Part shown: piece by piece, positions 1 to 41,234 of the stretch | How positions within the stretch are numbered: position 1 is the stretch's first letter | Layout: the number at the start of each line of letters is the position of its first letter | Assembly (NCBI GenBank): GCA_913776045.1 | Contig: CAJYOI010000002.1 | Span: 1 to 41,234 of the forward strand | DNA from: an uncultured Sphingomonas sp. | GTDB taxonomy: Bacteria > Pseudomonadota > Alphaproteobacteria > Sphingomonadales > Sphingomonadaceae | Direction of reading: 5' to 3' | DNA: 41,234 nucleotides | The notes under the pieces: generated by a model | Told to the model about the DNA's origin: nothing | Databases searched by the model: none | The model's input: only the letters and a program-made list of their open reading frames with translations | Made by a program: the position numbers and the translations under genes

Positions 1-35
1 ATGCTTTCGGGACGACGACCACGGAAAGGTTACCA

Positions 36-569
36 ATGGCTGCCAAGGCATTGTCCTTCGATGTCGGCGATTATGTCGTGTACCCCAAGCACGGCGTCGG
101 CCGTGTGATCGAACTCCAGCGTAGTGAAATCGCTGGCATGCAACTTGAACTCTATGTGCTGCGCTTCGAAAAGGAACGAATGACGCTGCGCGTTCCGACC
201 AACAAGGCGGAAAGCGTCGGCATGCGCCAGCTGTCGTCGGACAAGACGATGCGCGAGGCGATGGAAACGCTGAAGGGCAAGCCCAAGGTCAAGCGGACCA
301 TGTGGTCGCGCCGCGCGCAGGAATATGAAGCGAAGATCAATTCGGGCGACCTGGTGTCGATCGCCGAAGTGGTCCGCGACCTGTTCCGCCCCGATGACCA
401 GCCCGAACAGAGCTATTCGGAACGCCAGATCTTCGAAGCCGCCGCCAGCCGCCTGGCGCGCGAACTCGCCGCGATGGAAGAGGTCGACGAGCCCAAGGCG
501 CTGGTCAAGATCATCGACATCCTGAAGGCCGCGGCGCCGGCCTATGCGAAGGAAAAGGCGCTCGCCTGA
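36..569 (+). CDS. carD: CarD family transcriptional regulator
   Basis: CarD-type protein of 177 residues. CarD proteins bind the RNA polymerase beta subunit through an N-terminal Tudor-like domain and stabilise open promoter complexes. The N-terminal half carries the family signature: a glycine-aspartate/valine-tyrosine start (FDVGDYVVYPKHGVGRV, about residues 8-24) and the LRVPTNKAESVGMR stretch near residues 51-64. The C-terminal half is helical and basic, as expected for the DNA-contacting part. The start at 36 is preceded by a purine-rich ribosome site (ggaaagg). A strong terminator follows at 596, so the gene probably ends its own transcript. The 35 bases upstream are too short to identify the previous gene. 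Confidence 0.95.
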   Translation: MAAKALSFDVGDYVVYPKHGVGRVIELQRSEIAGMQLELYVLRFEKERMTLRVPTNKAESVGMRQLSSDKTMREAMETLKGKPKVKRTMWSRRAQEYEAKINSGDLVSIAEVVRDLFRPDDQPEQSYSERQIFEAAASRLARELAAMEEVDEPKALVKIIDILKAAAPAYAKEKALA

Positions 570-595
570 TCGCTTCGGCAGGATCGCAATCGAAC

Positions 596-623
596 GGGGC
601 GGCCGGCGACGGTCGCCCCTTTT
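596..623 (+). terminator. Rho-independent terminator of carD
   Basis: A 10-bp stem (GGGGCGGCCG against CGGTCGCCCC, one G-T pair) closes a GCGA tetraloop and is followed directly by TTTT. It lies 27 bases after the carD stop. This is one of the few classical intrinsic terminators in the window. Confidence 0.8.
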
Positions 624-639
624 CATTTGCGCGGTGTGC

Positions 640-669
640 GTTTGTGTATTATTTGAACAATACACAAAC
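640..669. promoter_or_regulatory. Perfect 11-bp palindrome upstream of the GIN-domain lipoprotein
   Basis: GTTTGTGTATT at 640-650 is exactly mirrored by AATACACAAAC at 659-669, with an 8-base spacer. The dyad ends one base before the ribosome site (ggaga) of the gene starting at 682, so it lies in the core promoter or 5' leader. Its shape, with outer TGTGTATT arms, suits a dimeric repressor of the GntR (YtrA-like) or PadR type. The regulator is not in the window and this is inference. Confidence 0.6.
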
Positions 670-681
670 GGGAGAGTCGAC

Positions 682-1407
682 ATGCGGTTTCTGATGGTCC
701 TGGCAGCCCTGCCCCTTGCCGCGTGCGGCATCGCCAATGGATCGAACAAGGGCGACCCCGCCCCCGAAACCGGCAGCGGCACCGCGCGCAGCTTCCAGGT
801 CACCGATTTTAGCAAGGTCGAACTGGCCGGCGCCGACGACGTCGATGTCCGCGTCGGTCCCGCCTTTTCGGTGCGCGCGGAGGGGCCGGCCGATCAGCTC
901 GACAAGCTCGACATCCGCCGCGACGGATCGACCCTGCTTGTCGGCCGCAAGCGCGAGAAAGGCTGGTCGATCAGCCGCGGCAAGGGCGTGAAGGTCTATG
1001 TGACGATGCCCGCGATCGAAGGCGCGTCGCTTGCCGGATCGGGCAACATGTCGGTCGACACGGCACGAACCAAGACGTTCGATGCGAGTCTCGCCGGCTC
1101 GGGCAACCTGCGCCTCGCGCGCGTCGATGCCGAGGGGATCGAGGTCGATCTGGCCGGATCGGGCAATGTCGATGCGGCGGGCCAGGTCGGCAAGCTGGAC
1201 GTTAACATTGCCGGATCGGGCAACGTCCAGGCAGCGCGTCTGAAGGCAGCGGAGGCCGAAATCTCGATCGCCGGGTCGGGCAATGTCGCCGCCGAAGTCA
1301 GCCGATCGGCCAAGGTCAGCGTGATGGGATCGGGCGACGTGACGCTGACCGGCGGCGCGCGGTGCGATTCGACGAAGATGGGGTCGGGCGACATCCGGTG
1401 TAGCTGA
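682..1407 (+). CDS. GIN-domain (DUF2807) lipoprotein
   Basis: Protein of 241 residues with a short signal peptide ending in a lipobox (LPLAACG, cysteine at about 15), so it is probably an envelope lipoprotein. After a low-complexity linker it has a DUF2807 (putative auto-transporter adhesin, head GIN) domain. From about residue 115 a GSGN/GSGD motif recurs roughly every 15-20 residues (for example LAGSGNM, LAGSGNL, IAGSGNV, MGSGDV), which is the rung pattern of the beta-helical GIN fold. The start at 682 is chosen because the signal peptide begins there and ggaga lies upstream; an earlier in-frame ATG would put about 46 extra residues before the signal. Molecular function is not known for the family. 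It is followed by a second GIN gene, and the palindrome at 640 suggests shared regulation. Confidence 0.85.
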   Translation: MRFLMVLAALPLAACGIANGSNKGDPAPETGSGTARSFQVTDFSKVELAGADDVDVRVGPAFSVRAEGPADQLDKLDIRRDGSTLLVGRKREKGWSISRGKGVKVYVTMPAIEGASLAGSGNMSVDTARTKTFDASLAGSGNLRLARVDAEGIEVDLAGSGNVDAAGQVGKLDVNIAGSGNVQAARLKAAEAEISIAGSGNVAAEVSRSAKVSVMGSGDVTLTGGARCDSTKMGSGDIRCS

Positions 1408-1481
1408 TCGGCAAGGTCGGTCGGAGGGCACACGCTCCCTGACCGCTTGCGGATCGTCCGGCGAGGTGCGACCGTCCCGCC

Positions 1482-2192
1482 ATGATCGTCCGCAGCGCCT
1501 TTTCCGCCATCACCATCTTCGCCTCAGCCGGTTCCGCGCACGCCGACGAGCGACGCTACATGCTGACCGACTTCGACGCGATCCGCATCGAGGGGCCGTA
1601 TGAGGTGACGGTTACCACCGGCGGTGCGCCGACTGCGATCGCGACCGGATCGGGGCGATCTTTCGATACGGTGGCGGTGCGGGTCGAGAGCCGCACGTTG
1701 GTCGTCACCGCGGGACTCGAGAAATGGGGCGGCTACCCCGGGACCACGACCGCTTCGCCGCGCATCGTCGTGCGGGTCCCGGCGGTGCGCTCGGCCAGCG
1801 TCCAGGGCGGCGCGCGGCTGACCGTCGATCGCCTGACCGGGCAGCGAACCACGCTCCAATTGCTTGGCGCCGGATCGATCACGGTCGGCACGGTGACGGC
1901 GGACACGCTTGACGCGGGCATCGTCGGCAGCGGCGCCATCACGCTCGCCGGCACCGCGCGGCGCGCGCAGTTCATCGCCAATGGCGCAGGATCGATCGAC
2001 GCCAGCGCCGCGACGATCGACGCGCTGACGGTCGACTGGCAAAGCGTCGGCGCGGCGAAGGCGACGGTGCGGTACACGGCGGAGGTCTATGCCCGCGGGC
2101 AAGGGCCGGTCGAGATTCTCGGGAAAGCGGCATGCAAGGTCGCCGGTACGGGCCCGGTGAGCTGCGGAAACATCGCGAAGCGGCGAGATTGA
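1482..2192 (+). CDS. Secreted GIN-domain (DUF2807) protein
   Basis: Protein of 236 residues with a cleavable signal peptide (hydrophobic stretch to about residue 22, cleavage probably after SAHA). The rest matches the DUF2807/GIN pattern: an N-terminal FDAIRIEGPYEVTV segment and later beta-helix rungs with LLGAGSI, GIVGSGAI and NGAGSI. It shares fold and order with the lipoprotein 74 bases upstream but lacks a lipobox and is clearly diverged, so the pair looks like an old tandem duplication with different anchoring. A cysteine pair near the C-terminus (KAACKVAGTGPVSCG) may form a disulfide. Function is unknown. Confidence 0.8.
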   Translation: MIVRSAFSAITIFASAGSAHADERRYMLTDFDAIRIEGPYEVTVTTGGAPTAIATGSGRSFDTVAVRVESRTLVVTAGLEKWGGYPGTTTASPRIVVRVPAVRSASVQGGARLTVDRLTGQRTTLQLLGAGSITVGTVTADTLDAGIVGSGAITLAGTARRAQFIANGAGSIDASAATIDALTVDWQSVGAAKATVRYTAEVYARGQGPVEILGKAACKVAGTGPVSCGNIAKRRD

Positions 2193-2230
2193 GCCCACAG
2201 CGGCATGCGTTGATGATGTTCGACCTTGAA

Positions 2231-2325
2231 CGTCATCCTCGCGAAGGCGGGGATCAATAGTCGCTGAACGTCGTGAGACTCATCATGGCCAGCCAGACTT
2301 GATTCCGGCCTTCGCTGGAATGACG
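2231..2325. repeat. 95-bp palindromic repeat, copy A
   Basis: Two 27-base arms (2231-2257 and 2299-2325) form an imperfect inverted repeat beginning CGTCAT and ending ATCAA, around a 41-base asymmetric core (2258-2298). The reverse complement aligns without gaps to 14455-14549, about 75 of 95 bases by hand alignment, including the core block GAGTCTCACG. It fills the gap between two convergent genes (GIN protein and dinB). Reading through it gives spurious peptides with the IPAFAGMT motif familiar from mis-annotated repeats. Confidence 0.85.
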
Positions 2326-2348
2326 GATGGACAACTCGCTCAACGTCG

Positions 2349-3419
2349 TCACCCGAACAACGGCAACGCCCCCTCCTCGCGCGCGGCGAAGTTCGACACA
2401 GTCACCCCGACCAGCCGGATGCCCTTAACCGCAGGCAGTACCGACCGGATCAGCCCCAGCGCCGCTGCGCGCAAACCGTCGTGGCTGTCGACCGGCAACG
2501 ACAGCGTCTGGCTGCGCGTGATCTGCTGGAAGTCGCTGTATTTGACCTTCACCGTCACCGTCCGCCCGAACGCGCCGGCCGTCTCGCACCAGCGCCACAC
2601 GTCGGCGGCCATCTCCAGAACCCCGCCTTCGATTTCGGCCGCCTCGATCAGGTCGCGGTTGAAGGTCGTCTCCGAGCCCGATGACTTGCGTACGCGGTCG
2701 GGATTGACCGGGCGGTCGTCCTCACCGCGCGCGATGGCATGATACCAGCCGGCCGAGCTTCCGAAATTCGCGCGCAGGAATTCCATTGAGCAATTGCGCA
2801 GGTCGGCCCCGGTGCGGATGCCCAGCCGCTCCATCTTTGCCGCGGTGACCGGGCCGACGCCGTGAAAGCGCGCGACCGGCAGCGTCTCGACCCAGGCCGC
2901 GCCCATGTCCGGCGTCACCGCGAACTGGCCGTTGGGTTTGCGATGGTCCGACGCGAGCTTCGCCAGAAACTTGTTGTACGAGATGCCCGCCGACGCGGTC
3001 AGGCCGGTTTCCTGAAAGATGCGCCGGCGGATCGCCTTGGCCGTCGCCCAGGCGGTCGGCAGCCCGGCCAGATTGGCGGTGACGTCCAGATACGCCTCGT
3101 CGAGCGACAGCGGCTGGATAATCGGCGTGAATTCGGCAAACACGCCGTGGATCTGACGCGACACCGATTTGTACACGTCGAAGCGTGGGCGAACGAACAC
3201 CAACTGGGGACAGCGCCTGAGCGCGGTGACCGATGGCAGCGCCGAGCGCACCCCGAATGCGCGGGCTTCGTAAGAAGCCGCAGCCACCACGCCGCGCGCG
3301 TTGGGCGATCCGACCGCGACCGGCTGGCCCTTCAACGACGGATCGTCGCGCTGCTCCACCGACGCATAGAAGGCGTCCATGTCGATGTGGATGATCTTGC
3401 GCGGAAGGCTTTCCGTCAT
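2349..3419 (-). CDS. dinB: DNA polymerase IV (Y family)
   Basis: Full-length DinB of 356 residues, a translesion DNA polymerase. The palm carries both catalytic motifs: HIDMDAFYASVEQRDD near residues 11-26 and LSLDEAYLDV near 103-112, so the two metal-binding clusters are intact. The thumb and little-finger regions follow to the C-terminus. It is transcribed towards the GIN gene and separated from it by repeat copy A. It lies close to, but outside, the imuA-imuB-dnaE2 set. I saw no GTTC-N7-GTTC LexA box in the 100 bases before the start, so SOS control is not shown. Confidence 0.95.
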   Translation of the reverse strand: MTESLPRKIIHIDMDAFYASVEQRDDPSLKGQPVAVGSPNARGVVAAASYEARAFGVRSALPSVTALRRCPQLVFVRPRFDVYKSVSRQIHGVFAEFTPIIQPLSLDEAYLDVTANLAGLPTAWATAKAIRRRIFQETGLTASAGISYNKFLAKLASDHRKPNGQFAVTPDMGAAWVETLPVARFHGVGPVTAAKMERLGIRTGADLRNCSMEFLRANFGSSAGWYHAIARGEDDRPVNPDRVRKSSGSETTFNRDLIEAAEIEGGVLEMAADVWRWCETAGAFGRTVTVKVKYSDFQQITRSQTLSLPVDSHDGLRAAALGLIRSVLPAVKGIRLVGVTVSNFAAREEGALPLFG

Positions 3420-3521
3420 GGCGCCGACATGGCGACTGCGGCCGCCGGGCTCAATGCCGGCGACCGCAGCATCGGGGCGATGGGGCGCGAACGGGATGGA
3501 CCGCGCCCCGCTCGGCGGGTC

Positions 3522-3746
3522 TTAGCAGCGGCGGCCGCCGCCCAGACCCAGGCCCAGACCGAGACCGACCGACGCGCCGACGCCGACTTTCGATCCGACA
3601 CCGACGCCGACGCCCGCCCCCACGCCGAGCCCGACACCGGTGCGCGAACCCAATCCCAAGGCCGCGCCCAAGTTGAGCCCGGCGCCGAAGCCCAGCAGAC
3701 CACCGCCCGAAACGGGCGCGATTTCAGCAGTCGTAAGTGTACGCAT
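3522..3746 (-). CDS. Glycine-rich peptide with a double-glycine leader (bacteriocin-like)
   Basis: A 74-residue peptide. The N-terminus MRTLTTAEIAPVSGG has the double-glycine leader pattern (M-R-x-L-T-x-x-E-I-x-x-V-S-G-G) that C39-peptidase ABC exporters cut after GG. The predicted mature part, about 59 residues, is almost entirely Gly with Leu/Val/Ala in alternation, and ends GGGRRC. Glycine-rich cores of this kind occur in class II microcins and colicin-V-like peptides. The start is chosen from an excellent ribosome site (GGGAGA, 6 bases before the ATG). Longer in-frame starts would add 44 unrelated residues and lose the leader. No exporter, peptidase or immunity gene is adjacent, so it would depend on a transporter elsewhere. 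The repetitive DNA could also be a slippage-prone low-complexity gene of other function. Confidence 0.6.
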   Translation of the reverse strand: MRTLTTAEIAPVSGGGLLGFGAGLNLGAALGLGSRTGVGLGVGAGVGVGVGSKVGVGASVGLGLGLGLGGGRRC

Positions 3747-3976
3747 GAAGCATCTCCCATGATATCGTTCGACCAGAAGCTTTCTGGCTGAGTTACGGTG
3801 CCAAATCGAATCGTCATCGAACAATAGATATGTTGGGCAGTATATTTTTGTGTAATTTCCGTAATCATTAAGAATCACATTCGCTTTTCTGCGATTCTTG
3901 CTTTACATAAAAGCGTCGGGAGGGAGTCCGGCGTTTCATTTCGACACGCGGCCGTGAAATTTGGTCACAACATCAG
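3747..3976 (-). promoter_or_regulatory. AT-rich upstream region of the double-glycine peptide gene
   Basis: This 230-base gap between dnaE2 and the peptide gene is far more AT-rich than the rest of the window. On the minus strand a TATACT box (3839-3844) could be a -10 element about 93 bases before the start, but the -35 is poor. A hairpin-capable pair (AAGAATC at about 3870, GATTCTT at about 3893) lies farther upstream. The composition suggests a long regulated leader or imported DNA. No second gene was found. Confidence 0.35.
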
Positions 3977-6900
3977 TCAATGAAAGTCGCGGGATCTGAT
4001 CGGGATGGCGTCTTCGGGATCGCAACCGGTACGGAACGCCTTGTGATAATCGGATCGGACGCGCGGTTGCCAGCCGGGATCACCGCGGTCGGGCGAGCCG
4101 CCATGCGTCGCGCCATCGCCGCGTGTCGTCAGGCGTGGCAGGTCAACGTCGCCGACCTCACGCAGCATCCAGCTGTAATCGACGATGCGATCGACGATGA
4201 CGTGGATGACCAGCCCCTCCTTCTGCACACGCCCCTGTACGCCGATCATCGTCGCCGACATGACCGTGCGGCGCTGCGCCTCGAACCGGTCGGGCCACAG
4301 GATCGCGTTGGCGACGCCGGTTTCGTCCTCGATGGTGATGAACAGCACGCCCTTGGCCGATCCCGGCTTCTGCCGGACCAGGATGACGCCGGCGACCTCA
4401 ACCTTGCGACCGTCCTTAACGCCGGCGAGCGCAGACGCCGGCACGATGCCGGCCCGCCCCAGCCGCGGGCGCAGGAACGACAGGGGATGCGCGCGCAGCG
4501 AAAGCTGGGTCGACCGATAATCCTCAACCACCTCGCGCCCCGCGGTCAGCGGCGTGAGCGCGACGGCGGGCTCGCGCACCTCCATCGCGTCGAGCAGCGG
4601 CAGCGATTTCTCGCCCAGCGCCTTTACCGCCCACAGCGCCTGGCGGCGGTCATGGCCGAAACAGCGAAACGCATCGGCCCGCGCCAGCCGTTCGAGCGCA
4701 GCGGGCTTGACCCGCGACCGACGAAAGACGTCCGGGATGGACGCGAAGGGACCGCCGGCGGCGCGCGCAGCGAGGATCGCGTCGGCATCGTTTTGCGCCA
4801 GCCCCGCGACCATGTTCATGCCCAAGCGGATCGGGCGCAGGTCCGCCCAGTCGGCGTCCGAACCGGCGAAGCGGATAAGTTTTCTCCCCACCGACGGGAG
4901 AGGGCATAACAGCCGCGTGTCCCAATCGCTGTCGTTGATGCACACCGGCTCGACCACCACGCCATGCTCGCGCGCGTCGCGTACGATCTGCGCGGGCGCA
5001 TAAAACCCCATCGGCTGCGCATTCAGCAACGCTGCGCAGAACACGTCCGGGTGATGGCATTTCATCCAGCAGGAGGCGTAGGCGATCTTGGCAAAGGACG
5101 CGGCGTGGCTTTCGGGGAAGCCGTAGCTGCCGAACCCCTCGATCTGCTTGACCAGGCGTTCGGCGAATTCGAGCGAAATGCCATTCTTGAGCATCCCGGC
5201 AATGAGTTCGTCATGGAAATGACCGACTCCGCCGGTGAACTTGAACGTTGCCATCGCCTTGCGCAGGCTATCGGCCTTGCTGGGCGAAAAGCCCGCGCCG
5301 ACGATCGCGACCTTCATCGCCTGTTCCTGGAACAGCGGCACGCCCATGGTCTTTTCCAGCACTTCACGCAGGGCATGGTTCGGATATTCGATCTTCTCCT
5401 TCCCCTCGCGCCGGCGCAGATAGGGGTGCACCATGTCGCCTTGGATCGGCCCGGGCCGAACGATCGCGACTTCGATCACCAGATCGTAGAATTCGCGTGG
5501 CTTCATCCGCGGCAGCATGGACATCTGCGCACGACTTTCGATCTGGAAGACGCCGAGCGTATCGGCCTTCTGGATCATGGCAAACGTCTCGGGGCAATCG
5601 ACCTGCATCTCGTCGGACGCCATCGTCAGGCGCAGCCCCTTGTGTTCAGCGAGCAATTCGAACGCACGGCGCATGCAGCCGAGCATGCCCAGGCCGAGGA
5701 TGTCGACCTTCATCAGCTTCAGTTCTTCGATGTCGGCCTTTTCCCATTCGACGACGTGACGATCCGCCATCGCGGCGGGCTCGATCGGCACCAGCGTATC
5801 GAGCCGGTCGCGGGTCAGCACGAAGCCGCCGGGATGCTGCGACAGATGCCGCGGCGTGCCGATCAATTCGCGGGCCAACTCCAGCGTCAGCGCGAGGTGC
5901 GGATCGGTCTTGTCCAGGTTGAGCTGGTCGACGTGGGTATCCTTCACGCCTTCCTCCGACCAGCCCCACACCTGTCCGGCGAGCGCCGCGGTCATATCTT
6001 CGGAAAGACCCATGACCTTGCCGACCTCACGCACGGCGCCACGCGCTCGAAAGCGGCTGACGACGGCGGTCAGGGCCGCGTGATCCCGCCCATAGGTGTC
6101 GTAGATCCACTGGATCACGTCCTCACGCCGTTCGTGCTCGAAATCGACGTCGATGTCGGGCGGTTCGTGCCGGTCCTCGGAAATGAAGCGTTCGAACAGC
6201 AGCTTGTGCTGAACCGGATCGATCGATGTGACGCCCAGCACGAAGCAGATCATCGAATTGGCGGCAGAGCCCCGCCCCTGGCACAAGATGTTCTGGCTGC
6301 GCGCGTAATCGACGATCGCGACAACAGTCAGGAAATAGGGCGCGTATCGCATCTTCGCGACAAGCGTGAGCTCATGACGGAGCAGCTTGCGATAGCGCTT
6401 GGTCGGTCGACCATCATATCGCTTGTTCAAGGCACGCCAGGCGAGCTTTTCCAATGCCTTCTGCGGACTGTGCGCCGTCATCACCCGTTCGTCGGGATAT
6501 TGATACTCCAGGCTACGCAGATCGAAGGTGCATCGCTCGACGATCCGCTCGACTGCGTGCAGCGCATCGGGATAATCGGCGAAGCGCCGTGCCATCTCCT
6601 CCGGCGGCTTCAGATGCCGGTCGATGCTGCGTTCGCGGGCAAAGCCCAGGTCGTCGATCGTACAGCCGTGGCGGATCGCGGTGACGACATCCTGCAGCAT
6701 CCGCCGGTCGGGATGATGATAGAGCGCGTCACCCGTGGCCAGCGGGGCCAGGCCATACGCCCACGCCGCCTCCGCCGTGGCGCGCAGGCGAAGCGCATCG
6801 CCCGGTCGGCGGTGATGGGTCAGGCAGACATGACCACGATCGCGACCGAACACATCGGCCATCCAGGCGAGAGCATGGCGGTGCGGCACGTCGTCGGCGA

Positions 6901-7300
6901 CCAGCGCACCGATCAATCCGGCGGTATGGTCGGCGACATCCTCCCAATGCAGGAAGCATTGCCCCTTCTCACCCTTCTCGGGCCGCGCGCGCAGCTTGCC
7001 GCGGGTGAGCAGCGTGGTCAGTCGGCTCCAGGCCGCCGTATCCTGCGGCCAGACGAGCAGAGACGTGCCGCAGACGAGGTCGAGCCGACAGCCGGGGATC
7101 GAGCGGACGACGAGGCCGCTGTCGGCCTTCACCTTCTCGCTGGAATAGAGCGCGCGCACCACGCCCGCGACCGAATTGCGGTCGACGATACCCAAGGCCG
7201 GCATGCCCATGACCGCGGCCTGCGCGAACAATTCCTCGCACGACGACGCGCCGCGCAGGAAGCTGAAATGGGTGGTGACCTGCAGTTCGCTGTAGGTCAT
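3977..7300 (-). CDS. dnaE2: Error-prone DNA polymerase III alpha subunit DnaE2
   Basis: Protein of 1107 residues, normal length for DnaE2/ImuC, the catalytic subunit of the SOS mutasome. The N-terminal PHP domain is visible (THFSFLRGASSCEELF, residues 10-25). The polymerase active-site motif PPDIDVDFEHERR lies near residue 380, followed by the fingers, a helix-hairpin-helix region and an OB fold near the C-terminus (VEVAGVILVRQKPGSAKG). It works with ImuB, the adaptor to the beta clamp, and ImuA. Usually dnaE2 follows imuB directly. Here about 700 bases with a toxin-antitoxin pair on the other strand intervene, and no LexA box is visible just before dnaE2. Its expression therefore depends on read-through antisense to the toxin-antitoxin genes or on an unrecognised promoter. 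Confidence 0.95.
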   Translation of the reverse strand: MTYSELQVTTHFSFLRGASSCEELFAQAAVMGMPALGIVDRNSVAGVVRALYSSEKVKADSGLVVRSIPGCRLDLVCGTSLLVWPQDTAAWSRLTTLLTRGKLRARPEKGEKGQCFLHWEDVADHTAGLIGALVADDVPHRHALAWMADVFGRDRGHVCLTHHRRPGDALRLRATAEAAWAYGLAPLATGDALYHHPDRRMLQDVVTAIRHGCTIDDLGFARERSIDRHLKPPEEMARRFADYPDALHAVERIVERCTFDLRSLEYQYPDERVMTAHSPQKALEKLAWRALNKRYDGRPTKRYRKLLRHELTLVAKMRYAPYFLTVVAIVDYARSQNILCQGRGSAANSMICFVLGVTSIDPVQHKLLFERFISEDRHEPPDIDVDFEHERREDVIQWIYDTYGRDHAALTAVVSRFRARGAVREVGKVMGLSEDMTAALAGQVWGWSEEGVKDTHVDQLNLDKTDPHLALTLELARELIGTPRHLSQHPGGFVLTRDRLDTLVPIEPAAMADRHVVEWEKADIEELKLMKVDILGLGMLGCMRRAFELLAEHKGLRLTMASDEMQVDCPETFAMIQKADTLGVFQIESRAQMSMLPRMKPREFYDLVIEVAIVRPGPIQGDMVHPYLRRREGKEKIEYPNHALREVLEKTMGVPLFQEQAMKVAIVGAGFSPSKADSLRKAMATFKFTGGVGHFHDELIAGMLKNGISLEFAERLVKQIEGFGSYGFPESHAASFAKIAYASCWMKCHHPDVFCAALLNAQPMGFYAPAQIVRDAREHGVVVEPVCINDSDWDTRLLCPLPSVGRKLIRFAGSDADWADLRPIRLGMNMVAGLAQNDADAILAARAAGGPFASIPDVFRRSRVKPAALERLARADAFRCFGHDRRQALWAVKALGEKSLPLLDAMEVREPAVALTPLTAGREVVEDYRSTQLSLRAHPLSFLRPRLGRAGIVPASALAGVKDGRKVEVAGVILVRQKPGSAKGVLFITIEDETGVANAILWPDRFEAQRRTVMSATMIGVQGRVQKEGLVIHVIVDRIVDYSWMLREVGDVDLPRLTTRGDGATHGGSPDRGDPGWQPRVRSDYHKAFRTGCDPEDAIPIRSRDFH

Positions 7301-7355
7301 TGGCCCGCCCAGCCGACATGACTATATGAGATGTACATTTTCAGGGGTAGCGGCC

Positions 7356-7598
7356 ATGAACAAGATCGTCAGCGCCAGCGAATTCAAGGCGAAGTGCCTG
7401 CGCCTGATCGAGGAGATGCAGGCCGACGGCGTGCCGATCACCATCACCAAGCGGGGCAAGGTGGTGGCGGAGGTGACGCCCAAGGCGGAGGCACCGCGAA
7501 GATCGGTGATCGGCATGCTGCGCAGCCCCGACTATCGATCGGACTGGGACCATGAGGCGCCAACAAGCGACCCGGACGATTGGGAGGCGCTGCGGTGA
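7356..7598 (+). CDS. Type II antitoxin, Phd/YefM family
   Basis: An 80-residue protein whose N-terminus has the Phd/YefM pattern: VSASEFKAKCLRLIEEM followed by PITITKRGKVVAEV, the DNA-binding and dimerisation half. The acidic C-terminal tail (DWDHEAPTSDPDDWEALR) is the part that would wrap and block the toxin. The start at 7356 is used because the family begins just before the ASEFK segment; an ATG-like start at 7326 would add ten unrelated residues. Its stop overlaps the toxin GTG by four bases (GTGA), the coupled arrangement typical of such pairs. Phd-type antitoxins normally repress their own promoter. Confidence 0.9.
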   Translation: MNKIVSASEFKAKCLRLIEEMQADGVPITITKRGKVVAEVTPKAEAPRRSVIGMLRSPDYRSDWDHEAPTSDPDDWEALR

Positions 7599-8005
7599 TC
7601 GTCCTGGACACCCATGCGTTGATTTGGGCGGTTCGAGACGATCGAAATCTCGGCCAAAACGCTCGTGCGATTATCAACGACGCCACCCGCACGACGGGTC
7701 TGATCGTTCCAGCATTCTGTGCCTGGGAAATCGCACAGATTAAAAGGCGTCAAAATCTGACATTTGAAGGCGGCGTTCTGGCTTGGTTTCGACGCATCCT
7801 TGCCGAACCCGGATTTCGCCTGAGTCCACTCGTTCCGGAAATTGCCGTCGGCAGCGTCATGCTTGATTGGCAGCACAAGGATGCCGCGGATCGCATCATG
7901 GTCGCAACGGCGCAGTATCATGACATGGCTTTGCTGACAGCCGATGAGCCCATCCTGCGCTACGCAGCCGACGGGAATGTGAAGGCGATCGACGCGCGCC
8001 GCTGA
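7595..8005 (+). CDS. PIN-domain toxin (VapC-like ribonuclease)
   Basis: A 136-residue PIN-domain protein starting at GTG and translationally coupled to the antitoxin. The acidic residues of the PIN nuclease centre are in place: Asp in VLDTHALIWAV near residue 5, Glu in FCAWEIAQIKRR, and Asp residues in DAADRIMVATAQYHD near the C-terminus. VapC-type PIN toxins are Mg-dependent ribonucleases that cut tRNA or rRNA when the antitoxin is degraded. The pair is unbroken and so likely functional. It sits on the opposite strand between imuB, whose stop is 8 bases away, and dnaE2, which looks like an insertion into a mutagenesis operon. Confidence 0.9.
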   Translation: MIVLDTHALIWAVRDDRNLGQNARAIINDATRTTGLIVPAFCAWEIAQIKRRQNLTFEGGVLAWFRRILAEPGFRLSPLVPEIAVGSVMLDWQHKDAADRIMVATAQYHDMALLTADEPILRYAADGNVKAIDARR

Positions 8006-8013
8006 GCGTAGGC

Positions 8014-10089
8014 TCACCCGAACCACCCGTGCAGGAACCAGCTGAGGTCGCCCGTCTCCGCGCGTTCGCCGTCGCCGCGGCGGTAGAGCCAGAAGCGGGT
8101 GCCCGCATCGTCCTCGACGCAGAAATAGTCGCGCACGGCAGTGCGTTCGGCCGCACGGCGCCACCATTCGCCGGCGATGCGTTCGGGGCCGTCGGATCGC
8201 GCGACCGTAACGGTGCGGCCGCGCCAGACGAAGCGCCGCGGCGCGCCGTCGGGCATCACCGACAGGACGTTGTCGATCCGCTCGGGCCGGGCAAGCAGGC
8301 GTACCGGACGCGGCCAACGGGGATGCCAGGGCGGGACGATAGCGCGGGTGTCGAGCGCGCGGACATCATCGGGTTGCAGCTTGGGTGCGGCGCGGGTCGG
8401 CGGGTCGAGCGGCGGCGCGGGCGCAGCGCTGCGTTCGGGCACATCGCTTTCGACTGGACGGACACGCCACAACTTGCGGCCGAGCGTCGCCAGCGTGTCG
8501 ACTAGCGGGGCGAGATCGGGTTCTGTCTCCCCTGCCAGTTCCGCGCCCAGCGCTTCCGGCCCCAGCCGGTCTGCGGCGCGCAGGTGGAGGGTCAGCGCGT
8601 CGATGCCATAGCCGGGCTCGACGTCGCCGATACGGCGGACGAGCAGGCGCAGGATGTGCACGCCGTCGCGGCTCGGGCGCGCGAGGCCGATACGGATACG
8701 CTGTTGCACCGCGTCGACGCGGTCGGCGATCACTTCGATCCGCCGCGCGCCCAGGCCTGCGGTCGCCAGTTCGGCGGTCAGGCGGGGGACGAGCGTGCCC
8801 AGCCAATGCTCGATCGCCTCGGCGGTCGCGATCGGTTCGGCGAAGCGCTGGGTGATGGCGATCCGCTCGGGCGGGACGACGGGCGTCAGCGGATCGGGCA
8901 GCCGGCCGAGCGCCTGGTCGAGCCGGGCGACGGTGCCGGGGCCGAAGCGGCGGGCAAGGGGACCGCGCGCAACGTCGGCCAACATGCCGATCGTGTCGAT
9001 GCCCAGGCGGCGGAGCAGCTCCACCTGCGTCTCGCTCAGCGCCAGCGCAGCCACGGGTAGCGGCGCAAGCGCGGCGGCATCATCGCGCGAATGGACGATC
9101 CGCGCCTGGCCATAGCGGGCGAGTGCGTGCGCAGCGGCGGGGGAATTTGCGACCGCAATGCGGGCGGTAAAACCACGGGCAGCGAGCTGACGGACGATTC
9201 GTCGCGCCATCGACGCCTCGCCGCCGTGGAGGTGTTCGGTCCCGGTGATGTCGATCAGCAGGCCCGCCGTGCCGTCGATCGCGACCGTCGGTGACACGCG
9301 GCGCGCGAGGACGGTCGCGAGCGCGGCGAGGTCGGCGGCGTCGCCGGCTGGGTCATGGTCGTGGACGACAAGGCCGGGCGTCTGAGCGCGCGCCTGAGTC
9401 AGCGCCATGCCGCGGGTGATGCCCAGCGCGCGAGCATGAGCGCAGGCGGCGGCGATTTCGACGCGCGGGCCGGTCTTGTGGACGAGGACCAGGGGCTGAT
9501 CCTCCCCGGCACGGGGAGGGGGACCGCCGCGTAGGGGTGGTGGAGGGGGAGTGCCGCGAGCGAAATCCTGGTGGAGCCCCCCCTCCACCAGCTTCGCTGG
9601 TCCCCCTCCCCGTGCCGGGGAGGATCCCCCCTCGTCAGGACGCATGGCCTTGAACGGATGCGGGGCGGCTTCGCTGCGGCGGCCGAGTTCGCGCATCGGG
9701 GGCTGCTGGTGTGTCGGGAGCGTGGCGATGGCCGCCTGCACCTCCGCCCGGGCCCAACGCGCGCCGGGACGCCAGCCGCCGCCGCGGGGGACCGAGCAGG
9801 CGTTGAGCTGTTCTGCGGCGGCCTGGGTGGCGAGAGCGTGCACTGTGCTGGTCAACCCGCCGTGCGCGGGAGTACGGAAAGGAGTCACATCGGTCCCGCC
9901 GTGAGCGAAGCCCACGGCGCCGGACGCACTGCGTGCGCCGGCCGTGCGGGGCGCTGCGGTGCCTTCGGCACGCACCGGTGCCGTCGCGCTTCGCGCCGAC
10001 GCACCTGCGCTATGCGGCGCGGCTTGTGCCGCTGCCCGCAACCGCTCGACGGACCACTCCGGCAGGTACAGCGCAGCGACCCGTTTCAT
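8014..10089 (-). CDS. imuB: Y-family polymerase-like mutasome subunit ImuB, enlarged
   Basis: A 691-residue ImuB. ImuB is a catalytically inactive Y-family protein that bridges ImuA, DnaE2 and the beta clamp. The start is set by the conserved MKRVAALYLPEW. The palm continues at PLVLVHKTGPRVEIAAA, and the active-site position reads AIDGTAGLLIDITG instead of SLDEAYLD, so the metal-binding Asp-Glu pair is lost, as usual for ImuB. The C-terminus carries the DUF6504-like segment ending WFLHGWFG. Family members are near 500 residues; here about 190 residues separate the first strand (to about residue 22) from PLVLVHK. Part of that (CSVPRGGGWRPGARW to PPMRELGRRSEAAPHPF) resembles sphingomonad ImuB as I remember it, but the rest is encoded by a palindromic element (9498-9626) and a hairpin cluster (9925-10000). 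imuA overlaps by 80 bases. Confidence 0.9.
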   Translation of the reverse strand: MKRVAALYLPEWSVERLRAAAQAAPHSAGASARSATAPVRAEGTAAPRTAGARSASGAVGFAHGGTDVTPFRTPAHGGLTSTVHALATQAAAEQLNACSVPRGGGWRPGARWARAEVQAAIATLPTHQQPPMRELGRRSEAAPHPFKAMRPDEGGSSPARGGGPAKLVEGGLHQDFARGTPPPPPLRGGPPPRAGEDQPLVLVHKTGPRVEIAAACAHARALGITRGMALTQARAQTPGLVVHDHDPAGDAADLAALATVLARRVSPTVAIDGTAGLLIDITGTEHLHGGEASMARRIVRQLAARGFTARIAVANSPAAAHALARYGQARIVHSRDDAAALAPLPVAALALSETQVELLRRLGIDTIGMLADVARGPLARRFGPGTVARLDQALGRLPDPLTPVVPPERIAITQRFAEPIATAEAIEHWLGTLVPRLTAELATAGLGARRIEVIADRVDAVQQRIRIGLARPSRDGVHILRLLVRRIGDVEPGYGIDALTLHLRAADRLGPEALGAELAGETEPDLAPLVDTLATLGRKLWRVRPVESDVPERSAAPAPPLDPPTRAAPKLQPDDVRALDTRAIVPPWHPRWPRPVRLLARPERIDNVLSVMPDGAPRRFVWRGRTVTVARSDGPERIAGEWWRRAAERTAVRDYFCVEDDAGTRFWLYRRGDGERAETGDLSWFLHGWFG
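9498..9626. repeat. 129-bp palindromic element in frame within imuB
   Basis: The outer 26 bases (9498-9523, starting GATCCTCCCC) are a perfect inverted repeat of 9601-9626. An inner pair (GGTGGAGGGGG-type and CCCCTCCACCA-type blocks) and a CCAGC-ttc-GCTGG hairpin complete the structure. The length is exactly 43 codons, so it adds about 43 residues (GSSPARGGG to GGPPPRAGED) without breaking imuB. The copy at 38577-38704 shares the arms and, in reverse orientation, the core TCGCTCGCG between C-rich and G-rich blocks. Confidence 0.85.
9925..10000. repeat. Cluster of three tight hairpins within imuB
   Basis: Three small stems with 3-base loops lie in a row: CGCAC-tgc-GTGCG (9925-9937), GTGCC-ttc-GGCAC (9959-9971) and GTCGCGC-ttc-GCGCCGAC (9983-10000, one bulge). 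They encode Ala/Arg/Ser/Gly-rich residues in the enlarged N-terminal region of ImuB. Similar clusters lie between genes at 13200 and 17105. Confidence 0.55.
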
Positions 10090-10762
10090 CGCAAGCCTCC
10101 AATTCCCAGGCGCCCGGGGCGCCGCCCTTTTGTCGAACCAGTTCCACCCGCCATCGCGATCGCCCCACCCCCGCGACGGGCAACGGGGTGGAAGGCGCCG
10201 TGGCGATCCGCCAGCGGGTGACGGCGGCAGACGGCGCGCCCAGCGGATCGTCCGCCGTGCGGCCGTGGCGCTTGAGCAGCAGCGCGATCGTCCGCCCGCC
10301 CTCCGCCGCCAGTTGCAGCCGGCGCGTTGCGGCAAGCCCGGCGCGCTTCGCTTCGCCGATCACCGCGCCCAGCGAGCGATGCCGCAAACCTTCCTCCATG
10401 ATCGCCAGCAGGTCGGTATCGTCCTGTGCTTCGGCATAGATCACGCGGTGCGCGGCAAGCCCCGCCTGCGCGAGGCCGGGCGCGAACAGGTCACGGCGGC
10501 GGACCACCCATAGCACCGGCCCCCACGCCCGCGCAGCAATGCCCGCCATGAACAAAGTCGCCGCGGCATCGTCGCCCATGCCGGGCGAGGCGCCGGCGAC
10601 TTCGTGCAGCGCATCGAGCCGCAAACCGGTCGAGGCCAGCACGCCGTCGATCGCGCCGATACCGAACGGCAGAGCCTCGCGCCGGCGAAAGGAACCGCCT
10701 TCGATTCCTCGCAATTCCTCGCGCAGGCGGGCTATGACGGCGGGATTGGACACGCGGGGCAC
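10010..10762 (-). CDS. imuA: SOS mutagenesis protein ImuA
   Basis: About 250 residues of the ImuA family, a RecA/SulA-like protein that forms the SOS mutasome with ImuB and DnaE2. The family features seen are LPFGIGAIDGVLASTGLRLDA-type and HEVAGASPGMGDDAA segments and a central LWVVRRRDLFAPGLAQAGL. The likely start is GTG at 10762 (VPRVSNPAVIARL) or GTG at 10753; longer in-frame versions would run through the LexA box and the repeat. The gene precedes imuB and overlaps it by 80 bases, so its last 27 codons are also imuB sequence. A LexA box lies 20 bases upstream of the chosen start, making this the SOS-controlled head of the operon. Confidence 0.85.
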   Translation of the reverse strand: MPRVSNPAVIARLREELRGIEGGSFRRREALPFGIGAIDGVLASTGLRLDALHEVAGASPGMGDDAAATLFMAGIAARAWGPVLWVVRRRDLFAPGLAQAGLAAHRVIYAEAQDDTDLLAIMEEGLRHRSLGAVIGEAKRAGLAATRRLQLAAEGGRTIALLLKRHGRTADDPLGAPSAAVTRWRIATAPSTPLPVAGVGRSRWRVELVRQKGGAPGAWELEACDETGRCAVPAGVVRRAVAGSGTSRAA

Positions 10763-10781
10763 GACTCGCAAAACGATAAGT

Positions 10782-10796
10782 GTTCTTATTCTGTTC
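10782..10796 (-). promoter_or_regulatory. LexA (SOS) box upstream of imuA
   Basis: GTTC at 10782-10785, seven bases, GTTC at 10793-10796 exactly fit the alphaproteobacterial LexA consensus GTTC-N7-GTTC. The site is 20-35 bases before the proposed imuA start, inside a short AT-richer promoter patch. Binding by LexA would repress imuA-imuB until DNA damage. Confidence 0.85.
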
Positions 10797-10831
10797 CGTT
10801 TTGCGATTGAGTCAACCGGCTGTTTTCTCTC

Positions 10832-10982
10832 AATTCCTCCCCGAGCTTGTCTCGGGGAGGGGGGCCGCCGGCCGCAGGTCGGTGATGGAGGGGCTGGCGG
10901 CGTCCGGCGCTTGCCGCGCCGCCCTTCCACCACCCGGCTCCGCCGGGCGGTCCCCTACCCCAGCAAGCTGGGGGCGGAATTT
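10832..10982. repeat. Diverged 151-bp palindromic element between imuA and dcp
   Basis: The ends form an imperfect inverted repeat (AATTCCTCCCC at 10832 against the complement of the block ending 10982). The interior follows the same order as the elements at 9498 and 38577: G-rich block, GATGGAGGGG, GC-rich centre, CTTCCACCACC, then GTCCCCTACCCC. It lies in the 313-base gap between the divergent imuA and dcp genes. The rest of that gap holds the LexA box (10782) and the dcp promoter side, where I see no clear element. Confidence 0.6.
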
Positions 10983-11075
10983 GTGAGCCGCACGCCTCCC
11001 GCCACGAACCGCACTCGACCCGCGAATTCGACGCGTTAATCTGCGCGCCATCCTGACATCGGCATAGGCCCCCGC

Positions 11076-13199
11076 ATGACCTTACGCTTGACGCTCGCAC
11101 TCCTCGCCACGACCTCCCCGGTCATGGCCACCACCCAGACCTCGCCCGCCGCCGCGCCGGCCGCCGACACCGCTATCCTGCTCCGCCCCTGGGGCGGCCC
11201 GAACGGCGGGGTGCCGCCGTGGGACAAGGTGAAGCCCGCCATGTTCCCCGCCGCCTATGATGCGGCGATGGCCGAATACCGGCGCGAGATCCACGCGATC
11301 CGCGACAACCGCGCCGCCCCGACGTTCCAGACGGTCATCGTGCCGCTGCAACTGGCCGGCGAGACGATGAGCCGCGTCGGCGCGATGTGGGGGGTCTATA
11401 CCTCGAACCTCGCGACCAAGGAGGTACAAGACATCGACCGCGTGCTGAGCCCCAAGCTCGCCGCCTTCTATGACGAACTGACGCTCGATCCGCTGCTCTT
11501 CGCCAAGGTGAAGGCGGTTTACGACGGCCGCAAGACCGCCAAGCTCGACGCGCAGCAGATGCGTCTGGTCGAGCGGACCTACCGCAGCTACGTCCGCCGC
11601 GGCGCGATGCTGTCGCCCGCACAGCGCGCGCAGGTGACGCAGCTGAACCAGCAGCTCGCCACCGCCTTCACCGACTTCGGCAGCAAATTGCTGGCGGATG
11701 AGGAAAAGTGGATCGTCATCGACAGCGAAGCCCAGCTCGACGGCGTGCCCGACAGCGTGAAGGCGGCGATGGCGGCGGCCGCGACCACACGGAACCTGCC
11801 CGGCAAGTGGGTGGTGGTAAACACGCGGTCCTCCGCCCAGCCGGTGCTGACTTATGCCAAGGATCGCGGTCTGCGCGAAAAGGTGTTCAACGCCTTCGTG
11901 AAACGCGGTGACAATGGCGACGCCAACGACACCAAGGCGACGATCGCGCAGATTCTGAAGCTGCGGCAGGAACGCGCCAAGCTGCTCGGCTTCAAGAACC
12001 ACGCGTATTTCCGCATGGACGACACGATGGCCGAAACCCCGGCCAACGCCATGGCGCTGATGATGCGAGTCTGGCCCGCCGCGGTCGCCCGCGTCCGGGA
12101 AGAAGTCGCCGACATGCAGAAGGTGGCCGATGCCGAAAAGGCCGGCATCACCATCGCGCCGTGGGACTATCGCTATTACGCCGAGAAGGTCCGCAAGGCG
12201 AAGTACGACCTGGATGAGAGCGAGATCAAACCGTATCTCGAACTCGGCAACATCCTGAACGGCGCCTTCTATGCCGCGGGGCGCCTGTACGATCTGGGCT
12301 TCAAGGAAAACACCGGGCAGATCCCCGTGTTCGACCCCGACGTCCGCACCTTCGAAGTGACGAACACCAAGACCGGCAAATTCGTCGGATATTTCTACTT
12401 CGATGCTTATGCTCGGCCGGGCAAGCGATCGGGCGCATGGGCGACCACCTATCGCAGCCAGCAGAAGCTAGGCGGCGACCGCACGGTGCTGTCGTCGAAC
12501 AACAATAATTTCGTGAAGGGCGCACCCGGCCAGCCGACGCTCGTCAGCCTGGACGACGCCAACACCGCCTTCCACGAATTCGGACACGCGATCCATTCGC
12601 TGCTGCAGAACGTGACCTATCCCGGCCTCGCCGGCACGCCGCGCGACTTCGTGGAATACCCCAGCCAGGTGAACGAAAACTGGCTGCTGACCCGCGACGT
12701 ACTCGATCGCTACGCCAAGAACGCCCAGGGCCAGCCGATGCCGCAGGCGCTGGTCGACAAGATCGAGAAGTCGTCGACGTTCAATCAGGGCTTCGACACG
12801 GTCGAATACCTCTCCTCGGCGATCGTCGACATGAAGCTGCACGACCGCGATACACCGGTGACTGACGTCGCCGCATTCGAGCGCGATACGCTGGCCGAAC
12901 TCGGCATGCCCAAGGAAATGGTGATGCGGCACCGCCTGCCGCAGTTCAATCACCTGTTCTCGTCCGACGCCTATTCGGCCGGTTATTACAGCTACCTGTG
13001 GTCGGAAACGATGGACGCCGACACCTGGGCGGCGTTCGAGCAGGCGGGCGTGTGGGACAAGGCGACCGCCGACCGCTTCCGCACGACGTTGCTGTCGACG
13101 GGGAACGAGACCGATCGCAAGGAAGCGTACCGCCAGTTCCGTGGGCGCGACCCGGACGTGAATGCGCTGTTCAAGCGGCGAGGGTTTCCAACGCGCTAG
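11076..13199 (+). CDS. dcp: Peptidyl-dipeptidase Dcp (M3 metallopeptidase)
   Basis: A 707-residue M3-family zinc peptidase that releases dipeptides from the C-terminus of oligopeptides. The zinc motif HEFGH is at residues 500-504 (within NTAFHEFGHAIHSL), and the third ligand glutamate lies in FVEYPSQVNENWL about 25 residues later. A signal-like N-terminus (hydrophobic to about residue 20, cleavage near VMA-TT) suggests export to the periplasm. The protein is full length. It is divergent from imuA and convergent with the LacI-type regulator. Confidence 0.92.
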   Translation: MTLRLTLALLATTSPVMATTQTSPAAAPAADTAILLRPWGGPNGGVPPWDKVKPAMFPAAYDAAMAEYRREIHAIRDNRAAPTFQTVIVPLQLAGETMSRVGAMWGVYTSNLATKEVQDIDRVLSPKLAAFYDELTLDPLLFAKVKAVYDGRKTAKLDAQQMRLVERTYRSYVRRGAMLSPAQRAQVTQLNQQLATAFTDFGSKLLADEEKWIVIDSEAQLDGVPDSVKAAMAAAATTRNLPGKWVVVNTRSSAQPVLTYAKDRGLREKVFNAFVKRGDNGDANDTKATIAQILKLRQERAKLLGFKNHAYFRMDDTMAETPANAMALMMRVWPAAVARVREEVADMQKVADAEKAGITIAPWDYRYYAEKVRKAKYDLDESEIKPYLELGNILNGAFYAAGRLYDLGFKENTGQIPVFDPDVRTFEVTNTKTGKFVGYFYFDAYARPGKRSGAWATTYRSQQKLGGDRTVLSSNNNNFVKGAPGQPTLVSLDDANTAFHEFGHAIHSLLQNVTYPGLAGTPRDFVEYPSQVNENWLLTRDVLDRYAKNAQGQPMPQALVDKIEKSSTFNQGFDTVEYLSSAIVDMKLHDRDTPVTDVAAFERDTLAELGMPKEMVMRHRLPQFNHLFSSDAYSAGYYSYLWSETMDADTWAAFEQAGVWDKATADRFRTTLLSTGNETDRKEAYRQFRGRDPDVNALFKRRGFPTR

Positions 13200-13306
13200 G
13201 CGCCGAGGAGCGTCGGCGCGCAGCGCGACGGCTCCGTCCCGCGGCGCCGCGCGGCCGGCGGGCCGGCACCGCCGGCCCGGTCGACGACGGCGGCTTTGCC
13301 GTCGTC
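13200..13306. repeat. Array of GC-rich hairpins between dcp and the LacI-type gene
   Basis: Three strong stems fill this gap between convergent genes: GCGCCGA/TCGGCGC (13200-13219), CGGGCCGGC-acc-GCCGGCCCG (13259-13279) and GACGACGGC/GCCGTCGTC (13283-13306). None has a T-run. It may serve as a two-way transcription barrier, and it resembles the clusters at 9925 and 17105. Confidence 0.5.
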
Positions 13307-13321
13307 GCGCTCGCGTTGAAG

Positions 13322-14389
13322 CTACCTGAAATTTCCATCCGACCCGCGCCGGATCAGCGTGAACGGCAGGATCCGGTGTTCCAGCACCGCATCCGCCCGC
13401 CCCGCCCGCCGGTCGCGGATCAGCGCGACCAGCAGGTCGATCGCGGTGCGGGCCAAGTCGGCGATCGGCTGGCGGATCGTCGTCAGCTCGGGCCAGATTT
13501 CGATCGCGAGCGCAGTGTCGTCGAAACCGACGACGCTCAGGTCGCGCGGCACGTCGAGGCCCATTCGGTGGGCGACGGCAACGCATGCCGCGGCCATGTC
13601 GTCGTTGCTCGCGAAAATCGCACTCGGGCGCTCGGGCTGCGCCAGAAGCGTCTCCGCCGCCAGCGCGCCGGAGCGGTAGGAGAACAGCCCCGGCGCCACC
13701 AGCGTGTCGTCGAGCGCGATCCCCGCCGCTGCGAGTGCCTCACGATAGCCGGCGAAGCGCCGCGCGCTGGCGGTCTGGTCGGGATTGCCGGCGATGAAGC
13801 CGATGCGGCGATGGCCCTGTCCGACCAGATGCGCCGTCATCTCCCGCGCCGCAGCCTGATCATCGATCCCGACCGCCGCCATCGACGCGAGCGGCGCGCC
13901 GGATGCCACCGCGACTGCAGGCAAAGCGGCGTCGGCGACCAGCGCCTGCACATCGACATTGTCGCACAAGGGCGCCGGCAGGATCACGCCGTCCACCCCA
14001 GCCCGTGCCAGCCGCGCGGCGGCCTGCGCGATGTCGTCGGCATCGGCGCACGGCACGACGAGCAGTTGCGCATTGATCGCGGTGGCATGTTCCAGTCCAC
14101 CGAGCAGAAAGGCGCTGAGATACGCGGCGCTGGGATTGGCGTAGAGCAGACCCAGGCGGATATCGCCCGCACTCGCGAGCAACCGCGCGGCGAGGTTCGG
14201 GGCGTAGTCGAGCGCGGCAATGGCAGCGGCGACCCGCTCGCGCGTTTCGGCACGGACGTTGGCCATGCCGTTGACGACGCGCGACACGGTCATCGGCGAG
14301 ACGCCGGCGTGCCGCGCGACGTCATCGACCGTCGCCCCGCCACGGCGGCGACGGGGGGATTTCGGTGAGGCGTCGGTGTCGGATAGCAC
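13322..14389 (-). CDS. LacI family transcriptional regulator
   Basis: About 355 residues. The helix-turn-helix is clear (TVDDVARHAGVSPMTVSRVVNG), followed by the LacI hinge (NLAARLLAS) and a periplasmic-binding-protein-like ligand domain ending with FDDTALAIEIWPELTTIRQP. The family usually senses a sugar or nucleoside effector. The start is uncertain: GTG at 14389 gives a short basic lead before the helix-turn-helix, and an ATG at 14437 adds 16 residues without a good ribosome site. No sugar operon adjoins it, so its target is unknown. Repeat copy B lies just upstream. Confidence 0.85.
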   Translation of the reverse strand: MLSDTDASPKSPRRRRGGATVDDVARHAGVSPMTVSRVVNGMANVRAETRERVAAAIAALDYAPNLAARLLASAGDIRLGLLYANPSAAYLSAFLLGGLEHATAINAQLLVVPCADADDIAQAAARLARAGVDGVILPAPLCDNVDVQALVADAALPAVAVASGAPLASMAAVGIDDQAAAREMTAHLVGQGHRRIGFIAGNPDQTASARRFAGYREALAAAGIALDDTLVAPGLFSYRSGALAAETLLAQPERPSAIFASNDDMAAACVAVAHRMGLDVPRDLSVVGFDDTALAIEIWPELTTIRQPIADLARTAIDLLVALIRDRRAGRADAVLEHRILPFTLIRRGSDGNFR

Positions 14390-14454
14390 GTCCCACCGTG
14401 CGACCAAGTCGGGACGGGCGCAAGCGGGAAGGCGCATCCCCCCTCCGCCACCAG

Positions 14455-14549
14455 CGTCATCCCCGCAGAGGCGCGGATCAATTCTGGCTGAGCTTGGTGA
14501 GTCTCACGTCGTCCAGCGATTATTGATTTCCGCCTTCGCGGGAGTGACG
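14455..14549. repeat. 95-bp palindromic repeat, copy B
   Basis: Same size and plan as copy A (2231-2325) but in the opposite orientation: 27-base arms at 14455-14481 and 14523-14549 around a 41-base core sharing TCTGGCTG and GAGTCTCACG with the reverse complement of copy A. It occupies the gap between the SDR stop and the LacI-type gene start. Confidence 0.85.
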
Positions 14550-14572
14550 ACTGGTAGGTTTGTGTGCAGCCC

Positions 14573-15433
14573 CTAGCCGTTAACGATCGTGCCCCCATTG
14601 GGGTGCAGCACCTGTCCCGACATGTAGCTCGAATCCTGGCACGCCAGGAACAGGAACGCCGGCGCGACTTCGTTGGGCTGGCCAGGGCGGCCCATCGGCG
14701 TGCTTTGGCCGAAGGTCTTCAATTTCTCCGGCGTCGCGCCGCCGAAGGGGTTGAGCGGCGTCCAGATCGGCCCCGGCGCGACCGCGTTCACCCGAATGCC
14801 CTTGCCGATCAGGTTCTCCGACAGCGACCGGGTGAAGGCGGTGATCGCGCCCTTGGTCGAGGAATAGTCGAGCAGGTCCTTCGCGCCCTGGTACATCGTG
14901 ACGCTGGTGCAGTTCACGATCGCCGAGCCTACCTGCAAGTGCGGCAGTGCGGCCTGGACCATGTGGAACATACCGAAGATATTGGTCTGGAAGGTGCGGA
15001 GCAACTGCTCCTCGGTGATGTCGCGGATGTCTTCGTCGGGGTGCTGTTCGCCGGCATTGTTGACCAGCACGTCGAGCCGGCCGAACGCTTCGACCGTCTC
15101 AGCGACGGCGCGCTCGCACATCTTGCGGCTGCCGACGTCGGCGCGGATGGCGAGGCCGCGACGGCCCTCGCCCTCGATGATCCGCACCGTATCGTCGGCA
15201 TCGTCGCTTTCGAGCAGATAGACGATCGCGACGTCGGCGCCTTCGCGGGCGTAGAGCGCGGCGACCGCGCGGCCGATGCCGCTGTCGCCGCCGGTCACGA
15301 TCGCGACCTTGCCCGCCAGTCGACCCGAGCCGGGATAGCGCGGCTGCCATTCGGGCTTGGGTTCCAACTGGCGTTCGTGGCCGGGCAGCGCGTCCTCGTG
15401 GACCATTTCGGCGGTGTCTTGGGCAGCGGTCAT
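14573..15433 (-). CDS. SDR family oxidoreductase, general-stress type
   Basis: A 286-residue short-chain dehydrogenase of the YghA/YhdN-like group, which carries an extra N-terminal segment of about 40 residues. The NAD(P) motif is TGGDSGIGR (about 48-56), the structural motif NNAGEQ follows, and the catalytic Ser and Tyr-x-x-x-Lys are seen in CTSVTMYQGAKDLLDYSSTKGA. The start at 15433 follows a good ribosome site (AGGAGA, 6 bases). Such enzymes are often part of the general stress response. A candidate EcfG-type promoter at 15461-15485 agrees with that. The substrate is unknown. Confidence 0.9.
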   Translation of the reverse strand: MTAAQDTAEMVHEDALPGHERQLEPKPEWQPRYPGSGRLAGKVAIVTGGDSGIGRAVAALYAREGADVAIVYLLESDDADDTVRIIEGEGRRGLAIRADVGSRKMCERAVAETVEAFGRLDVLVNNAGEQHPDEDIRDITEEQLLRTFQTNIFGMFHMVQAALPHLQVGSAIVNCTSVTMYQGAKDLLDYSSTKGAITAFTRSLSENLIGKGIRVNAVAPGPIWTPLNPFGGATPEKLKTFGQSTPMGRPGQPNEVAPAFLFLACQDSSYMSGQVLHPNGGTIVNG

Positions 15434-15460
15434 GGCAGGTCTCCTGAATCGTCCCGGCTC

Positions 15461-15485
15461 AGCGGCCCGGCGCTGCGGGAGTTCC
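15461..15485 (-). promoter_or_regulatory. Candidate EcfG-type (general stress) promoter of the SDR gene
   Basis: On the minus strand GGAAC (15485-15481), 16 bases, CGCT (15464-15461) matches the alphaproteobacterial EcfG promoter GGAAC-N16/17-CGTT with one mismatch. It lies 28 bases before the start codon, leaving room for the ribosome site. Confidence 0.5.
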
Positions 15486-15601
15486 CCGCAACTATGCGAT
15501 AAGATGTTCATTTCGCATATCAAATGACCGCTCCGGAGCCTCCTGATGGTATCACGGATCGGCACGCTGCGCCGAAGCGGCTGCACGCCTGTGTCAGCCT
15601 T

Positions 15602-16048
15602 ATGTCGCTGTTGGTGCCGCGCGCCCTGATCGCAACCGCGATGACCGGCTGGCTGGCCGGCGACCGCACGACGCCGCGGCGGGTCCAAGTGTCCGCGGCG
15701 ACGCTGACCGCATCGATTCCCGATCGTCTGCGCAACGGCGAGTTCTTCGAGATGCGGCTGGTCGTCACCGACAGAACCGATATGATCGACGCGACGGTCG
15801 CCGTGGCGCCCGCCCTGTGGCGCAACATGACGATCAATTCGATGGTCCCGGCGGGGTCGGACGAGGAAATCAAACCGGGCGCCTTCCGCTTCCGCCACGG
15901 GCCGCTGAAGGCAAGCGACACGCTGGAGGTGAAGATCGACGGCCAGGTCAATCCGCCGCTGACGATCGGGACCGAAGGCGAAGTCGCACTCTACGATGGG
16001 GACACGCGGGTCGCCGCGCCGCCCGTCCGGATAAGGGTGCTGCCCTGA
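15602..16048 (+). CDS. Conserved hypothetical protein coupled to a DUF421 gene
   Basis: About 148 residues with a short hydrophobic N-terminus (LLVPRALIATAMTGWLAG) that could be a signal or anchor. A soluble beta-rich part follows, with LRNGEFFEMRLVV and ITINSMVPAG-like segments, ending VRIRVLP. An alternative start at 15524 would place 26 polar residues before the hydrophobic part; neither start has a good ribosome site. Its stop overlaps the ATG of the decayed DUF421 gene by one base, so the two were co-translated partners. I do not recognise a function. Since its partner is broken, it may be on its way to being lost. Confidence 0.65.
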   Translation: MSLLVPRALIATAMTGWLAGDRTTPRRVQVSAATLTASIPDRLRNGEFFEMRLVVTDRTDMIDATVAVAPALWRNMTINSMVPAGSDEEIKPGAFRFRHGPLKASDTLEVKIDGQVNPPLTIGTEGEVALYDGDTRVAAPPVRIRVLP

Positions 16049-16530
16049 TGGATATCGTGCTGCGCGCCACCGCGATGTTCGTCATCGTCTATTTGCTGCT
16101 CCGTCTGTTCGGCAAGCGCGAGCTGGGGCAGACGGCACCCTTCGAAGTGGTGCCCTGATGGCGATGGGCGTTCTGATCCAGCAGGGGGATCGCGCACAAT
16201 GATTACAGCCTGACCGGCGCGACGCTGGCGATCTGCCCGTTCGTCTTCTCAGGCGTGGTGCTGGACTGGGTCGGTTACCTGTTCCCGCGGTTCCGCAAGG
16301 CGCCGGAGGGCGAGCCGCGCGTCATCGTGCGGAACGGCGAATCACTGGAGGGCATTCTGCGCCGCGACCGAATGACCGGCGACTAGGTCGAATCCGAAAT
16401 GCGGCTGGCCGGGATCGGGCGGATGGACGACGTCGCCCGAGCGATCCTGGAAACGAACGGCAAGATCAGTTTAATCTGCCGCGATTCAAGCCGGCATGCG
16501 CGCCAGCCCGAGGACGAGGTGGCGCGCTAG
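16048..16530 (+). pseudogene. Decayed DUF421 (YetF-like) membrane protein gene
   Basis: The first 36 codons read as a good DUF421 N-terminus (MDIVLRATAMFVIVYLLL, then FGKRELGQTAPFEVV) and end at a TGA at 16156. The next frame restores MAMGVLIQQG before another stop, and a second shift restores SLTGATLAICPFVF, LDWVGYLFPRF and GEPRVIVRNGE. An in-frame TAG interrupts RMTGD/VESEMRLAGIGRMDD, and the last part runs to the stop at 16530. Two frameshifts and a nonsense codon are thus needed to recover the family sequence. DUF421 proteins are small membrane proteins with a cytoplasmic domain, of poorly defined function. Confidence 0.88.
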
Positions 16531-16552
16531 GGGCGTCCGGGTCCCACCCGGA

Positions 16553-16648
16553 TCAGGCCAGAAAGCCCGGACCCGGATGGCTGCTGCCGACGACGAGCAG
16601 GATGGTCGCGGCGAACGAGATGGCACTGATGGCGAGTGAACGAAGCAT
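16553..16648 (-). CDS. Small hydrophobic protein, 31 residues
   Basis: A 31-residue peptide with one hydrophobic segment (LAISAISFAATILLVVG) and a short Gly/Pro tail (SSHPGPGFLA). A GAGG ribosome site lies about 10 bases before the ATG. It follows another small hydrophobic protein gene on the same strand by 40 bases. Both have a basic or polar start, a single membrane or signal segment and an Ala-ending tail. No function is known to me. Too short for confident calling without conservation data. Confidence 0.5.
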   Translation of the reverse strand: MLRSLAISAISFAATILLVVGSSHPGPGFLA

Positions 16649-16688
16649 GGTGAAAATCCCTCTTTGAAATCTGTGGTCGGATGCGGAT

Positions 16689-16799
16689 TTACGCGATCGT
16701 GACCTGCGGTGCCGATGCGACGACCAGCATCGCAGTGAAGAGCAGCGAGCCGAGGATAGCGACGGTCGAGCGCTGGAGAGTTTCGATACGGAAGGTCAT
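16689..16799 (-). CDS. Small hydrophobic protein, 36 residues
   Basis: A 36-residue peptide: MTFRIETLQRS then a hydrophobic segment (TVAILGSLLFTAMLVVASA) and a short tail. It looks like a single-pass membrane protein or a secreted mini-protein, and I recall similar short proteins in sphingomonads, though I cannot verify this here. An AAGGA/AGGGA ribosome site precedes the ATG. It lies upstream of the 31-residue protein and downstream of a sigma-54-like site, so the two may form one transcript. Confidence 0.55.
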   Translation of the reverse strand: MTFRIETLQRSTVAILGSLLFTAMLVVASAPQVTIA

Positions 16800-16857
16800 G
16801 TTCCCTGATCCTTGTCTTATGTGGCACCGGACGATCCGGCGCTTATGCCAAGGACTT

Positions 16858-16874
16858 TGCAGGGAGCGTGCCAG
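16858..16874 (-). promoter_or_regulatory. Sigma-54-like -24/-12 site before the small-protein pair
   Basis: On the minus strand CTGGCACGCTCCCTGCA has the GG-N10-GC spacing and most of the TGGCACG-N4-TTGC consensus; the first T of the -12 box is C. The predicted start of transcription would be about 50 bases before the 36-residue gene. It could be chance, and presence of rpoN in this organism cannot be checked here. The wider gap 16800-17198 (about 400 bases) otherwise holds only an AT-rich stretch and the repeats listed next. Confidence 0.35.
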
Positions 16875-16996
16875 TTTCATAAGTCGTTGAAATTAGTGGT
16901 ATTGAAAAATTTCCAGGCGAAATTTGCCATTTGAATGGCGGAATTCTCGCTGAAATATAGTACTTTTCACTACCCACTTCGGCGTAACGCGTCGTA

Positions 16997-17066
16997 CCGG
17001 ACCTTGATCTGGCATCCAGGTCGCAAGCGGCGGCGTCTGCGACTCTGGATGCAGGATCAAGTCCGG
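16997..17066. repeat. REP-like palindrome, 70 bp
   Basis: The left arm (16997-17019, CCGGACCTTGATCTGGCATC and three more bases) and the right arm (17045-17066) are near-perfect inverted repeats differing by about two small changes. An inner GTCGCA/TGCGAC stem makes a second hairpin. This shape, with CCGGA..TTGATC..GCATCCAG arms, is typical of dispersed REP elements in sphingomonads and other proteobacteria. A single copy is present here. Confidence 0.7.
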
Positions 17067-17104
17067 CATGGCGGTGAGATTGGCATCCTCGAAGGAAATC
17101 CCGC

Positions 17105-17188
17105 CGCGGCAAGGCCGCGTCGTCGGACGTCGCCGGGCGACGCCGGCCGGGCTGCAGACCGAGACGCGCGATAGCTGTGCTATCGCGC
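17105..17188. repeat. Three 3-base-loop hairpins downstream of the diguanylate cyclase gene
   Basis: CGCGGC-aag-GCCGCG (17105-17119), CGTCGC-cgg-GCGACG (17128-17142) and GCGCGATAGC-tgt-GCTATCGCGC (17166-17188) are all perfect stems with 3-base loops. They lie just after the stop of the minus-strand diguanylate cyclase gene and could act as its transcript end. No T-run follows. Confidence 0.55.
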
Positions 17189-17198
17189 TGCGCTTAGA

Positions 17199-18245
17199 CT
17201 AGCCGATACGGACGCAGTTTCGGCCGTCGCTCTTTGCCAAGTACAGCAGGCGGTCGGCGCGTTGGAAGACCATACGGGCCGTGTCGCCGCAGGTCGCTTC
17301 GGTGATACCCGCCGACAGCGTGACCGCCCCCAGCGGCGCGTCGGTTTCGCGCAGCTTGTATCGCTTGTCGGCGACATGTTCGCGCGCGCGGTTCATGATC
17401 TCATAGACCTGATCGGCGTTCAGGTTGCTGAACAGGACGATGAATTCCTCGCCGCCGTAGCGGGCGACGAACTGTCCGTCGCATTGCTCGGCCACCGCGG
17501 TGCCGATCGCCTTGAGCACACGGTCGCCGACGGCATGGCCGAACCGGTCGTTGACCGACTTGAAGTGATCGATGTCGCAGACCGCGAGCCAGAGTCCCTG
17601 GCCGAGCGCCATACGCTCGGCGAAGGTTTCTTCGAACGCGCGGCGGTTGGGCAGGTCGGTCAGCGGGTCGCGGCGAGCGTTGTCGCGTGCTTCTTCCAGC
17701 TCGGCACGCAGGTGCGCCGCCTCGCGGGTGGTCGCTTCGAGACGCGCCTCCGCGGCCTGCACGCGCTCGGCAAGCGCGGCGGTCAGGCGAACGACCTCTT
17801 CGGTATCCAACGTCGTGCGGATCGCTTCGGCACTGGCCGCCAGTTCGCGACCGAAATCGGCGGTGTCGACTTGCAGGTCGCTGGCGAGGTCGACGAAACC
17901 CTCCAGCTGCATCTGCGTGCGCGCGACCATGCGCGCGGCCTCCGCCTTGGCCTCCATCATGGTTTCGGCGGCCGAGCCGGCAGTCGTTTCCACGCCCAAT
18001 TCCTCGATATCCTTGACGGTCAGGCGGATGCCGCCGTCGGTCAGCGAGGCGACCGCCTTGGCCAGCGGGCTGCCCGGCTGGCTGAGCACGTTGTACGCGA
18101 AGACATAGTTGACCGGATCGGGCGACAGCCGCTGCGCGGTAAGGAACTGACCGATCTGGTCGTACAGCTCGGCCGCCGCGCCACGCGCGCCGGTCTGCGC
18201 TACGGCGCCCCTTGCGACCATGCCTGAACGATCCCCGAAAGTCAT
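17199..18245 (-). CDS. Diguanylate cyclase (GGDEF domain)
   Basis: A 348-residue cytoplasmic protein. The C-terminal GGDEF domain makes cyclic di-GMP from two GTP. The active-site loop reads RYGGEEF (about residues 260-266) and the upstream substrate part includes DPLTDLPNRRAFEE and CDIDHFKSVND. The product-inhibition site (RxxD five residues before GGEEF) is absent, so feedback control by that site is not expected. The N-terminal 150 residues have no transmembrane segment and lead into a coiled coil (about 155-195, EEVVRLTAALAERVQAAEAR) that should mediate dimerisation. The input domain is not one I recognise. The gene stands alone on the minus strand. Confidence 0.92.
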   Translation of the reverse strand: MTFGDRSGMVARGAVAQTGARGAAAELYDQIGQFLTAQRLSPDPVNYVFAYNVLSQPGSPLAKAVASLTDGGIRLTVKDIEELGVETTAGSAAETMMEAKAEAARMVARTQMQLEGFVDLASDLQVDTADFGRELAASAEAIRTTLDTEEVVRLTAALAERVQAAEARLEATTREAAHLRAELEEARDNARRDPLTDLPNRRAFEETFAERMALGQGLWLAVCDIDHFKSVNDRFGHAVGDRVLKAIGTAVAEQCDGQFVARYGGEEFIVLFSNLNADQVYEIMNRAREHVADKRYKLRETDAPLGAVTLSAGITEATCGDTARMVFQRADRLLYLAKSDGRNCVRIG

Positions 18246-18309
18246 GCGAAGGCGGCCTTAACGCAGCTTTCCTAACAAGCGATTGACCACCCGCCGCAAG
18301 GCACCGGAA

Positions 18310-18858
18310 TCAGCCTCGAATGATGGCCTTCACCGCCGCCAGCGTCTTTTCGACATGATGCGCCGCATCGAGCTCGCTGTGAGCGAAGACGACACGCCCA
18401 TCGCGGCCAATGACATAGCTGGTGCGGTTCGTCGCGTTGATCATCGCGCCCGACGGGGTCTTGATCTGGCGGCCGAGCGCGACGTCATAGCCGGCGACGA
18501 CCTTTGGCCCGGCGCTGGCCACGATAAACTTGCCCGCGCATTCCTTGGTCGAGAAATCACGCAGCACCTCGACCGAATCCGCCGACATGCCGACGACGGT
18601 CGCGCCGGCGGCGGTGAATTCGGGGATCGCCTGGGCGAACGCCGCGGCCTCGGCATTGCAGCCCTTGGTGCCGGCGGCCGGGAAGAAATAGAGTACGACC
18701 GGCCCCTTCTTCAGCAACTGCGCCAGATGGACGTTCACGACCTTGCCCTGGTATCCGCCGCGGGTCTTGAAGTCGGGCGCTTTTGCGCCGGGCGCCAGCG
18801 CCGCGGTGGCAGGAGCGGCGGCGAGCGCGAGGGCGGCAAGGGCGAACAGACGACGCAT
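18310..18858 (-). CDS. Periplasmic peroxiredoxin, BCP/AhpC-TSA type
   Basis: A 182-residue thioredoxin-fold peroxidase with a signal peptide (cleavage probably after PATAA near residue 20). The peroxidatic cysteine C67 sits in the PxxxTxxC motif (FFPAAGTKGC), and C107 (STKEC) is a candidate resolving cysteine. Peroxiredoxins reduce hydrogen and organic peroxides. The export signal is unusual for BCP but common in the small periplasmic group of alphaproteobacteria. It is divergent from the HisN-type gene with a 70-base shared promoter gap. Confidence 0.88.
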   Translation of the reverse strand: MRRLFALAALALAAAPATAALAPGAKAPDFKTRGGYQGKVVNVHLAQLLKKGPVVLYFFPAAGTKGCNAEAAAFAQAIPEFTAAGATVVGMSADSVEVLRDFSTKECAGKFIVASAGPKVVAGYDVALGRQIKTPSGAMINATNRTSYVIGRDGRVVFAHSELDAAHHVEKTLAAVKAIIRG

Positions 18859-18928
18859 CGGACAAAAGCCTTTCGGTTGATCGCGGCGAACCTAGCCGTC
18901 CGATCGCGTCTTCGCTAGTCGCTGTACG

Positions 18929-19711
18929 ATGCCGGTATCTCCCTCCGATCTCGCTCTCGCCCACGCCCTCGCCGATGCCGCGGGCGGGGTCATCCGCCGT
19001 TATTTCCGGGCCGACTACGGCCTGGAGACGAAAGATGACGAAAGCCCCGTCACCCGCGCCGATCGCGAGGCGGAGGCCGCGATGCGTCGGCTGATCCTGG
19101 CCGAGGCGCCGCGCGACGGCATCGTCGGCGAAGAGGAGGGTACGACCATCGGTACCAGCGGGCGGCAATGGGTGCTCGACCCGATCGACGGCACCCGCGC
19201 CTTCATCGCCGGCCGCCCGATCTTCGGTACGCTGATCGCGCTGGTCGAGGACGGCTTCCCCATGCTCGGCATCATCGATCAGCCGATCCTGAAGGAACGC
19301 TGGGTCGGCGTGATGGGCCGTGACACCGAACTGAACGGCAAGCCCGCGCGCACCCGCCGCTGCCGCGACCTGGCCGACGCGCTGCTGGCGACGACGAGTC
19401 CCGCGCTGTTCAAGGACGACGAACTCCACGCCTTCGAGCATCTCGACGCCAAGGTCCGCTCCACCGTGCTCGGTGGCGATTGCTACAACTACGCCTGCCT
19501 CGCGTCGGGGCATCTGGACGTGGTGGTCGAAAGCGGGCTGAAACTGCACGACTTCGCGGCGCTGGTGCCGGTGGTCGAGGGCGCCGGCGGGGTGATGTGC
19601 GACTGGGGAGGCGACCCGCTTCACGCCGGCAGCGCGGGCGACGTCATCGCCGCGGGCGATGCGGCGCGGGTCGAGGATATTCTGGAGGCGATGAGTTGTC
19701 GGGGCCACTAA
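18929..19711 (+). CDS. hisN: Histidinol-phosphatase, inositol monophosphatase family
   Basis: A 260-residue member of the Mg-dependent, lithium-sensitive phosphatase family. The metal ligands are present: GEEEG at 67-71, DPIDGTRAF at 84-92 and the last aspartate in LKLHDFAALVPVVEGAGG near residue 210. The sequence type, with DLALAHALADAAGGVIRRYF at the start, is that of HisN, which dephosphorylates histidinol phosphate in histidine synthesis. Inositol-phosphate or nucleotide phosphatase activity cannot be excluded from sequence. It stands outside a his operon, as HisN often does. Confidence 0.85.
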   Translation: MPVSPSDLALAHALADAAGGVIRRYFRADYGLETKDDESPVTRADREAEAAMRRLILAEAPRDGIVGEEEGTTIGTSGRQWVLDPIDGTRAFIAGRPIFGTLIALVEDGFPMLGIIDQPILKERWVGVMGRDTELNGKPARTRRCRDLADALLATTSPALFKDDELHAFEHLDAKVRSTVLGGDCYNYACLASGHLDVVVESGLKLHDFAALVPVVEGAGGVMCDWGGDPLHAGSAGDVIAAGDAARVEDILEAMSCRGH

Positions 19712-19752
19712 TTGCGCAAGCAATCAGGGGACTCGCCACGTCGGGCAGCGGT

Positions 19753-19767
19753 GCCGGCAACGCCGGC
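19753..19767. terminator. Hairpin between convergent hisN and permease genes
   Basis: GCCGGC-aac-GCCGGC lies midway in the 83-base gap between two convergent stops. It lacks a T-run, so it is at best a weak bidirectional terminator. Confidence 0.35.
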
Positions 19768-19794
19768 CCCGTCTGACGGCGTGGCGCTAGCGGC

Positions 19795-21222
19795 TCAGGC
19801 CGCCCGTCGCCGCACCCCCAGCCCCAGAAAGTACACGACCAACCCAACCACGTTCCACCCCAGGAACCAGAGTTGCGTCGTGCTGGGCAGGCTGGCGAAC
19901 AGGTACAGGCACCCCAGCACCGCACCCGCCCCCACGACCCAGGCCGCCGGCGCCCGGAACGGTCGGTGCATGTCGGGTGCGCGACGGCGCATGACGAGCA
20001 TGCACACCGCAACCGCGACGAAGGCGGTCAGCGTGCCGGCGTTCGCCAGCGCCGCGATCGCGTCGATCGGCAGGAAACCTGCGAACAGCATCACGACGGC
20101 GGCAGTAAACACGGTGATGCGCACCGGTACGCCGCGGCGCGACACCTTGGCCAGGCTTTCCGGCAGCAGTCGATCGCGCGCCATCACGAAAAAAATGCGG
20201 CTCTGGCCATAGAGGAAGGCGAGGATGACCGTCGGTAGTGCGATGACCGCCGATGCCGCCAGAAACGCAGCCGCCCCGCCCTGCCCCAGCTCGCGCAGGA
20301 TCAGCGCCAGCGGCTCCGGGCTGTCGGCAAAGCGCGCATAGCCGATCGCTCCGACTGCCGCGACCGCGACGAGCATGTAGATGACGACGCACGCCAGCAT
20401 CGACCCGACGATGCCGATCGACAGGTCGCGCCCCGGATTCTTCGCCTCCTCCGCTGCGGTCGAGATCGCATCGAAGCCGTAGAAGGCGAAGAAGATGATC
20501 GCCGCGGCCGCCATCACGCCGCGCTCGACGCCGCCGTCCGACAGATGTTTGGCAAAGCCGTAGGGCGAGAAGGGTTTGAGGTTGGCCGCATCGAAATAGG
20601 GCAGCGCGACGGCGACGAAGACCGCCAGCGCGATCAGCTTCACGACGACCAGGATCGCGTTCAGCGTCGCGCTTTCCTTGGTGCCCAGCGTCAGCAGCCC
20701 CGCGACGACGGCGACAATGAACAGTGCGGGCACGTTGATGCCCCAATTCGTCACCGCGCCGTTCACCATCGTCGGTCCATGCGTCAGCGCATCGGGCAAG
20801 GCGATGCCGAGGCCGCTCAGGAATCCGACAGCATAGCCCGACCAGCCGACCGCGACCGTCGCGACGACGAGGGTATATTCGGCAAGCAGCGACCAGCCGA
20901 CGACCCAGGCGATGACTTCGCCCAGCACCGCATAGCTGTAGGTGTAGGCACTGCCCGACACCGGCATCATCGTCGACATCTCGGCATAGGCGAGCGCCGC
21001 GCAGGCGCAAATGGCGCCGGCGATGGCGAAGGACAGGATGACCGCCGGCCCCGCACGATCGGCCCCGACGCCGATCAGTGTCAGGATGCCGGTACCGACG
21101 ATCGCGCCGACGCCCAGCGCCACCAGATGCGGCCAGGACAGCGTGCGCGCCAGCTGGTGCTCGCCCGCCATCTGCGACGGCGGCGTGATTGCCTTGCGCC
21201 TGAAAATCCCGCTGTCCCTCAT
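19795..21222 (-). CDS. APC family amino acid permease
   Basis: A 475-residue membrane protein with about 12 hydrophobic segments. The first helix carries the APC motif GVGAIVGTGILTLIG, which binds the amino acid backbone, and helix 6 has IIFFAFYGFDAISTAAEEAKNPGRDL, typical of the cationic amino acid transporter (CAT/YfnA-like) group. It probably imports an amino acid with protons. The start at 21222 (MRDSGIFRRKA) follows TGGGGA; a longer in-frame start at 21252 lacks support. No partner enzyme adjoins, so the substrate is open. Confidence 0.9.
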   Translation of the reverse strand: MRDSGIFRRKAITPPSQMAGEHQLARTLSWPHLVALGVGAIVGTGILTLIGVGADRAGPAVILSFAIAGAICACAALAYAEMSTMMPVSGSAYTYSYAVLGEVIAWVVGWSLLAEYTLVVATVAVGWSGYAVGFLSGLGIALPDALTHGPTMVNGAVTNWGINVPALFIVAVVAGLLTLGTKESATLNAILVVVKLIALAVFVAVALPYFDAANLKPFSPYGFAKHLSDGGVERGVMAAAAIIFFAFYGFDAISTAAEEAKNPGRDLSIGIVGSMLACVVIYMLVAVAAVGAIGYARFADSPEPLALILRELGQGGAAAFLAASAVIALPTVILAFLYGQSRIFFVMARDRLLPESLAKVSRRGVPVRITVFTAAVVMLFAGFLPIDAIAALANAGTLTAFVAVAVCMLVMRRRAPDMHRPFRAPAAWVVGAGAVLGCLYLFASLPSTTQLWFLGWNVVGLVVYFLGLGVRRRAA

Positions 21223-21354
21223 GCTCGTTCCCCATCTCGATCGTTGCCGCACGGCTTAGCGCGCGCAGGCGCAGGGTCCAACCCTCACGATTTGTCAACC
21301 ATTCCCGTCAGTATCCCGGGCCGGGCAGAGACTGATCTGCCGCAAGGATATGCC

Positions 21355-22562
21355 ATGCCGACGAAGATGACGATCCGGGCCCATGAGCCGGCGACGCTGC
21401 TCGACCGCGGGTCGGATGGCATCACGACCTTGCCGCTCAATTGTTTCGACACGCTCCTGTGGCGCAACACCCCTGCCCCGCAGGACGTGTTCTGCGGCAT
21501 CCCGCTGGCAGGCGGCGCGATCCGACTGGCCGACGTCTATCGCCGGATGATGATCACCGCTGCCGAGGAGGATATCGCCGCTGCGGTCGAGCATGAACTG
21601 ACGCTGGAGCCCGCCGAATATGCGGCAGCCGTTTGCGGCGCCGAGAAGGTCGATCCGCGCGTTGCGGTCGCGACCAGCGCCATGCCGGCGACCTGAACCG
21701 CCGGATATCGCGGCGCGCCGGGGCCTTCCGGGCACGGATGATCGCACATCTGCACACCGCCGGCATCGAAGACGGCGACGCGATCCTGCTCGTCGACCTC
21801 GGCTGTAACGGGTCGGTACAGAACGCGGTCGCCCCTGCGCTCGAGCGCAGCATGGGAGCAACGGTCGCCGGACGCTATCTGCTCCTTCGCGAGGCTGCAT
21901 GCAGCGGGCTAGACAAGCGCGGGCTGGCCGACGCCGACGTGTTCGACACCCCGACCTTGCACGCGCTCGCCACCTGCATCGCAGTGGTCGAACAGATGTG
22001 TAACGTCGAGCAGGGATCGACGATCGACTTCGCCGCCGACGTGACACCGATCCGCAAAGCCTATGTCCTGAACCCGGCGCAGCATGCGGTGCGCGAGCCG
22101 ATCCAGACCGCCGCCATCGCCTATGCCTGCACGGCGCGCGATGGCCGCCTCGATCCTGACCCGCCTGCTGTTCCTGCCGATGAAGAACGAGATCGCGCTG
22201 TTCCAGGCGTTCGATCACGACAAAATCTTTGCAGCGAACCGTCGAGCGGTTGCTCGACCCGGCCGAAGCGCGCGACGGCCTGCGCATGCGGGGACTGAGC
22301 TACACCGATGCGGCCGAACGCCTGCACATGCCCGCCGAAATCGCGGTGCATGGCCTGCCGCTCAACATGATCCTGCTGGCGACCAGCCGTTTCGGGCCCG
22401 ACCTGTATGCGTCATAAACGCGCGACCGAAGTCCACGCCTGCGACGATACCGGGCTCGCGATCATCCCGCCGAACGGCCGCAACGATCAGGTCCTGACCC
22501 TCATCTTCCGCCCGCTGACGGCGCGCGACGGTGCGGGTGTGGCACAGAAGGTCGCAGCCTGA
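21355..22562 (+). pseudogene. Decayed HAD-superfamily hydrolase-type gene
   Basis: Coding similarity continues over 1.2 kb but in at least four frames. The first part (21355-21690) has the HAD motif I region as LPLNCFDTLLWRN, where family members have SxDxFDTLLWR, so the nucleophile context is altered to Asn-Cys. Most of the HAD core is then missing. Frame 3 resumes at 21690-22140 with IEDGDAILLVDLGCNGSVQN and GRYLLLREAACSGLDKRG. Later pieces follow in other frames: LFLPMKNEIALFQAFDHDK, RTVERLLDPAEARDGLRMRG and a C-terminal stretch ending at 22562. Intact relatives stand next to sugar-modifying genes, and the fusion and glycosyltransferase genes lie just downstream, so this was probably the first gene of that set. 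Confidence 0.8.
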
Positions 22563-22580
22563 TGCGGCGCAGATAACGCC

Positions 22581-22602
22581 GCGCTAAACCTATTTTTAGC
22601 GC
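22581..22602. promoter_or_regulatory. Hairpin/dyad before the aminotransferase-flavoprotein gene
   Basis: GCGCTAAA (22581-22588) and TTTAGCGC (22595-22602) are a perfect 8-bp inverted repeat with a 6-base loop, 22 bases before the ATG at 22625. The start itself has no clear ribosome site, so the hairpin may matter for translation or transcription of the fusion gene. Confidence 0.5.
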
Positions 22603-22624
22603 CTGTGCGCGTAGCACCCGTCAC

Positions 22625-25105
22625 ATGACGAAGCTGCGCTATCCGCTGATCGCCCCGCGTCCGCCGCGCCCGACCCTGTTGGGCGAAGGCCTTGCCCGGA
22701 TCGAGGCGGCCGGCATCTACAGCAACAACGGACCCGAGGTCTGCCGGTTCGAGGCCGCCGCGACCGAACGGCTGTTCGCCGGCCGCGGCGATTGCGTGAC
22801 GGTCGCCAATGCGACGCTCGGCCTAATGCTGGCGATACGCGAAGCGGCCGAACGCGTCGGACGGCCGCGCGGCTATGCGCTGGTGCCGGCCTTCACTTTC
22901 GCCGCAACCGGGCAGGCCGCGATGTGGGCAGGGCTGACGCCGCTGATCTGCGATATCGATCCCGACGACTGGGTATCGTCCGCCGCGCACGAAGCCGCGT
23001 TGCTGGCCCGCTATGGCGATCAGATTTCGGTCGTCGTTCCCTATGCGACCTTCGGCAACGCGATCGACCTGACGCGCTACGAGACGCTGGCGCGCGATTA
23101 TGGCGTGGGTGTCGTCATCGACGCCGCCGCCTCGCTCGGCACGCTCGACGACGAGGGGATCGGCTTCGGCGCCGGCGCGCCGTTCGCGGTCGTCTATTCG
23201 ATGCAGGCGACCAAGCCGTTCGCGGTGGCCGAGGGCGGGCTGATCCATACCGGAGACACCGCGCTTGCCGCCAAGCTGCGCACGATGGCGAGCTTCGGGT
23301 TCGAGGCGCCGCGCAGCGCATCGCTGCCCGGCTTCAACGCCAAGCTGCCCGAAGTGCTGGCGGTGATGGCGATGGCCAAGCTCGACGAGATCGAGAGCGT
23401 CAGCGAGCGCCGCGCGACCGTCGAAGCCGCGTACCGCGAGGCGCTGGCCCCGCTCGGACTGCAAACACCGTATGGCAAGCGTCGCGCGATGGGCTTCATG
23501 TCCGTGTTGCTCCCCGCACATCTCGCATCGCGCCGGGGCAAGATCATTGCGGCGCTGAACGATCGCGGGATCGGCGCCGCCACCTATTTCAGCCCGCATC
23601 TGGGTCAGCAGCCGCTATTCCGGCGCGACGCGCAGATCGAGCCGACGCCGGTCGCCGACGACATTGGCGCACGTATCCTGTCGTTGCCCGCAACCGACGG
23701 CATGACCGCGGCGGACGCGGTAAGTATCGCGCACGCGCTGCTGGAGACGATCGGCCTGTCGCGCGCCGCCCCGACCCCACGCTGCGCCCCGATCGCGCGG
23801 ATGCTGGTCGTTGGCGGCGGCCCGGCCGGCACCGCGATGCTGACCGCAGCGGCCAAGGCGGGCAAGCTGAAGGAGGTGTCGCAAGGCCTGATCCTGGTCG
23901 ATCGCGGCAACGTGCTCGGCAACGGGCGTCTCGGCAATTACGCCATCGCATCGGACAGCACGGCGCAGACCTTCCTCTCGGCGGTCGAGAACAATCCGGA
24001 GCCGGCGCTGGCCGCGCTCGCCGGTCATCCGACCGCGACCGCCGTCGGCGAATGGCGCGAGAAGCTGGGCGTACCGCTGGCGACGGCGGGCCCGTTTCTG
24101 GCGGCGACCGGCGAACGCATTGCGACGCTCGTCTCGGGCTATGGCGGCGAAGTCCTGAAGGGGCATGAGGCGCTCAAAGCGACCCGGGCGATCGACGGCA
24201 TCTGGACCGTCCGCCTGCGCCGCCTGTCCGACGGGCATGAATTCGACGCGCGTGCCGAAAATCTGGTCGTTGCCACCGGCGGCCACCAGCCGCTCGACCG
24301 CCTGGTCGAACAGAGGGTCGCCAGCGAACGGCTGACCCACCGCGTCGGGGACAAATTGCTCCAGTCGGACGAAGTGCTGGCTTTGGGCGGGCTCGATCGC
24401 GTCGCCGACCTGTTGTCGGGCAAGCGATCCCCGCGCGTCGCCGTCATCGGCGGATCGACCAGCGCGCTGACGACGGTCGCGCTGCTGCTACGATCGCGCC
24501 CCGGCATTCCGTTCGGCGCAGGCGGGGTCACCCTGCTCCACCGCCGCCCCTTGCGGCCCTTCTACCATTCGGTCGAGGCGGCGCATGCCGAGGGGTTCAC
24601 CGATTTCGGACCCGACGACGTCTGCCCGGTGACGGGCTTCGTCTATCGCCTGGCCGGCTTCCGGCTCGAGGCGCGCGAGCTGGTGCTGCGGATGCTGGCG
24701 GTCGACGGGCGCGAACCCGATCCGCGGGTGCGGATGCACCGCATCGGTGACGACGAGGGTCAGGCTCTCGACGTGCTCGACCGGGCCGACCTGGTCATTG
24801 CCGCGCTCGGCTATCGCCCGCGCATCCTGCCGGTGGAGGATGCCGCCGGGCGCCCGCTGGACCTTGCCGCGCACCGCGACCGGCCGATGGTCGACAGCTA
24901 TTGCCGTATCCTGGACAGTGACGACGCGCCAATCCCGAACCTGTTCGGCATCGGCCTGGCCGCAGGATTCGTGCCGTCGGGCCGTCTGGGTGGCGAAGCG
25001 AGCTTCAGCGGACAGGCCAACGGCCTGTGGCTATGGCAGAACGACGTCGGCCAGTTGATCGTCGACGCGGTGCTGACCGGCGAGGCGAAAGCGCTGGCGG
25101 CATGA
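22625..25105 (+). CDS. Fusion: DegT/DnrJ-type PLP aminotransferase + FAD/NAD(P)-binding oxidoreductase
   Basis: An 826-residue two-domain protein. Residues 1-375 are a DegT/DnrJ/EryC1/StrS aminotransferase of the sugar-amination type, with the PLP lysine K197 in SMQATKPFAVAEGG. Residues 393-826 are a flavoprotein: an FAD Rossmann motif VVGGGPAGTA (about 395-404), the LGNYAIASDSTAQTFL segment seen in SidA/PvdA-like N-hydroxylase relatives, and a second dinucleotide fold VAVIGGSTSALTTVALLL near 605. No stop or frameshift separates them. Separate genes of both kinds are common, but I do not know this fusion as a described enzyme. It overlaps the glycosyltransferase by ATGA, so the pair is coupled and probably makes or attaches a modified amino sugar. 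The reaction is inferred, not known. Confidence 0.85.
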   Translation: MTKLRYPLIAPRPPRPTLLGEGLARIEAAGIYSNNGPEVCRFEAAATERLFAGRGDCVTVANATLGLMLAIREAAERVGRPRGYALVPAFTFAATGQAAMWAGLTPLICDIDPDDWVSSAAHEAALLARYGDQISVVVPYATFGNAIDLTRYETLARDYGVGVVIDAAASLGTLDDEGIGFGAGAPFAVVYSMQATKPFAVAEGGLIHTGDTALAAKLRTMASFGFEAPRSASLPGFNAKLPEVLAVMAMAKLDEIESVSERRATVEAAYREALAPLGLQTPYGKRRAMGFMSVLLPAHLASRRGKIIAALNDRGIGAATYFSPHLGQQPLFRRDAQIEPTPVADDIGARILSLPATDGMTAADAVSIAHALLETIGLSRAAPTPRCAPIARMLVVGGGPAGTAMLTAAAKAGKLKEVSQGLILVDRGNVLGNGRLGNYAIASDSTAQTFLSAVENNPEPALAALAGHPTATAVGEWREKLGVPLATAGPFLAATGERIATLVSGYGGEVLKGHEALKATRAIDGIWTVRLRRLSDGHEFDARAENLVVATGGHQPLDRLVEQRVASERLTHRVGDKLLQSDEVLALGGLDRVADLLSGKRSPRVAVIGGSTSALTTVALLLRSRPGIPFGAGGVTLLHRRPLRPFYHSVEAAHAEGFTDFGPDDVCPVTGFVYRLAGFRLEARELVLRMLAVDGREPDPRVRMHRIGDDEGQALDVLDRADLVIAALGYRPRILPVEDAAGRPLDLAAHRDRPMVDSYCRILDSDDAPIPNLFGIGLAAGFVPSGRLGGEASFSGQANGLWLWQNDVGQLIVDAVLTGEAKALAA

Positions 25106-26163
25106 CCGCCGCACCCACCGTTTCGGTCGTCATGGCCGCCTACAACGGCGCGCATCTGATCGAGGAGACGCTGGCGAGCCTCGCCGCGCAGACGTTCGAC
25201 GATTTCGAAGTGCTGGTGGTCGACGACTGCTCGACCGACGATACCCGCGCGGTCGTCCGCCGCTGGTCGGACTCGCGCGTCCGCCTGATCGAGGCACCGG
25301 TCAACGGCGGACCGGTGCGTGCGCGCAATCTCGCCTTTGCTGGGGCGCGAGGGCGCTACATCGCAGGGCTCGATCAGGACGACATCTGCCTGCCAGACCG
25401 GTTCGCGATGCAGGTCGCCCATCTCGACGCGCATCCCGAAACCGTACTGGTTGCGGCGACCGCGATCACCTTCGAGGGCAGGAAGGAACGCGCTTCGCAA
25501 CAGGCGACCAATTCGACGCCTGCGCTGATCCGCTGGCTGCTCCACGTCAAGAACCCGCTCGTCTGGTCGACGACGATGATCCGCGGCGACGTGGCGCGGC
25601 GACTGGAGCCCTTCACCCGGCCCGATTGCCTCTATGCCGAGGATTTCGACCTTTATCACCGTCTGCTCGCGCACGGCAACGTCGTGCGGATCGACCGGCC
25701 GCTACTGCGCTACCGCGACCATCCCGGTGGGGCATCCAACCGCTATCGTGAGACGATGCTGGCGAACAGTGGCGCTGTGCTGGAGCGGGCGTGGCGCCCG
25801 TATCTGGGCGATGACGCGGCCGACGCGGCGACGCTGCTCGCGCAATATGTCACTGCGGGCGAACAGTGTCCGGACCGCGCGACATTGGTCCGGGTCGGCG
25901 CACTGCTGAGTTCGCTGCAATCCACCTATCTGGCCGCGATCCCCCATGACGGCGAAAGCCGCAGGCTGATCAAATGGGAGACGGCGCGGCTGTGGTGGCG
26001 GATCCTGCGCCATGCCGTGCGGTCGGGTGCGGTGCCGATGACCGATGCGATGACCGTGCGCCCCGATCATCTTGGCCTTGGCTATGCCGGAATCGACGAT
26101 CTGATGCTGTCGGGCGTCGTCGGCGGGGCACGGGCGATGCTCGCGCGACGCGTTCGAGATTAG
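25102..26163 (+). CDS. Family 2 glycosyltransferase
   Basis: A 353-residue GT-A type glycosyltransferase. The N-terminus is the GT2 nucleotide-binding fold (VSVVMAAYNGAHLIEETLAS, then VLVVDDCSTDDT), and the acidic metal motif appears as GLDQDDICLPDRF. There is no obvious membrane helix in the first 250 residues; the C-terminal part is helical and may associate with the membrane. It starts within the stop of the fusion gene, so the two are translated together. The donor and acceptor are unknown; surface polysaccharide or glycoprotein is likely from context. Confidence 0.9.
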   Translation: MTAAPTVSVVMAAYNGAHLIEETLASLAAQTFDDFEVLVVDDCSTDDTRAVVRRWSDSRVRLIEAPVNGGPVRARNLAFAGARGRYIAGLDQDDICLPDRFAMQVAHLDAHPETVLVAATAITFEGRKERASQQATNSTPALIRWLLHVKNPLVWSTTMIRGDVARRLEPFTRPDCLYAEDFDLYHRLLAHGNVVRIDRPLLRYRDHPGGASNRYRETMLANSGAVLERAWRPYLGDDAADAATLLAQYVTAGEQCPDRATLVRVGALLSSLQSTYLAAIPHDGESRRLIKWETARLWWRILRHAVRSGAVPMTDAMTVRPDHLGLGYAGIDDLMLSGVVGGARAMLARRVRD

Positions 26164-26264
26164 CGATACGTTAACCATAGACCGCTAAAAATGCCGGTTC
26201 GACCACGATCCATGAAAGCAGCAGCTTGGCCGCTTTGCCCGACACCAGCACCGATCAGCAGCCC

Positions 26265-27647
26265 ATGCGGAACGACAGCGCAATTCGCGATGTCGCCCGA
26301 AGTTGCGGTCAGTTGGCGGTCGGGTGCAGCGATGCGGCAGGGTATGTGGCCGGCGTATCCGATGGGATCACACGGCAACTCGCGGCATTAGACGAGCTGG
26401 AAAGCGTGACCGTCGCGCTCGATGCCGACCAGCGGCGCGTCGCTTTGTCGACCGGAGAGGCACGGCGCCTGTCCGAGCAGGCCCGCTGCACGCTGGAGAG
26501 CGAGCGCGCGCAGATTTCGACGGCCGTTGCCGAATTCGGTGCGCTGACTGCCCTCGTCGCCAGCCTTGGCACGCGGATGACCGACTTCGCCGCCGCCATG
26601 GAACAGGTCCAGCGCGTCTCCAGCGCGATCGACGCGATCGCCGCCAAGACGAACCTGCTCGCGCTCAACGCCACCATCGAAGCGCAGCGCGCCGGCGAAG
26701 CCGGACGCACCTTCGCCGTCGTGGCAGCCGAAGTTAAGAAGCTGGCGTTGGAAACCCGCCAGGCGACGGACGAGATCAACCGGACGATGGAAACCTTCGT
26801 CGTCCAGGCCGGCCACGTTATTCACGACATCGACGAAGGCGTAAAGGCCGGCGACCGTGCCCGGAAAGGCGTCGCACAGATCAGCCAAACTGTCGCTGAG
26901 GTGTCCGATCTGGTCGCCAGCGTCGATGCGATCACCGACGGCATCGCACGATCGACCGAAGTGACTACCCACGGCGTCGGCCGCGTTCGCGAGACGCTGG
27001 GGCAGTTTGGCATTCAGGCCCGTGAGAGCGGCCAGGAACTGACCAGCGCGCACAAGCGGATCGACGCGCTTGAGCTGCTGTCGAACACGATGCTCGACCA
27101 GCTGGCGCATTCGGGCATCCCGATCGACGACACGCATTATGTCGATTTGATGTTGCGCGAGGTGACCGACGTCCAGCAGCTGATCGAACGCGGCATCGCC
27201 AGCGGCGAAGTCTCGCGCGATTCGGTGTTCGACACCGACTATGTCGCGGTGCCCGGCACCGACCCGGTGCAATATACGACGCGCTTCAACGACTTCGCCG
27301 ACCGCCACATCCGCCCGATCCTCGACCGCCTGACCGCGATCGACAATCAACGGGTGATCGGCGCCGCTATCGTCGACCGGAACGGGTATCTGCCGACGCA
27401 CCTGTCGGCGAAATCGCTGCCGCAGCGACCGGACGACCCCGCGTGGAATGCGCTCAACTGCCGCAATCGGCGCAATTTCATGGACGACATCACCGCGCGC
27501 GCGCTGGCGTTCGAGGGCGACTATCTGCTCGGCGTCTACCGCCAGGACATGGGCCAGGGCCGCTATCGCACGGTCAAGAGCGTGTTCGTGCCGCTGTGGA
27601 TTACCGGCCGGCGGTGGGGCAATTTCGAAATCGGCTACATCGACTAG
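26265..27647 (+). CDS. Cytosolic methyl-accepting chemotaxis-type protein
   Basis: About 460 residues without a transmembrane segment. The central part is the MCP signalling hairpin, whose tip is KTNLLALNATIEAQRAGEAG and continues FAVVAAEVKKLALETRQATDEI. The C-terminal 150 residues form a separate domain with DRNGYLPTHLSAKSLPQR, NRRNFMDDITARAL and YRQDMGQGRYRTVKSVFVP, a Cache/PAS-like sensory module found in soluble alphaproteobacterial chemoreceptors. The start is chosen at ATG 26265; a TTG at 26226 would add 13 residues, and neither has a good ribosome site. No che genes adjoin. It is convergent with the metallophosphoesterase gene. Confidence 0.85.
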   Translation: MRNDSAIRDVARSCGQLAVGCSDAAGYVAGVSDGITRQLAALDELESVTVALDADQRRVALSTGEARRLSEQARCTLESERAQISTAVAEFGALTALVASLGTRMTDFAAAMEQVQRVSSAIDAIAAKTNLLALNATIEAQRAGEAGRTFAVVAAEVKKLALETRQATDEINRTMETFVVQAGHVIHDIDEGVKAGDRARKGVAQISQTVAEVSDLVASVDAITDGIARSTEVTTHGVGRVRETLGQFGIQARESGQELTSAHKRIDALELLSNTMLDQLAHSGIPIDDTHYVDLMLREVTDVQQLIERGIASGEVSRDSVFDTDYVAVPGTDPVQYTTRFNDFADRHIRPILDRLTAIDNQRVIGAAIVDRNGYLPTHLSAKSLPQRPDDPAWNALNCRNRRNFMDDITARALAFEGDYLLGVYRQDMGQGRYRTVKSVFVPLWITGRRWGNFEIGYID

Positions 27648-27648
27648 G

Positions 27649-28374
27649 TCAGTCCATCACGCGGTGCACGACGTCGAGCCGTCGCCCCTCGATCCGCAAT
27701 TCGTTGAAGCCCGGGCGCGTGTCGCGCGTGCGGCAGGACAGCGTGCCGGCACCGATCAGGCGGATCGTCCGGTCGCCTTCGACATGCATCTTGTCGAACG
27801 GGTCGTGGACATGGCCCGACAGCACGACGTCCGCCTCCGCCGCCGCCAATGCCGCCAGCGCCTCGCGGCCGCCGTGCGTGCGCGCGGTCGCCTGCGTTCC
27901 CGCCTCGATCAGCGGGTGGTGGCAGGCGACGATCGTCAGTGCATCCGGATCGACGTCCTTTGCAACGGCCAGCGCGCGACGCAGCGACCCGTCGCTGACG
28001 CTGCCCTTCGACCAGTTGCGCCACTGGAACCGCGTCGTGGTCTTCAGCGGCACCACCGCGACGCCGGGCAACGCCAGCGGCTTCTCGATCATCGCTTCCA
28101 GCTTCAGATAGCGGCGATAGGGTCGGAACAGTCGCGCGAACAGGTTGAACAGCGGCAGGTCGTGGTTCCCGACCTCGACCGTCACCGGCCGGTTCAGCCC
28201 TTCGAGCCAGGCGGACGCCGCGGCGAACTCCTCGGACTTGGCACGCATCGTCAGGTCGCCGGTCATGATGATGGCGTCGGGCTGTTCGGCGTGGACGGCG
28301 GAATCGAACCAGGCGACGGCCTCGCGGTCCTCGGCTCCGAAATGGACGTCGCTGACGTGGAATAGACGGATCAT
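27649..28374 (-). CDS. Metallophosphoesterase
   Basis: A 241-residue calcineurin-like phosphoesterase. The five metal motifs are all present in order: VSDVHFG (residues 8-14), TGDLT, GNHD, CHHPL and SGHVHDP. Members hydrolyse phosphodiesters or phosphomonoesters with two metal ions; the substrate here cannot be told. It follows the M20 peptidase gene on the same strand by 51 bases and may be co-transcribed. Confidence 0.9.
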   Translation of the reverse strand: MIRLFHVSDVHFGAEDREAVAWFDSAVHAEQPDAIIMTGDLTMRAKSEEFAAASAWLEGLNRPVTVEVGNHDLPLFNLFARLFRPYRRYLKLEAMIEKPLALPGVAVVPLKTTTRFQWRNWSKGSVSDGSLRRALAVAKDVDPDALTIVACHHPLIEAGTQATARTHGGREALAALAAAEADVVLSGHVHDPFDKMHVEGDRTIRLIGAGTLSCRTRDTRPGFNELRIEGRRLDVVHRVMD

Positions 28375-28425
28375 GGGCAGGCCAACGCGCCAAGCCGCCG
28401 TCGGTTCGCCGCCGCGCGCCCGCGC

Positions 28426-29727
28426 TTACCGCGCCGACGCCCCCGCCATCGTCATCAGTGCGAGCAGGCCGACGCCCATCCCCTTCACGCTTTCGGGCTT
28501 CGCCACATCGGTCCATTCGTCGAGCGCATGTGCCCGTCCGCCCGATCCACCCGCGCCGATCGTGACCGCAGGCACGCCCAAACTCATCGCGATGTTCGCA
28601 TCGGTCGACGACGCATCGAGCGTCGGTTTAAAGCCGCGCGCCGTCACCGCCGCCTGCGTTACCTGAACGATCGCGGCATCGGCCGGTGTGCGCCCCGCGG
28701 GACGGTCGCCGATCGGCTGCGGGTCGACGCTGACCTGGCCCACCCGCGTCGACCGCGCGGCAGTTTCGTCCGCCACCGACTTGGCGACGATGCCAAGCAC
28801 CTGCTTCTCCAGCGTCGCGAGAGCGGCCGCATCCTCCGATCGCATGTCGATGTCGACGAATACCTCGGAGGGGATCGCATTCACCGACGTGCCGCCGCCG
28901 GTCACGCTGGCCGAAAACGTCGTCTTCGGCGTCGCGGGGGGCTGGAGGCGGTAGATGTCGGCGATCGCCGCGCCCATCGCCGCCATCGGGTTGACGATGC
29001 CGAACGCGCCGTAGCTGTGCCCGCCCGGCCCCTTGAACACGATATGATAGCGCTTCGACCCCACCCCGCCGTTGACGACATGCGCCGGGTCCGCGCCGTC
29101 CAACGAGAAGAACGCGCCGATTCGGTCCTTGTACGCGCCCTTGGTGAACAGGTGCCGCACCCCGCGCAGGTCGCCGCGTCCTTCCTCGCCCACGGTCCCG
29201 ACGAACAGGATCGGCCGCCGCGTCTTCACCTTTGCCGCATCGAGCGCGCGGATATAGGCGAGCAGGGTCGCCAGCCCACGCGTGTCGTCGCCGACGCCCG
29301 GCGCCAGCAGCTTCGTCCCCTGGCGCTTGACCGTCACGTCAGTGCCCTCGGGAAACACGGTATCGAGATGCGCCGAGATGACGACCAGCTTCTCGCGGGG
29401 ATCGGCGCCCGCGCGCAGACCGGTGACGTTGCCCTCCGCATCGATCGTCACATCCGCCAGGCCGAGCGCCCGGAATTTCTCGGCATAGGCCTTCGCCCGC
29501 ACCGCCTCCTTGAACGGCGGCGCCGGGATCTGGGTCAGTTCGATCAGCTCCGCGATGAACCGGTCATAGTCGCGGTCGATCTCCGCCATCGCGGCGCGAT
29601 AGGGCGCCCCGGCCTGGACCGCTGCGACATCCCCCGGCTTCACCTCACGCGCAGCAACGGGCGCCGTCGCCCAAAAAGCCAGGGATAGCAGCAGGATGCG
29701 CACGGGGGTGATCGAGCAGTGGGTCAT
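28426..29727 (-). CDS. M20 family metallopeptidase, secreted
   Basis: A 433-residue M20/M25/M40 peptidase with a signal peptide (ILLLSLAFWATAPVAA). Zinc ligands and catalytic residues are visible: SAHLDTVFPEGTD, the bridging aspartate in GVGDDTRGLATLL, the general base pair in GTVGEEGRGDLRG, and a late histidine in GRAHALDEW. The dimerisation domain lies between. It resembles glutamate carboxypeptidase or tripeptidase-type exopeptidases. The start at 29727 is uncertain; GTG at 29703 gives a more usual signal peptide. It is divergent from the SDR gene at 29881. Confidence 0.9.
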   Translation of the reverse strand: MTHCSITPVRILLLSLAFWATAPVAAREVKPGDVAAVQAGAPYRAAMAEIDRDYDRFIAELIELTQIPAPPFKEAVRAKAYAEKFRALGLADVTIDAEGNVTGLRAGADPREKLVVISAHLDTVFPEGTDVTVKRQGTKLLAPGVGDDTRGLATLLAYIRALDAAKVKTRRPILFVGTVGEEGRGDLRGVRHLFTKGAYKDRIGAFFSLDGADPAHVVNGGVGSKRYHIVFKGPGGHSYGAFGIVNPMAAMGAAIADIYRLQPPATPKTTFSASVTGGGTSVNAIPSEVFVDIDMRSEDAAALATLEKQVLGIVAKSVADETAARSTRVGQVSVDPQPIGDRPAGRTPADAAIVQVTQAAVTARGFKPTLDASSTDANIAMSLGVPAVTIGAGGSGGRAHALDEWTDVAKPESVKGMGVGLLALMTMAGASAR

Positions 29728-29853
29728 CTGGAGACGATGGCCGCCCCGACGGCGTCGGACAAGTCCCTTATCCCGACCAAATAGCCATCCCCTGGCAGAA
29801 GTTGCTACCCGATATGAAAGTCAGCTTTTGCGGCCGGATCGCGGTTCGGCTAG

Positions 29854-30657
<804 letters not shown>

Positions 30658-30661
30658 CCGG

Positions 30662-31023
30662 TCAGGCGGGCGTATGGCCCGGATGGTCGGTCAGCCGGAA
30701 AATTGGCTGCGGCGCCGCCCATTTCCCCCCCGCCGGCGCGCCCGGCCGGGGCGCTGGAACTGCGACATCAACGCTTTCCCCGCCATAGCATCGGGATCGG
30801 CGGCATCGGCCGCAGCTTTCGCGGCGGGATCGAACGCATCGGTCGTATCGCAGAGCATCATCAAGCGGTTGCCGAGCCGATGGATCTCCATCTCGACGAT
30901 CCCCGCCGCGCGGATCGACGCCAGCACCGGCCCCGGCACGTTTCCCGGTCGATGCCACCGCTCATATTCGGCGATGGCGGCCGGTTCGTCGACCAGATCG
31001 AACAGCAGGCTGTGACGGGGCAT
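30662..31023 (-). pseudogene. Frameshifted L-rhamnose/L-fucose mutarotase family gene
   Basis: From an ATG at 31023 with a good ribosome site (AGGAGAGG), the reading frame gives MPRHSLLFDLVDEPAAIAEY, then EMEIHRLGNRLMMLCDTTD and FDPAAKAAADAADPDAM, the pattern of the RhaM-like sugar mutarotase family, up to GKALMSQF. The conserved C-terminus (GGKWAAPQPIFRLTD) is encoded in a different frame and ends at 30662. One frameshift between about 30735 and 30780 therefore separates the two parts. A G-rich run (about seven G on the minus strand) close by is a likely slippage site, so a sequencing error cannot be ruled out. Confidence 0.8.
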
Positions 31024-31186
31024 CCGCCTCTCCTTCGAGATAGGCCATGCGCGGCCGCGGCGGCGCCGTGTATCGCGTCGACAGTGCAAGCGTAAGTCCG
31101 TCCCGCGCGGCTTGCCGACGCTCCCTACCCGCTGACGCGACGCTTGCGAGGCAATCGTCGCGGCCGCATCGTCAACGCTCCCGATC

Positions 31187-33583
31187 TCAGAAGGACGCCG
31201 AGATCTGGGCGAACCAGTTGCGCGGACGGGCGAAGATGCGTTCGGCATAGCCGAGCGTCGCCAGCGAGGCGTTGCCCTGAATGAGGTAGCGCGAGTCGAG
31301 GATGTTGTTGACGCCCGCGCTGACTTCGAACCGGTTGGCGAATTTCAGGCCGACCGAGGCATTGCCGACGAAATAGCCGTCCTCCTCGATCAGCGGGATG
31401 CTGCCGGTGATGAAGGTGATCTTCGACTGATAGGTGCCGTCGACCCGCGGGGTCAGCGTCATGTCGCGGCCGAGCTCGATCTTGTACGACAGGCCGAAGT
31501 TCGCCTGGAGTTCGGGTGTGAACGGCAGGTCGTCGTTCGGCGTCACGGTCGCGGTCGCGCCGGGGATCGGGGTGATGCTCTTGATCTTGTCCTTCAGCAC
31601 GCTCAGGCCGCCGTCGAAGATCAGCCCCCAGGGCGCGCGGTAGCTCGCCTCCGCCTCGAACCCGCGGATGCGCGCTTCGCCGGCGTTGAACAGCAGCGGA
31701 ACGACGCCCTGGCGGAAGATCAGCTGGATGTCCTGATATTCGGCCTGGAACGCCGCCAGATTCAGGCGCAGCCGACCGATGTTGGTCTTGATGCCCGCTT
31801 CGTAGCTGGTGACGCTTTCGTCGGCGAAAGGCACCGGCAGATTGTCCGCGGTCGCGGCATTGTACCGCGTGTTGAAGCCGCCCGACTTGAAGCTCCTGGC
31901 ATAGGACGCATAGGTGCTGATCGCGTCGTTCCAGCGATACTGGATGCTGCCCGACCCGGTCAGCGCCGCGAAATCGCGCTGGAATGGGCGCGGGAAGATG
32001 AACAGCGGCCCCCCTTGCGTCGTCGCCAGCGTCGGCAGCGGGTTCGGATCGGGCTGGGTCGCCGGGAACAGGTTCAGCACCGTGCCTTGGTAGAATTTGC
32101 GGTCGGACGTGTAGCGCAGCCCGCCGCTCAGTTCGAGCTGCGTAGTCGGCGACCAGCTGACTTCGCCGAACACCGCGACCGAATTGGTCTTCAGGCGCGA
32201 CACCTGCAGGTCGCGGCTGCCGGGGCCGCCGGCGAGCAACGACGAGATGACCGGCGGGGACGGCGGGAAGGCGAGCAAGACGGTCGCGCGCTCGTCGGTC
32301 GCCTCGTTGAAATAATAGCCGCCGAGGATGCCGTTCACCTTGCCGAAGTCGAGCTGGAGCTGGACCTCCTGGCTGAACTGGTTCGATTTCGATCCGACGT
32401 CGGTGGTGATGAGCGTCAGCGGTGTGTTGTCCGCATCGCGGATGCCGCGCGAGGTTGTTTCGCGGTAGCCGGTGATGAGCTTCACCAGCGCCTGGTCGGT
32501 CAGGCGGATGTTCGCCGTGCCCGCGACGCCCCACACTTCCGACATGCTCATGACCGGCGCATTGCCGCCGTTCACGAAATCGCCGCGCGCCTGAAGATCG
32601 TTGGCGCAGCGGATGTCGTTGATCATCGGCACGTTGGGCGCGCCGAAGCGACGGTCGCCGGGTACGATCGGGGAAAAGGGGATGGTCGCACCGGGGCAGC
32701 CGGCGGCGACGCTGGCGATCGCGGCGACGGGCGCCTGTTCGTTGACCCCGGCCAGCACGAACGGCGCGCCGTTTTCGTCACGCCGCGAATAATCGCCGCG
32801 GATGAACAGATCGAAGGCCTTCGACGGCTCCCACTTCACCGCGCCGTTGAACGAATAGCCGTTCTCATTGCCCAGATCCAAACCGTCGACCGCGCGAATG
32901 ACATAGCCGTCGCGCTTGCGGAAACCGCCCGAGACGCGTGCGGCAAGCGTGTCGCCGATCGGCACGTTGAGCGCGGCGAAGCCTTCGCGCAAATTATAGT
33001 CGCCGATGCGCAGACGCCCGCGCCCGCTCCATGTCCCCATTTCGGGCTGGCGCGTGCGGACCAGGATCGCCCCGCCGATCGTGTTGCGGCCGAACAACGT
33101 GCCCTGCGGCCCGCGCAGCACTTCGACGCCGTCGATGTCGCCGAAATCGATCGCCCCGCCAACCGCACGGCCGAGGTAGACTTCGTCGAGGTAGATGCCG
33201 ACGCCCGGATCGACCGCCGCGGTCGGATCGACCTGGCCGACGCCGCGGATGAAGACGACGGCAGACGCGGTGTTGCCTGACAGCTGGCCGGCGGGCTTGA
33301 ACTGAAGGCTGGGCGTGATGCGTTCCAGATCGGACGTCTGCACGACCTGACGCTGTTCGAGGATGTCGGCGCTGAACGCGGAAATCGCGACCGGCGTGTC
33401 CTGCAGGCTTTCCTCGCGCCGGCGGGCGGTGACGATGATGTCCTGGGTGTCGGTGTCGCTTGCGTTCGCCTGCGCCGTCGCATCCTGCGCGATCGCGGTT
33501 CCCGGTACCGTAGCGACCGCCACTGCACACAGCGCCGCATGGGAACGCAACAGGGCGCGCATCGTCGAACGAAGACCAGTCAT
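31187..33583 (-). CDS. TonB-dependent outer-membrane receptor
   Basis: A 798-residue receptor. A signal peptide (cleavage probably after AIAQ) is followed by the typical sphingomonad TonB region IIVTARRREESLQDTPVAISAF, a plug domain (IRGVGQVDPTAAVDPGVGIY, EVLRGPQGTLFGRNTIGGA) and a 22-strand barrel ending in phenylalanine (QISASF). It imports a substrate across the outer membrane using TonB energy. Neighbouring ligM and fer genes suggest a lignin-derived aromatic compound, but sphingomonads have many such receptors and the substrate is not shown. The start at 33583 follows GGGAGG. The promoter region contains two dyads (33630-33668). 163 bases without a recognised feature separate it from the mutarotase remnant. 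Confidence 0.92.
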   Translation of the reverse strand: MTGLRSTMRALLRSHAALCAVAVATVPGTAIAQDATAQANASDTDTQDIIVTARRREESLQDTPVAISAFSADILEQRQVVQTSDLERITPSLQFKPAGQLSGNTASAVVFIRGVGQVDPTAAVDPGVGIYLDEVYLGRAVGGAIDFGDIDGVEVLRGPQGTLFGRNTIGGAILVRTRQPEMGTWSGRGRLRIGDYNLREGFAALNVPIGDTLAARVSGGFRKRDGYVIRAVDGLDLGNENGYSFNGAVKWEPSKAFDLFIRGDYSRRDENGAPFVLAGVNEQAPVAAIASVAAGCPGATIPFSPIVPGDRRFGAPNVPMINDIRCANDLQARGDFVNGGNAPVMSMSEVWGVAGTANIRLTDQALVKLITGYRETTSRGIRDADNTPLTLITTDVGSKSNQFSQEVQLQLDFGKVNGILGGYYFNEATDERATVLLAFPPSPPVISSLLAGGPGSRDLQVSRLKTNSVAVFGEVSWSPTTQLELSGGLRYTSDRKFYQGTVLNLFPATQPDPNPLPTLATTQGGPLFIFPRPFQRDFAALTGSGSIQYRWNDAISTYASYARSFKSGGFNTRYNAATADNLPVPFADESVTSYEAGIKTNIGRLRLNLAAFQAEYQDIQLIFRQGVVPLLFNAGEARIRGFEAEASYRAPWGLIFDGGLSVLKDKIKSITPIPGATATVTPNDDLPFTPELQANFGLSYKIELGRDMTLTPRVDGTYQSKITFITGSIPLIEEDGYFVGNASVGLKFANRFEVSAGVNNILDSRYLIQGNASLATLGYAERIFARPRNWFAQISASF

Positions 33584-33629
33584 CGCATCCTCCCTTATCG
33601 GGAGAGGTCTGCCCCTCTTCCCCTTCCGA

Positions 33630-33668
33630 TGCAGGCTATCCTGCAAACTGCTATTGTCAATAACTGTT
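33630..33668 (-). promoter_or_regulatory. Promoter and dyads before the TonB receptor gene
   Basis: On the minus strand TTGACA (33660-33655) is spaced 16 bases from TAGCCT (33638-33633). A perfect TGCAGG-ctat-CCTGCA palindrome (33630-33645) covers the -10. An imperfect 23-base dyad, two 11-base arms (33646-33656 and 33658-33668) matching at 9 positions, covers the -35. This suggests repressor control. Confidence 0.55.
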
Positions 33669-33685
33669 ATGGTGGAAAACGACGT

Positions 33686-33835
33686 CTAGAGCCGCGTCGC
33701 GCACCGGAGTTCGGCGAGTGTTCGGCGCGCGTCCCGGCGACACCGATACCAATCGATATCGTTTACCGCCCGGCCGCCGCCGCGCATCATCGCAAGCGCT
33801 TCGGCCAGCCGGTCGACAAGGGTACGATCGTCCAT
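33686..33835 (-). CDS. Small hypothetical protein, 49 residues
   Basis: A 49-residue basic, mostly helical peptide (MDDRTLVDRLAEALAMM near the start). A purine-rich GGAGAGGAAG precedes the ATG at 33835; a second ATG at 33847 is possible. It lies between ligM and the TonB receptor gene on the same strand, 84 bases after the ligM stop. I do not recognise a family. It may be real because the ribosome site is good and codon use fits, but a short ORF can also be chance. Confidence 0.4.
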   Translation of the reverse strand: MDDRTLVDRLAEALAMMRGGGRAVNDIDWYRCRRDARRTLAELRCATRL

Positions 33836-33919
33836 CTTCCTCTCCATCGTGCCCTCCACTGCCCACTGCCCCCGCCCTCCGCCCTCCGCCGCCCGGCGGA
33901 GGAGCGGCGGCACCCGCGT

Positions 33920-35341
<1,422 letters not shown>

Positions 35342-35415
35342 TTATGGGACGGAGCATGACATTCGTACGCACTACATACAATATCTCGGCGGCTAAATTG
35401 TTTGCCGTCATAGCA

Positions 35416-35871
35416 TCAGACGGCGTCGGCCTCGTGGATGCGCGACAGCAGCGCGATCAGCATCCGCACCTCGGCCGCCGAGAAGCGGTCCTTCAGCCAC
35501 GCCTCATGCTCGCGGATCGCGGCGCGTGCCTGCGCCAGCGCGACACCCCCGGCGGGTGTGAGGGTCAGCATCTGCCGTCGACGATCGACCATGGACGCGC
35601 CGCGGCCGATCAGATCGCGCTCCTGCAGACGGTTGACGATCGCCATGACCGTCGCGCGGTCCATCTGCAGCCGCCGCCCGAGATCGGCCTGCGCGATGCC
35701 AGGATGATCGTGGACCAGCCACAGCACCGACACCTGCTTTTGCGTCAGCCCCAACTCGCTGAACGTCTCGGTGAAATGCCGATACACCGCGCCGTGCGCC
35801 AAGCGGATGTGGAAGCCCAGGATGTCGGCGACCGACCCGGAGTCGCTGGTCATCGGGTCCCTGTCGCTCAC
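35416..35871 (-). CDS. MarR family regulator, DesR-like by position
   Basis: About 151 residues with a MarR winged helix: GIAQADLGRRLQMDRATVMAI (recognition helix) followed by the wing DRRRQMLTLT. The start is probably GTG at 35871, with AAGG seven bases before it; an ATG at 35854 or at 35889 is also possible. It is directly upstream of ligM on the same strand. A MarR regulator (DesR) represses ligM in Sphingobium SYK-6, and this gene is the natural candidate here. The ligand, likely vanillate or a related acid, is inferred. A dyad-like stretch with GTATG and CGTAC halves about 5 bases apart lies in the 92-base gap before ligM. Confidence 0.85.
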   Translation of the reverse strand: MSDRDPMTSDSGSVADILGFHIRLAHGAVYRHFTETFSELGLTQKQVSVLWLVHDHPGIAQADLGRRLQMDRATVMAIVNRLQERDLIGRGASMVDRRRQMLTLTPAGGVALAQARAAIREHEAWLKDRFSAAEVRMLIALLSRIHEADAV

Positions 35872-36001
35872 CTGTCCACCTTCCTGCATCGATCGCCGTG
35901 GCTGTACCGCACAGCGGAGCTCGGACAAGTCCCCGCGATGGTGCGTTGCCGACGAGATTATAGGTTTGACGCCCAACAAAAAAACTGGCTTCCCCGTGAC
36001 G

Positions 36002-36454
36002 ATGTCGGCACCAACTCCCCTGATCGGCGCGCTGAACCCGCTGGTTGGCTATCACCTGCGTCGCGCCTCCGCCGTCTTCGCCGCCGACTTTACCGCCGCG
36101 GTTGAGGGTACGGGAATGCGCCAGGTGCTTATCGGCATTCTGGCCGTCGTCGCGGCCAGCCCGGGCATCAACCAAGGCGCCGTCGGGCGGATCCTGGGCA
36201 TCAAGCGCGCCAATATGGTGTCGCTAATCAACGAACTGATCGATGCCGGGCTGATCCTTCGCGAAACCGATCCGACCGACCGACGCGCCTTCACGCTGAC
36301 CGTGTCGGCGGCGGGCACCGCGATGCTCGACGAGTGCACGCAGCGGATCGAAGCCCATGAGGAACAGCTGCTCGCCGGCTTCTCGGCTGCCGAAAAGGCG
36401 ATGCTGCTCGACCTGCTCGGCCGGATCGAAAAGCGCGGATCGCCGGCGGATTAG
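36002..36454 (+). CDS. MarR family regulator, FerC-like by context
   Basis: About 150 residues, MarR fold: helix-turn-helix GINQGAVGRILGIKRANMVS and wing DPTDRRAFTLTVS. The start at 36002 has only a weak ribosome site; GTG at 35996 is an alternative. It is divergent from the other MarR gene (130 bases between) and convergent with ferA, whose stop lies 23 bases away. In Sphingobium SYK-6 the MarR protein FerC represses ferBA and is released by hydroxycinnamoyl-CoA thioesters. This gene could play that role, though it is not in the divergent ferBA position. Sequence alone does not decide. Confidence 0.8.
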   Translation: MSAPTPLIGALNPLVGYHLRRASAVFAADFTAAVEGTGMRQVLIGILAVVAASPGINQGAVGRILGIKRANMVSLINELIDAGLILRETDPTDRRAFTLTVSAAGTAMLDECTQRIEAHEEQLLAGFSAAEKAMLLDLLGRIEKRGSPAD

Positions 36455-36476
36455 GCCTTCTGCACTATGATTGCGT

Positions 36477-38564
36477 TCAGTCCGCCAGGATCAGCGCATC
36501 GAGCGCCACGACACCCTCGCCGGATGGATAGACGACGACCGGATTGAGATCGACCTCGCGGATCGCAGGGGTCCCCGCCAGCACGCGACCGAGATTGGCG
36601 ATGAGATCCGCCACCGCTTCCACGTCCAGCGCGGGCGACCCGCGGTAGCCGTCCAGCAGCGCGCCCTGCTTCAGCGCGCGGAGTTCGGCGATGATCGCCT
36701 GGCGGGTCAGGTCGATCGGCAGCAGCCGCACGTCGTGAAGCAGTTCCGCGGTCACCCCGCCGAAGCCAACCAGGATCACCGGCCCCCAATCGGGATCGTT
36801 GCGCGCGCCGACGATCAGTTCGGTCCCGCGCTTGCCCATCGCCTCGACCTGCGCACCCTCGAGCGCGATGGTAGCGTCATAGGCGGCGACGTTGTCGTAG
36901 AGCCGGTCCCACGCCGCCTCCAGCGCTGCATCGTCGGCGATGTTCAGGATGACGCCGCCGGCATCACTCTTGTGGCTGAGCGCCGCGGCCTGCGCCTTGA
37001 TCGCGACCGGATAGCCGACGCGGGCGGCGACCGCCTTTGCCTCCGTCATATCGGTGGCGAACCCGCCCTGGGGGAACGGGATGCCAACGGGTGCGAGCAG
37101 TTGCTTGGCGCGATATTCGGGGATGACGCCGCGCGGCAGGTCGAGTGCGACCGGTGCGGCATCGGCATGGGTGAAATCGCGCTCCGCCCGACGGATCAGG
37201 TGGCGCAGCGCGCGAAAGGCGCGGTCGGGCGACGGAAAGTATGTCACGCCGATCGCACGCAACCCGGCGATATAGTCGGGTGGCACCGGTGCGCCGTCGT
37301 CGAGCCCGGCGAAGATCACCGGCTTGGTCGGATTCAGCCCCTTCACCGCATCGATGATGTAGGGAAATTTGCGCGCTGCGGTCGCCGGGTCGGTCTGGAT
37401 GATACCGAACACCAATGCGGCATAGGCATCGTCGGCCAGCAGCGGGATCAGCGTGCGGCGGTAGAGATCGGGATCGACCAAAGCCTGAGCGGTCAGGTCC
37501 ATCGGGTTGGATACGGGGATGAAATCGGGAATCGCCGCGCGCATCGCCGCGGCTGTGTCGCCTGACATCTGCGGCAGCGCGAGCCCGATCGACTCCGCCA
37601 GATCGAGCGTCAGTGCCTTGAACGCGCCGCTTTCGGTCAGCACCGCGACGCCGCCCGCGGTCACCGGCCGGCTGCGCACCGCGAGTTCGACGACGTCGCC
37701 CAGCGCCTCCAGGCTGTCGACCAGAATGACCCCGGCGCGTTCCACCTTCGCGCGCATCAGCTGCCAGTCGCCGGCCATGGCGCCGGTGTGGGTCGCCGCG
37801 GACTCGCGCGCCGCGCTCGACGTGCCGGGGTGAAGCAGGACGATCGGCTTGCCCGCCGCCCGTGCCCGCTCGGCGAGTTCCAGGAAGCGCGCGGGCTTGC
37901 GGAACTGTTCGACGATCATCGCAAGGCCCTGGGTGGCGGGGTCGTCGATCAGATGTTCGACATAATCCTCGACCCCCGACGCCGCTTCGTTGCCGGTCGA
38001 CACCGACACGGTGATGCCGAGATCCTTGGCGATCAGCGTCGTGCCGAGCACCACCGCCATCGCCCCCGACTGGCTGACGATGCCGACCGCCGGCTTGCCG
38101 TCCAAGTCGAGCACGGGCGCCTCGACGAAGGTCAGGGGCACGCCCGCGGCATAGTTGACGAGGCCCAGGCAATTCGGCCCCTCGACGATCATCCCGTGCT
38201 CTGCCGCGATTCGTGCGACCTCGGCCTGCGCCGCCAGCCCTTCCTCGCCCCCTTCGGCAAAGCCTGCGGAAAAGATGATCGCCGCACCGACATTTCGCTT
38301 CGCCAGTGCCTGCACCGCGCCCAGCACCGCCGGGCCGGGGATCGCCAGCACCGCTGCATCGACGCCGTCCGGCAGGTCGTCGATCGACCTCAGGCACGGC
38401 CGCCCGTCGATCTCGTCGCGCTTGGGGTTGATGAGGTGGATGGCGCCGGCATAGCCATGGCGTTCGAGGTTGCGCAGCACCGAGTTCCCCAGTGCGCCGG
38501 GCGTCGGCGACGCGCCGACGATGACGACCGAACGGGGGGTAAGCAGGCGGGAAAGGTCGGGCAT
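36477..38564 (-). CDS. ferA: Feruloyl-CoA synthetase, NDP-forming acyl-CoA synthetase type
   Basis: A 695-residue acetate-CoA ligase (ADP-forming) superfamily protein. The order is a CoA-binding fold (VVIVGASPTPGALGNSVLRN), a central ligase domain with the phospho-histidine loop THTGAMAGDW, and a C-terminal ATP-grasp domain (VAIKAQAAALSHKSDAGGV). In sphingomonads FerA, of this unusual non-AMP-forming type, makes feruloyl-CoA from ferulate, ATP and CoA. The assignment to ferulate rests on the gene lying just downstream of ferB. The start at 38564 is used because it opens the CoA-binding domain; the upstream in-frame extension runs into the repeat at 38577. Length is normal for the single-chain form. 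Confidence 0.88.
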   Translation of the reverse strand: MPDLSRLLTPRSVVIVGASPTPGALGNSVLRNLERHGYAGAIHLINPKRDEIDGRPCLRSIDDLPDGVDAAVLAIPGPAVLGAVQALAKRNVGAAIIFSAGFAEGGEEGLAAQAEVARIAAEHGMIVEGPNCLGLVNYAAGVPLTFVEAPVLDLDGKPAVGIVSQSGAMAVVLGTTLIAKDLGITVSVSTGNEAASGVEDYVEHLIDDPATQGLAMIVEQFRKPARFLELAERARAAGKPIVLLHPGTSSAARESAATHTGAMAGDWQLMRAKVERAGVILVDSLEALGDVVELAVRSRPVTAGGVAVLTESGAFKALTLDLAESIGLALPQMSGDTAAAMRAAIPDFIPVSNPMDLTAQALVDPDLYRRTLIPLLADDAYAALVFGIIQTDPATAARKFPYIIDAVKGLNPTKPVIFAGLDDGAPVPPDYIAGLRAIGVTYFPSPDRAFRALRHLIRRAERDFTHADAAPVALDLPRGVIPEYRAKQLLAPVGIPFPQGGFATDMTEAKAVAARVGYPVAIKAQAAALSHKSDAGGVILNIADDAALEAAWDRLYDNVAAYDATIALEGAQVEAMGKRGTELIVGARNDPDWGPVILVGFGGVTAELLHDVRLLPIDLTRQAIIAELRALKQGALLDGYRGSPALDVEAVADLIANLGRVLAGTPAIREVDLNPVVVYPSGEGVVALDALILAD

Positions 38565-38576
38565 TGTGATCCTTCG

Positions 38577-38704
38577 ATCCTCCCCGGTACGGGGAGGTGG
38601 CAGTGCGCAACACTGACGTAGGGGGGGCTCCGCGTAAGACATCGCTCGCGAATACCCCCCTCTACCATACTGCGCATGGTCCCCCTCCCCGTACCGGGGA
38701 GGAT
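38577..38704. repeat. 128-bp palindromic element between ferB and ferA
   Basis: The ends (38577-38597 and 38684-38704, ATCCTCCCCGGTACGGGGAG plus one base) are a perfect inverted repeat. Inside are CAGTG-cgcaa-CACTG, an ACCAT/ATGGT stem and facing GTAGGGGGGG and CCCCCCTCTAC blocks flanking TCGCTCGCG. It is the same family as 9498-9626 in the other orientation. It fills almost the whole 148-base gap between two co-directional genes. Confidence 0.85.
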
Positions 38705-38712
38705 TTGGAGGC

Positions 38713-39549
38713 TCAGGCCTTCACCTTGTCCTTGTCGTAGGCACCCAAGCCCGGCTTGTAGCTCTTCTCGTCGATGAACTGCCGGATGCCTTCCTTGCGC
38801 CCTTCGTTGTCGTACGAATTGGCCGCTTCCTGCGCACGGACCAGATAGTCCTCGGCATCGTCGTAGCTCATGACGCCGACGCGCTTCATCGCATCCTTGG
38901 TCGCCTTCAGCGCGACCGGGTTCTTGGCGAGCAGCACCTGAGCGACTTCGGTCACGCGCGCCTTCAGCTGATCGAGCGGATGCGCTTCGTTGACCAGGCC
39001 CCATTCGACCGCAGTCTTGCCGTCGATATTCTCGCCCATCATCGCGTGGTACATCGCCTTGCGGAACGGCATCAGTTCCTGCGCCACCTTGGTCGCGCCA
39101 CCGCCGGGCAGGATGCCCCAGTTGATCTCGCTGAGGCCGAACTTCGCCTCTTCCGCCGCGAACGCCAGGTCGCAGGCGAACAGCGGGCCATAGCCGCCGC
39201 CGAAGCACCAGCCGTTGACCATCGCGATCGTCGGCTTCTGATACCAGCGCAGGCGCCGCCACCAGCCATAGCTCTCGCGCTGCGCCTGGCGCGTGCCGGC
39301 GAGGCCCTTGGCTTCGGTTTCGCGGAAATATTCCTTCAGGTCCATGCCCGCAGTCCAGGCCGGACCTTCGCCCGACAACACGAGCACGCCGACGTCGTCG
39401 CGGAATTCGAGTGCGTCGAGCACGTCCATCATGTCGCGGTTGAGCGTCGGGCTCATCGCGTTGCGCTTTTCCGCGCGGTTGAAACGGACCCAGGCGATAC
39501 GGTCCTCGACGTCGTAAGCGACGACGCCGTTGCTGCTGTATTCGGTCAT
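38713..39549 (-). CDS. ferB: Feruloyl-CoA hydratase/lyase
   Basis: A 278-residue crotonase-fold enzyme of the hydroxycinnamoyl-CoA hydratase-lyase type. Family features are GMDLKEYFRETEAKG, WYQKPTIAMVNGWCFGGGYG (oxyanion hole and the tight-turn glycine region) and the catalytic glutamate in FGLSEINWGILPGG. It hydrates feruloyl-CoA and splits it to vanillin and acetyl-CoA. The ribosome site AAGGGG lies 8 bases before the ATG. It follows the DUF3237 gene by 22 bases and precedes ferA, separated only by the repeat. The gene order aldehyde dehydrogenase, DUF3237, ferB, ferA reads as one operon. Confidence 0.93.
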   Translation of the reverse strand: MTEYSSNGVVAYDVEDRIAWVRFNRAEKRNAMSPTLNRDMMDVLDALEFRDDVGVLVLSGEGPAWTAGMDLKEYFRETEAKGLAGTRQAQRESYGWWRRLRWYQKPTIAMVNGWCFGGGYGPLFACDLAFAAEEAKFGLSEINWGILPGGGATKVAQELMPFRKAMYHAMMGENIDGKTAVEWGLVNEAHPLDQLKARVTEVAQVLLAKNPVALKATKDAMKRVGVMSYDDAEDYLVRAQEAANSYDNEGRKEGIRQFIDEKSYKPGLGAYDKDKVKA

Positions 39550-39571
39550 GGTTGAACCCCTTGCTGGCGCG

Positions 39572-40081
39572 TCACTCGACGGCGAAGATTTCGATGAGGA
39601 CATGGTCGGGCATACGGATGCCGCGGGCCACGAAGGTCTTGTCCCGCAGCCACTGATGCTTGCCCGGCGGCGGGTCGAACACGGGCGAGCTGCGGAAATA
39701 ATAGGCAGACGGGTCGACCCGCTCACCACGGGCGATACGGTCGGTTACGTCCTGGCTGGCGACGCGGACCCCCGGATTGAAAATGCCGATAACGGTGCCG
39801 TCGTCGGCCTTCAGGAAATAGCGCGCCTCGACGCGCGTAAAGCCGCCCGGATAGATCGTCTGCCAGTCGCCGCCGCCGGGCAACACGGTGCCCGACAGCC
39901 GAGGGCCAGTGATCGTACCGCCGGTGATCGGAATGAACCGCCGCCGCCCACCGTCGATCTCGCCCTGCTCCACCGGCGCGGCAATCTCGACGCGCACGGT
40001 GAAGACGGGGGTGAGTTTCGGCGGTGCCGGTGCCTGGGCGACTACGGCGGCGGCGGCGAGCGCGAGCGGAAGGATTGCCAT
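39572..40081 (-). CDS. Secreted DUF3237 protein in the ferulate operon
   Basis: A 169-residue protein with a signal peptide (LPLALAAAAVVAQA). The rest matches DUF3237: VFTVRVEIAAPVEQGEIDGG, RRRFIPITGGTITGPRLSG, VLPGGGDWQ and, near the end, ARYFLKADDGTVIGIFNPG and YYFRSSPVFDPP. The fold is a lipocalin-like or dodecin-unrelated beta barrel of unknown role. The ribosome site GAGG overlaps the stop of the aldehyde dehydrogenase, so the two are tightly coupled. Because it has an export signal while its neighbours are cytoplasmic enzymes, a role in binding or detoxifying an aromatic compound in the periplasm is possible but unproven. Confidence 0.85.
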   Translation of the reverse strand: MAILPLALAAAAVVAQAPAPPKLTPVFTVRVEIAAPVEQGEIDGGRRRFIPITGGTITGPRLSGTVLPGGGDWQTIYPGGFTRVEARYFLKADDGTVIGIFNPGVRVASQDVTDRIARGERVDPSAYYFRSSPVFDPPPGKHQWLRDKTFVARGIRMPDHVLIEIFAVE

Positions 40082-40090
40082 CGCCCGGCC

Positions 40091-41234
40091 TCAGATCGGA
40101 TAGTGGCCGGGCTGAGTCTCGATCGTGATCCAGCGCAATTCGGTGAAGGCGTCGATCCCGGCCTTGCCGCCGAACCGGCCGTAGCCGGACGCCTTCACGC
40201 CGCCGAACGGCATCTGCGCCTCGTCGTGCACGGTCGGGCCGTTGACGTGGCAGATCCCCGACTTGATCTTCTTCGCAACCCCCAGCCCGCGTGCGGTGTC
40301 GCGGGTAAAGACCGACGCCGACAGGCCATAGTCGGTGTCGTTGGCAAGCTCGATCGCATGCGCCTCGTCACGCGCGCGGACGATGCCGACGACGGGGCCG
40401 AAGCTTTCGTCGCGGAACAGCTTCATCTCGGGCGTCACCTTGTCGATGACATGCGCCGGCATCAGCACGCCGTTCGCCTCGCCGCCATTGACCTGCACCG
40501 CGCCCGCGCCGACCGCGTCTTCGATCAGCGACGTCACATGATCGACCGTCTTCTGGTCGACGACGGCGCCCAGTGGCGTCTTGCCCTCACGCGGGTCGCC
40601 GACCGGCATGGTCCCGACCTTCGCTGCGAACTTCTCGACGAAGGCATCGGCGACGGCGTCGACGACGATGATCCGTTCGGTCGACATGCAGATCTGGCCC
40701 TGGTTCATGAACGCGCCGAATGCCGCGGCCTTGACCGCTTCGTCGAGGTCGGCGTCCTCCAGCACGATCAGCGGTGCCTTGCCGCCCAGTTCGAGCAGCA
40801 CCGGCTTCAGATGCTCGGCGGCGCGCTTGGCGATGATCCGGCCGACCGCGGTCGATCCGGTGAAGTTGATGCGACGAACGTGCGGATTGTCGATCAGCGC
40901 GCCGACGACCTCGCCCGCATCCTGCGGCGCATTGGTGACAATGGAAACGACGCCGTCGGGCAGCGCCTCGGCAAAGGCTTCCGCGATCAGGCTGTGGGTC
41001 CGTGGGCATTGCTCGCTCGCCTTCAGCACGACCGTATTGCCGCACGCCAGCGGGACCGCGACCGCACGAACGCCTAAGATGATCGGCGCATTCCACGGCG
41101 CAATACCCAGCATGACGCCGACCGGCTCCCGCAGCGCCATCGCGATGCAGCCGGGCTTGTCCGACGGAATGACCTCGCCACCGATCTGCGTCGTCAGCGC
41201 GGCAGCCTCGCGCACCATGCCGACCGCGAGCATC
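40091..41234 (-). CDS. ligV: Aldehyde dehydrogenase, probable vanillin dehydrogenase (partial)
   Basis: The C-terminal 380 residues of an NAD-dependent aldehyde dehydrogenase; the start lies beyond the window edge. The catalytic cysteine is in NQGQICMSTERI, the general-base glutamate in ELGGKAPLI, and the cofactor part FTGSTAVGRIIAKRAAEHL is present. In this operon, upstream of ferB, it should oxidise vanillin to vanillate (LigV/Vdh). Salicylaldehyde- or benzaldehyde-type activity is the main alternative. The gene symbol rests on context. Confidence 0.85.
   Translation of the reverse strand, partial: MLAVGMVREAAALTTQIGGEVIPSDKPGCIAMALREPVGVMLGIAPWNAPIILGVRAVAVPLACGNTVVLKASEQCPRTHSLIAEAFAEALPDGVVSIVTNAPQDAGEVVGALIDNPHVRRINFTGSTAVGRIIAKRAAEHLKPVLLELGGKAPLIVLEDADLDEAVKAAAFGAFMNQGQICMSTERIIVVDAVADAFVEKFAAKVGTMPVGDPREGKTPLGAVVDQKTVDHVTSLIEDAVGAGAVQVNGGEANGVLMPAHVIDKVTPEMKLFRDESFGPVVGIVRARDEAHAIELANDTDYGLSASVFTRDTARGLGVAKKIKSGICHVNGPTVHDEAQMPFGGVKASGYGRFGGKAGIDAFTELRWITIETQPGHYPI

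Follow-up and report, generated by a model that had tools for sequence, protein, structure and literature searches.

Short palindromic elements are inserted in frame in several conserved genes of an uncultured Sphingomonas sp., and we consider it probable (roughly 0.7) that the 129-bp copies are miniature forms of palindromic mobile elements encoding a DUF559 nuclease. The in-frame insertion was confirmed and belongs to a type already known. In the scheme that we propose, a long form of about 450 bp would consist of a DUF559 nuclease gene between two palindromic arms, and the 129-bp copy, two arms around some 30 bp without the gene, would be its nonautonomous derivative. Copies would insert at many places, and those that survive in coding DNA would have a length divisible by three, lack a stop codon, and sit in a flexible linker or loop, with stop-poor frames raising the chance of survival in genes. 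Later loss would occur by deletion between the two similar end hairpins, leaving one hairpin behind. The elements would be moved by the DUF559 nuclease, which perhaps nicks the hairpin or the target so that repair or ligation then places the palindrome, and the small forms would have arisen from the long ones, not the reverse.

The copy in imuB occupies positions 9498 to 9626 (minus strand) of the window, the 41,234-nucleotide stretch of contig that was analyzed, and contributes residues of about 155 to 197 (GSSPARGGGPAKLVEGG...PPPRAGEDQ) to the 691-aa product of the host gene (8014 to 10089, minus strand; Pfam IMS, IMS_C, and DUF6504). The name imuB comes from an earlier sequence-only reading and is supported by dnaE2, an error-prone polymerase gene, at 3977 to 7300. 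The window sequence and the reading frame bore out that reading as to the position, the 129-bp length, and the frame, which has no stop codon when read on the minus strand within imuB. The inverted arms are perfect, as it had held, over 28 bp rather than the 26 bp that it gave (9498 to 9525 and 9599 to 9626), and they extend to 33 bp at 94%. Each arm contains an end hairpin (9501 to 9519, CCTCCCCGGCACGGGGAGG, and 9605 to 9623, CCTCCCCGTGCCGGGGAGG), and the 129 nt fold into a single hairpin of -110.4 kcal/mol (z of -11 against 200 shuffles). End hairpins of the form CCTCCCCG-N-CGGGGAGG occur four times in the window, all within two full copies, and not once in 100 shuffles. The insert had been placed in a linker between the first strand and the palm. 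The AlphaFold model of ImuB, a weak one (mean pLDDT of 67.6; pTM of 0.45), agrees, with the insert in a stretch of pLDDT below 50 (residues 132 to 195) between the first strand (residues 4 to 8) and the strands from residue 200.

A related copy had also been reported between ferB and ferA. It is an intergenic family member at 38576 to 38704 (plus strand), and its neighbors fit those assignments: a p-hydroxycinnamoyl-CoA hydratase/lyase gene scoring above the NCBIfam cutoff and a CoA-ligase-type gene with Pfam domains and scores below the NCBIfam cutoffs. A variant member with a CCTCCCCGAGCTTGTCTCGGGGAGG end hairpin lies at 10832 to 10982 (boundaries set by eye; partial match at 10853 to 10893), upstream of the unnamed gene before imuB. 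The variant is also found in the relative Leaf33, and its arm is of the same kind as that of a DUF559 element on a Sphingobium plasmid.

A DNA search of the whole 3.15-Mb genome (99.86% complete) gave 79 matches, both strands counted, at a minimum of 40 distinct places, a lower bound because 40 of 73 candidates were scored. Complete copies were mostly 126 to 138 bp long among the 39 copies read. Their inner hairpins vary in sequence while the pairing, judged by eye, is kept (AGCGAAGCT, ATGCGCAGCAT, and GGCGAAGCC). At an E value of 1e-8, at least 88 of 296 genomes of the order had a match (at most two candidates were scored per genome, making 88 a lower bound), and all matching genomes belonged to the same family. 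The window had no Rfam match at the gathering score. Repeats associated with CcrM in Caulobacter carry a GANTC site, which was present in 4 of the 39 copies; GTAG occurred in the end window of 2 copies and CGTC in that of 7, so neither a GTAG tag at the hairpin foot, nor a CGTC tag, nor GANTC characterizes this family. Among the 50 hairpins listed, of 57 in total, 7 lacked a partner in the family list. On reading, three of them were truly free (L250, L251, and L252, of which L250 is without ATCC ends), and the other four were parts of longer, shorter, or cut copies.

In-frame copies were called by a codon-score test on both flanks combined with open-frame reading. The flanks were coding in the same phase in 11 of the 39 copies, and 6 of these were open throughout, in the conserved genes imuB, ligD, murD, glyS, gluQRS, and that for methylmalonyl-CoA mutase. 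The remaining five (L005, L012, L078, L079, and L083) had stops between the flanks and represent either neighboring genes or broken ones. Three reading frames are in use: SSPARGGG in imuB and glyS; ILPGTGRG in murD, ligD, and gluQRS (varied in the last two); and NPPLQGEG in the mutase. Alignments to PDB chains are interrupted at the insert in GlyS (query 419/470 corresponding to chain 378/385) and the mutase (query 524/566, chain 533/536), and a solved structure aligns with GluQRS on both sides of the insert and not through it. In the MurD model (mean pLDDT of 84.7), the sole segment below 50, residues 53 to 87, is in the insert. Frames of the copies were open in 186 of 228 cases (157/192, or 82%, for nongenic copies and 29/36, or 81%, for genic ones), compared with 61% both in shuffles and in flanks. 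The family is thus stop-poor in most frames and, in that sense, preadapted to survival in genes. Two further copies, near the N terminus of a class-V aminotransferase (SufS-like) gene and of an N-formylglutamate amidohydrolase gene (L080 and L021), were left out of the in-frame count and could be either translated or leader sequence.

We next compared three of these sites among orthologues from 26 relatives. The mutase gene was missing in G001, and its site was filled in 4 of the 26 genomes with the gene (this genome, Leaf33, G029, and G018) and empty in the remaining 22. G018 is filled and its close relatives G034 and G024 are empty at 97 to 98% protein identity; in place of the palindrome, the latter show some 13 bp, and between flanks that can be aligned the net gain in G018 is 132 bp. 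The site in glyS follows ..LVEEGI(V) and was occupied in 19 of 27 genomes; that in murD was occupied in 11 of 27. A short glyS segment in G030 (17 aa) and four longer nonpalindromic murD linkers (L102, L103, L105, and L106) were scored as empty. Both sites host several palindrome families, whose positions agree to within one or two residues. The presence of unrelated families at one place suggests that tolerance acts as the filter, not a target sequence common to them.

Fold z scores of the 32 measurable inserts ranged from -2.5 to -10.8, against a mean of -0.27 and a minimum of -3.1 for 64 control segments; the weakest score, within the control range, belongs to the murD insert of this genome. 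The filled glyS rows of G018 and Leaf33 were outside this measurement, the latter being interrupted by a string of N's. Blastn grouped the 32 inserts into clusters of 23, 5, and 4. With family labels assigned by hand (A, B, D, and F), the glyS site reads empty, A, and D in the sister species G013, G014, and G036 and F and D in G031 and G066. The number of label changes on the tree was 13 for glyS (shuffled mean, 16.0; lowest, 13), 9 for murD (mean, 10.2; lowest, 8), and 3 for the mutase (mean, 3.9; lowest, 3), counts that depend on how the families are split, as blastn places A and D in a single cluster. Slightly fewer changes than in the shuffled sets fit turnover, to the extent that the hand labels hold.

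Gain and loss were apparent in the comparison with Leaf33, in which a profile search found 23 full-length copies within 800 kb. Thirteen of these could be compared with this genome: eight sites were filled, two held remnants, and three were empty, in a set biased toward filled sites by the large amount of sequence fetched around copies (murD was counted from the orthologue alignment). At murG-murC, the stop of one gene overlaps the start of the next in 19 of the 22 genomes, and a 45-bp spacer separates them in two more; the element occurs in Leaf33 alone, which identifies a gain. At murB-ddl, elements of two kinds, one of them a single hairpin, were present in 4 of 21 genomes, and 16 had none. 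In a propionyl-CoA-carboxylase-type gene, Leaf33 has 130 bp in frame and this genome a single 22-bp end hairpin, also in frame, a difference of 108 bp, or 36 codons. Each end hairpin is self-complementary, so that the two are also near direct repeats, and a deletion between them explains this loss. A second single hairpin, at C33:42399, corresponds to a full copy in Leaf33. In the reverse comparison, each of the 10 copies of this genome for which the Leaf33 stretch contained both flanks had a filled counterpart there, implying that movement is slow in this pair. Neither three junctions nor the mutase site showed a clean target-site duplication; the junctions had on both sides only the start/stop overlap, TGA or GTGA. 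An earlier scan of the Leaf33 stretch for perfect arms missed the in-frame mutase and murD copies, and the later profile search upheld as a family member just one of the five copies that it had called in frame, that in the carboxylase gene. In the mur/ddl cell wall cluster (contig C36, L226 to L228, and L217), several family copies lie in murD and at gene junctions, at partly different places in this genome and Leaf33.

Larger forms with a central DUF559 gene lay outside the window covered by the sequence-only reading. Three DUF559 genes were found in this genome. Two of them, at C19:45370-45816 and at C41 about 209648-210107, have family arms on both sides, so that the gene is enclosed by a pair of inverted arms from one repeat family; the third is flanked by weak arms (score of 29, under the threshold). 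The imuB element is 91% (positions 1 to 54) and 86% (positions 64 to 129) identical to the arms of the C19 element, and the glyS insert of this genome is 100% identical along 49 bp to one arm of the C41 element. Pooling the genus and the class, inverted arms surrounded DUF559 in 44 of 60 loci and in none of 240 shifted windows; the loci were best-scoring matches rather than a random draw. In the genus (the three own loci plus 30 from a sample search), 28 of 33 reached an arm score of 40, compared with 0 of 132 shifted windows (maximum, 33). In the class (29 new loci, two of them cut by contig ends), 16 of 27 did so, compared with 0 of 108 (maximum, 27). The 16 of 60 loci below the threshold include one of the three in this genome. 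Random pairs of flanks from different loci reached 40 in 24% of cases because arm families are shared between loci. Arm similarity correlated with nuclease identity (rho of 0.37 for 42 loci and 0.535 for 27 genus loci), a value matched in 0 of 2,000 permutations in each case. DUF559 was present in 57 of 61 genomes of the genus sample and in 51 of 142 of the class.

Of the 32 inserts in glyS, murD, and the mutase gene, 25 matched genus DUF559 arms (E of 1e-4). The seven without a match include all five of a CGTC-like cluster, so DUF559 does not explain every family. The motif D..ExDG..H, which we take to be the PD-(D/E)XK active-site pattern, was found in 57 of 60 DUF559 proteins, and PDB entry 3hrl matched DUF559 at an E value of 1.7e-14. 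The arrangement also occurs on plasmids: DUF559 lies between two transhydrogenase genes on NZ_CP155755.1 of S. parapaucimobilis (arm score of 49), between sufB and sufC at the plasmid locus NZ_CP155753.1 (52), and at a locus on NZ_CP016453.1 of Sphingobium sp. RAC03 (64). The last of the four plasmid loci read, the cyanobacterial NC_010480.1, scored 25 versus 16 to 24 in shifted windows. On NZ_CP155755.1 (L326, 1501 to 1896) and NZ_CP016453.1 (L328, 1462 to 1896), the annotated DUF559 frame enters the right palindromic arm, which would thus code for the C-terminal tail of the nuclease.

The simplest alternative, that the imuB segment is not a mobile repeat but a linker, whether ordinary or functional, or an artifact of assembly, draws on the variability of the ImuB linker among many orthologues, and we give it almost no weight. 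Seventeen of 28 orthologues could be anchored (11 in which the anchors did not fit were dropped), and their linkers were palindromic in 8 and nonpalindromic in 9. Moreover, Leaf33 has a related palindrome at the same site, and the family occupies at least 40 genomic places. Orthologues that all carried these residues as a conserved domain, or a genome without further copies, had been named beforehand as outcomes that would speak against such an inserted element, and neither appeared: some orthologues lack the residues, and further copies are numerous. A classical miniature inverted-repeat element of a DDE insertion sequence would share the size, the inverted ends, and the small gene-free forms. 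The lack of a clean target duplication at the three junctions and the mutase site, and the DUF559 gene in both longer forms seen, speak against this origin, which we rate as very improbable.

We hold it to be equally remote that the palindromes are REP doublets mobilized in trans by a Y1 (HUH) REP-associated transposase, as in REPINs, which have the same architecture of two inverted end hairpins with single-hairpin remnants (Bertels and Rainey 2011, PMC3116915, in the part of the text available). A search for a Y1 transposase as the driver found no Y1_Tnp in this genome; it was present in 4 of the 61 genomes of the genus sample and missing in the other 57, among which this genome is counted. 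GTAG stood near an end in only 2 of 39 copies, and Y1 loci were without arms (scores of 15 to 27 in the seven scorable of eight). A more serious, if still unlikely, alternative is that DUF559 is a passenger that homes into, or is caught by, palindromes spreading otherwise, e.g., by replication slippage or template switching. The single-hairpin remnants and the missing target duplications fit replication-based events, the CGTC-like families, which matched no DUF559 arm, have spread into the same glyS site, and a Vsr-like repair role has been reported in Caulobacter (available part of PMC12907096). Against it, DUF559 is central between arms in 44 of 60 loci, and the arm type tracks the nuclease sequence, which we regard as favoring DUF559-encoding elements with miniature derivatives.

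The sequence-only reading had likened the imuB insert to Rickettsia palindromic elements and supposed such a family to be new in sphingomonads. The likeness is right in kind. Rickettsia elements, as far as the available parts of PMC10969869 and PMC3733652 describe them, are palindromes of about 150 bp, of several families, in frame in unrelated protein genes; six such genes are involved here, and the likeness is one of description. Unlike Rickettsia, the present host is free-living, and the long forms carry DUF559. The supposed novelty did not hold, as CGTC-tagged REPs within genes of S. alaskensis and E. litoralis are in print (Di Nocera et al. 2013, PMC3733652, available in part). According to the same portions of that paper, intragenic GTAG/CGTC REPs occur in tRNA synthetase and repair genes, including about the same recB site in two Xanthomonas, and CGTC REPs are not associated with transposase genes (Table 1). 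These REPs resemble our family as palindromic repeats inside genes, sphingomonads included, but they are tagged units of 20 to 40 bp, whereas the present copies are mostly 126 to 138 bp and mostly untagged. The CGTC-like glyS inserts of five relatives may belong to the CGTC REPs.

REPINs are similar in that an inverted hairpin pair forms the miniature mobile unit and singles are its remnants; they differ in their partner, a Y1 transposase, which is missing here, where a DUF559 gene lies inside the palindrome (PMC3116915, available part). The Caulobacter protein VsrA belongs to the same family (PF04480) and is interpreted as a Vsr-like mismatch repair nuclease (PMC12907096); the text of that paper does not mention palindromes or inverted repeats. 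In the open-access literature searched, we found no description of DUF559 inside palindromic repeats, nothing linking Vsr with REPs and transposition, and nothing relevant by title on sphingomonad palindromic or miniature repeats. As far as that search extends, the DUF559-carrying form and the frequent reoccupation of the same protein sites are new.

The chances seem about even for a broader proposal, that DUF559 (Vsr-like, PD-(D/E)XK type) across Alphaproteobacteria is the enzyme of a new class of mobile elements with nested-palindrome ends, whose miniatures insert again and again at the same flexible positions in essential proteins and at operon start/stop overlaps and exit via a one-hairpin remnant, rewriting protein linkers. 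If true, alphaproteobacterial palindromic repeats without a Y1 transposase would have a partner enzyme, and many orphan DUF559 genes would be explained. Sphingomonas would offer a natural experiment in insertion tolerance, with different palindromes at one glyS or murD position in sister species, and the old claim that protein segments are born from selfish palindromes would become testable in free-living, culturable bacteria.

Other irregular stretches were seen in the same proteins. For many of the GlyS sequences of relatives (L123 to L148), the alignment is interrupted again around query residues 590 and 670, and frames reach 1,004 aa; further in-frame inserts may lie at these breaks. A second in-frame stretch, of another type (HPGESRGP..GPGFRRDD and HPRERGGP..RDPRVRGDDG), is present in ImuB of Sphingomonas MAG-45 and S. 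glacialis E6.1 (L055 and L065) inside the polymerase domain, before ..CPPG. In the window, positions 9850 to 10030 (ImuB residues of about 20 to 80) are of low complexity with many short palindromes, are different or absent in most orthologues read, and might be a further old insert. Several other ImuB proteins (L060, L062, L035 to L037, and L030) have linkers of about 300 to 500 residues before the palm, with repeated motifs such as MPSVQFPGEG.
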